Assembly: GCF_000515315.1 (NCBI RefSeq)
Contig: NZ_KI911562.1
Coordinates: 2,254,501-2,318,500, forward strand
DNA: 64,000 bases
DNA from: Asinibacterium sp. OR53
GTDB lineage: Bacteria; Bacteroidota; Bacteroidia; Chitinophagales; Chitinophagaceae
Direction of reading: 5' to 3'
The notes below the pieces were generated by a model. The model was given only the letters and a program-made list of their open reading frames with translations. It was not told the DNA's origin and did not search any database. Below are positions 1-64,000 of this stretch, in pieces. The translations under genes and the position numbers were made by a program. The stretch's first letter is position 1, and each line of letters starts with the position of its first letter.

Positions 1-282
1 GAAAAAAGGTTCACCGAGAATATGAACAGCCATATTCTGAGCCAAATTGAGGTGCTCACCGATAAAAAAGTTACGGAAGCAGAACGTTCATTTATTTTGC
101 ATGGTCCGGAAGAGGTAGACCTGGTACACAGCGGACTGGAAGAAACCATGATCGCTGCTACGCGTGAGATCATGGATATCTGGAAAGCTAACCCTGCTAT
201 TCCGGATATGCGCACGGCGGCGTATGTTTGCGCCATTAATAAAGTGGGTACGTCGTATGCGGAGCTGGGTATCTTTCCTTAG
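1..282 (+). CDS. Glu/Leu/Phe/Val dehydrogenase, C-terminal end (partial)
   Basis: The reading frame is open from the first base, so this is the 3' end of a gene that begins outside the window. The visible 93 residues end in the RTAAYVCAINKVG region and a final AELGIFP, which fit the C-terminus of hexameric glutamate dehydrogenases of the Glu/Leu/Phe/Val family (reversible oxidative deamination of glutamate to 2-oxoglutarate, cytoplasmic). The catalytic lysine and the Rossmann domain lie outside the window, so cofactor choice cannot be judged. An ATG at 22 is internal. A strong intrinsic terminator follows. Confidence 0.8.
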   Translation, partial: EKRFTENMNSHILSQIEVLTDKKVTEAERSFILHGPEEVDLVHSGLEETMIAATREIMDIWKANPAIPDMRTAAYVCAINKVGTSYAELGIFP

Positions 283-308
283 TGTTTTGAGGTTCACTAT
301 ACATATGG

Positions 309-337
309 GCCGTTGCAGCAATGCAGCGGCTTTTTTT
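309..337 (+). terminator. Rho-independent terminator after the dehydrogenase gene
   Basis: Arms GCCGTTGC and GCAGCGGC (one G-T wobble) enclose a short loop and are followed directly by seven T. It lies just past the dehydrogenase stop and before the convergent gene ending at 349. Confidence 0.8.
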
Positions 338-348
338 ATGCGGCATCT

Positions 349-780
349 TTAATAAGGAGGCAGCGCTTCCAGTTCTGCTAAGCGGCCGTTTTCAACAAGA
401 TATCCCTGCGTATAGCTGCCGTTTGTTACAACAATGAAAGGCGCTTTCAACACAATATTATAATGGAGGGCTTGCCGGAATACGGCTTCGGTGAGAGACG
501 TGGTGGTATCCTTGCATTCGATCACCATCCAGGGAACCTGGTCTTTGTACACTACAATATCGAATCGTTTTTTGAGTTCACCCAGTTCAATTTCTTTTTC
601 AACTGCAATCAGTGAAGCAGGATATTTTTTTTCCTGTACCAGGTATTGAAGAAAATGTTGTCTTACCCATTCTTCCGGCGTGAGGCGTACCCATTGCTTG
701 CGAATGGGGTCGAATACCCATTCTTTCCCGGCTTCTTCTTTGATCCTGAAATCGTATGAAGGATAAGTTATTTTCATCAT
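349..780 (-). CDS. HsdR N-terminal-like (PD-D/ExK nuclease fold) orphan protein
   Basis: A protein of about 143 residues resembling the stand-alone 'type I restriction enzyme R protein N-terminal domain' family common in Bacteroidota. A PD-(D/E)xK-like core is visible: an acidic residue in RFDIVVYKD, then the WMVIECKD strand with the E-x-K pair, then a Q in the helix FRQALHYN. No helicase, HsdM or HsdS gene is adjacent, so it is not part of a recognisable restriction system. The open frame extends to a TTG at 819, but the tandem ATG ATG at 780/777 is the better start. The family's biological role is unknown to me. The nuclease fold is an inference from the motif. Confidence 0.65.
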   Translation of the reverse strand: MMKITYPSYDFRIKEEAGKEWVFDPIRKQWVRLTPEEWVRQHFLQYLVQEKKYPASLIAVEKEIELGELKKRFDIVVYKDQVPWMVIECKDTTTSLTEAVFRQALHYNIVLKAPFIVVTNGSYTQGYLVENGRLAELEALPPY

Positions 781-856
781 AACGCTTGTCCCGCCGCTGT
801 TTTTTCGTATTTTAGCCAATTAACTTTTTCAAAGATATTGACTAAAAGATGCATTT

Positions 857-1627
857 ATGAAGACGAAAGAAGAGATTGTTGAGAACTGGCTGCCGCGTTA
901 TACGGGTGAGAAGCTGAAGAATTTTGGCCAATACATATTACTCACCAATTTCAGTAATTATGTAACACTTTTTGCCAAATGGAATAATGTAAAAGTAGTG
1001 GGGCACGATAAACCCATGCAGTGTGCTACCGCCAATGGTATTACCATCATCAACTTCGGCATGGGCAGTCCCGGTGCTGCCACCATCATGGACCTGCTCA
1101 CGGCCATCGAGCCCCAGGCTGTGTTGTTCCTGGGCAAATGCGGCGGACTGAAGAAAAGAAATAAACTCGGCGACCTGATCCTCCCCATCGCAGCCATCAG
1201 GGGTGAGGGTACATCCGGTGATTATTTTCCACCCGAAGTGCCGGCCATGCCTGCCTTTGCCCTGCAAAAAGCGGTCTCCACCACGATACGTGATTACAAA
1301 GTGGATTACTGGACGGGCACCGTATACACTACCAACCGCCGCGTATGGGAGCACGATGATGATTTCAAAGGATACCTTACCAAAGTGCGTGCTTATGCCA
1401 TTGACATGGAAACGGCTACCATCTTTACAGTAGGTTTCTATAATAAAATTCCCACAGGGGCTCTGTTACTGGTGAGTGATCAACCCATGATTCCCGATGG
1501 TGTGAAAACAGAAGCCAGTGATAAGAAAGTAACGACAGACTATGTAGAGAAGCACCTGAAGATTGGTATCGACTCATTGAAGCAGTTGATCAACAAAGGG
1601 CTTACTGTGCGTCACCTGCGGTTTTAA
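857..1627 (+). CDS. amn: AMP nucleosidase
   Basis: Protein of 256 residues of the nucleoside phosphorylase (PNP/UDP) superfamily, matching the short AMP nucleosidase type annotated in Bacteroidota. It is predicted to hydrolyse AMP to adenine and ribose 5-phosphate in the cytoplasm. Recognisable features are the glycine-rich FGMGSPGAAT segment, FLGKCGGL, the AIDMETAT segment with the ribose-binding Met-Glu pair, and the SDQP loop near the C-terminus. It lacks the N-terminal regulatory domain of the E. coli enzyme. It converges on ccmB: the two stop codons overlap by four bases (1624-1627), leaving no room for an intergenic terminator. A related nucleosidase specificity (such as MTA/SAH) cannot be excluded. 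Confidence 0.82.
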   Translation: MKTKEEIVENWLPRYTGEKLKNFGQYILLTNFSNYVTLFAKWNNVKVVGHDKPMQCATANGITIINFGMGSPGAATIMDLLTAIEPQAVLFLGKCGGLKKRNKLGDLILPIAAIRGEGTSGDYFPPEVPAMPAFALQKAVSTTIRDYKVDYWTGTVYTTNRRVWEHDDDFKGYLTKVRAYAIDMETATIFTVGFYNKIPTGALLLVSDQPMIPDGVKTEASDKKVTTDYVEKHLKIGIDSLKQLINKGLTVRHLRF

Positions 1628-2283
1628 TCTTTCCAGAGAAAAGGAAACAAAATCACCGCCAGCGCTACCACCATCAGGTCGAGCGCTACCAACAATACTA
1701 CCATTTGCCAGAAGCCGCCCTGCACTACATCCGAGAATGCGGCATTGGCTATTTTCATGAGCAATAATAATTGAGGAATGATGATGGGGAAACCCATGAT
1801 GGCCATCAGGGCCGATTGCTGCTGGGCTTTGGCGGCGATCGCCGCGAGGAAAGTGAATACCAGCCCCAGGCTCATGCCCCCCAGGCAGGCGATACCAATA
1901 AAAGCAGGCATCTTTTGAATGGGATTGCCCAACAACACTGTAAACACGCCCAGGCTCAGCAGGCTCATGGCCAACATGAGCAGCAGGTTGAAGAGTAGTT
2001 TGGATAATATGAAATCGCGCGGACCTGCTATCGAATAAAAATACAACATACGGCCCCGGCTTTCCTGCAAAAAGCTTTTGGCAACGGCATTCACGCATAC
2101 AAACAATTGGATCACCCAGAAAAGCCCATTCCATACTTTGTCTTCCGGTTCTCCCATCGATAAGTACACAACAAATATGGTAGAAGCTACATATAACAGG
2201 ATGCCATAGAGGGTGTACTGCTGCCTGAATTCCAGCAGCAGGTCTTTTTTAACCAGCGATAATATGGGGTGACTATTTTTCAT
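1624..2283 (-). CDS. ccmB: Heme exporter protein CcmB (ABC transporter permease)
   Basis: Protein of 219 residues with about six hydrophobic segments and the CcmB-type N-terminus ([13 protein letters not shown], then [16 protein letters not shown]). CcmB is the membrane subunit of the CcmABCD system for c-type cytochrome maturation in the inner membrane. The open frame reaches back to 2568, but that part lies inside tdk in another frame. The ATG at 2283 gives the family's N-terminus and overlaps the end of tdk by 11 bases, suggesting translational coupling. No ccmA, ccmC or other maturation gene is next to it here. Confidence 0.85.
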
Positions 2284-2839
2284 GGGCACATTTGCGGCAC
2301 CGGGGTTCATAAGTTTCTTTTTCGCCCAATAATACCTGACTGTCTTGCGTTGTTTTCCGGAAAGAAATATTGGCCAGGCTACCGCATTTGACACAAATGG
2401 CATGCAGTTTGGTAATAAAGTCGGCGATGGCAAGCAGGTCGGGCATTTGTCCGAAAGGACGCCCCGTGTAGTCCATGTCCAGCCCGGCAACAATGACGCG
2501 GATACCCCGCAAAGCCAGGGTTTCACAAACAGTTGTGATCTCGTTGTCGAAAAACTGGGCCTCATCAATGCCTACCACATCCACGTCCTGGGCCAGGAGA
2601 AGGATGGTCTGGGAGTTATCGATGGGGGTTGACTGGATGGTATTGGCGTCGTGGCTAACCACCTGCGTTTCATCATATCGGGTATCAAGGGCGGGTTTGA
2701 ATATTTCGACTTTGAGATTGGCAATGCGGGCCCTTTTGAGTCTCCGGATAAGCTCCTCCGTTTTTCCGCTGAACATACTGCCGCAAATCACCTCAATCCA
2801 GCCTCTTTTTTCACCTGATATGATGGGTTCTATGAACAT
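2273..2839 (-). CDS. tdk: Thymidine kinase (type II)
   Basis: Protein of 188 residues that phosphorylates thymidine to dTMP (pyrimidine salvage, cytoplasm). The P-loop GSMFSGKT is at residues 20-27. The DEAQFF motif (Walker B region) follows, and the C-terminal half has paired cysteines (CVKC and CRKC) expected for the structural zinc site of the type II family. ATG at 2839 is chosen over an adjacent upstream TTG. The 3' end overlaps ccmB. The gene is divergent from the unknown gene beginning near 2912, so the roughly 70-bp AT-rich spacer must carry both promoters. Confidence 0.93.
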
Positions 2840-2911
2840 CAATAAAATAAATTAACAAATAAAAACGTTAGTAACTTTATAACTTGCCAACGGCCATTGG
2901 TAACCCCCCAA

Positions 2912-3544
2912 ATGTATCACATAACTATGGAAAGAGTAGGCGCTTTGATCAATAAACTGAAAGAACAGTTTGAACAGCATGCCGATGCAGAAAAATTAGC
3001 TGTCACCGCCAGGCTTTTGTTGTGCGAATTACAGTCCGGCCAGGAAAAGACAGTGAACAAAGGAAAAGTGTCGGTCGTATTGCCTGCTTTTGTTCCAGCT
3101 ACGCCTTCCACTCAACCAAAGAAAGATGTACCCAATAACTGGCTGCTCAATAAAGAAGAAGCCATTCCCACCCTTGCGCACCAGGAAGGACAGGAAGAAA
3201 AAGAAATACTGGAACTCAACGACCACCTGGTGGTATCAAGAAACGGCAGTCTGAATGAAAAACTGAAAGAAGACAGGGTAGAGATCGCTACTTTGTTGCA
3301 GGGCAGTCCCATTCGCGACCTGAAAAAAGCGGTGGGTGTGAATGACCGTTACCAGTTTGTCAACGATCTTTTCCGTGGCGACGAGAGCATGTATGAGCGC
3401 AGCCTCAAAACCATCAACAGCTTCAGCATTTATCCCGAAGCGCAATACTGGATCCAGCGCGAATTGAAAGTAAAGATGGGGTGGAATGAAAACAGTGAAA
3501 CAGTAAAACTCTTCGATCAGTTGGTGAGGAGACGGTTTGCCTGA
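2912..3544 (+). CDS. Conserved hypothetical protein
   Basis: Protein of about 210 residues with no recognised domain and no signal peptide or membrane segment. The N-terminal part is helical and charged, a Pro/Thr-rich linker lies near residues 50-70, and the C-terminal 110 residues look globular (RDLKKAVGVNDRYQFVNDLF). I recall similar unnamed proteins in Chitinophagaceae genomes but no function. The start may be 2912 or 2927; both are ATG codons. A TAACTTTA box at about 2873 could be the -7 element. The gene overlaps the end of waaA tail to tail by 28 bases. Confidence 0.6.
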   Translation: MYHITMERVGALINKLKEQFEQHADAEKLAVTARLLLCELQSGQEKTVNKGKVSVVLPAFVPATPSTQPKKDVPNNWLLNKEEAIPTLAHQEGQEEKEILELNDHLVVSRNGSLNEKLKEDRVEIATLLQGSPIRDLKKAVGVNDRYQFVNDLFRGDESMYERSLKTINSFSIYPEAQYWIQRELKVKMGWNENSETVKLFDQLVRRRFA

Positions 3545-4785
3545 ATATATTGAATGATCTTTTGCGTAGCACCCGCATGCTGCTGTACATAATCCAGCGC
3601 CGCTTTTGCAGCAACATCGTATAAAGCTTTGTTTTCAAGGAGCAACTTGAATTGCTTTTCCAGTTCCAGTGCATCATCAACACTGAAAGCGCCTCCTGCG
3701 TCCAATAATTCCTCCGCTTCGAAATACTTCTGGTAAACAGGACCGAATAAAACGGGCTTGCCATACACAGCCGCTTCCAGGATATTGTGAATGCCATCAT
3801 CGCCAAAGCCTCCTCCTACATAAGCAAGGGTAGCATAATGATACAGTTTGCTCAGCATGCCAATGTTGTCAATGATCAATACATTGAAATGCCGCTGCGG
3901 CTCGGCTCCTTCGCTGAGCATTTCTTCGTAGGCTGAATACAAGATGGCGTGTTTATATAGTTTCAGGCATTCATCCAAACGGTCGCTGTCGATATCATGC
4001 GGCGCAATGATGAAGCGTATTTCCGGGTGGATATTGGCAAAATGATCCAGCACTTCATCATCATCCGTCCAAGTACTGCCGGCCACAATTACCGGACGGT
4101 GGTCGCAAAACCTGTTTACCACGGGTAATGTCTGGAACTGCGATGCGATGGCAATGACCCTGTCGAACCGCGTATCGCCGCTGACGCTCACATTGGTATG
4201 AAAACCGGCTGTTTGCAGCAGTGTTGCCGATGCTGCATTCTGTACAAATAATTGCGTAAAACAGGAGAGCATGGCACGGTGAAAACCTCCATACCATTGA
4301 AAGAAAGGCTGGTCCTTTCTAAAGATGCCCGATACTAATAACAGGGGAATATTCCTTTGCCTGGTCTCCTGCAGGTAAAAATGCCAGAACTCATACTTCA
4401 CAAAGATCACCAGCGAAGGCTGCACAATGTTCAGAAAACGGCTGGCGTTGCCTGAGCTATCCATGGGCAGGTAGCAGACCAGGTCGGCCCCTTCATAGTG
4501 TTTCCTGATCTCGTATCCCGAAGGGGAAAAAAAACTGAGCAGGATCTTGTGTTTGGGATAGAGCTGCCTGATATGCTCCAGGATGGGACGCCCCTGTTCA
4601 AACTCGCCCAGCGATGCTGTATGCATCCAAACCACGGGCTGGCGGTTGTTGTGAAAAAAAACCGACAGCTTTTTAAACAAACCTCTTCTGCCTTTCACCC
4701 AAAGCCGGGCTTTGCGGTTATACAAACCCAGTAACCAGGCTGCTTTGGGATAGATCCATATAAATAAGCGGTAAACTGCCTGCAC
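3517..4785 (-). CDS. waaA: 3-deoxy-D-manno-octulosonic acid (Kdo) transferase
   Basis: Protein of 422 residues that transfers Kdo from CMP-Kdo to lipid A at the cytoplasmic face of the inner membrane. The N-terminus has a hydrophobic, basic membrane-associated helix. HTASLGE at residues 55-61 carries the glutamate proposed as the catalytic base (E61), and the C-terminal GT-B domain has the GGGFGDDGIHNILEAA segment. The start is GTG at 4785: an in-frame stop lies five codons upstream and no ATG gives the full N-terminal helix. It is divergent from the sugar-nucleotide cassette that begins at 4859, so both may belong to envelope polysaccharide synthesis. Confidence 0.93.
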   Translation of the reverse strand: MQAVYRLFIWIYPKAAWLLGLYNRKARLWVKGRRGLFKKLSVFFHNNRQPVVWMHTASLGEFEQGRPILEHIRQLYPKHKILLSFFSPSGYEIRKHYEGADLVCYLPMDSSGNASRFLNIVQPSLVIFVKYEFWHFYLQETRQRNIPLLLVSGIFRKDQPFFQWYGGFHRAMLSCFTQLFVQNAASATLLQTAGFHTNVSVSGDTRFDRVIAIASQFQTLPVVNRFCDHRPVIVAGSTWTDDDEVLDHFANIHPEIRFIIAPHDIDSDRLDECLKLYKHAILYSAYEEMLSEGAEPQRHFNVLIIDNIGMLSKLYHYATLAYVGGGFGDDGIHNILEAAVYGKPVLFGPVYQKYFEAEELLDAGGAFSVDDALELEKQFKLLLENKALYDVAAKAALDYVQQHAGATQKIIQYIQANRLLTN

Positions 4786-4858
4786 GGTGCTTGATTTTCA
4801 AATACAAATAAACAAATTAAAATGATTAGTAGTTTTGCCCGGCTTAATACGCCCGATT

Positions 4859-5992
4859 ATGACGAGACCCATCCAGATGGTTGATACCAGGAGCCAGTAC
4901 CTGCAGATCAAGACAGCAATAGACACCGCCATCCATGAAGTGCTGGACAGCGCAGCTTATATCAATGGTAAAGCGGTTCAGGATTTTGCAGCCGGCCTGG
5001 GCGCTTACCTGGATGTGAAGCATACAATACCCTGTGCCAACGGAACAGACGCTTTGCAGATAGCCATGATGGCATTGGGACTGCAACCGGGCGACGAGGT
5101 CATCACGCCTTCTTTCACTTATATTGCCACCACTGAAGTGGTAGCCTTACTAAAACTCAAGCCGGTATTTGTGGAAGTAGATCCGCAAACCTTTTGCATC
5201 GACCCTGCTGCATTGCGAAAAGCCATCACATCCAAAACCAAAGCCATTGTGCCGGTGCATTTATACGGACAGGCAGCCCCGATGGAGGAGATCATGCAGA
5301 TTGCCAATGAGTTTGCTATCCCGGTGATTGAAGACAATGCGCAGGCCATTGGTTGCCACTATCTTTTTTCAGACGGTACGAAGAAAAAAACAGGCACCAT
5401 CGGCACCATCGGCGCTACTTCATTTTACCCCAGTAAAAACCTGGGCGCTTTCGGAGATGGGGGCGCTATTTTTACCAATGATGATGAGTTGGCACACAAT
5501 ATGCGAATGATTGCTAATCACGGTCAGTCAAAAAGATATTATCACGATGTAGTGGGCTGTAATTCGAGGCTGGATTCTATACAGGCAGCTGTATTGAACA
5601 TCAAACTGAAACACCTCGATCGATACAATGCTGCGCGACAGGAAGTAGCGGCTTTTTATGACCAGGCTTTTGAAGCGAGCGATGCCATCATCACTCCTTT
5701 CAAAGCGGCTTATAGTACCCATGTGTATCACCAGTATACCATTATATTGGAGAAAGGCAACAGGGACGAGCTCAACAGGTACCTGGCCGAACATAAAATA
5801 CCTTCGATGATCTATTATCCTGTACCGGGACATAAACAACACATGTTCGATTCATTTGGCCTGCCTAAGCTGGATATGCCGCAGACCGACTGGCTCACCG
5901 AGCGGGTAATATCGCTTCCGATCCATACAGAGATGGACGAGGAACAAATGGCATATATTGCAGAACACGTACTGAAATTTGTAAAGAAATAA
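4859..5992 (+). CDS. DegT/DnrJ/EryC1/StrS family PLP-dependent sugar aminotransferase
   Basis: Protein of 377 residues of the sugar aminotransferase family that transfers an amino group from glutamate to a keto-sugar nucleotide. Visible features are the NGTDALQ phosphate-binding segment (61-67), IEDNAQA with D159 for the PLP ring nitrogen, and SFYPSKNLGAFGDGG with PLP lysine K193. The open frame can be extended to a TTG at 4835, but ATG at 4859 matches the family start. It is followed after 3 bases by ugd, so the two are co-transcribed. The exact sugar substrate cannot be deduced. A UDP-linked keto-hexuronate is plausible from the neighbours but unproven. Confidence 0.85.
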   Translation: MTRPIQMVDTRSQYLQIKTAIDTAIHEVLDSAAYINGKAVQDFAAGLGAYLDVKHTIPCANGTDALQIAMMALGLQPGDEVITPSFTYIATTEVVALLKLKPVFVEVDPQTFCIDPAALRKAITSKTKAIVPVHLYGQAAPMEEIMQIANEFAIPVIEDNAQAIGCHYLFSDGTKKKTGTIGTIGATSFYPSKNLGAFGDGGAIFTNDDELAHNMRMIANHGQSKRYYHDVVGCNSRLDSIQAAVLNIKLKHLDRYNAARQEVAAFYDQAFEASDAIITPFKAAYSTHVYHQYTIILEKGNRDELNRYLAEHKIPSMIYYPVPGHKQHMFDSFGLPKLDMPQTDWLTERVISLPIHTEMDEEQMAYIAEHVLKFVKK

Positions 5993-5995
5993 TGT

Positions 5996-7297
5996 ATGAA
6001 GATTGCAGTTGTAGGAACAGGCTATGTAGGATTGGTAACGGGCACTTGTTTTGCCGAAACGGGCAATAAAGTAGTCTGTGTAGATATTGATAAGAGTAAG
6101 GTAGAGAAGCTGAGCAATGGAGAGATCACCATTTATGAACCGGGACTGGAGAAATTATTTCTGCGTAACCTGAAAGAAGGACGTTTGAAATTCACCACCA
6201 GCCTGGCTGAAGGTATCGAAGGCGCCCCTATCATTTTCCTGGCACTGCCCACACCACCCGGTGAAGACGGAGCGGCTGATCTGCGCTATGTGCTGGGTGT
6301 GGCTGATGAATTGGGTAAATTAATGAAGGACTACAAAGTGATTGTTGATAAAAGTACTGTGCCGGTGGGTACTGCACAGAAAGTACACAGCGCTGTTGCT
6401 GCACATTATAAAGGGGAATTCGATGTAGTGAGCAACCCGGAGTTTTTGAGAGAAGGTGTGGCGGTAGATGATTTCATGAAGCCGGATAGGGTAGTGATTG
6501 GAACAGGATCTGAGAGAGCTCGTAAACTGATGGGCGATCTGTATGCCCCCTTTGTTCGCCAGGGTAACCCGGTGATCTATATGGATGAAAGATCGGCCGA
6601 GCTTACAAAATATGCTGCCAATTCTTTTTTAGCTACCAAAATATCTTTCATGAACGAGATCGCACAGCTTTGTGAAAAGCTGGGAGCCGATGTAGATATG
6701 GTGCGCCGCGGTATTGGTAGTGATGAACGCATTGGCAAGCGCTTCCTGTTCCCTGGTATTGGTTATGGAGGCAGTTGCTTTCCCAAAGACGTGCAGGCAT
6801 TGATCCGTTCTTCGGAAGAGGCAGACTATGATTTCAAGATACTGAAGGCGGTGGAATCGGTGAATGAATTGCAGAAGAAACACTTGCTGCCCAAAGTCAA
6901 AGCTTATTTCAAAGGGGCTTTGAAAGGGAAACGCATTGCCTTGTGGGGATTGGCTTTCAAACCCAATACCGATGATATACGCGAGGCGCCGGCCTTGAGC
7001 CTGATTGAAGCGTTGACAGCAGAAGGCGCCAGTGTGATTGCTTTCGATCCGGAAGCGATGAGCAATGTTAAAAAGACACTGGGCAACCAGATAGAATATG
7101 CTGCCAACCAATATGAAGCATTGGTAGGTGCAGATGCATTGATTATTGCTACGGAGTGGAGTGAATTCCGCACCCCCGATTTTGAGATGATCGGAGAGCG
7201 GTTGAAAAACAAAACCATTTTCGATGGCCGTAACCTTTTTGAAGTGAAACAGATGGCCGCACTGGGTTATCATTATGAAAGCATAGGGCGTCCTTAA
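5996..7297 (+). CDS. ugd: UDP-glucose 6-dehydrogenase
   Basis: Protein of 433 residues that oxidises UDP-glucose to UDP-glucuronate with two NAD+ (cytoplasm). It has the N-terminal Rossmann motif GTGYVG (7-12), the central dimerisation helix, and [10 protein letters not shown] with catalytic cysteine C261; the C-terminal domain has the [17 protein letters not shown] segment. It sits 3 bases after the aminotransferase gene and 10 bases before the UDP-glucuronate decarboxylase gene, so product and next enzyme are encoded in order. Confidence 0.94.
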
Positions 7298-7307
7298 ATT
7301 ATTCAAT

Positions 7308-8291
7308 ATGTCAGGAAAAAGAGTACTCATCACAGGGGCCGCCGGATTTCTCGGATCACACCTGTGCGACCGTTTTGTAAAGGAAGGCAATGATGTGATT
7401 GGCATGGACAACCTGATTACGGGCGACCTGCGCAATATTGAACACCTGTTCAAACTGAAGAACTTTGAATTTTATAACCACGATGTGTCGAAGTTCATCC
7501 ATGTACCCGGCCACCTCGATTATATCCTTCATTTTGCATCGCCCGCCAGTCCGATCGACTATTTGAAAATACCCATCCAAACACTGAAAGTAGGCGCATT
7601 GGGTACACACAATTGTTTGGGACTGGCCAAAGAAAAAAAAGCCAGGATACTGGTGGCTTCCACCAGTGAAGTATATGGCGATCCATTGGTGCACCCGCAA
7701 ACGGAAGAGTACTGGGGCAATGTGAACCCGGTGGGACCGCGCGGTGTGTATGATGAAGCCAAGCGCTTCATGGAATCCATCACCATGGCATATCATACTT
7801 ATCATGGAGTAGAAACGAGGATCGTGCGCATATTCAATACATACGGACCGCGCATGCGCCTCAACGACGGGAGGGCATTGCCTGCATTCATTGGCCAGGC
7901 ATTGCGGGGAGAAGACCTGACGGTATTCGGAGATGGCAGCCAAACGCGTTCTTTCTGTTATGTAGACGACCTGGTGGAAGGTATTCATCGTTTGCTGCTG
8001 AGTGATTATGCCAAGCCGGTGAACATCGGTAACCCGAATGAGATATCGCTGAAAGATTTTGCAGAAGAAGTATTGAAACTGACGGGATCGAAAGTGAAGA
8101 TCGTATATAAACCCTTGCCGGTAGATGACCCCAAACAAAGAAAGCCGGATATCAGCAAAGCCAAACAATTACTCAATTGGGAGCCTAAGGTAGGCAGGGC
8201 AGAAGGATTGAAAATAACGTACGATTATTTCAAGTCTCTGCCGGAAGAAGAATGGTCGAAGCAACCCAAAGAATTCAAAAAACATAAATAA
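7308..8291 (+). CDS. UDP-glucuronate decarboxylase (UDP-xylose synthase)
   Basis: Protein of 327 residues, an extended short-chain dehydrogenase (SDR) that converts UDP-glucuronate to UDP-xylose using bound NAD+. GAAGFLG (10-16) binds NAD+, STSEVYGDP is at about 118-126, and the catalytic pair Y148/K152 is in VYDEAKR. The FNTYGPRM segment and the [14 protein letters not shown] segment are typical of this branch. Directly downstream of ugd, it uses the ugd product. The length and motifs fit the single-domain bacterial UXS type rather than the bifunctional ArnA type. Confidence 0.9.
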
Positions 8292-8302
8292 CTGTTCAGC
8301 CC

Positions 8303-9178
8303 ATGCCAAAACCATTAATTGTTGTTACAGGAAAAAACGGGCAGTTGGGCTGGGAACTCTTGCAATTGTCGGGCCGCTTTGCCGGAGCGTTTGATTTCCT
8401 GTTTGCAGGAAGGGAAGACATGGATATGAGTGAGCCGGAAACCATTCCCGTTTTTTTCGAGAATATCAAACCAGATTATGTCATCAACTGCGCAGCGTAT
8501 ACGGCGGTTGATAAAGCAGAGACCGACCAGGAAACGGCTTACACGGTCAATGCAACGGCTGCCGGCATGATCGCCAAAGAATGCCATCGTTATGGATGTG
8601 TTTACCTGGGCATTTCCACCGATTATGTGTTCGACGGAAAAGGAACAGCGCCGTATACTATCGGTACCACCTGCGATCCGGTCAATTATTATGGATATAC
8701 CAAGTACATGGGAGAGCAATTGGCATTGGAACATTGCGAACAATCAGTTATCATACGCACTTCGTGGGTGTACAGTTCACATGGACATAATTTCGTCAAG
8801 ACCATGTTGCGATTGATGAAAGAAAGACCGGAGATCAAAGTAGTGCATGATCAATTGGGATCGCCTACTTATGCAGCAGACCTGGCTGAAGTATTGATGC
8901 AGGTGATTGAATCCATGCAGCATGGCCGTGCACATTATGGTATTTATCATTACAGCAATGCAGGCGCCATCAGTTGGTACGATTTTGCCCTAGCCATCAA
9001 AGCCGCAGCCGGTATGCATTGTGAAGTATTACCCATTCCTACTGCTGCTTATCCCACACCGGCTAAACGGCCGGCCTATTCAGTGCTCGATACAAGCGCT
9101 ATACAGGCCGATTATGGCATTGTATTAAAAGATTGGAAGCAACAGCTCCACCAATGTTTGTCGCAGTTGGCTGGATAA
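8303..9178 (+). CDS. rfbD: dTDP-4-dehydrorhamnose reductase
   Basis: Protein of 291 residues of the RmlD family, the last step of dTDP-L-rhamnose synthesis (reduction at C4 with NAD(P)H, cytoplasm). Visible are the Rossmann turn GKNGQLG (10-16), ISTDYVFDG (104-112) and the active-site Y130/K134 pair in YYGYTK. It follows the decarboxylase by 11 bases in the same operon. The rmlA, rmlB and rmlC genes are not in this window. It is convergent with the pullulanase gene with only 12 bases between them. Confidence 0.92.
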   Translation: MPKPLIVVTGKNGQLGWELLQLSGRFAGAFDFLFAGREDMDMSEPETIPVFFENIKPDYVINCAAYTAVDKAETDQETAYTVNATAAGMIAKECHRYGCVYLGISTDYVFDGKGTAPYTIGTTCDPVNYYGYTKYMGEQLALEHCEQSVIIRTSWVYSSHGHNFVKTMLRLMKERPEIKVVHDQLGSPTYAADLAEVLMQVIESMQHGRAHYGIYHYSNAGAISWYDFALAIKAAAGMHCEVLPIPTAAYPTPAKRPAYSVLDTSAIQADYGIVLKDWKQQLHQCLSQLAG

Positions 9179-9190
9179 AGCCCTGGGAGT

Positions 9191-11170
9191 TTACCTGAAT
9201 AATATACACGCAGCAGTAGCCGGTATGTTGATGCTGCCAGTTATCTTTTTAATTCCCTTCTCATCGATGAGATCATCTTTTGTAATCAGTGTCCACTCAC
9301 CTGCAGGCAAATGCATGGTTTTGGATACTGCCTCACCGTTGAATATAACCAGGATGTCTTTCCATTGATCGCCATTGGCATGATCGGATAGTGTATACGC
9401 AATGAGCAAAGGATCGTTGGTTTCAAGGAAAGTTAAATGTTGCCGGATCATTTGTGCCGAAGGCATCCTGAAAGCAGGATGGTGTTTGCGCAAGGCAACG
9501 AGTGACTGGTAATACTTGAATACTGCTTTATATTGTGTCTTACGATTCCAGTCGAGTGCATTGATAGAATCGGGCGATTCAAAAGAATTGGCTACGCCTT
9601 TTTTGGTACGCAGCATTTCTTCTCCGGCATGCAGGAAAGGAACACCCTGGGAGGTAAGTACAATGGCTTGGGCCAGTTTATCCATTTTGATAATGTCTTC
9701 TTCGGAGACGCCGGGGTTATCGATCAGCAGGCGATCGAACAGCGTATTATCATCATGACAGGAAACATAGCTGATGGATTGATAAGGCTCTGCGGCCCAG
9801 GCGCGTTTTGAATAATTCACCAACTTGTAGTTGATCTGCGGATGCTGTACGGCGCCTGCAATGCCAAATTTGATGCTTTCGGCCGTGCCTGTTTTACCGC
9901 TGATGAACCCTTTTTCTTTTACATCGGCAAAAGGTCCGCGCAGGCCATCCCGCATTTCATCGCCGAACGCCGCGATCTGGTGTAGCTGGTAAGTATTTTG
10001 TTTAACTGCCCGCAGCGATTCGTCCAGCGGACTTTCTCCGGCAGTCCACCCCTCACCGTAGATGAAAATGGTTGGATCAATCTTGTGCAGCGTATCACTG
10101 ATGGCATTCATAGTAGCAATATCGTGCACACCCATGAGATCGAAACGGAAGCCATCGATATGGTATTCCCTGGCCCAGTATGCTACAGAAGCTATCATGA
10201 ATTGGCGCATCATGACTTTTTCTGAAGCGGTTTCATTGCCGCAGCCGGTGGCATCGGAATAATTACCGTTGGCTTTATGGCGATAAAAATAACCGGGTGC
10301 AAACTGATTGAAAGGAGATGCAAGATTGGCTGTGTGGTTATACACCACATCCAATATCACACGCAACCCCCTGTTGTGCAGGGCCTGCACCATTTGTTTA
10401 AACTCCTTGATACGTGTATTGCCATTGTAAGGGTCAGTAGCATAAGATCCTTCCGGTACATTGTAGTTGAGCGGATCGTAGCCCCAGTTGTATTTGTTCA
10501 ATGAAAGTTTGGTTTCATCTATGGAATTAAAATCGAAAGAAGGTAACAGGTGTACATGTGTTATACCTAATTCGGCCAGGTGATCGAGCCCCGTCTTTTC
10601 ACCGGCTGCATTGCGTGTTCCTGTCTCGGTAAGACCCAGAAATTTTCCTTTGTGGCGAATGCCGGAAGTGGGACTGATCGACAGGTCGCGTACATGTAAT
10701 TCATAGATGATGATGTCGGTAAAATTTTTAAGCAGCGGTTTTTTATCTTTAGCCCAGTTGACCGGGTTGGTGGTTTTCAGGTCAACCACCATGCCACGTT
10801 TGCCGTTGACGCCTACGGCTTTTGCATTGATATCAGGACTTTCATCCAACCACTTACCATCCTGTTTTACCTGGAAAGTATAATAGCGGTTGACAATGTT
10901 TTTATGGACAATGGTTTCCCAGGTGCCTTGCCGGGCTGGCAGCAGTTTTATCTGTTCCAGCGGCTGGCCGCCATCGCCAGCTGCGTATAAACGCAACAGC
11001 ACTTCTGATGCCCGGGGCGCCCAAATTTTAAAAGAGGTTATTGCACCCTTATAACGAACGCCCAAATCGTTGCCGGAATAGACAGGATCATGATGAAGAT
11101 CGCTTTGAGCGCAGACAGTAGCACAAAGCAACAACAATACATAAACAGGTAATGAATACTTTGATTTCAT
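9191..11170 (-). CDS. pulA: Type I pullulanase, secreted
   Basis: Protein of 659 residues with a signal peptide (residues 1 to about 22, ending CAQS). An N-terminal CBM48-like segment (about 35-130) precedes a GH13 catalytic barrel. The pullulanase signature YNWGYDP is at 227-233, DVVYNH at 274-279, nucleophile D344 in GFRFD, acid/base E373 in YGEGW, and HDD at 472-474. It is predicted to cleave alpha-1,6 branches of starch, glycogen or pullulan outside the cytoplasm. It is a single gene, divergent from an MFS/trehalase cluster, suggesting joint use of alpha-glucans. The length fits the short type I enzymes. Confidence 0.92.
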   Translation of the reverse strand: MKSKYSLPVYVLLLLCATVCAQSDLHHDPVYSGNDLGVRYKGAITSFKIWAPRASEVLLRLYAAGDGGQPLEQIKLLPARQGTWETIVHKNIVNRYYTFQVKQDGKWLDESPDINAKAVGVNGKRGMVVDLKTTNPVNWAKDKKPLLKNFTDIIIYELHVRDLSISPTSGIRHKGKFLGLTETGTRNAAGEKTGLDHLAELGITHVHLLPSFDFNSIDETKLSLNKYNWGYDPLNYNVPEGSYATDPYNGNTRIKEFKQMVQALHNRGLRVILDVVYNHTANLASPFNQFAPGYFYRHKANGNYSDATGCGNETASEKVMMRQFMIASVAYWAREYHIDGFRFDLMGVHDIATMNAISDTLHKIDPTIFIYGEGWTAGESPLDESLRAVKQNTYQLHQIAAFGDEMRDGLRGPFADVKEKGFISGKTGTAESIKFGIAGAVQHPQINYKLVNYSKRAWAAEPYQSISYVSCHDDNTLFDRLLIDNPGVSEEDIIKMDKLAQAIVLTSQGVPFLHAGEEMLRTKKGVANSFESPDSINALDWNRKTQYKAVFKYYQSLVALRKHHPAFRMPSAQMIRQHLTFLETNDPLLIAYTLSDHANGDQWKDILVIFNGEAVSKTMHLPAGEWTLITKDDLIDEKGIKKITGSINIPATAACILFR

Positions 11171-11228
11171 GTAAAAGGGGTTTGAAGGCCGATAAATATA
11201 CTATTGGTTTGTACTAAACCCACAGTAG

Positions 11229-11245
11229 CCCACATTTAATGTGGG
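11229..11245. promoter_or_regulatory. Palindrome in the pulA/MFS divergent promoter region
   Basis: A perfect 8-bp inverted repeat around one central base (CCCACATT-T-AATGTGGG), followed on the plus strand by a T-rich stretch. It lies between the divergent starts of pulA (11170) and the MFS gene (11383). It could be an operator for a sugar-responsive regulator. A terminator role is less likely because no gene reads into it from upstream. Confidence 0.4.
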
Positions 11246-11359
11246 TTATAGTTTTTTTAATGTATATTTAATTCCTGCTTATTAAAAGCCAAGGCTAATG
11301 TCAAGAATAGTGAATTTCGGTTCAATACAAGATATTCTAGACAGAAAACCTTATTTTAA

Positions 11360-11379
11360 AGCTGTCTTTTCAAACAGCT
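11360..11379 (+). promoter_or_regulatory. Small inverted repeat just upstream of the MFS start codon
   Basis: AGCTGT and ACAGCT arms (6 bp) with an 8-base loop end three bases before the ATG at 11383. In mRNA this hairpin would sit on the start region and could limit translation. The arms are short, so chance is possible. Confidence 0.25.
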
Positions 11380-11382
11380 GCC

Positions 11383-12603
11383 ATGTCAAACCAAAAGATC
11401 AGGATATCCTTATTTCTCAACTATTTTGTATTCGCCATACTGCTCAACAGTGTAGGCATATTGATCCAGAAATCCATCAATTCATATCATGTCGATGAAT
11501 TGCAGGCCAGTATCCTGGAAGCTTTCAAAGACCTTTCCATTGCTTTTGTGTCTTTTTTTGTAGGCTCCTTCCTGCCCAGGCTGGGTTATAAAAAAGGCAT
11601 GCTGGCGGCCCTGGCGTTGGTCTTTGCCGGTTGCCTTATTATGTATTTTGGTAACTCCTTTGCAACGGTTAAATTGATGTTTGCTTGTGTAGGTATCTCT
11701 TTTGCCGTTATCAAAGTATCTGTGTATGCATTGATAGGTGTGGTAACCAATGATGAAAAAGAACACAAAAGCCTGCTCAGTTCTGTAGAGAGCTGTTTTA
11801 TGATCGGTATTGCCGCCGGATTCATTGCTTTTCCTTTTTTCTACAGCGATACCAACCCGAATGCATGGCTGCGCATATACCTGCTGTTGGCAGGATTGAT
11901 AGCCATATCTTTTTTGGTGTTGTTATTGTCAGATTTTAAAGCGGATTATGAAATTCCGGGAACATCGGTGATAGATGATTTTGTGGAAATGGTAAAACTG
12001 GTCAAAAGACCCCTGGTACTGGTTTTTGCCGTTGCTGCTTTCATGTATGTGATGACAGAGCAGGGGATCATGAGCTGGCTGCCTACTTTTAATCAGAAAG
12101 TATTGCACCTGCCCGAGACAACCAGCATTTATATGGCGGTCATTCTCATGCTGTCCATCGCATTAGGACGGTATTTATCGGCGCTGTTGGTAAAGAAAAT
12201 ATCCTGGTTCTTCATACTATTTGTTTGCCTGGCAGGTGCAGCGATCATCGTCTGGTTGGTGTTACCGGCAGCGCAGAACCTGGCGCCAAGGCAGATCCTT
12301 TCTTTTGCCGATGTGCCGGTGATTGGTTATGTTTTCCCGTTGATCGGCTTTTTCCTGGCGCCCATCTACCCGTTGGTCAATTCTTTTGTACTCAGTTCTA
12401 CAGAGAAAAAGTTTCACAGTCCCATGGCATCCCTGCTCGTTTTCTTTTCGGCTATTGGAGGTACTTTGGGGTCAAGACTGGTTGGATATTTATTCAAACA
12501 CATTGGCGGGGGCAAAGCGTTTTATTTTTCATTGGCACCCATGGCCGTCTTGCTGTTATGCTTGTGGTTTTTTTACGGGTTTCAAAAGAAACAAAAGGCT
12601 TGA
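11383..12603 (+). CDS. MFS transporter, probably for a sugar
   Basis: Protein of 406 residues with about 12 hydrophobic segments, of the major facilitator superfamily and similar in style to the sugar/H+ symporters (FHS/FucP-like) of Bacteroidota. The cytoplasmic loop after TM2 reads FLPRLGYKKGM, a degenerate MFS motif A. It lies 16 bases before a cytoplasmic trehalase gene in the same orientation, so uptake of trehalose (or a maltose-like disaccharide) across the inner membrane is the best guess. No substrate-defining residue can be read from sequence alone. Confidence 0.75.
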   Translation: MSNQKIRISLFLNYFVFAILLNSVGILIQKSINSYHVDELQASILEAFKDLSIAFVSFFVGSFLPRLGYKKGMLAALALVFAGCLIMYFGNSFATVKLMFACVGISFAVIKVSVYALIGVVTNDEKEHKSLLSSVESCFMIGIAAGFIAFPFFYSDTNPNAWLRIYLLLAGLIAISFLVLLLSDFKADYEIPGTSVIDDFVEMVKLVKRPLVLVFAVAAFMYVMTEQGIMSWLPTFNQKVLHLPETTSIYMAVILMLSIALGRYLSALLVKKISWFFILFVCLAGAAIIVWLVLPAAQNLAPRQILSFADVPVIGYVFPLIGFFLAPIYPLVNSFVLSSTEKKFHSPMASLLVFFSAIGGTLGSRLVGYLFKHIGGGKAFYFSLAPMAVLLLCLWFFYGFQKKQKA

Positions 12604-12619
12604 AAACTGTTTCAATAAA

Positions 12620-14131
12620 ATGAACATGAAAATGACGGTTGATTTTTTCCGTACTTCTTTGTTTGAAGCAGTGCAGATGAACAGGATTTTCCCTGATGGA
12701 AAGACTTTTGTGGATTGTGCACCCAAAACAGGAATACCGGATATCCTGAACACATACGAAACAGAGAAACACAAGCCTGACTTTGATCTTACTTCATTTG
12801 TGCGGCGTTATTTTACATTGCCTGTTGCCCCAGCCGTTGACTTTGTTGCACAAAGCAACGCTACCATGTTGGAGCATATTGAATCACTCTGGCAGGCGCT
12901 CACCCGTAACCCGGATACACAGCAAGGCTCTTTGATCCCGCTTCCTTATCCTTATATCGTTCCGGGTGGGCGGTTCAGGGAAATTTATTATTGGGATAGT
13001 TACTTCACTTTGCTGGGCTTGCAGGCATCGGGCAGGACAGTTATGATGGAGCACATGATCCAGAATTTTGCTCACCTCATCAATATCATCGGGCATATAC
13101 CGAATGGAAACCGCAGCTATTACCTGGGCCGGTCGCAGCCGCCTTTTTTTGCAATGATGGTGAGCCTGCTGGCAGAGACTAAAGGGGAGCAGGTGAAGCG
13201 TCAATTCCTGCCACAACTGGAAAAGGAATACCAGTTCTGGATGCGCGGGGCAACTGAATTAAGCGATGAACAGATTGCGCTGCACCACGTAGTGCGGATG
13301 CCGGACGGAGCCATACTCAACAGGTATTGGGATGAGTACGATACACCGAGGCCTGAATCGTACCGGGAAGACAGGGCGCTGGCGCAAGAATCAGCCAGCG
13401 AGCCGGCAACATTGTTCCGCAACCTGAGAGCGGCGGCAGAATCGGGCTGGGATTTCAGCAGCCGCTGGTTCAAAGATGGTAAGTCGTTGTATACCATCCA
13501 CACTACCGATATCATTCCGGTTGATTTGAATGCGTTGCTTTTGTTCCAGGAAATGATGATCAGTGAAGCCTGCCGGCAGTCGGGCATGCAAGAGAAGGCA
13601 GACCAATACCTGTCTGCTGCGAAGAAAAGACGAACTGCGATGGATGCTTATTGCTGGAACAGTCATAAAAATTTTTATGTTGATTATGATTGGAAGGAAG
13701 AAAAACAAAAAGAAATGATCACACTGGCTGGCATGGTGCCTTTGTTCCTGTTTGGTCTTGATCCATTAAGGGAATATGAGCGGGTAAGTGATACGATCAG
13801 GGAACATTTTTTATGTGCCGGGGGAGTTGTAACCACTACACAGCATACCGGGCAGCAATGGGACCATCCCAATGGCTGGGCGCCCCTGCAATGGATGACG
13901 ATCATAGCACTGGAAAAAATGGGATCGCATGAGTTGGCAAAGGAGATCGCCACCCGGTGGCTGAACCTGAACAATGAAGTGTACAAACGCACAGGCAAAC
14001 TGATGGAAAAATACAATGTAATAGACATGCACCTGGAAGCCGGTGGTGGCGAATACCCTGGGCAGGATGGGTTCGGATGGACGAACGGCGTTTGTGCGGC
14101 ACTGGCAAAAAAATACAATATCAATACATAA
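12620..14131 (+). CDS. treF: Alpha,alpha-trehalase (GH37), cytoplasmic
   Basis: Protein of 503 residues that hydrolyses trehalose to two glucose molecules. Both GH37 signatures are present: PGGRFREIYYWDSY at 115-128 and QWDHPNGWAP at about 413-422. No signal peptide is seen, unlike periplasmic TreA, so a cytoplasmic enzyme is inferred. The open frame runs back to 12386 inside the MFS gene. ATG at 12620 follows the MFS stop and starts a normal family N-terminus (ATGs at 12626 and 12632 are alternatives). It is probably co-transcribed with the MFS gene and the FMN reductase gene 4 bases downstream. Confidence 0.9.
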   Translation: MNMKMTVDFFRTSLFEAVQMNRIFPDGKTFVDCAPKTGIPDILNTYETEKHKPDFDLTSFVRRYFTLPVAPAVDFVAQSNATMLEHIESLWQALTRNPDTQQGSLIPLPYPYIVPGGRFREIYYWDSYFTLLGLQASGRTVMMEHMIQNFAHLINIIGHIPNGNRSYYLGRSQPPFFAMMVSLLAETKGEQVKRQFLPQLEKEYQFWMRGATELSDEQIALHHVVRMPDGAILNRYWDEYDTPRPESYREDRALAQESASEPATLFRNLRAAAESGWDFSSRWFKDGKSLYTIHTTDIIPVDLNALLLFQEMMISEACRQSGMQEKADQYLSAAKKRRTAMDAYCWNSHKNFYVDYDWKEEKQKEMITLAGMVPLFLFGLDPLREYERVSDTIREHFLCAGGVVTTTQHTGQQWDHPNGWAPLQWMTIIALEKMGSHELAKEIATRWLNLNNEVYKRTGKLMEKYNVIDMHLEAGGGEYPGQDGFGWTNGVCAALAKKYNINT

Positions 14132-14135
14132 ATTT

Positions 14136-14696
14136 ATGCACCAGATCACCATTATTTCATCCAGTATCAGAAAAGAACGCATGAGCCACCGGGTGGCTTT
14201 GTTCTTCAAAAAATTCATAGAAGAGCACGAATTAGGTTCTGTAGAAATACTTGACCTGCAGGAATACGATTTTCCCATTTTCGACCAGCGGCTCGGCGAG
14301 ATGCAGAACCCGTTACCTTCTTTGGTGGAATTTGCCGAAAGGATCAAGCATGCCGAAGGCATCCTGATCGTCACACCGGAATACAACGGGGGATATCCTG
14401 CCAGTCTCAAAAATGCAATAGACGTTTTGTATGCAGAATGGAGAAGGAAACCCATTGGATTGGCTACGGTATCGAACGGACAGTATGGAGGTTCGCAGGT
14501 AATGACATCTTTATTATTCTCTTTATGGAAAATAGGTGCATGGGTAGTGCCGTCGATGTTTCGCGTAGGCAATGTGCAGGATGACTACGATGAGCATGGG
14601 CATGTAACAAGCCCATTGATACAAAAATTTGCCAGGTCATTTTTACACGAAATGACCTGGTGTATGGAAGCAAAAGGGAAGATGGACAAACATTGA
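14136..14696 (+). CDS. NAD(P)H-dependent FMN reductase family protein
   Basis: Protein of 186 residues of the flavodoxin-like NADPH-dependent FMN reductase family (azoreductase, chromate or quinone reductases). The N-terminal phosphate-binding loop ISSSIRKERMS and the TPEYNGGYPASLKNAID segment that packs against the flavin are clear. Cytoplasmic. It starts 4 bases after the trehalase gene, suggesting co-transcription, although a functional link to trehalose is not obvious. An upstream in-frame extension into the trehalase gene is rejected because the family begins at this Met. Confidence 0.85.
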   Translation: MHQITIISSSIRKERMSHRVALFFKKFIEEHELGSVEILDLQEYDFPIFDQRLGEMQNPLPSLVEFAERIKHAEGILIVTPEYNGGYPASLKNAIDVLYAEWRRKPIGLATVSNGQYGGSQVMTSLLFSLWKIGAWVVPSMFRVGNVQDDYDEHGHVTSPLIQKFARSFLHEMTWCMEAKGKMDKH

Positions 14697-14727
14697 ATTA
14701 TTTTATTTAACCAAAAATCAAATCATT

Positions 14728-15075
14728 ATGATGCTTGATTGGAATGAATACCAAAAACAAATAGCGGCTGGTAATACCCAGATAGGAAGGATCAACCATG
14801 AAATTATTAAAGGCTATCGCGGCCTGAGTGAAGCAGGCAATGCCACCAACCTGTTAGGCGCTAAAGTAAGAGAGTTGATTGCACTGGCAGTAGCTGTTAC
14901 ACGCGAATGCGATGGATGCATCACCGTTCATACCGATGCAGCCATTAAACAGGGCGCTACAAAGGAAGAAATCGTAGAAGCATTGAGCGTTGCGATTACA
15001 GTGAATGCCGGGGCTGCATTGGTTTTTTCTACAAGGGTGTTGGATGCTTTTGATGCCAAGACATCTTCTTTGTGA
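14728..15075 (+). CDS. Carboxymuconolactone decarboxylase/AhpD-like protein
   Basis: Protein of 115 residues of the CMD/AhpD alpha-helical family. The AhpD core CxxC followed by a histidine is present (ECDGCITVHTDAA), so a thiol-dependent peroxidase or disulfide-exchange activity is more likely than decarboxylation. It follows the FMN reductase gene by 31 bases in the same direction and may share its transcript: a small redox pair. The substrate is unknown. Confidence 0.8.
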   Translation: MMLDWNEYQKQIAAGNTQIGRINHEIIKGYRGLSEAGNATNLLGAKVRELIALAVAVTRECDGCITVHTDAAIKQGATKEEIVEALSVAITVNAGAALVFSTRVLDAFDAKTSSL

Positions 15076-15078
15076 AAA

Positions 15079-15366
15079 TCAGAATAAGAGCATAAAAACA
15101 GTCCCTTCGCTTGTAGTGCTTTGTACCTGGATATTTCCCCGGTGCAGCATCATGATCTGTTTACAAAGGCTCAACCCAATACCACTGCCGTGTTTTTTAG
15201 TGCTGAAGAAAGGGATGAAAATTTTATCCATGATCTCGGCTGGTATGCCCAATCCGTTATCGGCAACCTTGATAATGGTTTTACGATTGCCGGACTGATA
15301 ACCAGCTAAAACGATCCCGGGTTGGTCGGTTGATTTTACCGCTTCAATCGCATTCACCACCAGGTT
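15079..15366 (-). pseudogene. 3' remnant of a sensor histidine kinase gene (HATPase_c part)
   Basis: About 95 codons encode the C-terminal half of a GHKL ATPase domain: N-box NLVVNAIEA, G1 box DNGLGIP, an F-box-like PFFSTK, G2 box GSGIGLSL, and the end GTVFMLLF before a stop. The sensor, the dimerisation/phosphoacceptor histidine domain and the start of the ATPase domain are all missing. The upstream sequence is instead the start of a tag gene. Read together this is a deletion junction, and the fragment cannot be a working kinase. It converges on the AhpD-like gene with 3 bases between them. Confidence 0.8.
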
Positions 15367-15464
15367 GGTATCATCGTGCATAGACGTCCCCATTCTTCGT
15401 CGTGGTATTGTTTGTATACATCATCTTTCAGACACCAGCCGCACCTTATTTTTTCTTTAGCCAT
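15367..15464 (-). pseudogene. tag: 5' remnant of a 3-methyladenine DNA glycosylase I gene
   Basis: From the ATG at 15464 the first 27 codons read like the Tag N-terminus: an RCGWC segment with the two zinc-site cysteines, then YKQYHDEEWGR with the conserved His and Trp. After GR the frame is lost. Adding one base would restore P-M-H-D-D, the next Tag motif, so a one-base deletion is present at about 15382-15384. The similarity stops at about 15367, where histidine-kinase N-box sequence begins. The remaining roughly 160 residues of Tag are absent. This was too short and too broken to appear as an ordinary ORF and was found by translating the minus strand. Confidence 0.75.
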
Positions 15465-15731
15465 GGATTGTGTGTTTTATAAGTGAACATGACGGAGCAG
15501 GATAGTCAGCCTGCTGCATTTGCTACATTCAATAAAATTTTGTTGGCTGATACAATCGTAACGTATTGTGTTACAATGATGAAGCTAAAAATAAAATTTC
15601 AAACGATTGCCTTAATTATTTTATCTCTTATATCTAAACCTTTTTGCCATATGCGTATAGCCGTCATGCCCGTTACATAAGTAACATTTCAGATCTCTTC
15701 CATTATTCATTTATTTAAAATTAACTGCCGA

Positions 15732-18700
15732 ATGAAAAAAAAGCGCATATTTTTCATGCGTATGTTTTTCGCATACGCTTTACTGATAACCATTTCACAG
15801 CCTCAGCTTATTGCCCAGCAACCCGGCTCACGTATCATACAGGGAACCGTTTCCAATGAAAAAGGAGAACCGATGCCGGGAGTTGCCGTTGAGGTAAAAC
15901 ACAGCAATACAAGAACCCTTACAGACCGTTCAGGTAAATTCAGTATTACCGTGAAGGAAAAAACAGCCGAACTGCAATTGACGCATACAGGTTATGCTGA
16001 TAAAACCGTTCCGGTAAACGAATCCACCGGTATGCTGAATATCACACTCACGCTGGATACCAAAGCACTGGATGATGTGGTGGTAATCGGTTATGCCACT
16101 GTTAAGAAGCGCGATGTAACAGGAGCGGTATCGGGGATCAACCAACAGGATATCCGTTCAAGACCCGTAACCAATGCATTGCAGGCGATGCAGGGAAAAG
16201 TGGCGGGTGTAGATATCTCTTCCAACGAACGTCCCGGAACGGTTGGCAGCATTACTATACGTGGTGTTCGTTCATTGACAGCTTCCAACTCTCCGTTATT
16301 TGTGGTGGATGGTATTCCGTTAATGACCGGCGGAATAGAAAATATCAATCCCAATGATATTGAATCGATCGACATCCTGAAAGATGCCTCAGCCACTGCT
16401 ATTTATGGTTCACGCGGCGCCAACGGAGTAGTCATCGTAACCACCAAACAGGGAAAGGCAGGCAGAACTACTTTGAGTGTTAACGCTTCCACAACCCTGG
16501 AAACATTACAGGATAACCAGACTGGTTTTAACGCAGCGGAGTATATCGATTTTCGCCGTTGGGCATATTATTATTCCAACCCTGTTATTTTCCCGCGTGG
16601 CGATCAACCCAATATTGCCAATGACCAAAAGATATTTTTAGCTACCAGCGACCCCGCTGCATGGTCCAATATCAATAAGGGATGGGCATCGGGTAAATGG
16701 GACGGATCAAAAGTAACAACGACCGACTGGGTAGGAATGGTTACACAGCAGGGTATCACCACCGACAATACCATCAGCGTCAGCGGCGGATCAGATAAGG
16801 TCAAAGCTTATGGCTCTTTCGGCTACCTGAGTAATACCGGCACTTCAAAAGGTCAATCCTTTAAAAGGTATTCGGCCAAATCGAGCATTGATATTGCCGC
16901 TACCAAATGGTTTTCCATGGGAAGCAATTTGAGTGTGAGCTATAGCATACAGGAGTTTGGCCAGTCTCAAACCGGCGCTACCACCGTATCATCCAGCTCC
17001 ACTATCTATGGTTCTGCGAAAGCATTGTTCCCTTATGCGGTTCCTTACGATTCAGCGGGTAACCGGGTACTGTACCCCGGCGGTGATGTTGCGTTTAAAA
17101 CTGTTGCCAACGAATGGGATTATACAAGAGACCAGCGCACCACATTACGGGCTTTTGGAAGCCTGTATGCACAGGTAGATTTCGGCGCTATTTTTCCTGC
17201 GTTGAAGAACCTGAAATACAGACTGAATTTTGGTCCGGATTTTTCTCTGTACCGCGATGGTATATACATAGACGCCAATTCAGTGATCAGCAGCGGCACC
17301 AACTATGCATCACTGAGCAAGAACCAGACTTTTTCTTATACACTGGATAACCTGCTTTATTACGACAGAACCATCGGAAAGCACAGCTTCGGTGTTACTT
17401 TACTGCAAAGCCAAACCGCTTATAACAGCGAATCGAGCGCTATTGCAGCCAACGGCGTTTTGTTTGCCAGTCAGCTCTGGAATGCATTAACGCAAAGTAA
17501 TATCCCTACAGCGGCGCTCAGCAGTTACAGCTCATCGTATTCTGAGAAGCAACTGTTGTCCTATATGGCCAGGGTGAATTACAGTTATGCCGATAAATAT
17601 TTATTAACGGTGTCTGCGCGTTCAGATGGCGCTTCCCAACTGGCCGATGGCCATAAATATGCTTTGTTCCCTTCCGCCGCATTGGCCTGGAGGATCATCA
17701 GGGAGCCATTCATGAAAGCTTCATGGGTGAACGACCTGAAACTGAGGCTGGGAGCGGGTGTTACAGGAAACTCCGCTATCGACGCTTATGCAACCAAAGG
17801 CGCGGTAGTGCCGATATTCTATCCTTATCTTGCCACCACAACTTCCGGCTCTATACCCAGTAGCGTGTTGGCCAACCAATCGCTTGGATGGGAAAAAACA
17901 ACGCAGTATAACCTGGGTATCGACTTTGCTTTATTCAGTAGAAGGATTTCCGGTACCATCGATGCATACACATCCACTACAACCGATCTGTTGATGCAGC
18001 GATCCATTCCTTCTGTTGTAGGATTTACCACTACTTATGCGAACATAGGACAGACCGCCAACCAGGGTGTTGACCTTAATCTCAGCACGGTTAATATCAA
18101 ACAGAAAAATTTTCTTTGGGCAACCAACCTGAACGTATCATGGCAGAAAGAACACATCGTTTCTTTGGCCAACGGAAAACAGGATGATATCAACAACAAC
18201 TGGTTTATCGGCCAGCCCATCGGTGTCATTTATGGCTACCAGTCAGCCGGATTATGGCAAACAGGAGATTCCACACTGTACAAAGCTTTCAATGCCAACG
18301 GACATACATTCTCACCGGGCAACGTAAGGCCGGTTGACCAGAACGGCGACAACAAAATATCTGCCAACTACGACCGCGTGATCATCGGCAATACAAGGCC
18401 GCGCTGGATCGTAGGTATGACCAATACTTTCTCCTACAAATCATTTGAATTGGCGGTCTTCCTGTACGGGCGCCTGGGTTATATGTACAATACCGGCGGA
18501 GAGGCAGAAGTAGGCCGCTCCAACCAGCGTAAGATCAATTATTATACAGAGAACAACCTGAATGCAGAATACCAGAAGCCCATTTATACAACGGCTACCG
18601 GTGATCCGTATTACCAGTCGTTAGGTTACAAGGAAGCTTCATTCATCAAGATCCGCAATATTTCATTGGGGTACACATTCAATGGAAAGATGTTGCAGAA

Positions 18701-18842
18701 AGCAGGTATGTCTCATTTGAAAGCCTACCTGCAGGTAGCCAACCCGGGCATGCTGTTCTCTAAAATAAACTGGATCGATATGGATGTGGTGAGCTCTGCA
18801 TGGAATCGTGGCATCACGTTTGGAATCAATGCATCCTTTTAA
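15732..18842 (+). CDS. SusC/RagA family TonB-dependent outer-membrane transporter
   Basis: Protein of 1036 residues. It has a signal peptide (1 to about 28), a carboxypeptidase-regulatory-like Ig domain (about 35-110, beginning with IIQGTVSNEKGEPMPGV), and a TonB box/plug start (DVVVIGYATVKKRDVTGAVS). The plug contains LQAMQGKVAGVDI and SIDILKDASATAIYGSRGANG, followed by a 22-strand barrel region ending in a terminal aromatic (ITFGINASF). It is predicted to import oligosaccharides or similar ligands with the SusD-like partner encoded 22 bases downstream. No anti-sigma/ECF pair is adjacent. The roughly 270-bp upstream region shows no clear TAnnTTTG promoter. Confidence 0.93.
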   Translation: MKKKRIFFMRMFFAYALLITISQPQLIAQQPGSRIIQGTVSNEKGEPMPGVAVEVKHSNTRTLTDRSGKFSITVKEKTAELQLTHTGYADKTVPVNESTGMLNITLTLDTKALDDVVVIGYATVKKRDVTGAVSGINQQDIRSRPVTNALQAMQGKVAGVDISSNERPGTVGSITIRGVRSLTASNSPLFVVDGIPLMTGGIENINPNDIESIDILKDASATAIYGSRGANGVVIVTTKQGKAGRTTLSVNASTTLETLQDNQTGFNAAEYIDFRRWAYYYSNPVIFPRGDQPNIANDQKIFLATSDPAAWSNINKGWASGKWDGSKVTTTDWVGMVTQQGITTDNTISVSGGSDKVKAYGSFGYLSNTGTSKGQSFKRYSAKSSIDIAATKWFSMGSNLSVSYSIQEFGQSQTGATTVSSSSTIYGSAKALFPYAVPYDSAGNRVLYPGGDVAFKTVANEWDYTRDQRTTLRAFGSLYAQVDFGAIFPALKNLKYRLNFGPDFSLYRDGIYIDANSVISSGTNYASLSKNQTFSYTLDNLLYYDRTIGKHSFGVTLLQSQTAYNSESSAIAANGVLFASQLWNALTQSNIPTAALSSYSSSYSEKQLLSYMARVNYSYADKYLLTVSARSDGASQLADGHKYALFPSAALAWRIIREPFMKASWVNDLKLRLGAGVTGNSAIDAYATKGAVVPIFYPYLATTTSGSIPSSVLANQSLGWEKTTQYNLGIDFALFSRRISGTIDAYTSTTTDLLMQRSIPSVVGFTTTYANIGQTANQGVDLNLSTVNIKQKNFLWATNLNVSWQKEHIVSLANGKQDDINNNWFIGQPIGVIYGYQSAGLWQTGDSTLYKAFNANGHTFSPGNVRPVDQNGDNKISANYDRVIIGNTRPRWIVGMTNTFSYKSFELAVFLYGRLGYMYNTGGEAEVGRSNQRKINYYTENNLNAEYQKPIYTTATGDPYYQSLGYKEASFIKIRNISLGYTFNGKMLQKAGMSHLKAYLQVANPGMLFSKINWIDMDVVSSAWNRGITFGINASF

Positions 18843-18864
18843 TTTAAAAATTAAATCAGCTACT

Positions 18865-20820
18865 ATGAATAAAAATATTTTTCTCATTAAAATGATGTTT
18901 TTGTCAGGCGTGATCTTTTGTTCGTCCTGCCAGAAAAAATTCCTGGATGAGAACCTGACAACAGCGAGAAGCGTTGATTTCTACAAATCAGATGCCGGTA
19001 TCCAGGCATTGGCGGTGGGTACTTATTACCAGGTATTCAATACGCCTTTCAATGGAGAATGGATGTTTTGCAATACCAATTATGGCACCGATGAATTTCA
19101 TGTGGGCGGAGATGCTTCCAACGGTGTATGGAATGCTTACGATGTAGGTCTTAATTCAATTGTAACGTTGGTAAACGGTAATACAGCCGGCGATAACCTG
19201 CAATGGGATAACCTGTACCTGGGCATCGGCGATGCGAACCTCATCATTCAAAATGCTACTGCAAGTACTTCCACTTCCGATGCGATTAAAAAAGTGGCGT
19301 TGGGAGAAGGCTATTTCTTACGCGCTTATAATTACCTGAGACTGGTGAGTCAGTATGGAGGCGTTCCCCTTAAATTAAAACCCAGCACAGGCGTTGAACT
19401 GGAATTTACCAGGGCAACAGCTAAAGATATTTATGCGCAGATCATAACAGATTTTACGAGTGCCTATAACCTGTTACCCAATGGCGGCGCTCCTGCAAAG
19501 ATTACCAAAGATGCCGCAGCACATTATTTGGCAAAAGCCTATTTATTCAGGGCGAGTGAGATCAACGATTCATGGAACAGCGCAACAAAAGCGGCAGACC
19601 TGGCAGCGATAGGGCCATTGTGTGATGGCGTGATTGCCAATCACCCGCTCACTTCACAGTTTGCCGATCTGTGGAAATACACAGCGCCCGACGGAGCCAA
19701 TGAGAAACTGCCGGAAATCATTTTATCGGCACAGTTTACAGCCGATGCTTCTACCACCGGTTCCAATACCCAACACTTATATTATGCATCGCGTTACGAT
19801 GACCTGCCACAGATGCAACGCGATATGACGGGCGACAGGCCATTCAGCCGTTTGGCTACCAGTTATTTCATGTTCAGGGCTTATGATATGGTGAATGATT
19901 CGAGGTTCTGGAAAAGCTTCAGAACCAAAAGCAGGCTCAACAAATCTGCCGGTTCTTACTATACCAATGGCGATCTGGGCATCATGTTCGTGATCAACCA
20001 GCCGGGCGACAACCGTTTTGCAAAGTACAAACTGAACGATGTTGTTGTATACAGTAAAACCAATAAGACCATCCCCAACGTGTATGTAGCATATCCTGCC
20101 GGCACTACCAGCGATGGGGCCTTATTCGGCGATGTAAGATATCCTTCCTGCAGCAAGTTTTTAGATGGTTCGAGAACGGCATTGAATGATGTAAGGGGAC
20201 TGCGCGACATTACACTGGCCCGTTCTGCAGAAACTTACCTGATTGCGGCGGAAGCCAAGATCAGGCTTGCCAATATGGGATCTGCTGCTTATACCGATGC
20301 GCTGCCTTATATCAACGCTGTGCGTGCCCGTGCCCAATACAAGGCAGGGGAGGACCGTTCTGCTTATTATGATGGCGGGGCGGCTTTGGGGGCTTCTATT
20401 TCCGGGCAGAACCCATCGATAAATTCTTTTATAGCGGAGAATTCGTATTATGAATCCAATAATATAGCGCCCACCACAACGGCTACCAGCCTGGCTGCAC
20501 TTGATATCACTGCATTACCGGCCGGTGATGAATACATCATCAGCAAGCTGGGTTATACCAACACATACGACAGGATGCTGTGTTTTGTGCTGAATGAACG
20601 TTCACGTGAACTTTGCGGGGAGTTCAAACGTTGGGAAGACCTGGCAAGGACCAAAACACTGGTAGCAAGGGCCAAAGCCTTTAACCCTGAAGCGGTTGCC
20701 AACATTAAAGATTTTCATAGCCTGCGCCCGATACCGCAGCAGTACCTCGATGGTATTCAGCAAAACGGTGTTGCGTTGACGCCTGCACAAAAAACTGCGC
20801 AGCAGAACCCGGGATATTGA
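18865..20820 (+). CDS. SusD/RagB family surface lipoprotein
   Basis: Protein of 651 residues. The lipoprotein signal ends FCSSC with lipid-anchored C22, followed by QKKFLDENLT, the usual SusD mature N-terminus. TPR-like helices follow (FLRAYNYLRLVSQYGGVPL; later LARSAETYLIAAEAKIRL), and the C-terminal part has NERSRELCGEFKRWEDLART, characteristic of the family. It caps the SusC barrel and binds the glycan outside the cell. The upstream open frame beginning at 18808 overlaps susC; ATG at 18865 gives the lipoprotein start. Confidence 0.93.
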   Translation: MNKNIFLIKMMFLSGVIFCSSCQKKFLDENLTTARSVDFYKSDAGIQALAVGTYYQVFNTPFNGEWMFCNTNYGTDEFHVGGDASNGVWNAYDVGLNSIVTLVNGNTAGDNLQWDNLYLGIGDANLIIQNATASTSTSDAIKKVALGEGYFLRAYNYLRLVSQYGGVPLKLKPSTGVELEFTRATAKDIYAQIITDFTSAYNLLPNGGAPAKITKDAAAHYLAKAYLFRASEINDSWNSATKAADLAAIGPLCDGVIANHPLTSQFADLWKYTAPDGANEKLPEIILSAQFTADASTTGSNTQHLYYASRYDDLPQMQRDMTGDRPFSRLATSYFMFRAYDMVNDSRFWKSFRTKSRLNKSAGSYYTNGDLGIMFVINQPGDNRFAKYKLNDVVVYSKTNKTIPNVYVAYPAGTTSDGALFGDVRYPSCSKFLDGSRTALNDVRGLRDITLARSAETYLIAAEAKIRLANMGSAAYTDALPYINAVRARAQYKAGEDRSAYYDGGAALGASISGQNPSINSFIAENSYYESNNIAPTTTATSLAALDITALPAGDEYIISKLGYTNTYDRMLCFVLNERSRELCGEFKRWEDLARTKTLVARAKAFNPEAVANIKDFHSLRPIPQQYLDGIQQNGVALTPAQKTAQQNPGY

Positions 20821-20852
20821 GGATGTTAACATAGCTGAACAGGATGCTAATA

Positions 20853-20896
20853 ATCCAGTGTTTTTTGTACTTAAGAAGTGGCACAAAACACTGGAT
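20853..20896 (+). terminator. Hairpin between susD and the downstream oxidoreductase genes
   Basis: Arms ATCCAGTGTTTT and AAAACACTGGAT form a perfect 12-bp stem with a loop of about 20 bases, starting 33 bases after the SusD stop and ending 34 bases before the next start codon. No T-run follows. It may be an mRNA processing or stability element that lowers expression of the downstream genes relative to SusC/D, or a weak terminator. Confidence 0.4.
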
Positions 20897-20929
20897 ATTA
20901 ATTATTTTGTGCGAACAAATGCTTCCATT

Positions 20930-22087
20930 ATGAAACCTCACGATGCACTCAGAAGAAAATTATTAAAAGATACAGCCAGGGCTTCCGGATTGATGCTCAT
21001 GTCGCCACTCATGGCAGGGGCCAGGTCAATGGAGTCTACCCAAAAAGAAAAAGTCCTGAACATTGCACCCGGCCGGATCAAGTTTGGCGTTGTTAATATC
21101 AACCATGGCCATATTTATGGTATGGTGGAAGCCGTAACAAGAGGCGGTGGTGAGATGGTGGCTGTGTATGCAAAAGAGCCCGACCTGCTGAATGCGTTCC
21201 ATAAAAGATATCCCAATTGTAAAATAGCCAAAAGCGAACAGGAGATACTGGAAGACCCTTCCATACAACTGGTGCTGAGTTCCGGCATACCCGATCAGCG
21301 GGCGCCGCTCGGCATCAGGGTCATGCAGCATGGTAAAGATTACCTGACCGATAAGCCGGGTATCATTACGCTGGAAGAATTTGCACAGGTAAAAAAAGTG
21401 CAGAAAGAAACCAGGCGCATCTACATGATCATGTATAGTGAGCGATTGGAAAACAAAGCCACCATCAAAGCTGGGGAACTGGTGAAACAGGGAGCTATTG
21501 GAAAAGTGATTCAAACCGTTAACCTGGCACCGCACCGCATAAGCCTCACCAGCCGGCCCGATTGGTTCTTCGATAAAAAAAGGTATGGTGGAATTCTTAC
21601 GGATATTGGCTCTCACCAGTTCGATCAGTATCTCTATTTCACCGGCACTACAAAAGCAGAAGTGCTCATGTCTCAAACAGGCAACGTGCATTATCCGCAA
21701 TATCCCCATTTTGAAGATTTTGGTGATGTGATGCTCAGTGGTAATGGCGGTACAGGTTATATCAGGGTAGATTGGTTTACACCCGATGGTTTGGATACCT
21801 GGGGAGATGGCCGGTTGACCATATTGGGCACCGATGGATACATTGAAGTGAGAAAAAATACAGATGTAGCTTCGGGCAACAAAGGTGGCAATCACCTGTA
21901 CCTGGTTAACCAGAAAGAAATGATCCACATGGATTGTAATAAGGAAACACTTCCTTTCGGTCCTTTGTTTGTGGATGATATCATCAACAGAACAGAAACT
22001 GCCATGCCACAGGCAGATTGTTTTTTGGCTACCGAACTGGCATTGATCGCGCAGAAAAAAGCCAGGCCCATGACGTTTAAAAAATAA
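20930..22087 (+). CDS. Gfo/Idh/MocA family oxidoreductase with Tat-like signal
   Basis: Protein of 385 residues. The N-terminus has a twin-arginine-like motif (RRKLLKD) followed by a hydrophobic stretch and MAGA, so export by the Tat system is predicted, consistent with an NAD(P)-loaded enzyme folded before transport. The catalytic-lysine motif appears as TDKPG and the GG-x3-D-x-G-x-H signature as GGILTDIGSHQFDQ. Such enzymes oxidise or reduce sugar carbons. The chosen start at 20930 excludes an upstream in-frame extension through the intergenic hairpin. First of three related genes in the locus. Confidence 0.82.
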   Translation: MKPHDALRRKLLKDTARASGLMLMSPLMAGARSMESTQKEKVLNIAPGRIKFGVVNINHGHIYGMVEAVTRGGGEMVAVYAKEPDLLNAFHKRYPNCKIAKSEQEILEDPSIQLVLSSGIPDQRAPLGIRVMQHGKDYLTDKPGIITLEEFAQVKKVQKETRRIYMIMYSERLENKATIKAGELVKQGAIGKVIQTVNLAPHRISLTSRPDWFFDKKRYGGILTDIGSHQFDQYLYFTGTTKAEVLMSQTGNVHYPQYPHFEDFGDVMLSGNGGTGYIRVDWFTPDGLDTWGDGRLTILGTDGYIEVRKNTDVASGNKGGNHLYLVNQKEMIHMDCNKETLPFGPLFVDDIINRTETAMPQADCFLATELALIAQKKARPMTFKK

Positions 22088-22098
22088 GTTATTTAAAC

Positions 22099-22210
22099 CG
22101 TCATCCCGAGCGAGCGAAGCGAGTCGAGGGACCTGCTGAATATTCGGGCAGATCCCTCGGCTGCGCTCGGGATGACGTTCGTTAATTTGCTTCGCTCGCT
22201 CAGGATGACG
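22099..22210. repeat. REP-like palindromic repeat, copy A
   Basis: Begins CGTCATCCCGAGCG, has inverted AGGGACCTGCTGAA and CAGATCCCT arms, and ends in CGGGATGACG, plus an extra half-unit CTTCGCTCGCTCAGGATGACG. The same element occurs at 56154, 56426 and 57707. It lies between two co-oriented oxidoreductase genes and forms a long stem-loop on either strand. Confidence 0.85.
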
Positions 22211-22224
22211 ATCAAATATTCATT

Positions 22225-23670
22225 ATGAAAAAAGAAAAAAAAGGTGTTGGCAGAAGAGAATTCCTCGGTAATAGCATCAAAGCTACCCTGGGAACCGCCC
22301 TGGCGGTAAATTTCCCCACGATTGTACCGGCCAGTGTATTCGGTAAAAATGCCCCGAGCAATATGATCAATGTAGGATCTATTGGTTGCGGCAGGATATC
22401 GATTACCCATGATATGAGCGGTATTGCGAGATATGCCGGCGCCAGGATCATGGCCGTTTGTGATCTCGATAAAAACCGAGCAAATGCAGGCCCCGCAGCC
22501 GTAAGAGCGAATTATACAAGAGCAGCTGCATTCAACGGCGGACTGAAAGGCGATTGGGATATCAAAGTATATTATGACTATAAAGAGTTGCTGGCAAACA
22601 AAGACATTGATGCGGTGCACATCAGCCTGCCCGATCACCAGCATGCCATTGTAGGTGTGCATGCAGTGAATGCCGGTAAAGATGTGTATTTGCAAAAGCC
22701 TGCTGCATTAACGATTGAAGAAGGCAGGATATTAAGCAATGCAGTAAAAAAGGCCGGGCGCATTTTGCAAATGGGCAGCCAGCAACGATCCATCGATCCA
22801 TGGCCTCAATTCAAAAAAGTATGCGAGCTCGTAAGGAACGGAAGGATCGGTGAATTGAAAACAGTAGAAGTAGGATTGCCGGGTGACCCTGGTGGAGGAA
22901 ACAGAGCCGCCATGCCGGTGCCAGCCAGCCTGGATTACGATGCATGGCTGGGCGCTACACCCGATGTATATTATACGGAAGACAGGGTACATGCACAGGA
23001 TTTTACCATGAAAGGCATTACGAGCCGTCCCGGATGGTTACGTTGCGAACAGTTTGGCGCCGGCATGATCACAGGCTGGGGCGCCCATCATATCGATATA
23101 GCGCATTGGGGAATGGGTATGGAATATTCAGGGCCTGTTGAGATCTGGGGCAAAGGGTCTTTTCCTACCGACGACCCCGCCTATAAAGGATTGTGGGATG
23201 TGCACGGCATCTTCAGAACAGAAGCCTTATACGCGAACGGCGTACACATGATCGTTTCCAATGAATTGCCCAACGGTGTAAAATTCATTGGTACGGAAGG
23301 CTGGTTATGGACAACCCGCGGTAATTACCGCGTTACAGATTCCGATCCGGTTGCAGACAGCAGCGGCATCAAACCGATCGATGCCAGCAATCCCAAAATA
23401 TTGCAATCGGTGATCGGTCCGAATGAAGTTCATTTATACGAAAGCTCTGAACAGCATATCAACTGGCTCGATTGCGTTAAATCAAGAAAACAGCCATCTG
23501 CCCCTGTTGAAGTTGGCCATCGTTCCTGCAGCGCCTGCCTGTTGCACCATATTGCCATGAAGGTGAAAAGGAAGATTTATTGGGACCCTGTAAACGAGGT
23601 CTTTAAAAACAACGACAAAGAAGCAACGGCTATGTTGTCACGTCCACGCAGAAAAAAATATGATTTTTAA
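22225..23670 (+). CDS. Tat-exported Gfo/Idh/MocA family oxidoreductase (GH109-like)
   Basis: Protein of 481 residues with a clear twin-arginine signal (GRREFLGNS at about 9-17, then a hydrophobic stretch). The Rossmann motif is GSIGCGRIS, and the lysine motif appears as YLQKPAALTIEEG. The C-terminal region has the AGMITGWGAHHIDIAHWGMG segment typical of exported Gfo/Idh/MocA enzymes and of GH109-type NAD-dependent glycosidases. It is predicted to act on glycosides in the periplasm. Whether it is a glycosidase or a glycoside 3-dehydrogenase cannot be decided by eye. It overlaps nothing and is followed after 13 bases by the third oxidoreductase gene. Confidence 0.82.
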   Translation: MKKEKKGVGRREFLGNSIKATLGTALAVNFPTIVPASVFGKNAPSNMINVGSIGCGRISITHDMSGIARYAGARIMAVCDLDKNRANAGPAAVRANYTRAAAFNGGLKGDWDIKVYYDYKELLANKDIDAVHISLPDHQHAIVGVHAVNAGKDVYLQKPAALTIEEGRILSNAVKKAGRILQMGSQQRSIDPWPQFKKVCELVRNGRIGELKTVEVGLPGDPGGGNRAAMPVPASLDYDAWLGATPDVYYTEDRVHAQDFTMKGITSRPGWLRCEQFGAGMITGWGAHHIDIAHWGMGMEYSGPVEIWGKGSFPTDDPAYKGLWDVHGIFRTEALYANGVHMIVSNELPNGVKFIGTEGWLWTTRGNYRVTDSDPVADSSGIKPIDASNPKILQSVIGPNEVHLYESSEQHINWLDCVKSRKQPSAPVEVGHRSCSACLLHHIAMKVKRKIYWDPVNEVFKNNDKEATAMLSRPRRKKYDF

Positions 23671-23683
23671 TTCCAGGTTTATC

Positions 23684-25066
23684 ATGAAAAAAACATTCAT
23701 CACCCTATTTTCTATTTCTTCCATGCTTTTATCCTGCACGATGCATCAAAGCAATAAGAGCAGACCCTATCACCTGATCACGCTCGATCCCGGACATTTC
23801 CATGCGGCACTGGTGCAGAAAACAATGTACGACCAGGTAGATTCAGTAGTTCATGTATATGCACCCAGGGGCAATGACCTGGATCTGCACATCAAAAGGA
23901 TCGATGGCTATAATAACCGGAAAGACAACCCTACCGCATGGAAAGAAGAAGTCTATATCGGGAATGATTTTTTTGAGAAGATGATCAGCGAGAAGAAAGG
24001 GAATATTGTTGTGCTGGCGGGCAATAACGAAAAAAAATCCGATTATATCCTGCAGTCACTGCAAAATGGCTTGCATGTTTTGGGCGATAAGCCAATGGCC
24101 ATCAACAGTGAAGGCTTTGCGAAGATCCAGACCGCCTTTGAAACAGCTAAGAAGAATCATTTATTGCTGTACGATATCATGACGGAGCGCTTTGAGATCA
24201 CTACCATATTGCAGCGCGAGCTTTCCATGATCCCTGAAATCTTTGGCCAGCTTCAGGAAGGTACAGCCGCAGATCCCGCCGTAGTAAAAGAAAGCGTGCA
24301 TTATTTGTATAAGTATGTATCGGGTAATGTACTCACAAGGCCCGAATGGTTTTTAGACGTAACCAAACAGGGTGAAGGTATTGCCGATGTAATGACACAC
24401 CTGGTTGACCTGGTGCAGTGGGAATGCTTCCCCGAAAAACCGATCGATTATAAAAATGATATCCAGATCAGTGCGGCAAAACACTGGCCAACAGAACTTA
24501 CGCTGAGCGAATTCAAAACGATCACGCAATCCAACGGCTTCCCCGCTTACTTATCCAAGAATGTGATCAAAGACTCCATACTCCAGTATTATTGTAATGG
24601 AGAGATCGATTACAAATTGAAAAACATACACGTTAAAACAACCGCTTTATGGAAATATAAAGCACCGGAAGGAACAGGAGATACTTATTATTCCCTGATG
24701 AAAGGGACCAAAGCAACGTTGCTGATAGATCAGGGGCAGGCGGAACAGTACAAACCCACTTTATACATCAAACCGGCGGCCAATACCAGCGAGTATGAAG
24801 CTGCTTTACAAGCTCAATTCAAAAAGATAGAACAACAACACCCCGGTGTAGAATTGAAAAAGATCAACGATGGCTGGCAGGTGATCATTCCTGAAAAATA
24901 TAAAGAAGGGCATGAAGCACATTTCGGCATGGTATTTAAACAATTTTTAAATTACCTGCAGAACAACAACATGCCCCCATGGGAAGTGCCCAATATGCTG
25001 GCAAAATATTATACTACCACCCAGGCTTTGGCAATGGCACAACAGGCGCAAGGCCATACAAAATAG
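23684..25066 (+). CDS. Lipoprotein Gfo/Idh/MocA-like oxidoreductase
   Basis: Protein of 460 residues with a lipobox LLSC (lipid Cys at 18) rather than a Tat motif. The Rossmann-like segment is degenerate (ITLDPGHFHAALVQ), the lysine motif is GDKPMAIN, and the putative catalytic region reads GEGIADVMTHLVDLVQW. This matches the Bacteroidota group with a 'putative oxidoreductase C-terminal domain'. It is anchored to a membrane, facing the periplasm or cell surface. Because Sec export unfolds proteins, how it obtains a dinucleotide cofactor is an open question. The last gene before a strong terminator; ATG at 23684 chosen over 23660. Confidence 0.78.
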   Translation: MKKTFITLFSISSMLLSCTMHQSNKSRPYHLITLDPGHFHAALVQKTMYDQVDSVVHVYAPRGNDLDLHIKRIDGYNNRKDNPTAWKEEVYIGNDFFEKMISEKKGNIVVLAGNNEKKSDYILQSLQNGLHVLGDKPMAINSEGFAKIQTAFETAKKNHLLLYDIMTERFEITTILQRELSMIPEIFGQLQEGTAADPAVVKESVHYLYKYVSGNVLTRPEWFLDVTKQGEGIADVMTHLVDLVQWECFPEKPIDYKNDIQISAAKHWPTELTLSEFKTITQSNGFPAYLSKNVIKDSILQYYCNGEIDYKLKNIHVKTTALWKYKAPEGTGDTYYSLMKGTKATLLIDQGQAEQYKPTLYIKPAANTSEYEAALQAQFKKIEQQHPGVELKKINDGWQVIIPEKYKEGHEAHFGMVFKQFLNYLQNNNMPPWEVPNMLAKYYTTTQALAMAQQAQGHTK

Positions 25067-25103
25067 GGTCTTTGCCTTACAGAGCCGATTTAAAAAGATA
25101 TAT

Positions 25104-25139
25104 GACCGCCAGGAGTTGATCTTCTGGCGGTCTTTTTTT
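25104..25139 (+). terminator. Rho-independent terminator closing the Sus/oxidoreductase operon
   Basis: Perfect 9-bp stem GACCGCCAG / CTGGCGGTC followed by a run of seven T. It marks the end of the transcript that begins at the SusC gene and separates it from the GH5 gene. Confidence 0.9.
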
Positions 25140-25194
25140 ACTATTGTCTACTGAAAATACAGACCACGCAACTTTTCTCTTTTAAATAACGATT

Positions 25195-26967
25195 ATGCTG
25201 CTGAAAACATTTTTTTACCGGAGCTTTTACATTGGGTTATTCATGTTGTTGTGTTACACTGTTCCAGCCCAGGGATTCCTGAAAGTGAACGGACAGCAAA
25301 TTGTAAACGACAAAGACAAAAACGTTTTATTAAGAAGCATCGGTTTGGGCGGATGGATGATACAGGAAGGTTATATGCTTCGCCTGGAAGGAGAAGGCAT
25401 GCAGCATAAGATCAAAAGCAGGATCGAACAGTTGATCGGTAAGCAGGCAACGGATTCTTTTTATCATCGATGGAGAAAGAACCACATCAGCAGGGCAGAG
25501 GTAGACTCGCTGAAAGTATGGGGTTTTAATGCCATCAGGTTGCCTATGCATTTTAACCTGTTCACGCTGCCTGTTGATGAAGAGCCGGTAAAGGGGCAGC
25601 ATACATGGCTGAAAGGAGGATTTCAACTTGTTGATAGTTTATTGGCATGGTGTAAAAAAGCGCATGTCTATCTTATCCTGGATTTGCATGCGGCGCCGGG
25701 CGGACAGGGAAATGACCTGAACATTGCTGACCGGGATGCTTCCAAACCCTCGTTATGGGAAAGCCGGGAGAACCAGCTAAAGACCATCGCCCTTTGGGAG
25801 AAAATTGCCCAACGTTATGCAAATGAACCGTGGATAGGAGGCTATGATCTGCTCAATGAACCCAACTGGGGTTTTTCTTTAAACCCCAAGGACCGCAATG
25901 GAATATGGGAACAGCATAATGAGCCGTTATGGATTTTCCTGAAAGAAGTTACAGAGGCTGTTCGTAAAGTAGATACCCGCCACTTGTTGATCATTGAAGG
26001 CAATGGTTGGGGCAATAATTATGCAGGGCTGCCGTCTATCTGGGACAAAAACTTATGCATCAGTTTTCACAAGTACTGGAATTACAATGACCAGCAATCG
26101 ATAAAAAACATACTGGACTCCCGTCAACGGTACAATGTGCCGGTATGGCTTGGAGAAACGGGAGAGAATTCCAATGTATGGTTCCGGGAAGCTGTTGCTT
26201 TGCTGGAACAGCACAATATCGGCTGGAGCTGGTGGCCATTGAAGAAAATGGGGGTGAACAATCCATTGGAAGTGAAAGTGCCTAACGACTATGGAAAGGT
26301 CTTAAGCTATTGGAACGGCACCGGTCCCAAACCAACGAAAGCAGCAGCTGAAAAAATATTCTTCCAACTGGCAGAGAATGTAAAATTCAAAAATTGCCTG
26401 GTTCACAGGGATGTATTGGATGCCCTGTTCCGGCAGGTGCATTCTTCTGAAGCAATTCCTTTTACTAATCATCGGAAAAGCAACACAGGTTTGATCATCT
26501 ATGCTACAGATTATGATTTAGGCCGGAGCGGCAGTGCCTATCTCGACATGGATTCTGCAGATTATCATATTTCATCAGGAGGCTCCTGGCAAGTATGGAA
26601 CAAAGGGCGGGTGTACCGCAACGATGGTGTGGATATTGATGTAAACGACGATCCTTTGTCAAATGGCTATAAGGTTACTAAAATGGAAGATGGCGAATGG
26701 CTGAATTATACTTTCTTTTTGTCTGCACCGGCTACTTATCATATCCGCATACGCCTCGCTGCATCCTCGCCCGATCAGAAGATAGCAATAAGTATAAACG
26801 GAGATGCGCCGCAAGTTACCAGTTTGAATCCGGCTGAAAACGAAAAACAAAAATGGCAAACAATAGAAGTAGCGCAAAAGCTGCTGCCAAAGGGAAAAAA
26901 TACCATCCGCATCTATGCTAAAAGCAATCAAATGGAATTCGGGTTTATTCAACTAACCAAATTGTAA
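25195..26967 (+). CDS. Secreted GH5-family glycosidase with C-terminal carbohydrate-binding domain
   Basis: Protein of 590 residues. After a signal peptide (about 1-26, ending VPAQG) comes a (beta/alpha)8 barrel with the SIGLGGWM segment near 47, DLHAAPGGQ, acid/base E222 in LLNEPNW and nucleophile E321 in WLGETGEN: the GH5 catalytic pair. Residues about 440-590 form a beta-sandwich of CBM6/CBM35 type (ending MEFGFIQLTKL). It probably cleaves beta-glucans or mannans outside the cytoplasm. The gene follows the operon terminator and so has its own promoter, but its position suggests it serves the same glycan system. Confidence 0.86.
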   Translation: MLLKTFFYRSFYIGLFMLLCYTVPAQGFLKVNGQQIVNDKDKNVLLRSIGLGGWMIQEGYMLRLEGEGMQHKIKSRIEQLIGKQATDSFYHRWRKNHISRAEVDSLKVWGFNAIRLPMHFNLFTLPVDEEPVKGQHTWLKGGFQLVDSLLAWCKKAHVYLILDLHAAPGGQGNDLNIADRDASKPSLWESRENQLKTIALWEKIAQRYANEPWIGGYDLLNEPNWGFSLNPKDRNGIWEQHNEPLWIFLKEVTEAVRKVDTRHLLIIEGNGWGNNYAGLPSIWDKNLCISFHKYWNYNDQQSIKNILDSRQRYNVPVWLGETGENSNVWFREAVALLEQHNIGWSWWPLKKMGVNNPLEVKVPNDYGKVLSYWNGTGPKPTKAAAEKIFFQLAENVKFKNCLVHRDVLDALFRQVHSSEAIPFTNHRKSNTGLIIYATDYDLGRSGSAYLDMDSADYHISSGGSWQVWNKGRVYRNDGVDIDVNDDPLSNGYKVTKMEDGEWLNYTFFLSAPATYHIRIRLAASSPDQKIAISINGDAPQVTSLNPAENEKQKWQTIEVAQKLLPKGKNTIRIYAKSNQMEFGFIQLTKL

Positions 26968-27035
26968 TCAAAGAATAGACTTAAACGTGCACACAATGCA
27001 GGTATAACCCACTTAACAAAAAATGGGATTACATT

Positions 27036-27842
27036 ATGAGAAAAGAAGCATCCATACGGGGAATAACAATGGTATTTGATGAGGTTGGTGCCGGGGAAGC
27101 CATCCTGCTGATACATGGACAGCCGTTCAACAGAAGCATGTGGGATGACCAAAAAGAAATGCTGGCCAGAAATTATCGCCTGATCATTCCCGACTTACGG
27201 GGATACGGTGAAACAGGGCAGGGTAAAGACATCATTTTACTCGACGAACTTGCCCTGGATCTATTGCATTTACTGGACCACCTCTCTATCAAAAAAGCGA
27301 TAGTGATTTCCCTTTCGATGGGTGGTCAAATAGCATTAGAAATGTATACATGGGCACCTCATCTGTTTAAAGCAATCATTTTTGCCAACACGGAAGCACG
27401 GGCCGAAAATGAAGCTGGCTATCAAAACCGGATTGAACTTTCGAAAAGAATATTATCCGGAGGGATGGAAAAATTCACAAATGAAAGGATCAGGCATTTT
27501 ATGTGCACGAATACCTTTACACATAAACCAGAGGTCGTGAGCAGGGTAGAAAAGATGATGAAGACAACGCCTGCAGCGGGGTCATCGGCAGTTCAAAGAG
27601 GGCGGGCAGAGCGCAGGGACTACACTCAGTTGCTTGAAAAAATAGACTTCCCTGTGTTGATCATTGTAGGGGATCAGGATGAATTTACCCCGTTAGAATC
27701 ATCAGCGTATATACACCAAAGGATCAAGGGATCAACGTTGGCAATCATTCCTGACTGCGGACATATATCAAATATGGAACAGCCCGAAGCATTCAATAAA
27801 GTAATTTCAAAATTTCTAAGTGAACAGGTGGGATTTCAATGA
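27036..27842 (+). CDS. Alpha/beta hydrolase fold protein
   Basis: Protein of 268 residues with the standard alpha/beta hydrolase layout: HGQPFNRSMWDDQ (oxyanion-hole loop), nucleophile Ser in SLSMGGQ, a late-acid region VGDQDEFTP, and a catalytic His in PDCGHISNMEQP. No signal peptide, so cytoplasmic. It resembles the 3-oxoadipate enol-lactonase/haloperoxidase-like branch, but the substrate is not predictable. It is monocistronic and a little more AT-rich than its neighbours. Confidence 0.82.
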   Translation: MRKEASIRGITMVFDEVGAGEAILLIHGQPFNRSMWDDQKEMLARNYRLIIPDLRGYGETGQGKDIILLDELALDLLHLLDHLSIKKAIVISLSMGGQIALEMYTWAPHLFKAIIFANTEARAENEAGYQNRIELSKRILSGGMEKFTNERIRHFMCTNTFTHKPEVVSRVEKMMKTTPAAGSSAVQRGRAERRDYTQLLEKIDFPVLIIVGDQDEFTPLESSAYIHQRIKGSTLAIIPDCGHISNMEQPEAFNKVISKFLSEQVGFQ

Positions 27843-27869
27843 GACCTTCGCCGGCATGTTGAAACAAAA

Positions 27870-27897
27870 AGCCCGCAGAACAATCATTCTACGGGCT
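27870..27897 (-). terminator. Terminator for the tRNA-Asp transcript (possibly bidirectional)
   Basis: AGCCCG-x-AGAA and TTCT-x-CGGGCT arms with a 6-base loop. On the minus strand the stem is followed by TTTTTG, which suits termination downstream of the tRNA gene. On the plus strand only a weak T-tract follows. Confidence 0.65.
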
Positions 27898-27922
27898 TAT
27901 AAATTGTGGTAAACTAACCTTG

Positions 27923-27996
27923 CGGACTGGACGGGACTCGAACCCGCGACCTCCGCCGTGACAGGGCGGCATTCTAACCAACTGAACTACCAATCC
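27923..27996 (-). tRNA. tRNA-Asp (anticodon GTC)
   Basis: On the minus strand the sequence folds into a full cloverleaf. The acceptor GGATTGG pairs with CCAGTCC (one G-T wobble), the D-arm contains AGTTGGTT, and the anticodon loop reads CTGTCAC with anticodon GTC between GCCGC/GCGGC-type arms. The T-arm is GCGGG-TTCGAGT-CCCGT, and the discriminator base is G. The 3' CCA is not encoded. Confidence 0.95.
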
Positions 27997-28118
27997 GTTC
28001 CTCAAGCAGGCCTTTACGGCCGTTTTCGGGACGGCAAAGATAAGGGTAAACTGTTTTTTTAAACAAATCTTTCTTTAAAAAAATTCAAACCGTAATTTTA
28101 CCCGCTCAACACCATACT

Positions 28119-29150
28119 ATGCCCCATTACCCCAATCGTCAATTCCTTGATTTTGAGAAGCCTATCAAGGAATTGTACGAGCAGATAGAGGATACGAAAA
28201 AGCTTGCGGAAAAGAACCCAAAAATAGATTATACATCTACTATAGAACAGCTGGAAGCATCTATTATCGAAAAACGCAAAGAGATTACCCAGCACCTTAC
28301 CCCCTGGCAGAGGGTGCAGTTGAGCCGCCATCCCGACAGGCCCTATACCATGAAGTACATTGAGAAAATGTGCACCCATTTTGTAGAACTGCATGGCGAC
28401 CGTACTTTTCGCGACGATAAAGCCATGGTGGGTGGATTTGCCCAGCTAGATGGCGAAACGGTAATGATACTGGGGCAACAGAAAGGAACCAATACCAAGT
28501 TACGCCAACTGCGCAACTTCGGTATGGCCAACCCCGAAGGCTACCGCAAAGCGCTGCGGCTGATGAAACTGGCCGAGAAATTCAACAAGCCGGTGATTGC
28601 GCTCATCGATACCCCCGGTGCTTATCCCGGCTTGGAAGCCGAGGAAAGGGGACAAGGTGAAGCCATCGCCCGTAATATATTGGAAATGATACGCCTCAAA
28701 GTGCCGGTGATCGTAGTAATCATTGGTGAAGGCGCCAGCGGCGGTGCACTGGGCATAGGCGTGGGCGATAAAGTGCTGATGATGGAAAATACCTGGTACA
28801 CCGTGATCTCTCCGGAAAGTTGCAGCTCTATCCTCTGGCGTAGCTGGGAGAAAAAAGAAGTGGCGGCAGAGCAATTGCGCCTTACCGCTACCGATATGAA
28901 AGGATTCGGACTGGTAGACGAAATTGTACACGAACCCATCGGTGGTGCACACTGGGATTATACAGAGGCAGCCGCCATCTTAAAATCATACATCATAAAA
29001 AGTTTGCAGGAAATCAAACAGAAAAATCCGCAGCAGCGCATCAACGACCGTATTGAGAAATACGGGAAGATGGGCTTCTGGACAGAAGCACCCCTCGAAG
29101 AAGAGGAGCCCGTGCTCGGTAAAAGAGAAAGTCCCGAAGATAGAATTTAG
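28119..29150 (+). CDS. accA: Acetyl-CoA carboxylase carboxyltransferase subunit alpha
   Basis: Protein of 343 residues, the alpha half of the ACC carboxyltransferase that moves the carboxyl group from biotin to acetyl-CoA (first step of fatty acid synthesis, cytoplasm; partner AccD is not in the window). Family segments are visible: [14 protein letters not shown] at the N-terminus, [31 protein letters not shown], and [15 protein letters not shown] with the oxyanion-forming glycines. A TAATTTTA box lies about 20 bases before the start. It is followed after 33 bases by dapA in the same direction. Confidence 0.96.
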
Positions 29151-29183
29151 CCATACAACACAGATAACAAATCAAACAAAACA

Positions 29184-30065
29184 ATGTCTTTACGTCAGCA
29201 ATTACAGGGTACCGGTGTAGCACTGGTAACGCCGTTCAAAACAGATGCACAGGTAGATTTCGAAGCGCTCGGAAAAGTGATCGAAGCGATGATCAAAGGA
29301 GGAGTTGAATACCTCGTAACACTGGGTACCACCGGTGAAACACCCACACTGGATAAACAGGAAAAGTTAGACATTGTTCATTATACTTTTGAAAAAGTTG
29401 CCGGCCGCGTTCCCGTAGTAGTGGGCATCGGCGGCAATAATACACAGGAGCTCATCAAAGACCTGCACCATTTCCCGCTCGAAAAAGCGACAGCGGTATT
29501 GAGCGCTTCTCCTTATTACAACAAACCCTCACAGGAAGGATTGTTCCAGCATTACAAAGCCATTGCCGGAGCCTCTCCCAAACCCGTTATCCTGTATAAT
29601 GTGCCTGGCAGAACAGGCCGTAACCTGAATGCCGATACCACGCTGCGCCTGGCCAATGAAGTGCCCAATATCGCAGGCATCAAAGAAGCCAGTGGCGATA
29701 TGGCGCAATGCATGCAGCTATTGCGCGACAGGCCCGATCAGTTCCTGATAGTGAGCGGCGACGATGCCCTCGCCCTGCCCCAACTGGCCTGTGGTATGGA
29801 CGGCGTGATCAGCGTGGCTGCCAACGCTTTCCCCAAACAATTCTCAGACATGGTAAGGGCCTGCCTGAAAGCCGACCTCAAAACAGCTAAAAAACTGAAC
29901 GACCAGCTCATCGCTGCATACGAACTCATGTTCGCAGAGAACAACCCTGCCGGGGTAAAAGCGTTCATGTACGAGGAAGGCTTGTTGCAGAATGTGGTTC
30001 GATTACCCGTTGTGCCGCTCAGCGCCGGCCTCCACCAGAAAGTGAAGGCGTACGGGAAACACTGA
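29184..30065 (+). CDS. dapA: 4-hydroxy-tetrahydrodipicolinate synthase
   Basis: Protein of 293 residues that condenses pyruvate with aspartate semialdehyde in lysine and diaminopimelate synthesis (cytoplasm). Schiff-base lysine K167 is in GIKEASGD, proton-relay Y139 in LYNVPGRTG, and the substrate-binding TLGTTGE is at 46-52: the expected positions for the family. It lies 33 bases after accA, and the two may be co-transcribed. Confidence 0.96.
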   Translation: MSLRQQLQGTGVALVTPFKTDAQVDFEALGKVIEAMIKGGVEYLVTLGTTGETPTLDKQEKLDIVHYTFEKVAGRVPVVVGIGGNNTQELIKDLHHFPLEKATAVLSASPYYNKPSQEGLFQHYKAIAGASPKPVILYNVPGRTGRNLNADTTLRLANEVPNIAGIKEASGDMAQCMQLLRDRPDQFLIVSGDDALALPQLACGMDGVISVAANAFPKQFSDMVRACLKADLKTAKKLNDQLIAAYELMFAENNPAGVKAFMYEEGLLQNVVRLPVVPLSAGLHQKVKAYGKH

Positions 30066-30125
30066 TCCCAAAATTTAGTGATATGACATAAAAAAGAGTA
30101 TTTTAACCTACTCAAATCCTGTTTT

Positions 30126-31304
30126 ATGTCAACCACTGCACTGCCGGGAAAGCAACGGATCGATTCAATAGACCTCTTGCGGGGCTTCGTGATGATCATC
30201 ATGGCGCTGGACCATGTGCGCGACTTTTTTCATATAGCAGCAGTAACCGGCAACCCTACCGATATGAACACCACCACACCGGTGCTGTTCTTTACCCGGT
30301 GGATCACCCATTTCTGTGCGCCCGTGTTTGTGTTCCTTACCGGCACCGGCGCTTTCCTCGCGGGCAGAAAAATGAGCAAGCGGGAATTGTCGGCCTTCCT
30401 GTTCAAAAGAGGGTTGTGGCTGATCGCGATTGAACTGGTGATCATGAATTTTATCTTCAGCTTCAACCCGCATTACTCAATAGTTGCCGTGCAGGTGATA
30501 TGGGTGATCGGATGGTCGCTGGTGATCTTATCCGTGTTGCACTGGCTGCCGCTCAGGGTATTGTTGATCATTGGATTGGTGTTGGTACTCGGTCATAACC
30601 TGCTCGACCGCTTCGATGCGCAACCAGGGCACCAGGTATTATGGTGGGCCTTCCTGCACCAGCAATTCTTTGATATTGTCAGCCCCGATCACACCATTTT
30701 CGTTTTATATCCGCTCATACCATGGCCAGGGATACTATTGCTGGGCTATTGTATGGGTAGCCTGTTTACAAAAGAATTCGACCCGGTAAAAAGAAGAAAA
30801 TGGTTGTTGAAGGGAGGCATGTTGATTACCTTGGCATTCTTTGTACTCCGCTGGATCAATATTTACGGTGATGCTGCCGTGTGGACTACGCAAAGGAATG
30901 GAGTGTACACCGTGCTGTCTTTTTTCAACGTTACCAAATATCCACCTTCGCTTTTATTCCTTTGTATGACATTGGGCCCGGCATTGATCGCATTGTGGGC
31001 ATTGGAAACCGCAAAAGGCAAATGGAAGAATTTCGTAGTGGTATACGGCCGCGTTCCCATGTTCTATTACCTGATTCATTTCTTCCTCATACATTTTATA
31101 TGCATGATCATATTTTTCAGCAACGGTCATACATTGACTGAAGGCGCGAAAGGCTTCTTCTGGTTCAGACCCGATGATTTCGGGTACAGCCTGGGTGGCG
31201 TATACCTGATATGGGCTGCACTGGTGCTGTCGCTCTATCCTTTGTGCAAAAGATACAGCGAATACAAGGCATCGCATACCCAGTGGTGGCTGAGTTATCT
31301 CTGA
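30126..31304 (+). CDS. DUF1624/HGSNAT-like acyltransferase-fold membrane protein
   Basis: Protein of 392 residues with about ten hydrophobic segments. The N-terminal IDSIDLLRGFVMIIMALDHVRDFF is the hallmark of the heparan-alpha-glucosaminide N-acetyltransferase catalytic-domain family (DUF1624), with the conserved His in the first membrane helix. Members are thought to transfer acyl groups across the inner membrane to sugars, but substrates in Bacteroidota are unknown. It converges on mutS with only 3 bases between the stop codons. Confidence 0.8.
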   Translation: MSTTALPGKQRIDSIDLLRGFVMIIMALDHVRDFFHIAAVTGNPTDMNTTTPVLFFTRWITHFCAPVFVFLTGTGAFLAGRKMSKRELSAFLFKRGLWLIAIELVIMNFIFSFNPHYSIVAVQVIWVIGWSLVILSVLHWLPLRVLLIIGLVLVLGHNLLDRFDAQPGHQVLWWAFLHQQFFDIVSPDHTIFVLYPLIPWPGILLLGYCMGSLFTKEFDPVKRRKWLLKGGMLITLAFFVLRWINIYGDAAVWTTQRNGVYTVLSFFNVTKYPPSLLFLCMTLGPALIALWALETAKGKWKNFVVVYGRVPMFYYLIHFFLIHFICMIIFFSNGHTLTEGAKGFFWFRPDDFGYSLGGVYLIWAALVLSLYPLCKRYSEYKASHTQWWLSYL

Positions 31305-31307
31305 TAA

Positions 31308-33917
31308 TTATTTGAGGAGGTCCTTGATCTCGTTGAGCTTCATCAACGCTTCAACAGGCGTAAGCCGGTTGATGTCGATATCCTGTAATTTTTTACGGAT
31401 ATCGCTGAATGTTTCAGAATGCGCATCGAAAATAGAAAGCTGCAATTGCGGCGCCGCTATGTTTTTCACGGCTGTAGCAATTCCTTTGTCAGCAGTGTCT
31501 ACATGTTTGGCTTCTAATTGTCTGAGGATATCATTGGCCCGGTTGATGAGTTCAGGTGGCATGCCCGCCATTTTAGCTACATGGATACCAAAACTATGGG
31601 TGCTTCCACCGGGCGCCAGCTTGCGCAGGAAAATGATCTTATTGCCCACTTCCTTATTGGTAACATGGAAATTTTTTACACGCGGCAGTTTCTCTTCCAA
31701 CTCGTTCAACTCATGATAGTGCGTAGCAAACAAGGTCTTGGGCGATGCGTGTGAGCCATGCAGGTATTCCACGATACTCCAGGCAATGGAAATACCATCG
31801 TAAGTAGACGTACCGCGACCGATCTCATCGAGCAGTATGAGGCTGCGGGAGGAAATATTATTGATGATGCTGGCCGTTTCATTCATCTCTACCATGAAGG
31901 TAGATTCGCCGCCGCTCAGGTTATCGCTGGCGCCTACGCGGGTGAATATCTTATCGGTCAGCGGAACGCGCGCGCTGTTGGCTGGCACAAAACTGCCCAT
32001 ATGCGCCATCAGTGTAATGAGCGCTGTTTGGCGGAGTATGGCGCTTTTACCGCTCATATTCGGACCTGTCAATATAATGATCTGGCAGTCCGCCGGATCC
32101 AGCAAAATATCATTGGCAATATAAGGCTCGCCAGGCGGCAGGTTGCGCTCAATAACAGGGTGACGGCTCTCCTTTAGTTCAAGTGAAAGCCCTTCATGTA
32201 CTTCCGGTTTTTTATAATTGAACTGGAGGGCATTCTCTGCAAAACAACAGAGGCAATCGAGCACTGCCAGCACATGACCATTGATCTGTATCGGCGAGAT
32301 ATAAGCTTGCAGCTCAGATACCAATGCATCGTACAATTCCAGTTCAATGGAAAGTATCTTTTCTTCGGCGCCGGTGATCTTCTCTTCGTATTCTTTTAGT
32401 TCAGGGGTGATATAACGTTCTGCATTGGCCAGCGTTTGCTTGCGTATCCAATCGCCCGGCACTTTGTTCTTGTGTGAATTCGTTACTTCCAGGTAATAAC
32501 CGAATACATTGTTGAAGCTGATCTTCAAAGAGCTGATGCCCGTTTTTTCCGCTTCGCGCTGTTGTATATTCACGAGGTATTCTTTGCCGCCGCTGGCAAT
32601 CTGCCGCAGTTTATCCAACTCTTCGTGTACGCCTTCTTTGATCACGCCGCCTTTATTCGCGGCAACCGGCGGTGTATCGGGCAGTCTTTGCAGAATAATA
32701 TCTACAATCGCCTCACAGGCATTGAGCATAGAGGCTAATTGTTGCAGGTAATGGTTTGTTGCCGCTGCACACCATGATTTGATGAGCGCCACCTGTTGCA
32801 ATCCTTTGGCCAGGTGCATCACTTCGCGCGGGTTGATCTTCTTCAAAGGAATCTTGCTCACCAGGCGTTCAATATCGCCACATATTTTAATGGCCTGCAC
32901 CAGTTCTTTGCGCAATTCCGGTTGTAGGATGAGGAATTCAACAGCGTCTAATCTTTCCTGGATTTTTCCTATGTCTTTCAAAGGGAACAACATCCACCTG
33001 CGCAGCAGGCGCGCGCCCATGGGACTCGCCGTTTGATCCAATACTTTCAACAAACTGTTGCCCTGTTCCGTACCGGTATTCAATAATTCCAGGTTGCGGA
33101 TGGTGAACCGGTCCATCCACAGGAAATCATCTCTTTCAATTCGTTGCACCGCAGTAATATGCTGTAGGTTGGGATGTTCTGTTTCTTTGAGATAATACAG
33201 AATGGCGCCGGCGGCAACAATACCGGCCGGCATATTTTCAATGCCGTATCCTTTCAGTGAATGGGTATGGAAATGTTTGAGCAGGCTCTCTGTAGCAAAA
33301 GCTTCATCAAAGATCCAGCTCTCCATTGTATACGTATAGAAGCGGGTGCCGTAGTTTTCTTTGAAATGTTTCTGGTAGCTCCGCTGGAAGATCACTTCAG
33401 CCGGCCGGAGGCTCTGCAATAGTTTATCGATGTATTCCTGGTTTCCTTCGGCAACAAAAAATTCGCCGGTGGATATATCAAGGAAAGCAGCGCCACTGTT
33501 GGCCTGGTCGGTAAAATGAATAGCAGCTAAAAAATTGTTGCTGTTCTGCTCCAGCAGTTTGTCGTTCGTGGCTACGCCGGGCGTAACCATTTCCGTAACG
33601 CCGCGCTTGACAATGCCTTTGACCGATTTGGGATCTTCTAACTGGTCGCAGATCGCTACACGGTGGCCGGCTTTTACCAGCTTGTGCAGGTAGGTATCCA
33701 GTGCATGATGCGGGAACCCGGCCAGTTCGCTCGAAGCAGCTGCACCATTATTTCTTTTGGTGAGCGTAATGCCCAATACTTTCGAGGCAATGATGGCATC
33801 TTCTCCAAACGTCTCGTAAAAATCACCCACCCGGAATAACAATACGGCATCAGGATATCGTTGTTTGATGGCCCTGTGTTGCTGCATCAGCGGGGTATCG
33901 GCGGCAGATTTAGACAT
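31308..33917 (-). CDS. mutS: DNA mismatch repair protein MutS
   Basis: Protein of 869 residues that recognises mismatches and starts methyl-independent or MutL-dependent repair. The mismatch-reading F-x-E motif is at F33-Y34-E35 (GDFYETFGED). The C-terminal ATPase has Walker A GPNMSGKS, SLILLDEIGRGT (Walker B), and THYHEL. The C-terminus keeps the helix-turn-helix dimerisation region. The open frame reaches back to 34295, but that part overlaps the divergent methyltransferase gene. ATG at 33917 matches the family start. Confidence 0.96.
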   Translation of the reverse strand: MSKSAADTPLMQQHRAIKQRYPDAVLLFRVGDFYETFGEDAIIASKVLGITLTKRNNGAAASSELAGFPHHALDTYLHKLVKAGHRVAICDQLEDPKSVKGIVKRGVTEMVTPGVATNDKLLEQNSNNFLAAIHFTDQANSGAAFLDISTGEFFVAEGNQEYIDKLLQSLRPAEVIFQRSYQKHFKENYGTRFYTYTMESWIFDEAFATESLLKHFHTHSLKGYGIENMPAGIVAAGAILYYLKETEHPNLQHITAVQRIERDDFLWMDRFTIRNLELLNTGTEQGNSLLKVLDQTASPMGARLLRRWMLFPLKDIGKIQERLDAVEFLILQPELRKELVQAIKICGDIERLVSKIPLKKINPREVMHLAKGLQQVALIKSWCAAATNHYLQQLASMLNACEAIVDIILQRLPDTPPVAANKGGVIKEGVHEELDKLRQIASGGKEYLVNIQQREAEKTGISSLKISFNNVFGYYLEVTNSHKNKVPGDWIRKQTLANAERYITPELKEYEEKITGAEEKILSIELELYDALVSELQAYISPIQINGHVLAVLDCLCCFAENALQFNYKKPEVHEGLSLELKESRHPVIERNLPPGEPYIANDILLDPADCQIIILTGPNMSGKSAILRQTALITLMAHMGSFVPANSARVPLTDKIFTRVGASDNLSGGESTFMVEMNETASIINNISSRSLILLDEIGRGTSTYDGISIAWSIVEYLHGSHASPKTLFATHYHELNELEEKLPRVKNFHVTNKEVGNKIIFLRKLAPGGSTHSFGIHVAKMAGMPPELINRANDILRQLEAKHVDTADKGIATAVKNIAAPQLQLSIFDAHSETFSDIRKKLQDIDINRLTPVEALMKLNEIKDLLK

Positions 33918-33968
33918 GGCAACAAATATAGGGGAATCATCCCTATACATTTTATGAACAGCAGGGGT

Positions 33969-33976
33969 TACCTTTG
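33969..33976 (+). promoter_or_regulatory. Bacteroidota -7 promoter box for the SpoU methyltransferase gene
   Basis: TACCTTTG fits TAnnTTTG exactly. It ends 4 bases before the ATG at 33981, so transcription would begin at or next to the start codon. Confidence 0.6.
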
Positions 33977-33980
33977 TGCC

Positions 33981-34514
33981 ATGCGCAAACTGAGTATGGA
34001 CGAATTGGGGCGAAAAACGGTAGATGAATTCAAGCAGTCGGCCAAGAACCCCATCCTGATCGTACTGGACAATATCCGCAGCATGCACAATGTGGGCAGC
34101 GTATTCAGAACGGCCGATGCTTTCCTGGCCGAAGGAATATGTCTTTGCGGATATACACCCCAACCTCCGCACCGCGATATACATAAAACAGCATTGGGCG
34201 CTACCGAAACGGTGGACTGGATCTATTTTCCCCATACCATCGATGCCGTACGGCAACTCAAAGCGCAGGGATACCGTATTTATGGTATAGAGCAAACAAC
34301 GGGAAGCATTTCATTGGAACAATTTTCCATTACAGGAGATAAAACAGCGCTTGTATTTGGTAACGAAGTGGAAGGAGTGGACCAGGAAGTGTTGCAATTA
34401 TGCGATGGTTGCATTGAAATACCCCAGTTGGGCATGAAACATTCATTGAATATATCAGTAGCGGCGGGCATTGTCCTTTGGGAAATGGTGCGCGCTTCCA
34501 TTCATCATACGTAA
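33981..34514 (+). CDS. SpoU/TrmH family RNA 2'-O-methyltransferase
   Basis: Protein of 177 residues with the SPOUT knot motifs: N-(I)RSMHNVGSVFRTAD (motif 1), LVFGNEVEGV (motif 2) and the IPQLGMKHSLNISVAAGI segment (motif 3) that bind S-adenosylmethionine. It methylates a ribose in tRNA or rRNA. The short single-domain form resembles TrmH- or TrmL-type enzymes, but the target nucleotide cannot be assigned. ATG at 33981 is preferred over the in-frame ATG at 33954 because the promoter box lies between them. First gene of a co-oriented run of five. Confidence 0.88.
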   Translation: MRKLSMDELGRKTVDEFKQSAKNPILIVLDNIRSMHNVGSVFRTADAFLAEGICLCGYTPQPPHRDIHKTALGATETVDWIYFPHTIDAVRQLKAQGYRIYGIEQTTGSISLEQFSITGDKTALVFGNEVEGVDQEVLQLCDGCIEIPQLGMKHSLNISVAAGIVLWEMVRASIHHT

Positions 34515-34522
34515 TTTTAATC

Positions 34523-35395
34523 ATGGCTACCGTTAAAAACTACCTGAGTTTAGTCAAGTTCTCGCACACCATTTTTGCATTGCCCTTCGCCATGATCGGT
34601 TTCTTTCTAGGCGTGCACCAGGCATCGAATGCTTCGCACCTCGCCATCAAATTCCTGCTGGTGCTGGTATGTATGGTTACGGCGCGCAGCGCGGCCATGG
34701 CATTCAACCGTTATCTCGACAGGAGCTTCGATGCAAAAAACCCGCGCACTGCCATACGGGAAATACCACAGGGCATCATTTCACCCGATCATGCACTTCG
34801 TTTTGTGATCATCAATTGCCTGTTGTTTGTGACCGCGTGCTGGTTGATCAATACGGTTTGTTTATACCTGGCACCCATTGCATTATTTGTTATTTTATTT
34901 TACAGTTATACCAAACGGTTCACACCCCTTTGCCACCTGGTATTGGGACTGGGACTTTCATTGGCGCCCATCGGAGCCTACCTGGCCGTCACCGGCTCAT
35001 TCAGCCTGTTACCCATCCTGTTCTCATTGGCAGTAATTTTTTGGGTAAGCGGGTTCGATATCATTTATGCTTTGCAGGATGTGGACTTCGACCGTTCGCA
35101 ACACCTCTATTCCATTCCTGCGGCGCTGGGTAAAGCCAGGGCATTACGTGTTTCTGAATTATTGCACCTGCTCAGTGCAGCGTGCGTAATCATGGCAGGC
35201 TTCAGCGGTGAATTTCATTGGTTATACTGGATAGGGATATTGGTATTTGCAGGCATGCTCATTTACCAACATTCCATTGTTAAGCCGAACGATCTGCGCC
35301 GGATGAATATCGCTTTCATGACCGCCAACGGCATTGCCAGTGTTATCTTCGGTCTCCTGGTAATACTGGATATCTTTCTATTATCTAACAACTAA
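34523..35395 (+). CDS. UbiA-family prenyltransferase (MqnP-like)
   Basis: Protein of 290 residues with about eight membrane segments and both aspartate-rich prenyl-diphosphate sites: NRYLDRSFDAKNPRT near 65-80 and YALQDVDFD near 185. It attaches a polyprenyl chain to an aromatic acid in quinone synthesis at the inner membrane. The NPRTAIREIP segment fits the short UbiA-like group that includes MqnP of the futalosine menaquinone route, so menaquinone synthesis is the likely pathway. No other mqn or men gene is here to confirm it. It starts 8 bases after the methyltransferase gene. Confidence 0.82.
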   Translation: MATVKNYLSLVKFSHTIFALPFAMIGFFLGVHQASNASHLAIKFLLVLVCMVTARSAAMAFNRYLDRSFDAKNPRTAIREIPQGIISPDHALRFVIINCLLFVTACWLINTVCLYLAPIALFVILFYSYTKRFTPLCHLVLGLGLSLAPIGAYLAVTGSFSLLPILFSLAVIFWVSGFDIIYALQDVDFDRSQHLYSIPAALGKARALRVSELLHLLSAACVIMAGFSGEFHWLYWIGILVFAGMLIYQHSIVKPNDLRRMNIAFMTANGIASVIFGLLVILDIFLLSNN

Positions 35396-35403
35396 CATCT
35401 CAA

Positions 35404-35832
35404 ATGCCACGCATCCTCTGTATAGATTATGGCGGTAAACGAACCGGGATCGCAGTAACCGATCCTTTGAAGATCATTGCAAGCGGATTGACCACCGTGG
35501 ATACCAAAGAGCTGATCCCATTTCTGAAAAAATACATGCAAACAGAAACAGTGGAGTTGATTTTGATTGGCGAGCCACTGGATTTAAACGACCAGGAAAC
35601 CCATGCAACCCCACTGGTGCGTGCTGCTATACAAAAGTTAAAAAAAGAGTTTCCCACCATCCCCATACAAACGGTTGACGAGCGCTTTACCTCCAAAATG
35701 GCTTCCAGGGCCATGGTTGAAATGGGCATGAAAAAGAAAGACCGGCAGAACAAAAAACTGGTAGACGAAATCGCGGCTACCATCATGTTGCAGGAGTATT
35801 TACAGCATTCCGGCACAGGTTTTGAGTTCTGA
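35404..35832 (+). CDS. ruvX: RuvX/YqgF family RNase H-fold nuclease
   Basis: Protein of 142 residues. The first acidic strand ILCIDYGGKRTGIAVTD, central LILIGEPLDLN, TVDERFTSK and the C-terminal DEIAATIMLQ with the last acidic residue match the YqgF family (pre-16S rRNA 5' processing and proposed Holliday-junction resolvase). Cytoplasmic. It lies 8 bases after the prenyltransferase gene in one operon. Confidence 0.9.
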   Translation: MPRILCIDYGGKRTGIAVTDPLKIIASGLTTVDTKELIPFLKKYMQTETVELILIGEPLDLNDQETHATPLVRAAIQKLKKEFPTIPIQTVDERFTSKMASRAMVEMGMKKKDRQNKKLVDEIAATIMLQEYLQHSGTGFEF

Positions 35833-35858
35833 CTTACTCTTTTTTAGTTTTTTGCCGG

Positions 35859-35866
35859 TATTTTTG
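35859..35866 (+). promoter_or_regulatory. -7 promoter box upstream of def
   Basis: TATTTTTG matches TAnnTTTG and lies 31 bases before the def ATG, in the only spacer of note within this gene run. Confidence 0.5.
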
Positions 35867-35897
35867 CGCTCATTACTCATTAAAACCAAGCAGATCG

Positions 35898-36476
35898 ATG
35901 ATTCTTCCAATTGTGGCTTATGGCGCTGCGGTGCTAAGGAAAGTGGGAGCGGATATTACGCCTGATTACCCCAGGCTGGAACAATTAATAGCCGATATGT
36001 GGGAAACCATGTATGCGAGCAATGGCGTTGGACTGGCGGCTCCGCAGATCAATAAAGATATTCGTTTGTTCGTGATGGACAGCGCGCAGATATTCGAACA
36101 CCTCGAAGAAGAAGAAAAAAAACAATACAGCGATGCCCCCGGTATCAAAAAGGTATTCATCAACGCGCATATCAAGGAACTCAATGGACATGAATGGGCG
36201 TACAACGAAGGATGCCTGAGCATTCCCAATATCAGGGAAGATATCAGCAGGCCGGCAGAAGTGGTGCTGGAGTATATGGATGAACAATTCCAACAACACA
36301 AAGAAACCTTTACAGGCCTTTCCGCCCGCATCATTTTACACGAATACGACCATATCGATGGCAGACTTTTTATCGACTACCTGAAACCTTTGAAGAAAAA
36401 AATGCTGCACGGCAAGCTGACCGATATCAGCAAGGGAAAAACCAAAGTGGATTATAAAATGATATTCATCAAATGA
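35898..36476 (+). CDS. def: Peptide deformylase
   Basis: Protein of 192 residues that removes the formyl group from nascent N-termini. All three motifs are intact: GVGLAAPQ (43-50), EGCLSIP with metal ligand C106, and HEYDH (148-152) with the catalytic Glu and two His ligands. The length is normal for the Bacteroidota type. Its stop overlaps the next start in an ATGA arrangement, implying coupled translation with the secreted unknown downstream. Confidence 0.95.
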   Translation: MILPIVAYGAAVLRKVGADITPDYPRLEQLIADMWETMYASNGVGLAAPQINKDIRLFVMDSAQIFEHLEEEEKKQYSDAPGIKKVFINAHIKELNGHEWAYNEGCLSIPNIREDISRPAEVVLEYMDEQFQQHKETFTGLSARIILHEYDHIDGRLFIDYLKPLKKKMLHGKLTDISKGKTKVDYKMIFIK

Positions 36477-37402
36477 TGAAGTACTGCAGCTTTTTGTTGA
36501 TATTGGTTTGCTTTCATTCGGCAGCGCAGGATACCTCCATACTGATCGATAAGCAACGGGTTACCCTCGCCGAAGTGGTGGTGCGGAATAATTTCGATTA
36601 CAAAAAGCTGCTGGCCCAGATCAAGGAAGATACCACATTCTACAAGGCCTTTCGCAACCTGCGCATACTCGGGTTCAGTTCTTACAACGATATCAAGATG
36701 CTGGATAAGAAAGGCGCTGTAAAAGCCTCTCTGAACAGCAAAACAAGACAGAACAGGGCCAATGGCTGCCGTACGATGGACGTGCTGGAAGAACAGACAA
36801 CAGGAGATTTTTACGACAGCAAACGGAATTATAATTACATGACTGCGGAATTGTATGCAGGGCTGTTCTTTACCAAAGGAACCGTTTGCGGAGAGAATAA
36901 TATTGTAAAAGGACATATCCTGAACACCAGCGGAAAATCGGGGATAGAAAAACACAAAGAGCAGTTGAAAATGCTGTTCTTCAACCCCGGAAAAAAAATA
37001 CCCGGCATTCCTTTTATCGGCAACAAGCTGGACCTCTACGATGAGAGCGCGCACGAGCTCTACGATTACCGGTTGGATATTGTTGAATACCACGGTACGC
37101 TGGCTTATGAATTTTCCATCAAACCAAAAGAAGACCTGGGTTTCTTAAAGAACGACCGCATTGTGGTTGACCAGATGGATACCTGGTTCGACCAGAAAAC
37201 ACTGGAAGTATTGGGACGTAATTATTCCCTGAGCTACAAAGCAGGTGTGTACGATTTCGACGTGAGCATGGAAGTGGAAATGACCAAATTCGAAGGGCTC
37301 ACAGTTCCAAGTGTATTGCGTTACAAAGGCAACTGGGATGTCATTTTCAAAAAAAGAGAACGCGCCCAGTTCACAGCTACCTTGTTTGACTTCAAAAAGT
37401 AA
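36473..37402 (+). CDS. Secreted conserved hypothetical protein
   Basis: Protein of 309 residues with a signal peptide (1 to about 18, cut near HSAAQ). The mature part is beta-rich with repeated Tyr/Asp pairs (LYDYRLDIVEYHG; FDVSMEVEMTKF), in the manner of periplasmic or outer-membrane-associated beta-sheet proteins. No family is recognised. The N-terminal TLAEVVVRNN segment resembles the connector after the carboxypeptidase-like domain of TonB receptors, but no barrel follows. It overlaps def by 4 bases. Translational coupling of def with a secreted protein is unexplained. Confidence 0.55.
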   Translation: MMKYCSFLLILVCFHSAAQDTSILIDKQRVTLAEVVVRNNFDYKKLLAQIKEDTTFYKAFRNLRILGFSSYNDIKMLDKKGAVKASLNSKTRQNRANGCRTMDVLEEQTTGDFYDSKRNYNYMTAELYAGLFFTKGTVCGENNIVKGHILNTSGKSGIEKHKEQLKMLFFNPGKKIPGIPFIGNKLDLYDESAHELYDYRLDIVEYHGTLAYEFSIKPKEDLGFLKNDRIVVDQMDTWFDQKTLEVLGRNYSLSYKAGVYDFDVSMEVEMTKFEGLTVPSVLRYKGNWDVIFKKRERAQFTATLFDFKK

Positions 37403-37425
37403 GGGCTGCAATCGCTTGCAACCCT
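37401..37425. terminator. Hairpin between convergent genes
   Basis: AAGGGCTGCAA and TTGCAACCCTT arms (one mismatch) with a 3-4-base loop lie just after the stop of the secreted unknown. On the minus strand they are followed by ACTTTTTG, so it may terminate the lipoprotein transcript coming from the right. Confidence 0.45.
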
Positions 37426-37458
37426 TAACCCCCTGACTATTAAAAACGAAAGCGTTGG

Positions 37459-38502
37459 TTATAATGAATTGAGGTATTGAAGTATCTCGGTGAGGTTCTT
37501 CTGTACCGGTGGATCAATCACGTAATGTGTTACTGTGCCTACATCGTTGATGTTTTTGGTGCCCAGGTAAAGATCCGTTCCAATGCGTGATATAGATACC
37601 AGTGTAATCTTGCTTCCGATGGGTATACGCCATGTCGCGAAGGACCTCGAATCAAAATCATCTTTCAGTCTCACTACTGTTTTCTGGTTGGCGAATACAG
37701 CGAATACAACGGTATTTCTATTGGTGAAGTTGGGTGGCAGCACAGCAGTGATCTTGGTGCTCGGAAGTGTACTATCTGTGTACCTGCACGCACTGATCCA
37801 TCGCAGGTTCTTGGAAACCAATTCGTATCCTGTTACAATGGAAGTGTTGGTGCTGTTGGGTTTCGACCAGGTCTTGATCCAGGTAGTATCGAGATCGCGC
37901 AACCAGGTATGCATGGTATCAATATTACCCAGTGTAAGATAAGGGATGGTTTCAGCAGCATAGAATACCTGCATGTTGGGTTTGGGATCCTGTGTATCAC
38001 TGAAGCGTATGGTGATGGTAGCGCCGGGTAAGAGTTTTAATTCATGACCATTTTGCGTTACGCGGATAAAGATACCGCCGCCTGTCTCCAGCAGGTAACC
38101 ATTGCTGACAGTAGGTTTGAAGAATTTGATGAAATCGCCTTTGGTTTTCAGACGGAAGAATTCAATCCGTACGGGACCAGAACATACATTGCTTCCACCT
38201 CCTCCGCCACTGCCACCGCTTCCACCACCGGCATAAGTAAAGGAACTGCCGGGAATTACAATGGAGAGGCTGTCGCCGTAACTCAGTGTATCTGTTTTAG
38301 AACAGTCGAAAGAATCAACTGTGAGATTGGGGAACATCAGCTGAGCCAACTCGTTGAGCGTAGCACTGCCGGTTGCATTTTTCATCCAGGCTGTATCGTT
38401 CAGCGGATGATTGGGATAAAGGATTAGATTGCTTGACAATTCTTTTTTACAAGCTGTAAAGAACAGGAGCGCAATACATCCGATGGTTATAGTCTTTTTC
38501 AT
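37459..38502 (-). CDS. Lipoprotein of unknown function with Gly/Ser linker
   Basis: Protein of 347 residues. The lipobox FFTAC puts the lipid anchor at C18, followed by KKE. After about 70 residues (two Cys at 67 and 107 flank the region) comes a low-complexity linker of Gly and Ser at 91-104. The C-terminal 240 residues are beta-rich with no recognised family. It lies 54 bases after the beta-barrel gene and likely shares the sigma-factor transcript, so it could be the third component of that envelope system, but this is inference. Confidence 0.55.
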   Translation of the reverse strand: MKKTITIGCIALLFFTACKKELSSNLILYPNHPLNDTAWMKNATGSATLNELAQLMFPNLTVDSFDCSKTDTLSYGDSLSIVIPGSSFTYAGGGSGGSGGGGGSNVCSGPVRIEFFRLKTKGDFIKFFKPTVSNGYLLETGGGIFIRVTQNGHELKLLPGATITIRFSDTQDPKPNMQVFYAAETIPYLTLGNIDTMHTWLRDLDTTWIKTWSKPNSTNTSIVTGYELVSKNLRWISACRYTDSTLPSTKITAVLPPNFTNRNTVVFAVFANQKTVVRLKDDFDSRSFATWRIPIGSKITLVSISRIGTDLYLGTKNINDVGTVTHYVIDPPVQKNLTEILQYLNSL

Positions 38503-38555
38503 AGTTAATGTTATTACTACATCCTAGATACAGGTAGTGTTTCGCGCGTTGCCTG

Positions 38556-40019
38556 CTATCTTCTATTTAAATTATATCTTAATCCGATGGCCAATCCGCC
38601 AACGTGAAATTTCTGATTATAGGCGGCCTGATCGGTGGTGATGTTCGACAAATTATACCTGAAATAAGGTTCGAAAAATAACTGGCTGTTTTCACCCAAT
38701 CGTTTCATGAAACTGATGCTGGTGTACAATCCCATGCCGATATTACTTTTATATATAGCTGTGCTTGCTTTGTCGATAGGAACGGTGGCGAGTGATTTAT
38801 CGAGCACCACACCCTGGTACCAGGAAGAGAGATTGAATATCACGCCTGCATTTATACCCACCCTGAAATCATCTTCATCCCTGCCAAACTGGTAACCAAT
38901 TGTTACTGGTACATCGATGGTACGGAAATGATTGGTTACAGTATTATTGCGGTAACCGATCTGGCGCAACACGCTGGTATCGTTGACTATTACGGTATCG
39001 CCCGGCCCCCTAATGATTTGACGTTGTGTAACTACTGTGGTTGTTTTGATTTCGTTTTCACTACGGTAAGCGAATTGTTGATTGATCTGTCCGTATTGCA
39101 AACCTGCTTTCAACACAAAGTTATCGCTGAATGGTTTCACCAACCGCACACCTACACTGAAGCCGGGTTGTGAACTTTCGCTGCTGTCTTTACGCTGCAT
39201 GTATTGCGGGGTAGCCGATACATTCTGCTCGGATTTAAACGCGAGGTCGGGTGAAGCATAGTATTCAACATACCAATCAGGATTCACATATCTTCCGCCA
39301 TTCGCAGTAGGACAAATCAGCAAATTGGGAACGCGCCTGGTATGAGCGGCTGCATTCATCAATTCAAGATTTTTCAATTCTTTCATATCATACAACAAAC
39401 TGTTCCTGTCTGAAGAAAGAGGAGCGGCTGCCAGCAGGTTGAAACGGCTGTCTGCTGATGCTGACTGGATGGGAGCTGCTTGTTCTTGTGATGCAGGATG
39501 ACTATTATAATTGATATCAGCAGCCTGTGCATTTTTGTAAGTAGTACTGCCGGGTGTTATCTGTGCAGATAATGCAAGTTCATTATTGTTGTTCGATTCG
39601 TTGTTGGGTGTATGATTATTATTAAGAAGTGTATTATTTTGAACGATAGCGTTTGGATTTTGCGTGGAATTATTATTAGAAGCTGATTCATTGCCAGCAA
39701 CGGTTTGCTCCTGTGCGTGTTGCTTATCTTGTGTTGTGATTGCAGATGGCTGCTGTGATACCAGTTGTTGGTTCGGTATACCTGAATGATCTGTGCCAGC
39801 TGTATTATTATTGAAATACAGGTATCCTCCAACAGCGAAAGCCCCCAGGAGGGCCAGCGCAATCATGTACCTGCCAAGGGTGTTGATCCGGGGCAGGACG
39901 AAACCTTTACGGTCGTCTTTTTCATCGGGCTTGATCTTTTCCCAAAGACCCGGCGGCACAGGAGCAGAATGGTCTTTGAGCTTTGCCCTGATGAATTGAT
40001 CAAATTGGTTATCGCTCAT
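38556..40019 (-). CDS. Inner-membrane-anchored protein with C-terminal outer-membrane beta-barrel domain (candidate anti-sigma)
   Basis: Protein of 487 residues. Residues 1-48 are a charged cytoplasmic-type segment with VPPGLWEKIK, found in proteins paired with ECF sigma factors in Chitinophagaceae. Residues 50-69 are one membrane helix, 70 to about 195 a low-complexity Asn/Gln/Ser/Thr-rich stretch, and about 265-487 amphipathic strands of an outer-membrane barrel ending GLRYNLNRR. It begins one base after the sigma-factor stop. A tether from sigma factor to outer membrane is suggested by the layout. The barrel part alone would be called an OmpW- or PorT-like domain. Confidence 0.7.
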   Translation of the reverse strand: MSDNQFDQFIRAKLKDHSAPVPPGLWEKIKPDEKDDRKGFVLPRINTLGRYMIALALLGAFAVGGYLYFNNNTAGTDHSGIPNQQLVSQQPSAITTQDKQHAQEQTVAGNESASNNNSTQNPNAIVQNNTLLNNNHTPNNESNNNNELALSAQITPGSTTYKNAQAADINYNSHPASQEQAAPIQSASADSRFNLLAAAPLSSDRNSLLYDMKELKNLELMNAAAHTRRVPNLLICPTANGGRYVNPDWYVEYYASPDLAFKSEQNVSATPQYMQRKDSSESSQPGFSVGVRLVKPFSDNFVLKAGLQYGQINQQFAYRSENEIKTTTVVTQRQIIRGPGDTVIVNDTSVLRQIGYRNNTVTNHFRTIDVPVTIGYQFGRDEDDFRVGINAGVIFNLSSWYQGVVLDKSLATVPIDKASTAIYKSNIGMGLYTSISFMKRLGENSQLFFEPYFRYNLSNITTDQAAYNQKFHVGGLAIGLRYNLNRR

Positions 40020-40020
40020 G

Positions 40021-40557
40021 TTATACAGCAATTTTTTGTAGTTGTAATATTTGTTGTTGCAGCATCTTCCGGGCCTTTACCAATTGGCTGCGGCTGGTGC
40101 CGGGTTGTATGTTCAGCATTTCTGCTATTTCTTCATGACTGTATCCTTCCACCACATTCAGGTTAAAAACCATCCGGTAACCTTCTGGCAACTGACCAAT
40201 CAATTTTAAAAGATCTTCTTCACCCAAATGGCTATAGGTGCTGGGATCCATCTTGGGTGCATCGTTGCTGTGGTCATCGATCTCTTTGAAACGGATCTTC
40301 TTTTTTTCCAAATGCCTGATAGCCGTATTCACCACAATACGCCTGATCCAGCCCTCAAATGAACCTTCCGATTTGAACTGTTCGATGTATTTGAATACTT
40401 TGATGAAAGCGTCCTGCAGCATGTCTTCGGCTTCCATGGTATCGTTGGCATAACGCAGGCATACGCTCATCATCTTACCGGCATACCTTTCAAACAGTAT
40501 ATGCTGGCAACCGGTATGTTGCTTGATACATCCCTTGATAAGTTCAGATTCTGTCAC
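40021..40557 (-). CDS. ECF-type RNA polymerase sigma factor
   Basis: Protein of 178 residues. Region 2 (DTMEAEDMLQDAFIKVFKYI, then FEGWIRRIVVNTAIRHL) binds the -10/-7 element and core polymerase. Region 4 (LPEGYRMVFNLNVVEGYSHEEIAEML, then SRSQLVKAR) carries the helix-turn-helix. The start is GTG at 40557; no ATG lies upstream in frame near enough. It is directly followed by the membrane/barrel gene, which probably controls it. A TATCTTTA box lies about 30 bases upstream. Confidence 0.9.
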   Translation of the reverse strand: MTESELIKGCIKQHTGCQHILFERYAGKMMSVCLRYANDTMEAEDMLQDAFIKVFKYIEQFKSEGSFEGWIRRIVVNTAIRHLEKKKIRFKEIDDHSNDAPKMDPSTYSHLGEEDLLKLIGQLPEGYRMVFNLNVVEGYSHEEIAEMLNIQPGTSRSQLVKARKMLQQQILQLQKIAV

Positions 40558-40587
40558 CTGCAGGTTGGTTTAGGATTGACTTCTTGC

Positions 40588-40595
40588 TAAAGATA
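40588..40595 (-). promoter_or_regulatory. Possible -7 box for the sigma-factor operon
   Basis: TATCTTTA (seven of eight matches to TAnnTTTG) on the minus strand, about 30 bases before the GTG start. The rest of the 148-bp spacer is AT-rich without other clear signals. Confidence 0.4.
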
Positions 40596-40705
40596 CCCGT
40601 TGAGGAGGGTTCGTTGCCTGCGAGAAATTAAAAAAAATAAAAAGTTAAAACACGGAATTTTAAAAAAATGTTGATTTCCATCGCTTTACATAGCGGATGA
40701 TTATT

Positions 40706-41815
40706 TTATGCTAGTAAAAACTGATCATGTATATAGTCAACCACGCTCGCCAGGCTATTGGTTTCCTGGTAAACGGCCAGCTGCCTGTCGGCCCCGGTAC
40801 CCTGTTCAAATATGGTGTGGATATGATTGATGGCATGCCGGGAACCCAGGTCATCCACCACATCATCTACAAAATCCATGAGTTCGTAAATGAGGGCGCG
40901 GGTATTTACTTCGGTCTCCTTGCCAAAATCGATCAGGGCGCCATCAATGCCATAGCGACTGGCCCTCCATTTATTTTCATTGATCACCGAACGCTGGTAC
41001 ATCATGAAATTGAGGTTCTGGCTGCGCAGCTTGTATATTTTGGCGCAAATGGCCTGGAACAGGGCGGCAATGGAAATGGTCTCATTTACGGTCAGCGGCA
41101 CATCGCAGATACGGAATTCCACAGTATTGAAGAATGGATGCACGCGCAGGTCCCACCAGATCTTTTTGGCATTGTCGATGCAATTGGTCTTGATGAGCAG
41201 GTTCACATAATTCTCGTAAGCTTCAATGCTTTCAAAAAAATCAGGTATGCCCGTACGCGGAAACTTATCGAATACCTTGGTGCGGAAAGATTTATAACCG
41301 GTAAGCCTGCCTTCCCAGAAAGGCGAGTTGGTACTGAGTGCGTACACATGCGGCAAAAAATACCGGGCGGTATTGGCAATATGCATGGCCATCCGGCGGT
41401 CTTCCATGCCTACATGCACATGCAATCCGAAAATGAGGTTACTGCGGGCTGCTTCCTGCAGCTCATTCACGATCTCGTTGTAACGGGCGTGGTCGGTGAT
41501 GAGCTGGTGTTCCCAGTGACTGAAAGGATGTGTGCCCGAAGCGCCCACCCATAAACCGAGATCACCTGCAATCTGTGCAATCGTTCCCCGGAGGGTGGCC
41601 ACGTCTTTGAAAGCTTCGTCGATATTGCGGCAGATATCGGTACCCACTTCCACTACAGCCTGGTGCATTTCGGCCTTCACTTTGTCTTTGATGATTTTCT
41701 GACCCTCCAGCACGATCTTTTGTTCATGGCTTTTCAGCTCACGTGTATGCGGATCGAGCACCATGTATTCTTCTTCCACGCCCAGTGTAAAGTGCGAGTA
41801 ATTCATATCTCCCAT
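40706..41815 (-). CDS. GCS2 (YbdK-type) carboxylate-amine ligase
   Basis: Protein of 369 residues of the glutamate-cysteine ligase family 2. The N-terminal LGVEEEYMVLD and the GLHVHVG segment carry the metal and substrate residues. The middle has FRICDVPLT and the C-terminal half HAINHI. YbdK of E. coli has weak glutamate-cysteine ligase activity; here the true amine is unknown. It starts 3 bases after the ATP-grasp gene, so the two enzymes are co-produced and may work in sequence on a small peptide-like metabolite. Confidence 0.85.
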   Translation of the reverse strand: MGDMNYSHFTLGVEEEYMVLDPHTRELKSHEQKIVLEGQKIIKDKVKAEMHQAVVEVGTDICRNIDEAFKDVATLRGTIAQIAGDLGLWVGASGTHPFSHWEHQLITDHARYNEIVNELQEAARSNLIFGLHVHVGMEDRRMAMHIANTARYFLPHVYALSTNSPFWEGRLTGYKSFRTKVFDKFPRTGIPDFFESIEAYENYVNLLIKTNCIDNAKKIWWDLRVHPFFNTVEFRICDVPLTVNETISIAALFQAICAKIYKLRSQNLNFMMYQRSVINENKWRASRYGIDGALIDFGKETEVNTRALIYELMDFVDDVVDDLGSRHAINHIHTIFEQGTGADRQLAVYQETNSLASVVDYIHDQFLLA

Positions 41816-41818
41816 CGT

Positions 41819-42772
41819 CTAAATCAGTTTTTGTTTGGCGCTGCTTCTTTTTACATATTCTCCCCAGGTAAGGTTATCGATGCCGGGTGTTACAGACAGC
41901 GCTTTTTCTATGGCATAATTGGCTGCGGTTTCCACCACCCATTCAAAATTATCTGCTCCTACGCTTTTCAGATCGGCATCGGGAGCGGGGTTGCAGAAGT
42001 CAATGGCATAAGGAACGCCATCACGCAGCGCCAGTTCCACCGTGTTGAAATCATAACCCAGGTATTGGTTGATGCGCAATACGATCGATTCCATTTCTTT
42101 CAGCTTTTCTGCCGAAGGAGCAAAATCGGCCACATAACGCAGGTGGTGCGGGTTACGGGGTTCGTATGGCATGATGCGTACGTATTTACCGCCTATGCAA
42201 TAGCAGCGATAATATTCTTCGAAAATAATTTCTTCCTGTAACAACATCACGAGCTGACCGGTCTCGCTATGTTTTTCAAAAAAATCATCCATGCTGGTGA
42301 GCTTGTAAACATTCTTCCAGCCACCGCCGGCAAAGGGTTTCATATAAGCGGGGAAACCTACATAATGGAAAATGCTTTCCCAGTCGAGCGGGTAAGCCAG
42401 GTTGCTGAACGATTGATCAGAAGTATCGGCCGGCAACTCGCGAGAAGGTAGGATAACCGTTTTGGGAACCGGCACATTGATCTGTGTGGCTAAACAATTA
42501 TTGAAAAATTTTTCATCGGCACTCCACCAGAAGGGATTGTTGATAACGGCTGTTCCACAGAGCGCTGCATTTTTGAGGAAGGCCCGGTAAAAAGGCACGT
42601 CCTGGCTGATGCGGTCCACGATCACTGCGTAATCGGTTGCCACACCCTGCATCACTTTGTCTATCCGAACAGGTTCTGCGCTGATGCCTTCCACGTGCTT
42701 GGCGTTGATGCGCTCAACAAAAGCCATGGGAAAGCTTCTTTCCTGTCCGAATAGAATGCCGATCTTTTTCAT
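41819..42772 (-). CDS. ATP-grasp ligase
   Basis: Protein of 317 residues with the RimK/ATP-grasp layout: an N-terminal pre-ATP domain (KKIGILFGQERSFP), the lysine and glycine-rich loop MKPFAGGGWKNVY near 140-152, the LQEEI adenine-side segment, and metal ligands in NTVELALRDG and YAIDFCNPAPD. It should couple ATP cleavage to formation of an amide or peptide bond through an acyl phosphate. The substrate is unknown. It is transcribed together with the GCS2 gene and divergent from dinD. Confidence 0.78.
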   Translation of the reverse strand: MKKIGILFGQERSFPMAFVERINAKHVEGISAEPVRIDKVMQGVATDYAVIVDRISQDVPFYRAFLKNAALCGTAVINNPFWWSADEKFFNNCLATQINVPVPKTVILPSRELPADTSDQSFSNLAYPLDWESIFHYVGFPAYMKPFAGGGWKNVYKLTSMDDFFEKHSETGQLVMLLQEEIIFEEYYRCYCIGGKYVRIMPYEPRNPHHLRYVADFAPSAEKLKEMESIVLRINQYLGYDFNTVELALRDGVPYAIDFCNPAPDADLKSVGADNFEWVVETAANYAIEKALSVTPGIDNLTWGEYVKRSSAKQKLI

Positions 42773-42852
42773 GTTGGAGATTTTGAGGTTGGATTTGCTT
42801 TCAAGGTAGGTTTTTTTTGGATTGTTCGATCATTAGCCAGCTTATTTCAAAA

Positions 42853-42902
42853 AGGCTTATCAGACCATTTTCCCGGCGTCGGGAAAATGGTCTGATAAGC
42901 CT
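42853..42902. repeat. Perfect palindrome with 23-bp arms upstream of dinD
   Basis: Arms at 42853-42875 and 42880-42902 are exact reverse complements with a 4-base loop GCGT. It lies in the divergent spacer between the ATP-grasp gene and dinD, where a terminator is not expected, and it lacks a T-run. Its central 30 bases are 26/30 identical to a palindrome inside the dinD coding sequence (43194-43223). Confidence 0.9.
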
Positions 42903-42974
42903 CGGCATACAATATACTTGCTTTGAAAAATCAGGTATTTCCCGTAAATCTGTTCGTGACTTCCTGGATATATT

Positions 42975-42982
42975 TAGATTTG
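42975..42982 (+). promoter_or_regulatory. -7 promoter box of dinD
   Basis: TAGATTTG fits TAnnTTTG and lies 25 bases before the dinD ATG. No LexA-type box is evident between it and the palindrome. Confidence 0.5.
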
Positions 42983-43007
42983 AAAGTTCAACCTGTAAAA
43001 ATAACGG

Positions 43008-43853
43008 ATGAAACAGGAGATTATATCGCAATTGCATAACGAGTTTGAATCCGCTGCGAACACAACCGAAGACGTAGAGTTTTGGTTTGCGAGGGATATT
43101 CAACGATTATTAGGATATTCAAAATGGGACAATTTCATCAAAGTAGTTGATAAAGCAAAAGTGGCTTGTTCTACAGCCAAACATCAATTGCCTGACCATT
43201 TTCTTGACGTCAGGAAAATGGTCGACCTCGGTTCGGGAGCCCAAAGAGAAATAGAGGATATCATGCTCACGCGATATGCCTGTTATCTCATTGCTCAGAA
43301 TGGCGATCCACGCAAAGATGAGATTGCATTTGCGATGAATTATTTTGCAGTACAAACAAGAAAACAGGAACTGCTTGAACAACGTTTGAAAGAATGGGAA
43401 CGATTACAGGCAAGAGAAAAGTTAACTATTTCAGAAAAGGAGTTGTCTAAGTTGATATTTCAAAAAGGAATTGATAGAACAGGTTTTGCAAAAATTAAAA
43501 GCAAAGGAGATCAGGCTTTATTTGGTGGTAAAACCACACTCGATATGAAAACGGCGTTAGGTGTTCCTGATAATAGGCCATTGGCAGATTTCTTACCAAC
43601 CATCACTATTAAGGCCAAAGACTTTGCCAATGAACTGACAAACGTAAATATCCGGAAAAATGACCTGTCAATGGAGCCCGTTATTACACAAGAGCATGTA
43701 AAAAACAATAAAGATGTGAGGGGTTTGTTGCTAAAAAGCGGAATAAAGCCTGAAAAATTGCCAATAGAAAAAGACATCAAGGAAATCAAAAAGAAAGTAA
43801 AATCTGAAGATAAAAAAATGCTGAAAGAAACTAAAACATTAAAGAAGAAATAG
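43008..43853 (+). CDS. dinD: DNA damage-inducible protein D-like
   Basis: Protein of 281 residues. The N-terminal half is a BRO-N/antirepressor-like domain (FWFARDIQRLLGYSKWDNF, then VDLGSGAQREIEDIMLTRYACYLI) shared with DinD. The middle (RKQELLEQRLKEWERLQAREKL) is a coiled helix and the tail is Lys-rich. E. coli DinD is an SOS-induced protein that inhibits RecA filaments. No LexA site is recognised here, so the mode of control is open. It is notably AT-rich against its neighbours, and a palindrome matching the upstream one lies in codons 63-72. Probably acquired by transfer. Confidence 0.85.
   Translation: MKQEIISQLHNEFESAANTTEDVEFWFARDIQRLLGYSKWDNFIKVVDKAKVACSTAKHQLPDHFLDVRKMVDLGSGAQREIEDIMLTRYACYLIAQNGDPRKDEIAFAMNYFAVQTRKQELLEQRLKEWERLQAREKLTISEKELSKLIFQKGIDRTGFAKIKSKGDQALFGGKTTLDMKTALGVPDNRPLADFLPTITIKAKDFANELTNVNIRKNDLSMEPVITQEHVKNNKDVRGLLLKSGIKPEKLPIEKDIKEIKKKVKSEDKKMLKETKTLKKK
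43194..43223. repeat. Palindrome inside dinD related to the upstream one
   Basis: GACCATTTTC and GAAAATGGTC arms flank TTGACGTCAG, itself centred on the palindrome TGACGTCA. It encodes D-H-F-L-D-V-R-K-M-V, a segment I recall as conserved in DinD. Compared with the upstream palindrome, the four differences keep or restore base pairing. Confidence 0.8.
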
Positions 43854-43857
43854 CTAT

Positions 43858-44679
43858 ATGCAAGCAACGAATATTGAATCTAGTCCTTTACAACTTGTAT
43901 CAACTGAGCAGAAAATCCTGTATTCTGACTATCTGGAACGAGAGGTACAAATAGATGTGTACATTCCTGGTAAGATAGAATCTGCCGAACAATTAAGCCT
44001 GTTGTTGATCAATGATGGGCAAGACCTTCATAAAATAGCCTTTGATGAGTTACTAGATAAAATGATCACAGGTAATGAGATATCTCCGTTGGTATGTGTA
44101 GGTATCTGTTGTGGACCGGAAAGAAAAATGGAATATGGAACAGCGTATGCAGCTGACTATCAGGGAAGAGGTGCACGTGCAGGGCTTTATACCAAATTTA
44201 TTTTTGAAGAATTATTACCGTATATACGCAAAACATACCAGGCCCCTTCATTCAGGGATAAATCCTTTGCCGGGTTTTCACTGGGGGCGCTCAGCGCGCT
44301 CGATATCGTGTGGAACCATGCCAGCGAGTTCAGCAGGGTAGGCGTGTTCAGCGGCTCATTGTGGTGGCGGCGTAAAGGGTATGAAGAAGGATATGATGAT
44401 GAAAAAGACCGCCTCATGCACCTGCAGGTACGCAAAGGTGATTTTTATCCATGGTTGCAGTTCTTTATTGAATGTGGTACGGACGATGAAACGGAAGACC
44501 GTAACAAGAACGGTGTGATAGATTCCATCGATGATGCACTCGATCTCATTGTTGAATTAAAAGCCAAAGGATATACCGATCAGCACATTCACTATATGGA
44601 ACTCAAAGAAGGTACACATGACGTGGAAAGTTGGGCAAAAGCCTGGCCTGAGTTCCTCAAATGGGGATGGGCTAAATAA
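43858..44679 (+). CDS. Alpha/beta hydrolase, enterochelin esterase-like (esterase D family)
   Basis: Protein of 273 residues of the PF00756 type: LLINDGQDL near 42-50, nucleophile Ser in FAGFSLGALSAL, and a C-terminal catalytic His in KEGTHDVESW. No signal peptide. It hydrolyses esters of unknown kind. It starts 4 bases after dinD. The first 120 codons are AT-rich like dinD while the second half has the normal composition of the window, an unusual internal switch. It is followed by a terminator shared with the convergent TonB receptor gene. Confidence 0.82.
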   Translation: MQATNIESSPLQLVSTEQKILYSDYLEREVQIDVYIPGKIESAEQLSLLLINDGQDLHKIAFDELLDKMITGNEISPLVCVGICCGPERKMEYGTAYAADYQGRGARAGLYTKFIFEELLPYIRKTYQAPSFRDKSFAGFSLGALSALDIVWNHASEFSRVGVFSGSLWWRRKGYEEGYDDEKDRLMHLQVRKGDFYPWLQFFIECGTDDETEDRNKNGVIDSIDDALDLIVELKAKGYTDQHIHYMELKEGTHDVESWAKAWPEFLKWGWAK

Positions 44680-44681
44680 AA

Positions 44682-44713
44682 AAGCCTCCTGATTAATCAG
44701 GAAGCTTTTTTTA
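44682..44713. terminator. Bidirectional terminator between the esterase and TonB receptor genes
   Basis: AAGC-x-TCCTGATT / AATCAGGA-AGCTT stem with A-rich sequence on the left and seven T on the right, so it can work on both strands. It lies exactly between two convergent stop codons. Confidence 0.85.
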
Positions 44714-44727
44714 TACTACAGATAATA

Positions 44728-47700
44728 TTAACGTCTCGGAGATGAAGAACGAGAAGATTGATCATTGAATAAGTACCTGATTCCAATCTGGCCCTGCCAT
44801 CTTGAGAAGGCACCGAAACTATCCTGGAAACTGTTCACATAAGGTATCTGATTGGCAGCATCCTGGTACAGGAAAGAATAGCGAGGCTTACCTGCATTCG
44901 GATCTCCTGCAGGAGCAATGCCTTCAAACTTCAGGAAAGAAGTGCTGTTGAAGGTTTTAGCAATACCCCAGTTCTTGTTCAGGAAATTACCTACGTTGAT
45001 AATGTCAAAGCTTAAACGCAAAGTATGTTTATTCTTCAGGTAAAAGTCCTGTGTTATGTTCAAATCAAGGTGTTTGAACCAGGGCAATACCACGGCATTC
45101 CTTTCCGCTATTTGTCCGCGATGTGAGCTCATATAAGGATCCTGCTGGATGAAGGCATTCAACTGGTTCCACATCTGTGCCGCTGTACGTGTATCAGTGA
45201 TGGTACCGCCACCAGTATTAACGGGTACCAGTACAATGTCTGACTTGTCTTTCGGAATATAGATCAATGAGCTGTTGCCACCTGTGTTGGCATTGATCAG
45301 GTCTCCCTGGTAAGTATAAGAACCTGCACCATTGGGGGCGGCTTCAAATACAAGACCTACTGAAGTAGCAAAGTTTTTTGCATATTCTTTACGATAAGAA
45401 GCATAAGCAATCACGCGGTGAGGCTGGTAGAAGTTAGCATAACCAATCTCATCACTGTTGGGATCACCTTTTACAGGCCTGTCGCGCCAGTTACTGGCGG
45501 CAATAGATCCACCATCATTGATGGATTTAGATTGGCTGTAAGTATAGGCTACACTGGCGTTGAAGTTGCGCAATGTTTTTTCGAGTCTTGCCGTAACCAT
45601 ATAAGAATAACCTTTATTAGAATTCTTCATGAGTATGGCATTGGAAATATTAGGGTTGGTAACAGAAGCGCCGCCTGCACCATTCCAGATTTTGCTGGAA
45701 TCGTAACGGATCCTGTTATCAGAGCCTACCAATGGCGTACCGGTAGAAGGCAGGTTTACATTCTGGAAATAAACAGCGTTCACTTCTTTTGAATAATTGT
45801 ATTCAACAGTAGCTACCAGGTTGCCAGGCAGTTTCTGGTCAACCGCGAAGCTGAGCTTCATGACCTGCGGGTACTTGAAATTGGGATCTGTGAACACCAG
45901 GTTGTAAGAAGTATTAGCAGCTCCTGCAGCGGGTCTGTAAGCATTGATATCAGGACTAAATACATAAGGTTTGCCGGTTGCAGGGTTCTTTGAGTTGTTG
46001 TATGAACCGAACTGTACACCGTTGTTGCTAGCCTGGTTGCTGATCCACACAAAAGGAGGAGGGCCGCTGAACCAACCAAAACCGCCACGCACCTGTGTTT
46101 TATGATCGCCGAATACATCCCAGTTGAATCCAAAGCGAGGTGATACCAACAGATTACTACCAGGCTTCTGGCCTACATCGTAATGGTTGCCATTGCGGAA
46201 TGCCAGTTGCGAAGCATAAGGGTTCGCATCGAATTTATTCTGGAACACAGGCAGGTCGAAACGGAAACCACCGGTAACAGTTAAGTTGTTTCTGATGCGC
46301 CATTTATCCTGGATAAAAGCACCCCATTCTGTAGCGCCGATATTGGCAAAGGGGAAAGAACCGTCTTTTGTCAGGGAATATTGTACTGCATAGCTCTTTG
46401 CATTGGCGGTACCATTCATGGCACTGCTATAGAAATCAGAGAGTGTATTGAACTGGTAAGCACCTTCATAGTTGGGTGCAAAACCATTTTTGAAGTTCTT
46501 CACATAATTCTGTGTTCCCAATGTGATCTCGTGTTTACCTGCATACATAGTAACAATATCAGAGAACTGGAACACATTTGTGTTGAGCACGTTATTATAA
46601 GTAAAGGGTTCATAACCGAAAGCGGTATAGCTCTGTCCCTGGCCGTTCAGGATATCCACAAGAGGAAAGTCGCCGCCGGCAAGGCTTGCGCGGTAATCCC
46701 TCAATGCAGTGTAACCTACCTGCAATTTATTAGAGAGTTTATTGCTGAAGCTGGTATTCAGTTCAGCAATTACAATATTGAAGTTGTTGTTGATACGGTA
46801 GCCACTGCCGCTGAAAGGCAGACCGGTATTGCTGGGCTGTCTGCCGCCATTCGGAGCCCCACTGTTGCTTGCTGAAATATCTTTATAAGATTTCAGGTAG
46901 TTATACTTCAGCGTGAAAGTACTCTTCCTGCTGACATTCCAGTCGAGCCTTACAGTTAACTTATCGCTGTAAGTATCATAATTATAACCCTGGTAGAAGC
47001 CCGGATTATAGTTGTATTTCTGCATCAGGAAGTTTTTCAGCGCGTCGAGCGTATCAGCAACTGCCTGAGAAATAACACCTGGGATGGCTGTTTGTCCGGG
47101 TTTATTGGCAACATAAGTAGTTGCAGGCTGACTGATTCTTTCCTGTTCACCGCTCACGAAAATGAACAACTTGTTCTTGATGATGGGGGCTCCGATAGAA
47201 GCACCTCTTAAATTGTAAGTGAAACTGGGTTTAGTAACAGTATTGGTTCTTACATTATAACCCTGCAAACCCGGGCTTCTGAGATAAGTATAAACAGAAG
47301 CTTTTACTTCATTGGTACCACTGCGTGTAACAGAGTTCACACCAGCGCCGGAGAAACCACCTTGTCTTACATCGTAAGGGGCAATGTTTACCTGTATCTG
47401 CTCAATGGCATCGAGGCTGATAGGCTGTGAGCTGGTTTGGCCACCCAAAACACCAGACAATCCAAATGCATTGTTGAAATTAGCGCCATCAACAGTAATA
47501 TTATTATATTGATTGCTGCGTCCTCCAAAACTGAGACCATTGGATGAAGGGGTGAGTTTTGTAAAATCTTGTAAGCTACGGTTGATGGTAGGTAGTTTTT
47601 CAATTTGAGCACGGCTCACCACTTCCTGGCTACCAGTTCTGTTGGTATTGAAAACCTTGTCCTGCCTGCCGGTAGCGGTTACCACTACTTCAGTAAGCGT

Positions 47701-48045
47701 CTTGGTATCGGTCTTCAAACTGAAATCAGCTTTGAATTCCTGACCCAGTACCAAAAACACATTTTCCTGTTTTTGTTCTTTCTGGCCGAGATAGCTCACG
47801 GTAATAGTATAAGGGCCTCCTACTTTAAGGTTAGGCAGGTTATACCGGCCGTCTTTACGACTGGTAGTAACATATTTTGTACCTGAAGGGAGGTGCAACG
47901 CTGTAATCACGGCGCCGCTGAGTTGACCATTCTCGCTGGTAATAATGCCTTGAATGTCTGAAGTAGTTTCCTGTGCTCTTGCAACCAGTATGCCTGAACA
48001 TACGGCTATGAGCAGAGCGAACACGGAACGCATGGTTCTTCTCAT
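44728..48045 (-). CDS. Oar-like TonB-dependent receptor, copy 1
   Basis: Protein of 1105 residues: a signal peptide (about 1-24, ending ARAQ), an N-terminal carboxypeptidase-regulatory-like domain (IQGIITSENGQLSGAVITAL), a TonB-box region LTEVVVTAT, a plug with ITVDGANFNNAFGLSG, and a long barrel. No SusD-like gene is adjacent, so it belongs to the Oar-like group (related to Myxococcus Oar) whose substrates, in some cases signal peptides, are mostly unknown. It has a TATTTTTG promoter box and a shared terminator, so it is transcribed alone. A paralogue lies directly upstream. Confidence 0.9.
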   Translation of the reverse strand: MRRTMRSVFALLIAVCSGILVARAQETTSDIQGIITSENGQLSGAVITALHLPSGTKYVTTSRKDGRYNLPNLKVGGPYTITVSYLGQKEQKQENVFLVLGQEFKADFSLKTDTKTLTEVVVTATGRQDKVFNTNRTGSQEVVSRAQIEKLPTINRSLQDFTKLTPSSNGLSFGGRSNQYNNITVDGANFNNAFGLSGVLGGQTSSQPISLDAIEQIQVNIAPYDVRQGGFSGAGVNSVTRSGTNEVKASVYTYLRSPGLQGYNVRTNTVTKPSFTYNLRGASIGAPIIKNKLFIFVSGEQERISQPATTYVANKPGQTAIPGVISQAVADTLDALKNFLMQKYNYNPGFYQGYNYDTYSDKLTVRLDWNVSRKSTFTLKYNYLKSYKDISASNSGAPNGGRQPSNTGLPFSGSGYRINNNFNIVIAELNTSFSNKLSNKLQVGYTALRDYRASLAGGDFPLVDILNGQGQSYTAFGYEPFTYNNVLNTNVFQFSDIVTMYAGKHEITLGTQNYVKNFKNGFAPNYEGAYQFNTLSDFYSSAMNGTANAKSYAVQYSLTKDGSFPFANIGATEWGAFIQDKWRIRNNLTVTGGFRFDLPVFQNKFDANPYASQLAFRNGNHYDVGQKPGSNLLVSPRFGFNWDVFGDHKTQVRGGFGWFSGPPPFVWISNQASNNGVQFGSYNNSKNPATGKPYVFSPDINAYRPAAGAANTSYNLVFTDPNFKYPQVMKLSFAVDQKLPGNLVATVEYNYSKEVNAVYFQNVNLPSTGTPLVGSDNRIRYDSSKIWNGAGGASVTNPNISNAILMKNSNKGYSYMVTARLEKTLRNFNASVAYTYSQSKSINDGGSIAASNWRDRPVKGDPNSDEIGYANFYQPHRVIAYASYRKEYAKNFATSVGLVFEAAPNGAGSYTYQGDLINANTGGNSSLIYIPKDKSDIVLVPVNTGGGTITDTRTAAQMWNQLNAFIQQDPYMSSHRGQIAERNAVVLPWFKHLDLNITQDFYLKNKHTLRLSFDIINVGNFLNKNWGIAKTFNSTSFLKFEGIAPAGDPNAGKPRYSFLYQDAANQIPYVNSFQDSFGAFSRWQGQIGIRYLFNDQSSRSSSPRR

Positions 48046-48071
48046 AAATTGTTAAAGTTTAGTTTGATTTG

Positions 48072-48079
48072 CAAAAATA
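48072..48079 (-). promoter_or_regulatory. -7 promoter box for Oar-like receptor copy 1
   Basis: TATTTTTG on the minus strand, 26 bases upstream of the ATG at 48045, an exact TAnnTTTG match. Confidence 0.55.
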
Positions 48080-48185
48080 TCTGCATGGGTACCTATGGAG
48101 CTTAATTTTACATTAAATGATTGTTACCGATGATGAAAACTGTTAATAACTTATTATAGACAGTTTATTCGAAAAAGCAACTATT

Positions 48186-48231
48186 CCAAAGAAAAATGCC
48201 CTTCAAATTTTTGAAAGGCATTTTTCTTTGG
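48186..48231 (-). terminator. Long inverted repeat after Oar-like receptor copy 2
   Basis: Arms CCAAAGAAAAATGCC and GGCATTTTTCTTTGG are exact complements (15 bp), with further inner pairing. It lies 7 bases past the stop of the gene ending at 48239 and contains T-runs in the right arm, as expected for a terminator. Confidence 0.75.
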
Positions 48232-48238
48232 AAGAAAT

Positions 48239-51200
48239 TTAGAAGATGTATCGCAGTCCCAGTTGTAATCCCCAGGTACTGGCACTGGAAAGTGCATTGG
48301 TCCAGGGCTGTGTTACCAGTTGACCGTTCTGTTGCTGCAGGTTGAAAGTAGGCTGTCCTGTGGTAGCATCATAGCCTTTAAAGACCAAAGGATTAGCAGC
48401 AGTTAACACCTGCCTTACACCCCATTTGCTGTTGATAAGGTTACCGGCATTCAGGATATCGGCACTGATTTGAATGGTTTGTCTCCTTTTTCCGGCAATG
48501 ATGAACAGGTCTTGCAGCACCTTAACATCAACGCGGGACAGCCAGGGCAGGTAAGCCTCATTACGACCTGCATAGCTGCCTATGTTCTGGCGCAGGTAAG
48601 GTGTATTCTGCACAAACTGTGACCATGCAGCCGCTTGTTCAGCCACTGTACGTGCAGGGTTGGAACCGCTGGCAGCCTGGTTTACAAATAACACATTAGG
48701 GGTGATGTACATCAGATCGGTAGAATTATTACCATCATTGTTCAGGTCACCATTATATACATAACTGTAGTTATTCTGCTTGGCCAATTCTCCAAACAAT
48801 GAAATGGTGGTAGCCGCATGGTTCAGGTATTCAAAACGGTAAGAAAGTGTACCGATGAAACGATGCGGGGTTACATAAGCCGAGTTGGATATTTCCAGGC
48901 TGTTTTGTGTACCAACTGTGGGATTGCTGTTCCATACAGAAGTGGCCTGGCTTCCGGGATTGGAAGTGACTTCAGATGCATAGCTGAGCGTATAAGCCAA
49001 TGAACCGAAGAACCCTTTGGTGGCTGTCCTTGCGATCTGGAAAGTAGCAGATCCGCTGGAACCCATGGTGGTATTTTCGAGCACAATAGCAGAACCGATA
49101 TTGCTGTAAAGCTTGCGATCGGCGCTGGTTGCATAACGGGGCCTGTTATCGGCGCCGGCCAGTGTTGCATTCGGCGCTTTTTGGTTGGCATTGCGCATCA
49201 CCACTGCATTGATGTCTTTTGTATACAAGAGATCCATGCTCACCATCCAGCCATCACCCAGCTTCCTGTCGAAGCCCAGGTTGCTCCTCCATACCTGTGG
49301 AAATTTGAAATTGGGATCGATCAACACCAGGTTGGCTCCGTTGGGTAAAGTGCCGGGCACACTGGAGAAACTGCTCTTATAAGCATCGGGGTTCGGGTTG
49401 AACAGGAAGTTCTGCAGTTGCGCTGCATTGGTAACCGATACACCCGCCTGGTACATAAAACTGTTGGAAGGCATATTGGTAAGATAAACAAATGGAATGC
49501 GTCCGGTGAAAACGCCTGTACCACCACGAACCACCAGGTTCTCTTCATCTATCTTGTAACGGAAACCTACGCGGGGCGACCAGTACAGGCTGCTCTTGGG
49601 CCACATACCGGTACTGTAATTGGTAGGATTGCCGTTTTTGTCGGGGAATGAGATGGCCGTAACATTGGGGTTCTCCAGGGGTTGCTCGGGATACACCGGT
49701 TTGTCGAGTCGCAGACCGAATGTCAGTTTGAAGTTTTCATTCACGTTGATCTCATCCTGCGCATAAAATGCCAACTGGCCTACTTTCAGGTTGGCTGAAT
49801 AAACAGCAGCCTGACCTGGTACCAGTGAATAGGTATAAGAAAAAGCAGCAGGCGCTTTTCCATTCATAAAATCAGACAATGAATTAAACGCATAATAACT
49901 GGAAGCGCCCGGCATGAACATATTACCTACTTTCTGGTATTCATAAGATACACCGGCAGTAAGGGTATGCTTACCCGCATAGTAAGTAAAGTTGTCGATC
50001 ACACTGTAGATGTTGTTGATCACATCGTTGTTGCGGGTAAAAGGGTCTGTACCGGCAGACATATAGTTCTGTCCGTTGTTGTTGAAAATATCCACAGTCG
50101 GAAATGCAGTACCACCAGGTATGGTACGGGTATCCTGCACTTTAGTAAGGGTTGCTAATAACTGGTTGGAAAATTTACCATGGAAATTGGAATTTAACTC
50201 CAATGCGCCCGACCTTACCACGTCTTTAAACCCATAATTGGAATTGGCAAAAGCCATGGAGTTAAGGCTGAAACGGTTATTGGGCAAACGGCTGATACTG
50301 CCTGTTCCACCTACCACGCTGAAGTTGGGGTTATTGGGAATACTGGATCCGTTCAATGGCTGGTCGTTGGTGTTCACCAGTTCATTATACTTCGCAGTAA
50401 GTTTGTGGGTATTGCTGATGTTCCAGTCGATCTTCACCAGCAATTTGTGGTTCTTCACTTTAAAGTTGGGGAAATTATCATAAGCGCCTGGATCGAAATT
50501 ATATTTGCTTTTCAGGAAACCCGCAAATTTTGAGAGAGAGTCGGTCTGCGTGCTGGAAACATTACCATTGCCTGATCCACCCTTGGGTGAATAGGGAATA
50601 CCGGGAGCGTTTCTTTCCTCCGATTCATAGTTCACAAAGAAGAACAGTTTGTTCTTGATGATGGCTCCGCCGAGGGTTCCGCCAAAAGTTTTGTTGCTGG
50701 AAAGAGCAGGAGTAGAAAGTTTAACAGCGCCTACGTTACGTCCGTTATAATCCTGGTTGCGGTAATAACCGTACAAAGAACCTTTCAGGGTATTGGTACC
50801 ACTTTTGGTGATGGCATTGATACCGGCGCCGGTGAAGCCCGACTGCCTCACATCGGTAGGAGCGATGCTTACGGATACTTCTTCAATGGCATCCAGGGCG
50901 ATGGGGTTGGAACCGCCACCGGGCAACGGATCGGTGCTGAGACCGAAGTTGTTGTTGAGGTTGGCGCCATCTACCACTGTATTATTGTAACGGCCGTCGC
51001 GACCGGCAAAACTGGTACCGTTGGCCTGTGGAGTAAGCCGTGTAAAATCGCTGATACTCCTGGTGATGGTAGGCAAGCTCGACAATAAACGCTGGTTAAC
51101 AACCGTAGTTGGTCCGCTTTTATCTACAGCAGCCCTGCGGCGTTGTGTGCTCACCACTACTTCAGTCAGGCTTTTCGATTCGTCGGCGAGCACGGAATTC

Positions 51201-51517
51201 ACTGTATAAGGCTCACCCAGCATAAGGTATATATCCTGGAAATTTTCTTCTTTCAATCCAACATAAGTGATCTTCACGGTATAAGGGCCGCCGATCCTCA
51301 AACCCGGAAGGTTGAAACTGCCCCCCCTTGTTGAAATAGTGGTGTATATGGTTCCGGAAGGAACGTGTGTAGCGGTAACGGCTGCTCCCTCGAGCGAAGT
51401 ACCGCTGCTGCTCTTAACATTGCCCGTGATACTACTGGTGGTAACCTGGGCGTTCACCAGTGCCGGGCATAGCATTAGCAATACAATAGAACATTGTAGG
51501 ATTCTCTTTTTAAGCAT
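48239..51517 (-). CDS. Oar-like TonB-dependent receptor, copy 2
   Basis: Protein of 1092 residues with the same layout as its neighbour: a signal peptide (1 to about 24, ending VNAQ), a regulatory-like domain (ITGNVKSSSGTSLEGAAVTA), LTEVVVSTQRRRAAVDKSG, and a plug containing VVDGANLNNNFGLSTDPLPGGG. The barrel ends in a C-terminal Phe (LGLRYIF). The open frame continues upstream to 51607, but ATG at 51517 gives the signal peptide. Clear similarity to the downstream gene along the whole length indicates an old tandem duplication. The substrate is unknown. Confidence 0.9.
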   Translation of the reverse strand: MLKKRILQCSIVLLMLCPALVNAQVTTSSITGNVKSSSGTSLEGAAVTATHVPSGTIYTTISTRGGSFNLPGLRIGGPYTVKITYVGLKEENFQDIYLMLGEPYTVNSVLADESKSLTEVVVSTQRRRAAVDKSGPTTVVNQRLLSSLPTITRSISDFTRLTPQANGTSFAGRDGRYNNTVVDGANLNNNFGLSTDPLPGGGSNPIALDAIEEVSVSIAPTDVRQSGFTGAGINAITKSGTNTLKGSLYGYYRNQDYNGRNVGAVKLSTPALSSNKTFGGTLGGAIIKNKLFFFVNYESEERNAPGIPYSPKGGSGNGNVSSTQTDSLSKFAGFLKSKYNFDPGAYDNFPNFKVKNHKLLVKIDWNISNTHKLTAKYNELVNTNDQPLNGSSIPNNPNFSVVGGTGSISRLPNNRFSLNSMAFANSNYGFKDVVRSGALELNSNFHGKFSNQLLATLTKVQDTRTIPGGTAFPTVDIFNNNGQNYMSAGTDPFTRNNDVINNIYSVIDNFTYYAGKHTLTAGVSYEYQKVGNMFMPGASSYYAFNSLSDFMNGKAPAAFSYTYSLVPGQAAVYSANLKVGQLAFYAQDEINVNENFKLTFGLRLDKPVYPEQPLENPNVTAISFPDKNGNPTNYSTGMWPKSSLYWSPRVGFRYKIDEENLVVRGGTGVFTGRIPFVYLTNMPSNSFMYQAGVSVTNAAQLQNFLFNPNPDAYKSSFSSVPGTLPNGANLVLIDPNFKFPQVWRSNLGFDRKLGDGWMVSMDLLYTKDINAVVMRNANQKAPNATLAGADNRPRYATSADRKLYSNIGSAIVLENTTMGSSGSATFQIARTATKGFFGSLAYTLSYASEVTSNPGSQATSVWNSNPTVGTQNSLEISNSAYVTPHRFIGTLSYRFEYLNHAATTISLFGELAKQNNYSYVYNGDLNNDGNNSTDLMYITPNVLFVNQAASGSNPARTVAEQAAAWSQFVQNTPYLRQNIGSYAGRNEAYLPWLSRVDVKVLQDLFIIAGKRRQTIQISADILNAGNLINSKWGVRQVLTAANPLVFKGYDATTGQPTFNLQQQNGQLVTQPWTNALSSASTWGLQLGLRYIF

Positions 51518-51714
51518 AGGTCGAAATGTTAGTTCTGCACAAAGAAAGCAAAATATCTCTGTGTAATTACAACATAATGTTAACAAAAGGTTGTCCGAAA
51601 TGAGCATTCTATGCAGTTATTCGCCGGATTGTGTATTTTTTGTTCAATTGTTAAGGTAAATCTGTGCAGCTTTTTGTATAATATTCAATCTGGTTTATAT
51701 ATCTCGAAACTTAG

Positions 51715-51748
51715 TTTGGGCTTTTACCCTTCAGGAGCCGTAATTTTG
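51715..51748 (+). promoter_or_regulatory. ribBA promoter (-33 TTTG, -7 TAATTTTG)
   Basis: TTTG at 51715-51718 and TAATTTTG at 51741-51748, spaced by 22 bases, fit the Bacteroidota sigma factor consensus. Only 17 bases separate the -7 box from the ribBA ATG, leaving no room for an FMN riboswitch. Confidence 0.65.
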
Positions 51749-51765
51749 CAGTTCAAAAATCAGTT

Positions 51766-52971
51766 ATGCTCGATAGGATCCAGGACGCCATTGATGATAT
51801 ACGGAATGGCAAGATGATTATAGTGGTGGATGATGAAGACAGGGAAAATGAAGGCGATTTTATCATTGCGGCCCGTCATGCTACTCCGGAAGTCATCAAT
51901 TTCATGAGTAAGGAGGGCAGGGGGCTTATCTGCGCTACCTTAACGGAAGACCGTTGCAAAGAGTTGGGCCTCGACCCGATGGTGAGTTCCAATACTTCTT
52001 TACATGAGACGGCTTTTACCGTTTCGGTAGACCTGCTCGGCCATGGCACTACTACCGGTATCTCAGCGCACGACCGGTCCAAGACCATATTGGCCCTGGT
52101 TGACCCCGAAACCAAACCTTCCGATCTCGGACGTCCAGGGCATATATTTCCTTTGCGTGCTAAAAATGGTGGGGTATTGCGCCGCGCCGGACATACAGAA
52201 GCGGCGGTGGACCTGGCAAGACTGGCCGGACTGGAACCTGCCGGTGTACTGGTGGAAGTGATGAATGAAGACGGCACCATGGCGAGACTGCCCCAACTGT
52301 TGGAGATCGCCAAAAAATTCAGCCTGAAGATCATTTCCATCAAAGACCTGATCGATTACCGCCTCAAAACCGACTCCCTGATAGAAGAACTGGTAAGGGT
52401 GGACATGCCTACCAGGTATGGTCATTTCAAACTGGTGGCCTTCAAAGAAAAAGCTACCGGCGGTGAGCACCTGGCCCTGATCAAAGGTATTTGGGTGAAG
52501 GATGAACCCGTGCTCACGCGTGTGCATAGCAGTTGTTTTACCGGCGATATCCTGGGCAGTTTCCGCTGCGATTGCGGCGAACAATTGCACAAAGCCATGT
52601 CGATGGTAGAAAAGGAAGGCAAAGGCATCATATTGTATATGAACCAGGAAGGCCGTGGCATCGGCCTCATCAATAAATTACGCGCTTATAAGTTGCAGGA
52701 AGAGGGCTTGGATACTGTAGAAGCCAACCTGGAACTGGGTTTTGATAAAGATGAACGCGACTATGGTGTAGGCGCCCAAATACTCCGTTACTTAGGTATC
52801 AGCAAACTCCGCCTCATGAGCAATAACCCACGCAAGCGTGCCGGATTATTGGGCTATGGTCTTGAGATAACAGAAGTAGTGCCCATTGAAGTGCCTGCCA
52901 ATCCGCACAACGTAAAATACCTTGAGACTAAAAGAGACAAGCTGGGGCATAAAATACTAGGTGAATTATAA
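51766..52971 (+). CDS. ribBA: Bifunctional 3,4-dihydroxy-2-butanone 4-phosphate synthase / GTP cyclohydrolase II
   Basis: Protein of 401 residues carrying both entry steps of riboflavin synthesis. The RibB domain (about 1-205) has the acidic [10 protein letters not shown] loop (22-31). The RibA domain (about 206-401) has [18 protein letters not shown] with the three zinc cysteines and QEGRGIGL for GTP binding and hydrolysis. Cytoplasmic. It has its own promoter. The stop is directly adjacent to the convergent phoH stop. Confidence 0.96.
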
Positions 52972-52972
52972 A

Positions 52973-53950
52973 TTAATGTCTAATTTCTTGCTCTTCCTTC
53001 TCTTTCTCTTTTTCGTAGGCTTTGATGATCGATTTCACCAGTTTGTGACGCACCACGTCTTCTTCATTCAGTTCAATATGGGCAATGCCATCGATGCTTT
53101 TGAGTATACGGGTGGCTTTGGCCAGTCCGCTCCGCTGGTTGCGGGGCAGGTCAATCTGGGTAGGGTCGCCCGTGATGATGGCTTTGGCATTGGCGCCGAT
53201 ACGCGTGAGGAACATTTTCAACTGTAAGTCGTTCGTATTCTGCGCCTCATCCAGGATGATGAATGCATTATCAAGGGTGCGGCCGCGCATATAGGCCAGC
53301 GGTGCCACTTCAATGGTACGCGTACTCATATAATAACCCAGCTTATCGGCAGGTATCATATCGTCCAGCGCATCATACAAAGGCCGCAGGTAGGGATCAA
53401 TCTTTTCTTTCAGGTCGCCGGGAAGGAAACCGAGGCTTTCGCCTGCCTCAACCGCAGGGCGAGTGAGGATAATTTTCTTCACGACTTTGTTCTTCAACGC
53501 GCGTACGGCGAGTGCTACAGCGGTATAGGTTTTACCTGTACCGGCCGGGCCTATCGCAAAGACAATGTCGTTCCGGTCGGCCGCCTGCACCAGCTTTTTC
53601 TGGTTCTGCGTACGGGCGCGGACGGTTTTGCCATTCGGACCGAACACGAGCACATCGTTGGGATGGCTCTCAACGAAATTGTCTACTGTTTCGCCGTCAT
53701 CACCACCCAGTATCTGTTCGAAATAGTTTTCACTGAGGTGACCATTTCTTTCCAGGTACTGTATGATGAGATCTATTTTCTCCCGGGCAGATTCGATCTG
53801 TTCGGGGGCGCCACTTAGTTTCATTTGTGTTCCGCGTGAAAGGATTTTTAAAAGGGGAAATTTCTTTCGCAGCAGGTCCAACTTTCCGTTGTTTACTCCA
53901 AAAAATTCAATGGGGTTAACAGTCTCGAGGTTAATGATAGCTTCTGTCAA
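52973..53950 (-). CDS. PhoH family protein (predicted ATPase)
   Basis: Protein of 325 residues. An N-terminal KH-like segment (about 1-95) precedes the PhoH ATPase with Walker A GPAGTGKT, the TRPAVEAGESLGFLPGD segment, and Walker B FIILDEAQNT. The family (PhoH/YbeZ) is linked to RNA metabolism, often with YbeY. The start is TTG at 53950 in TTG-ACA-GAA; the next in-frame Met is far inside the conserved domain, so a non-ATG start is needed. It ends 2 bases from the ribBA stop. Confidence 0.9.
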   Translation of the reverse strand: MTEAIINLETVNPIEFFGVNNGKLDLLRKKFPLLKILSRGTQMKLSGAPEQIESAREKIDLIIQYLERNGHLSENYFEQILGGDDGETVDNFVESHPNDVLVFGPNGKTVRARTQNQKKLVQAADRNDIVFAIGPAGTGKTYTAVALAVRALKNKVVKKIILTRPAVEAGESLGFLPGDLKEKIDPYLRPLYDALDDMIPADKLGYYMSTRTIEVAPLAYMRGRTLDNAFIILDEAQNTNDLQLKMFLTRIGANAKAIITGDPTQIDLPRNQRSGLAKATRILKSIDGIAHIELNEEDVVRHKLVKSIIKAYEKEKEKEEQEIRH

Positions 53951-54076
53951 TCTGTTCAGTTTAATGTATGACGGAATAAATTTGATACTTACCCTTGCAT
54001 CTGTCTCAAATTTAATTGGATATATCTATCAAATCCTAGCATTTGTTATGCACAGGGTGTGGATAGAGATTGTTAA

Positions 54077-54724
54077 TTATAACGCTTTAAGCGCCTCAAT
54101 TGTTTTAACGGGATCGTCAGATTTAAAAACGGTATTGCCCGCTACCAGTACATCGGCGCCGGCATGCACAATGGCAGCTGCGTTTTGAAGTGTTACGCCG
54201 CCGTCGATCTCTATCAGTGTAGGAAGGTTTCTGTCTTTGATCATGTGCCTGAGTGCACGGATCTTATCAATGGTATGCGGAATAAATTGTTGACCACCGA
54301 AGCCGGGATTCACACTCATGAGGCAAACCAGGTCAATATCATCCAATACATCTGAGAGGAAATTAACAGGTGTATGCGGGTTCAGGGCTACGCCTGCGCG
54401 CATACCCAGGCTTTTGATCTGTTGCAGGTTGCGGTGTAAATGCGGACAAGCTTCGTAATGAACAGTCAATATATCGGCGCCGGCTTTCTTGAAAGCCTCT
54501 GCATATTTTTCTGGCTCTTCGATCATCAGGTGCACATCGCATATCTTTTTGGTGGCTTTTCTCACGTGCTCAATGATGGGCAACCCAAAGCTGATATTGG
54601 GTACAAAGCGCCCGTCCATCACATCGAGGTGGAACCAGTCGGCCCGGCTTTCATTCAACATTTCACAATCCTGCTGCAGGTTGAGGAAATTGGCACTCAA
54701 TAAAGAAGGGGCAACGATGGGCAT
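54077..54724 (-). CDS. rpe: Ribulose-phosphate 3-epimerase
   Basis: Protein of 215 residues, a TIM-barrel enzyme of the pentose phosphate pathway. It has APSLLSANF at the N-terminus, LDVMDGRFVPN with metal His/Asp ligands, VHYEAC, SVNPGFGGQQFI, and the C-terminal IDGGV plus GADVLVAGN phosphate-binding loop. All metal ligands are present. It is probably transcribed with the TPR lipoprotein gene 39 bases upstream. Confidence 0.95.
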   Translation of the reverse strand: MPIVAPSLLSANFLNLQQDCEMLNESRADWFHLDVMDGRFVPNISFGLPIIEHVRKATKKICDVHLMIEEPEKYAEAFKKAGADILTVHYEACPHLHRNLQQIKSLGMRAGVALNPHTPVNFLSDVLDDIDLVCLMSVNPGFGGQQFIPHTIDKIRALRHMIKDRNLPTLIEIDGGVTLQNAAAIVHAGADVLVAGNTVFKSDDPVKTIEALKAL

Positions 54725-54763
54725 GATGCTTGTTTAAGGATGCGCAAAATTATTGCAATTATT

Positions 54764-55576
54764 TCAGTTCACTCCCAGCTTTTTTAATGCGGCCGTAGCC
54801 TCGGTAATGCCCGGGTCGAGGGCCAGCGCCGTTTGGTAACTTTTGATGGCCTCTGCACGGTCGTTCAGTGTTTCCTGGCATTTGGCCAGCCAGTACCAGG
54901 CATCGGCATAATTGACCCTTACAGAAGTGGCTGTTTCAAACACTTTGCGGGCTTCCTCCGTTTTCTGTGCATCGAAATACAGGAATCCTTTCTCCATATA
55001 GGCTTCCATATAAGTATAGTCGTTGGCAATACAGCGATTGAACAGGTCAATGGCTTTGGAAGCATTTCGGGTACGGGCATAATACACGCCGCCGATGAAA
55101 CTGGTATGAGCGGTGTATTCCCTGCCCAATCTCATCGCATCTACCTGCGCACATAAAGCAAGCGCTTTGTTGTTTTTCTGTTCGGCATACAAGTTGGCCA
55201 TGGCCAGCAATGCATCGGGAGAAGGATAAATGCGGGCGGCAAAATGGTAAGACTGTAAGGCGCCGCTGGTGTCTTTGGCATGTTCCTGCAAAGTGGCTTT
55301 GCGAAACCAGAGTCCGAAATTGAGACTGTCTTTCCGAAGCAATGAATCCATCTGCAGCAAAGCAGGCCGGTAATCACCGGCGCTATCAAGTGCATTCACT
55401 AACAGCAGGCGAAGGCCTATACTGTCGGGATAGCTGGCAACACTTTGATACAATCGTTTAACCTGGGGTGATGGCTCCTGTATCCTGGATGCTGCTTTAG
55501 GAGATTCTTTTGGTTCATGGTTGTTACACGCAGTGGCGATGGTAACCCATAACAGTAGGAAGTGCCAACGTTTCAT
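54764..55576 (-). CDS. TPR-repeat lipoprotein
   Basis: Protein of 270 residues with a lipobox IATAC (lipid Cys at 17) and about five tetratricopeptide repeats from residue 40 to the end (for example LYFDAQKTEEARKVFETATSV and the next unit ending LALDPG). It is a protein-protein interaction scaffold at the inner or outer membrane. The partner is unknown. It lies upstream of rpe in the same direction, with a divergent membrane-protein gene on the other side. Confidence 0.78.
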   Translation of the reverse strand: MKRWHFLLLWVTIATACNNHEPKESPKAASRIQEPSPQVKRLYQSVASYPDSIGLRLLLVNALDSAGDYRPALLQMDSLLRKDSLNFGLWFRKATLQEHAKDTSGALQSYHFAARIYPSPDALLAMANLYAEQKNNKALALCAQVDAMRLGREYTAHTSFIGGVYYARTRNASKAIDLFNRCIANDYTYMEAYMEKGFLYFDAQKTEEARKVFETATSVRVNYADAWYWLAKCQETLNDRAEAIKSYQTALALDPGITEATAALKKLGVN

Positions 55577-55671
55577 GTTGCGAAAATACAGATTGTGTAT
55601 TGGTTAAGTGAATACATGAAAAGATATGCAGTTGAAATAGCGTTACTTTGTGCTCTTTAAAACCAATCATT

Positions 55672-56148
55672 ATGGATACAGGACTTCTGCATTTACACAA
55701 TTTATTGCGTTGGGTGATCTCGATACTGTTGTTATTGTCTATCTACAAAGCGTATACCGGGTGGAAGGGTAAGAAAACTTTTTCCGCCGGTGACCGCAAA
55801 ACATGGTTGTTCACGTTGATCAGTGCGCACATCACCTTGCTGATCGGGCTGTACCAGCTTGCAGTAGGGCGATACGGTATTTTCAAAACGAGCCTGCCGG
55901 AAGGCGAGTCACTGATGAAAAATCATTTTTTCCGTTTCTATTGGATCGAACACCCGGTAGCGATGATCTTATCGGTGGTATTTATTACGCTTGGTTATGG
56001 CATGGCGAAGAAAGCCGTACCCGACGAAGTGAAGTACCGTAAAGCATTTATCTTCTTCCTGCTGGCCCTGCTGCTGATACTGGCTGCTGTTCCCTGGCCC
56101 TTCCGCGCCGATATAGGAAGACCCTGGTTCCCGGGCATCAATGCATAA
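55672..56148 (+). CDS. Small multi-spanning membrane protein
   Basis: Protein of 158 residues with four hydrophobic helices and histidines near the first helix (LLHLHNLLRWV) and later (SAHITLL; EHPVAM). I recall this family in Bacteroidota as 'cytochrome b-like' membrane proteins. Heme binding is possible from the placed histidines but not shown. ATG at 55672 is preferred over the upstream frame from 55648. A TTACTTTG box lies about 22 bases before the start. Confidence 0.65.
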   Translation: MDTGLLHLHNLLRWVISILLLLSIYKAYTGWKGKKTFSAGDRKTWLFTLISAHITLLIGLYQLAVGRYGIFKTSLPEGESLMKNHFFRFYWIEHPVAMILSVVFITLGYGMAKKAVPDEVKYRKAFIFFLLALLLILAAVPWPFRADIGRPWFPGINA

Positions 56149-56153
56149 AACAA

Positions 56154-56256
56154 CGTCATCCCGATCTTTTATGCGTCGTCATCCCGAGCGCAGCCGAGGG
56201 ATCTGCTCGAACGTTCAGCAGGTCCTTCGATTCGCTTCGCTCACTCAGGATGACGC
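56154..56256. repeat. REP-like palindromic repeat, copy B
   Basis: Contains a short false start (CGTCATCCCGATC), then CGTCATCCCGAGCGCAGCCG, a central inverted CTGCTCGAA / TTCAGCAGG, and TCGCTTCGCTCACTCAGGA with a TGACG end. Same family as copies A, C and D. Confidence 0.85.
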
Positions 56257-56425
56257 GGTTTAAAGTAAACAAGTGATCATTATATGCGTATCTTTGATGG
56301 AGATTGTTTTGCTATGCCATTCCATCGGAATTTCACATATTGGATCGATAAGCGCGTATGGAAATATTATTTCCTTATGCTCTCTCTTCAATTGGCAAAG
56401 TGGTGGGAAACGCACAACCATTATT

Positions 56426-56505
56426 CGTCACCCCGAGCGTAGCCGAGGGGCCTCATCAAATCCTTAACAGCTCCTTCGACTCGCTCCGCTCGCTCAGGAT
56501 GACGT
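56426..56505. repeat. REP-like palindromic repeat, copy C
   Basis: Begins CGTCACCCCGAGCGTAGCCG and ends CTCGCTCAGGATGACG, with a degenerate centre that no longer pairs well. The most diverged of the four copies, 34 bases upstream of the hmgA start. Confidence 0.8.
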
Positions 56506-56539
56506 GCAGATTATTTCTTTACTACAATATTGCACAGAC

Positions 56540-57697
56540 ATGCCTCACTATCATAGCTTAGGAACCATTCCTCATAAACGTCATACCCAGTTCCGTAGAC
56601 CCGACGGGACCCTGTACTCCGAACAATTGTTCTCTACCGAAGGATTCAGTAACGATTATTCGCTGCTGTATCATCACTGGCCGCCAACGCAGATCATTCA
56701 TACAGATGAACCAGTGCCTGCAATGCCCAGCATAGCGGAAGAAAAAATGCTCAAGCACCGCAGTTTCGAAGGATTTCATATACGGCCCGAAGCAGATTTT
56801 TTGACCAGCCGTAAACCCATACTGGTGAACAATGATTGTCATATTGTACTCGCTGCACCGGAGGAAAGTACAAAAGGGTATTTTTATAAGAACGCAGATG
56901 CCGATGAACTGATCTTTATTCATGAAGGAAGCGGTACCCTGCTTACACAATACGGACAAATACCTTTTGCTTATGGCGATTACCTGGTGATACCCCGCGG
57001 AACCATCTACCAGGTACAATTCAATGACAAGCATAACAGGCTACTGATCGTTGAAAGTTTCAGTCCTATCCGCTATCCTAAAAAATACCTGGGTAAATAC
57101 GGACAATTACTGGAACATTCACCGTATTGCGAACGGGATATCCGTACCCCTCAACAACTCTTAACGATCGATGAAGCGGGAGACTTCCTCATCAAAACCA
57201 AAAAGAAAGGGGTGCTGTATGGGCTTCATTACGCCCATCACCCCTTCGATGTGGTAGGATGGGATGGCTATTGTTATCCTTTTGCATTCAGCATACACGA
57301 TTTTGAGCCCATCACGGGACGTGTACACCAGCCGCCGCCTGTCCACCTCACTTTCGAGGCCCATAATTTCGTGGTGTGCAGTTTTTGTCCGCGCCTGTAC
57401 GATTACCATCCCGATGCGGTGCCTGCACCTTATAACCACAGCAATATCGACAGCGATGAAGTGTTGTATTATGTGGCGGGCGATTTCATGAGCCGCAAGC
57501 ATGTTACCAGGGGGATGATCACTTTGCACCCAGCCGGTATCCCGCATGGCCCGCATCCCGGCGCCGTGGAAAAAAGCATCGGCAAAAAGCAAACCGATGA
57601 GCTGGCGGTGATGATCGATACCTTCCATCCGCTTCAGCTGACAGTGGAAGCATTAGAGATTGAGAACCCCGGCTATACCATGAGTTGGGCGGAGTAA
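56540..57697 (+). CDS. hmgA: Homogentisate 1,2-dioxygenase
   Basis: Protein of 385 residues, a cupin enzyme that opens the ring of homogentisate in tyrosine breakdown using Fe(II) and O2. The C-terminal cupin has the metal-binding region around PAGIPHGPHPGAVEKSIG and DELAVMIDT; the N-terminal half carries IHEGSGTLLTQYGQIPF. It is shorter than the roughly 440-residue proteobacterial and human enzymes, as usual for Bacteroidota. No fumarylacetoacetase or HPPD gene is adjacent. ATG at 56540; the frame upstream runs through a repeat. Confidence 0.9.
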   Translation: MPHYHSLGTIPHKRHTQFRRPDGTLYSEQLFSTEGFSNDYSLLYHHWPPTQIIHTDEPVPAMPSIAEEKMLKHRSFEGFHIRPEADFLTSRKPILVNNDCHIVLAAPEESTKGYFYKNADADELIFIHEGSGTLLTQYGQIPFAYGDYLVIPRGTIYQVQFNDKHNRLLIVESFSPIRYPKKYLGKYGQLLEHSPYCERDIRTPQQLLTIDEAGDFLIKTKKKGVLYGLHYAHHPFDVVGWDGYCYPFAFSIHDFEPITGRVHQPPPVHLTFEAHNFVVCSFCPRLYDYHPDAVPAPYNHSNIDSDEVLYYVAGDFMSRKHVTRGMITLHPAGIPHGPHPGAVEKSIGKKQTDELAVMIDTFHPLQLTVEALEIENPGYTMSWAE

Positions 57698-57706
57698 AAT
57701 ACAGAC

Positions 57707-57808
57707 CGTCATCCCGAGCGAAGCCGAGGGACCTGCCTGAGTATTGAGCAGGTCCTTCGATTCGCTTCGCTCACTCAGGATGACGTTCTTCGCTCGCTCG
57801 GGATGACG
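57707..57808. repeat. REP-like palindromic repeat, copy D
   Basis: Full unit with CGTCATCCCGAGCGAAGCCG, the inner ACCTGCCTGAG / TTGAGCAGGT hairpin, TCGCTTCGCTCACTCAGGA, then a second end TCGCTCGGGATGACG. It sits 10 bases after the hmgA stop, where it may also act as a transcript end. Confidence 0.85.
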
Positions 57809-57897
57809 ATAAGGGGGTAACAAAAAAATCAGACATGATCAAATCAGAAATCAGAAATTTCCCTTAACTTTTGGTTCTAAACAAAAAAGCTAGCCAC

Positions 57898-58308
57898 ATG
57901 ATCAAATTCAGCGACATCAAGATCGGCGACTATGTCCGTGCAGAGTTTGAAGGAAAAACATGGAACGGAGAAGTGGTCGAATTAAACGGAGATGAAAAAC
58001 AAATTTGTGTTCAAACCGATGTGCAGGATTTTTGGTTTGAACAGGACCAGCTACACCCGATTCCACTGAACGAAGAGGAATTGACGAAACTGCATTTCGA
58101 AAAACAAGCCAACGGCGAGGGGTCTGTTAAATACCTCAAAGGTCCCTTTCGCATTGTAACGCCCGTTGCCGGCGATTTTTCGCAGATGGAGATCTGGTAT
58201 CGCGAAGACCGGAGGCATAACCCCGATATCCACTACGTGCACCAACTGCAAAATCATTATCTGCAGATGACCAAGGTTCACCTGACCAAGGATCCGGTGC
58301 ATTATTGA
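57898..58308 (+). CDS. Conserved hypothetical protein
   Basis: Protein of 136 residues, acidic and soluble, with an SH3-like beta start (IGDYVRAEFEGKTWNGEVVEL) and a C-terminal segment rich in aromatic residues and His (YVHQLQNHYLQM). No family is recognised; I recall similar unnamed proteins in Chitinophagaceae. The start at 57898 directly follows a purine-rich stretch. It is convergent with the MFS gene. Confidence 0.6.
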   Translation: MIKFSDIKIGDYVRAEFEGKTWNGEVVELNGDEKQICVQTDVQDFWFEQDQLHPIPLNEEELTKLHFEKQANGEGSVKYLKGPFRIVTPVAGDFSQMEIWYREDRRHNPDIHYVHQLQNHYLQMTKVHLTKDPVHY

Positions 58309-58324
58309 TCACATATTGAACGTA

Positions 58325-59536
58325 TCAACCAACAAGGGCCTGCTGTTTTGCGGGCTCTTCGTTTTTCCTCACTGCCCACATTACCAGTGCAACTGCAACG
58401 ATCAGTATCAGGTAACTCCAACCCAGGTTCCTGGTATCATTAGCCGGCATCAGGTACACCATGCCATAACTCAGTACAGACACGATTACGTACATAATAC
58501 CGCCTGTTAAACCACTGGCGATGCCTGCGTTCCTGGGAAATTTGCCCAGGCAATAAGTGAAATAAACATTGAACGCAAAACCGGCACACACATGCACAAG
58601 AAAAGCGAAAGACGCCAACAGGAAAATATGCTCAATAAATGAAGTGCTGAACAACATGACCAGGCAAATGAGTACCTGGATGGCGAGGTTCAAAGACAGC
58701 TTTTTCACAAAAGGTTTGTGAATGGTGGACTTACCAATAAAACCACCTATCATCCAGGCAAATCCGATGATTAATGAACAGTAGCCTGCAATAACGGCAG
58801 TGAAATGCAAATGGTGTTCGATGATGAAAGGACCGGTCATGTTGTACACCATCACCATTGAATAGGAGATGCCAATAATGAGCAGTCCCAGTGTAAAGCT
58901 GGTAGTACGCAACATACTGGTATACACCTGCACAATGCTTTTGAAATGAAAAGGAGAAAAGTGTTTCAGGCTTTCCCTGTTGAAAAAATATTCGAGCAGT
59001 GCAAACAATACGGCCCATATTCCCAGGAAATAGAAATTTGATTGCCAGCCGAAATTATTTTGCAGGTAGCCGCCTACAAAAGGTGCAACAATAGGACCGG
59101 TAGACCAAATAATGGAGAACAGGCTGAGGTAATGCTTCAGACGGTCACCCGTGAACACATCTACAAAATAGGCCCGTTTGGATACTACAATGGTGGCTGC
59201 TGTGATACCATGTACCACGCGCATGAGGTAGATCAGGTAAATATTGTGCGACCGGGCAATGACAAAACTGGCCACAGCGAATACGAGCAGACAAACCACG
59301 CCGATCTTGTGCCGGCCAAAACTATCGAGCACACTGCCGATGAACAACTGTGAAATACCGTAGCTGATCAGGAAAATACTCAATGTAAACTGTGTGCGGA
59401 TCTCTGTAATACCCAGCGATACCGACATACCCGGTAAAGAGGGAAGATAAATATCTGTGGCAAATCCCGCCAGGGGTAATAATGCAAATGCCAGCCATGT
59501 GCTGAGCCGTTGATCCTTGCTGTTCGTATCTTTCAT
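58325..59536 (-). CDS. Bcr/CflA-type MFS drug-efflux transporter
   Basis: Protein of 403 residues with 12 hydrophobic segments. The N-terminal PLAGFATDIYLPSLPGM is the hallmark of the Bcr/CflA drug-proton antiporter group (12 TM), and FIGSVLDSFGRHKIGV is MFS motif A after TM2. It is predicted to export bicyclomycin-, chloramphenicol- or sulfonamide-like compounds, but specificity is unknown. ATG at 59536 is preferred to an upstream in-frame extension. Confidence 0.85.
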   Translation of the reverse strand: MKDTNSKDQRLSTWLAFALLPLAGFATDIYLPSLPGMSVSLGITEIRTQFTLSIFLISYGISQLFIGSVLDSFGRHKIGVVCLLVFAVASFVIARSHNIYLIYLMRVVHGITAATIVVSKRAYFVDVFTGDRLKHYLSLFSIIWSTGPIVAPFVGGYLQNNFGWQSNFYFLGIWAVLFALLEYFFNRESLKHFSPFHFKSIVQVYTSMLRTTSFTLGLLIIGISYSMVMVYNMTGPFIIEHHLHFTAVIAGYCSLIIGFAWMIGGFIGKSTIHKPFVKKLSLNLAIQVLICLVMLFSTSFIEHIFLLASFAFLVHVCAGFAFNVYFTYCLGKFPRNAGIASGLTGGIMYVIVSVLSYGMVYLMPANDTRNLGWSYLILIVAVALVMWAVRKNEEPAKQQALVG

Positions 59537-59728
59537 CTGTATTTGCTCCGTTATTTTGTTTCGCGGCACAAAATTACCATACAACGGTCAAAGCAGACTT
59601 GTGCAATTCAAGCCATTTTTTGCAAAATTCAAGCCGGTACTGTTTTGCTGGCATATAGATTGCAGTTGAGGCTATTGATGAGATATAGACAGGTACGTTT
59701 TTTTAATTATATTGAAGACAAAAATCCC

Positions 59729-62536
59729 ATGCGTTTTCGTTCGCTCGCTCTGCTGTTTTTTTTATTATCGGCCATATCAATGGATGGTTACGGACAGGTA
59801 TTCGGGGGCAATCCTCCGTCTACAAAGTGGCGGCAGATCAACACAGATACAGTGCGTGTGATCTTCCCCAAAGGAGATGAACGCAGGGGCGAAAGGGTGG
59901 CGGCTACCGTGCACCAGTTGCAACGGAAATATGCCAATACCATCGGCAATAGTCTTCATAAAGTTAATATTGTTTTGCAGGACGAAACACTGATCTCCAA
60001 CGGGTATGTGGGATTGGGGCCTTTTCGCAGTGAGTTTTATACCACACCTCCCGTCAACGCGTTTTCGCTGGGGGCTGTTAACTGGACCGATCTGCTGTCT
60101 GTTCACGAGTTCAGGCATGTGCAGCAGTATAGTAATTTCAGGAAAGGTTTATCGAAATTCGCATCGATCATTTTAGGCCAGGAAGGACAAGCCATAGCAA
60201 ACGCGGCGGCCATACCCAACTGGTTTTTTGAAGGAGACGCCGTTTTCAATGAAACGATGCTCACCCGGCAGGGCAGGGGCAGCCTTCCGCTGTTTTTCAG
60301 CAATTACCAATCGCTCTTCAATGCCGGTATTCACTATAGCTACATGAAAATGCGCAACGGATCGTACCGGAATTTTGTGCCCGATCATTATGCATTGGGT
60401 TATTTGCTGGTGGCTTATGGCAGAAAGCAATACGGCGATGATATCTGGAAAAAAGTGACGGACGATGCGGCCCGTTTCAGCCCATTGTTCTATCCATTCC
60501 AGGGAGCTGTGAAAAAATATACCGGCGAAAAATTTCCCGATTTTGTGCGGCATGCAATGGATTATTACCAGCAGCAATGGGCAAGCGCAAAGACTGCCGA
60601 TCCGCAATGGCTTACAACAGGTAACAATAACCGGGTGGTCAATTACCGCTATCCTTATGCTGCGGACGATGGTTCGCTGATCGTTCTGAAAAACACTTAT
60701 AGCCGCATCCCCGCTTTTTACAAACTGCTCGGCAATGGTAAAGAAGAAAGAATTGGTGTAAGGGATATCACATCGGATGACTATTTCGGTTACAACAACA
60801 ACCGCATTGTGTATACGGCCATCAGGCCCGATCTGCGGTGGGGTAACCGGGATCGCAATGTGATCCGCATATTGGATATTGCGTCGGGCCAGGTAAAACA
60901 AGTGGCGGGCAAAGGACGATATTTCACGCCTGATATATCGCATAACGGGAAGCTGGTTACAGCAGTTAAGCAGGACAGGGATACTACACGCTTGTTGGTG
61001 ATCAATGTGGAAGACGGAAGCCGGATGGGTGAACAGAAGCAAAGCAACGAAGTGTACACATATCCGAAATTCTCTGCCGATGATGCATCGGTCTATTGGA
61101 TCGTGCGCAACGATAAAGGCCAGATGGGTATCCGCAAATGGGAAACGGGTAGTGGAAAAACAGAAACTATTATTCCCTTGAGCAACCGCATCATTGGTTT
61201 TTTGCAGGTCAAGGGCGATACCTTATTGTTCAGCACCACGCATGATGGGCGAGATGAACTCTGGGCCTGCATCGACCGTGCCGGTCAGTATAATACTTAC
61301 CGCATGGCGGCTTACAGCACCGGCATTTACCAGGGAACCCTGGACCAGGGCGGCCAATTGGTGGGGTCAACGTTTACGGCCGGTGGGTACCGGCTGGGAA
61401 GGTTCAGTCCGCTTTGGGAAAAAACAACCCCGCGGGATGAATTGCATACTTTGTATGTAGGGGATGCTTATCAGAACAAAGACCACGGTATATTGGATTC
61501 GCTGGGCAACGGGTATTATCCTGTACGCCGTTATTCCAAAGGCTTTAATCTGTTGAATTTCCACAGCTGGCGGCCATACTACGATTATCCTGAATATTCA
61601 TTCACCATCTACGGCGAAAATGTGCTCAATACTTTCCAGTCACAACTTTCGTATACCTACAACAGGAACGAAGGCAGCCACAAAGTGGGCTATGATGGAA
61701 TTTATGGCGGCTTCTTACTACAGCCCGTATTTGGCGTTAACCAAACATGGCAGCGCAGCGCGCTATGGAACCAGGATACCACGGTTTACTGGAACGAGCT
61801 GGGTGCTTACGGCGGCCTTCGCCTGCCCCTGAACCTGACGGCAGGGAAGCAGTACCGGGCACTGGTATTGCAAGGCACGTTCAATACCGACCAGGTTAAG
61901 TGGACCGGCGTGGGGCAAAAACTGTTCAGGAATGTGGGTGTGAATTATGTGGAAGGAGTGTTGGCTTACTATGGCCAGGTACAGCAGGCTGCGCAGCATA
62001 TTTATCCGCATTGGGGACATTCATTCCTGCTGCAATACCGCAACAGTGTAAATGAGTTTACGGCGCACCAGTTCCTGGCGACAGGCTCCCTGTATCTGCC
62101 GGGCCTTTTGCGTAATCATAGCCTGGTGGTGAACCTGGCCTATCAGGAAAGGGATACGGCCAGGATGTATTTTTTCAAAAACAATTTTCCTTTTTCCAGG
62201 GGCTACCAGGGGATCGATTTTCCCAGGATGTGGAAATTGGGCGTGAATTACCATTTTCCGTTGTTGTATCCCGACTGGGGAGTGGGTCAAGTTGTTTATT
62301 TCCTGCGGGTGAGGGCCAATGCCTTTTTCGATTATACGGTAGGCAAGAGCCTGCGTACGGGGCTGGAAAGGCCGTTCCGGACAGCAGGGGGTGAATTGTA
62401 TTTCGATACCAAATGGTGGAACCAGGAGCCGGTAACCTTTGGGGTGCGGTACAGCCGTTTACTGGATCGGGAGTTCTACGGGGTTACTAATCAAGGGGTT
62501 TGGGAGTTTATTTTACCTGTTAGATTGTTCAAATAA
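59729..62536 (+). CDS. Secreted HExxH protein with propeller-like and beta-barrel regions
   Basis: Protein of 935 residues. It has a signal peptide (1 to about 23, ending GYGQ), an N-terminal region (about 30-290) with HEFRH at 126-130 and a downstream Glu in WFFEGDA (E169) like a gluzincin zinc site, then about 300 residues of repeated short strands like a TolB/WD40 propeller. From about 610 comes an aromatic-rich beta region ending VWEFILPVRLFK, typical of an outer-membrane barrel with a C-terminal aromatic pattern. It is thus probably an outer-membrane-anchored metalloprotease-like protein. Activity is not shown. ATG at 59729. Confidence 0.75.
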   Translation: MRFRSLALLFFLLSAISMDGYGQVFGGNPPSTKWRQINTDTVRVIFPKGDERRGERVAATVHQLQRKYANTIGNSLHKVNIVLQDETLISNGYVGLGPFRSEFYTTPPVNAFSLGAVNWTDLLSVHEFRHVQQYSNFRKGLSKFASIILGQEGQAIANAAAIPNWFFEGDAVFNETMLTRQGRGSLPLFFSNYQSLFNAGIHYSYMKMRNGSYRNFVPDHYALGYLLVAYGRKQYGDDIWKKVTDDAARFSPLFYPFQGAVKKYTGEKFPDFVRHAMDYYQQQWASAKTADPQWLTTGNNNRVVNYRYPYAADDGSLIVLKNTYSRIPAFYKLLGNGKEERIGVRDITSDDYFGYNNNRIVYTAIRPDLRWGNRDRNVIRILDIASGQVKQVAGKGRYFTPDISHNGKLVTAVKQDRDTTRLLVINVEDGSRMGEQKQSNEVYTYPKFSADDASVYWIVRNDKGQMGIRKWETGSGKTETIIPLSNRIIGFLQVKGDTLLFSTTHDGRDELWACIDRAGQYNTYRMAAYSTGIYQGTLDQGGQLVGSTFTAGGYRLGRFSPLWEKTTPRDELHTLYVGDAYQNKDHGILDSLGNGYYPVRRYSKGFNLLNFHSWRPYYDYPEYSFTIYGENVLNTFQSQLSYTYNRNEGSHKVGYDGIYGGFLLQPVFGVNQTWQRSALWNQDTTVYWNELGAYGGLRLPLNLTAGKQYRALVLQGTFNTDQVKWTGVGQKLFRNVGVNYVEGVLAYYGQVQQAAQHIYPHWGHSFLLQYRNSVNEFTAHQFLATGSLYLPGLLRNHSLVVNLAYQERDTARMYFFKNNFPFSRGYQGIDFPRMWKLGVNYHFPLLYPDWGVGQVVYFLRVRANAFFDYTVGKSLRTGLERPFRTAGGELYFDTKWWNQEPVTFGVRYSRLLDREFYGVTNQGVWEFILPVRLFK

Positions 62537-62609
62537 CTTATTTTTGCCCTGTTTTGCCCCTGGATAAGAAATTTTTACATTAAATTTTCATATTTCGGTT
62601 GCTCTTTAG

Positions 62610-62617
62610 TATCTTTG
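62610..62617 (+). promoter_or_regulatory. -7 promoter box of infA
   Basis: TATCTTTG, an exact TAnnTTTG match, 16 bases before the ATG at 62634. It implies that infA starts a transcript of its own here. Confidence 0.65.
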
Positions 62618-62633
62618 CAGCCCCAAAAATTGT

Positions 62634-62852
62634 ATGTCGAAACAACCGTTGATTAAACAAGATGGAGTGATTCTGGAAGCCCTGAGCAATGCTATGTTCC
62701 GGGTGAAGTTGGAAAATGGACATGAAATACTGGCCACCATCTCTGGGAAAATGAGAATGCACTATATCAGGATATTACCTGGTGATAAAGTGGGAGTGGA
62801 GATGAGTCCGTATGATTTGAGCAGGGGAAGGATCATATTCAGGTACAAATAA
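62634..62852 (+). CDS. infA: Translation initiation factor IF-1
   Basis: Protein of 72 residues, the OB-fold factor that binds the ribosomal A site during initiation. It keeps the family pattern: [39 protein letters not shown], and the [10 protein letters not shown] end. The first gene of the alpha-operon part of the ribosomal cluster in this window; secY and map, its usual upstream neighbours, are not present. Confidence 0.97.
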
Positions 62853-62881
62853 GGTACTTATAATAGTTTAAAAACACAGCA

Positions 62882-62998
62882 ATGAAAGTCAGAGCTTCAA
62901 TCAAAAAACGTAGCGCGGATTGCAAGATCGTGAAGAGAAAGGGGAAGTTATACGTGATCAACAAAAAGAACCCACGTTATAAACAGCGTCAGGGTTAA
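62882..62998 (+). CDS. rpmJ: 50S ribosomal protein L36 (zinc-ligand-poor form)
   Basis: A 38-residue protein starting [20 protein letters not shown] and ending KQRQG, read directly from the sequence between infA and rpsM. It fits L36, but of the usual zinc ligands (three Cys and one His) only one Cys (residue 14) remains, as in the C-minus form typical of Bacteroidota. Part of the infA-rpmJ-rpsM-rpsK order. Confidence 0.95.
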
Positions 62999-63027
62999 TT
63001 TAATTTTTTTAAAACTAAAATCAAGAT

Positions 63028-63408
63028 ATGGCTCGTATTGCCGGTATTGACTTACCAAAGAATAAAAGAGGCGAAATTGGTCTGACCTATATTTTTGGTA
63101 TTGGTCGCTCAACTGCTCAGTATATTTTAACCAAAGCTGGTATTGACTTTGACAAAAAAGTAAGCCAGTGGAATGATGATGAGCAGGCTGCCATCCGTAA
63201 CATCATCAACAATGAGTTCAAGGTGGAAGGCGCTTTGCGTAGTGAAGTGTCTATGAGCATCAAGCGTTTGTTGGATATCGCCTGCTACCGTGGCCTGCGT
63301 CACCGTAAGGGACTGCCGGTTCGTGGCCAGCGTACCAAAACCAACAGCCGTACCAGGAAAGGTAAGCGTAAGACAGTGGCTGGTAAGAAGAAAGCTGCCA
63401 AGAAATAA
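63028..63408 (+). CDS. rpsM: 30S ribosomal protein S13
   Basis: Protein of 126 residues with the S13 N-terminus [18 protein letters not shown], the helix-two-turn-helix middle, [17 protein letters not shown] and the Lys/Arg tail AGKKKAAKK. It binds 16S rRNA in the small-subunit head. It starts 29 bases after rpmJ. The 176-bp spacer to rpsK is unusually long for this operon and structured. Confidence 0.97.
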
Positions 63409-63420
63409 ATAAGGTGAGTC

Positions 63421-63494
63421 GTGAGCAGGGAATACCCTGTTCACGATTGCTTATATAAAATCCGGTTCAGCTTGGATCTCCCGATGAGTCGGGA
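63421..63494 (+). promoter_or_regulatory. Two strong hairpins in the rpsM-rpsK spacer
   Basis: First stem: 63419-63430 with 63435-63446, 12 bp with one G-T wobble and loop AATA. Second stem: TCCCGA (63479-63484) with TCGGGA (63489-63494), 6 bp, loop TGAG. TCGGGA at 63489 can also pair with TCCCGA at 63511, disrupting the third hairpin, the layout of a ribosomal-protein leader or attenuator. Confidence 0.55.
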
Positions 63495-63510
63495 AGGAGA
63501 GTGAAACGGT

Positions 63511-63532
63511 TCCCGAGCAGATCGGGATTTTT
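63511..63532 (+). terminator. Terminator-like hairpin before rpsK
   Basis: TCCCGA (63511-63516) pairs with TCGGGA (63522-63527) and is followed by TTTTT. It lies 53 bases before the rpsK start. It may act as an attenuator, since an alternative upstream partner exists. Confidence 0.5.
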
Positions 63533-63584
63533 CATTGTTAAACGAGTCCTGCTGAAAACGGGATGACTACCTCAAAAAGAGAAC

Positions 63585-63995
63585 ATGGCAAAACCACAAA
63601 AAGCGCAGAACAGTGCAAAAGCTGCTGCCAAGAAAAGGATCGTAAAAGTAGATGCAGCCGGTGAAGTGCGCATTTCCGCTACTTTCAACAACATCATCAT
63701 CAGCTTTACCAACAAAGCCGGACAGGTGATCAGTTGGAGCAGCGCCGGTAAAATGGGCTTCAGGGGTTCTAAAAAGAACACACCTTATGCTGCTCAGATG
63801 GCTGCTGCAGATGCAGCCAAAGTAGCCCTGGAAGCTGGTGTAAAACGCGTAGAAGTATTCGTGAAAGGCCCCGGTGCCGGTCGCGAAGGCGCTATCCGTT
63901 CTATTTCACAATCAGGTGTTGAAGTAATTTCTATCAAAGACGTTACTCCTTTACCGCACAATGGCTGCCGTCCGCCCAAACAACGTAGGGTATAA
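63585..63995 (+). CDS. rpsK: 30S ribosomal protein S11
   Basis: Protein of 136 residues: an Ala/Lys-rich N-terminus, then [48 protein letters not shown] and the end [14 protein letters not shown], all typical of S11 in the small-subunit platform. The gene is complete, its stop being 5 bases from the window end; rpsD and rpoA are expected next. Confidence 0.97.
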
Positions 63996-64000
63996 TAATT

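Follow-up and report, generated by a model that had tools for sequence, protein, structure and literature searches.

The Dma proteins consist of an N-terminal anti-sigma segment, a transmembrane helix, a disordered tether and a barrel, and their genes adjoin an ECF sigma factor gene (PMC13088901). Two members, Dma1 with sigma factor Das1 and Dma2 with sigma factor Das2, have been studied experimentally in Bacteroides thetaiotaomicron (PMC13088901). Dma1 controls Das1 (PMC13088901), and das2 and its downstream genes are raised when dma2 is lost (PMC13088901; Pardue et al. 2026 J Bacteriol). By the account given in PMC13088901, the architecture was first described in 2024 (PNAS) in a gut bacterium. 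The architecture is thus already known and is widespread in Bacteroidota, and the 487 aa protein encoded in the window (the whole stretch of DNA analyzed, 64,000 nt) belongs to the Dma kind.

The locus was likened to Dma1 and Dma2 by their published description. It has the same four-part layout, an ECF sigma factor gene alongside and further genes downstream, and it is likewise from Bacteroidota. There are also differences. The downstream gene here encodes a lipoprotein without a Pfam family, whereas BT_1557 of B. thetaiotaomicron is annotated as DUF4943. A promoter-like motif is repeated at this locus, and some relatives carry 2 to 6 N-terminal modules, unlike the B. thetaiotaomicron proteins as compared. 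Dma3 of B. thetaiotaomicron, also of the Dma family, has a sigma domain at its own N-terminus (PMC13088901), whereas the sigma factor here is encoded by a separate gene. The features of the locus are as follows.

40591–40617, minus strand: promoter-like site GCAAC-N16-GTATCT, 33 nt before the sigma factor start (exact match)
40021–40557, minus strand: ECF-type sigma factor gene, 178 aa, GTG start (Pfam Sigma70_r2, E 2e-17; Sigma70_r4_2, E 1e-16)
38556–40019, minus strand: Dma-type protein gene, 487 aa, ATG at 40019, starting after the sigma factor gene
39927–40019, minus strand: N-terminal cytoplasmic module, residues 1–31, a putative sigma-binding segment (conserved motif and helices)
39804–39881, minus strand: single transmembrane helix, residues 47–72, N-terminus predicted cytoplasmic (hydropathy and AlphaFold2 helix)
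39273–39803, minus strand: disordered periplasmic linker, residues 73–249 (pLDDT mostly < 50, low conservation)
38571–39272, minus strand: predicted eight-stranded outer-membrane beta-barrel, residues 250–483 (PF13568, AlphaFold2, Foldseek)
38934–39068, minus strand: tall hairpin of barrel strands 3 and 4, approximately residues 318–362, predicted extracellular (strands 301–338 and 341–378)
38526–38552, minus strand: second GCAAC-N16-GTATCT site, between the Dma-type stop and the lipoprotein start (exact match, conserved in relatives)
37459–38502, minus strand: predicted secreted lipoprotein gene, 347 aa, lipobox Cys18

The stop of the sigma factor gene and the start of the Dma-type gene are separated by a single base (40020), as the preliminary description of this DNA had pointed out. 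The lipoprotein gene is on the same strand and starts 53 bases past the end of the Dma-type gene. A GCS2-type ligase gene (Pfam), also on the minus strand, is located 5' of the sigma factor gene, and the gene beyond the lipoprotein gene is convergent. Among named relatives, Sediminibacterium magnilacihabitans DSM 22423 is the closest to the region, with 93.3% identity over 6.3 kb, which places the window in Sediminibacterium or in its immediate vicinity.

Loci of relatives were gathered by way of the sigma factor; the Dma alignment has no conserved short stretch. The sigma factor gene is directly upstream of the Dma gene in 30/30 family loci, and in most of these the two genes overlap or abut. 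The sigma factor has a mean column identity of 66% among relatives. In the Dma-type protein the identity differs by part, with 49% in the N-terminal module, 40% in the barrel and 15% in the linker. The constant adjacency, together with conservation of the module and barrel but not of the linker, shows that the sigma/Dma arrangement is not due to chance. It also bears on the idea that the protein has a structural role, tying the two membranes together, and that its sigma factor neighbor is incidental. Taken by itself, the anatomy would be compatible with a tether of this type, but the adjacency at every family locus, the conserved N-terminal module and the multiplication of module copies in some relatives make it very improbable.

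FecR-like anti-sigma factors are common in Bacteroidota, and several other sigma factor genes in the same genome are followed by genes whose products have a transmembrane helix at about residue 90–110. Both observations would suit a relay of that type, in which a TonB-dependent receptor, and not the protein's own barrel, would exert control. There is a general likeness to FecI/FecR/TonB-dependent transducer signaling, in that an event at the outer membrane would reach an ECF sigma factor in the cytoplasm. However, FecR systems employ separate proteins in the two membranes, whereas here the anti-sigma module and the barrel are parts of one chain. The Dma-type protein has no FecR domain match in Pfam, no gene for a TonB-dependent receptor adjoins the operon in the region read, and the score of the sigma factor against TIGR02985 (Bacteroidetes sigma-70 subfamily) is 98.5 bits, below the cut-off of 126.4. 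A FecR-like relay is thus very improbable as well.

A 25-sequence profile and alignment were used for conservation analysis and for AlphaFold2 modeling of the 487 aa protein. The N-terminal module displays the motif FDxFxRxKLxxxxSPVPxxxWEKI, in which D7 and W26 are invariant and L14, P22 and I29 are conserved at 90% or more in the profile. Helices are predicted at residues 3–14 and 25–29. Conservation of this 31-residue module is what is observed, and its role as a sigma-binding segment is putative. The module is, to our knowledge, shorter than the anti-sigma domains of other families, which counts against the reading favored below. Lys and Arg are more common before the transmembrane helix than after it in 81/87 relatives and are fewer in none of the 87. 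The N-terminus is therefore predicted to be cytoplasmic.

The linker is predicted by AlphaFold2 to be disordered from about residue 75 to 242, with pLDDT mostly < 50. It had been described earlier as an Asn/Gln-rich stretch of roughly 190 residues; the composition holds (16% Asn and 8% Gln), but the length is closer to 175 residues. Asn and Gln are both abundant in the window copy, and Asn alone stays high in the linker family-wide. The linker has a median length of 174 residues among relatives, and the 5th percentile is 134. Four lower values appear to result from misplaced profile boundaries, and the floor is near 130 residues. From its chain length, the extended linker would be long enough to span the periplasm.

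A disordered and poorly conserved linker would also fit routine cutting of the chain at this part, which would leave an ordinary inner-membrane anti-sigma factor and a separate outer-membrane barrel with no bridge in the resting state. In addition, loci L126–L127, L130–L134 and L136–L140 have a related sigma factor followed by a short protein of 210–317 aa that carries the module and helix but has no barrel. The N-terminal module is thus a movable part, one that can work without a barrel. The minimum and median lengths of the linker and the retention of the barrel fusion across families argue against routine cutting, and they are explained most easily if the bridge itself matters. Routine cutting is therefore unlikely, though it is a more serious contender than the tether or the FecR-like relay.

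The C-terminal part of the protein matches Pfam PF13568 (E 3e-10). The AlphaFold2 model displays strands at residues 250–266, 281–296, 301–338, 341–378, 385–406, 429–440, 445–456 and 467–483, with strand pLDDT mostly ≥ 90, which is read as an eight-stranded barrel. The best PDB fold matches by Foldseek are outer-membrane barrels, including OprG, OmpW, NspA and OmpA, which have the same eight-stranded fold. These four carry a signal peptide and are free in the outer membrane, whereas the barrel here is fused to a helix of the inner membrane. When the Dma alignment was searched as a profile against the PDB, the single match was in the low-complexity helix and linker part, and it is taken as spurious.

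Strands 3 and 4 form the tall hairpin. It is predicted to be extracellular from the strand order, and its identity among relatives is 40%, equal to the barrel average. This conserved hairpin is a candidate sensing surface. The models bear out the layout proposed in the preliminary description (a short N-terminal segment, one helix, a long linker and a C-terminal barrel), and the membrane barrel, for which a structure prediction had been suggested, is predicted with high confidence. The proposal that a single chain links the two membranes gains support from the predicted barrel, the helix with its N-terminus inside and the disordered linker of periplasm-spanning length, and it agrees with what is described for Dma1 and Dma2.

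The exact GCAAC-N16-GTATCT motif is found before both the sigma factor gene and the lipoprotein gene. A motif common to these two genes is new here. In relatives it was scored as present at ≥ 9 of 11 matches, with expected numbers obtained from shuffles. It is upstream of the sigma factor gene in 52 of 63 relatives (1.0 expected) and upstream of the lipoprotein gene in 35 of 45 (0.25 expected). The spacer has a sharp peak at 16 nt among relatives, with variable bases between the boxes. The distance from motif to start is also steady, mostly 52 to 69 bases for the sigma factor genes. A signal at a 13 nt spacer appears to be an artefact of overlapping GCAGCA-type boxes.

The motif looks like an autoregulated ECF promoter and would presumably be read by the adjoining sigma factor. 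Its presence before both genes predicts autoregulation of the operon and a direct output through the lipoprotein. Across the genome there are 13 exact core sites, compared with 2 in a reversed control, and most of those outside the operon are not just before a gene start. A stricter motif gives 7 sites compared with 2 in the reversed control. For these reasons no wider regulon is claimed. Two intergenic sites in this genome are weak regulon candidates near the chance level. One is 125 bases before an Omp85-family gene (L168:1655–2875), and the other is 20 bases before a gene for a small secreted protein (L173:1550–2113).

The lipoprotein is of no Pfam or NCBIfam family that could be found. AlphaFold2 predicts that it folds well (pLDDT 84.8), and a PDB fold search gave no convincing match, with none at E < 0.001 and a GAIN-domain match at TM 0.28. 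In most family loci a homologue is encoded directly 3' of the Dma gene. The list of genomes with a strong full-length lipoprotein match is almost exactly the same as the list for strong Dma matches. The conserved lipoprotein gene as third member of the operon is new here.

Computation gives the gene order, domains, predicted fold, conservation, shared motif and lipoprotein co-occurrence, and these very probably reflect a Dma-type signaling operon with a bridging anti-sigma protein. The ECF sigma factor would be held at the inner membrane by the 31-residue N-terminal module of the 487 aa protein. The chain would cross the inner membrane once, continue as a disordered periplasmic tether and end in the eight-stranded barrel, anchored in the outer membrane. 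A signal at the barrel, which may be binding of a ligand to the conserved outer hairpin or a faulty state of the barrel or outer membrane, would free the sigma factor, most likely via cleavage of the tether or a pull on it. The free sigma factor would then read GCAAC-N16-GTATCT and raise its own operon and, through the second site, the lipoprotein. This reading is favored because the wiring seen on loss of dma2 in B. thetaiotaomicron is the same as that predicted here. It is favored also by the high-confidence barrel, the constant adjacency of the sigma factor gene, the positive-inside bias of the helix, the motif counts and the co-occurrence of the lipoprotein.

A variant differs from this reading in the signal only. 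The barrel would serve as a self-test of outer-membrane protein assembly, and its failed insertion would free the sigma factor. The case for it is mainly inferential, and the motif sites before the Omp85-family and small secreted protein genes would fit an envelope response. These additional sites are near the chance level, however, and conservation of the outer hairpin to the same extent as the barrel body leans towards a role at the surface. The self-test is a possible alternative, with better prospects than routine cutting of the linker.

The bridging operon places the Dma arrangement, known from gut Bacteroides, in Chitinophagaceae, as a compact three-gene operon with a readable promoter motif. 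Questions about the barrel signal, the release of the sigma factor and its targets can therefore be asked in a simpler system than that of Bacteroides.

The window copy of the Dma-type protein has a single N-terminal module. At least one module is present in 62 barrel-type relatives from the genome collection, and 19 of these (approximately 30%) have two or more, with a maximum of six. This variation in repeat number is new here. The repeat units are about 28 residues, with a range of 27 to 37, and nearly all keep the Asp and the Pro...Trp/Phe positions. A tentative extension, less likely than not, is that in part of the family the cytoplasmic side acts as a multivalent sigma sponge. Each barrel would carry as many as six units of about 28 residues that bind sigma factor, one outer-membrane event would free several sigma factors, and the set-point would evolve by repeat number, with the lipoprotein as a dedicated partner or output and not a bystander. 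The variation in repeat number offers a natural experiment in the setting of anti-sigma capacity. Tandem modules (2 to 6) occupy the N-terminal 30–180 residues in L062, L078, L081, L082, L085, L087, L089 and others, and L081 and L082 have six.

Pairs of a sigma factor and a barrel protein, for which a survey had been proposed, recur across Bacteroidia. By profile search, Dma-family relatives are present in 75 of 247 Bacteroidia genomes, and a sigma factor gene precedes the Dma-type gene in almost every locus examined across the class. The source genome itself has at least four sigma factor genes followed by a barrel protein of the Dma layout (L031, L032, L038 and L044). At L035 in the same genome, a sigma factor gene is followed by a gene whose product resembles these barrel proteins in length and helix position and has no PF13568 match. 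The helix is at about residue 50 in the partner proteins at L031, L035, L038 and L044, three of which have the PF13568 barrel.

Two of the collected loci are unusual. A record titled as a Streptomyces griseus MAG (L114) has an operon of the Chitinophagaceae type and is probably a misnamed or misbinned contig. At L091, a barrel follows the sigma factor gene after a gap of 173 bases, and no N-terminal module or helix was found before the barrel; this may be a frameshifted or degraded copy.
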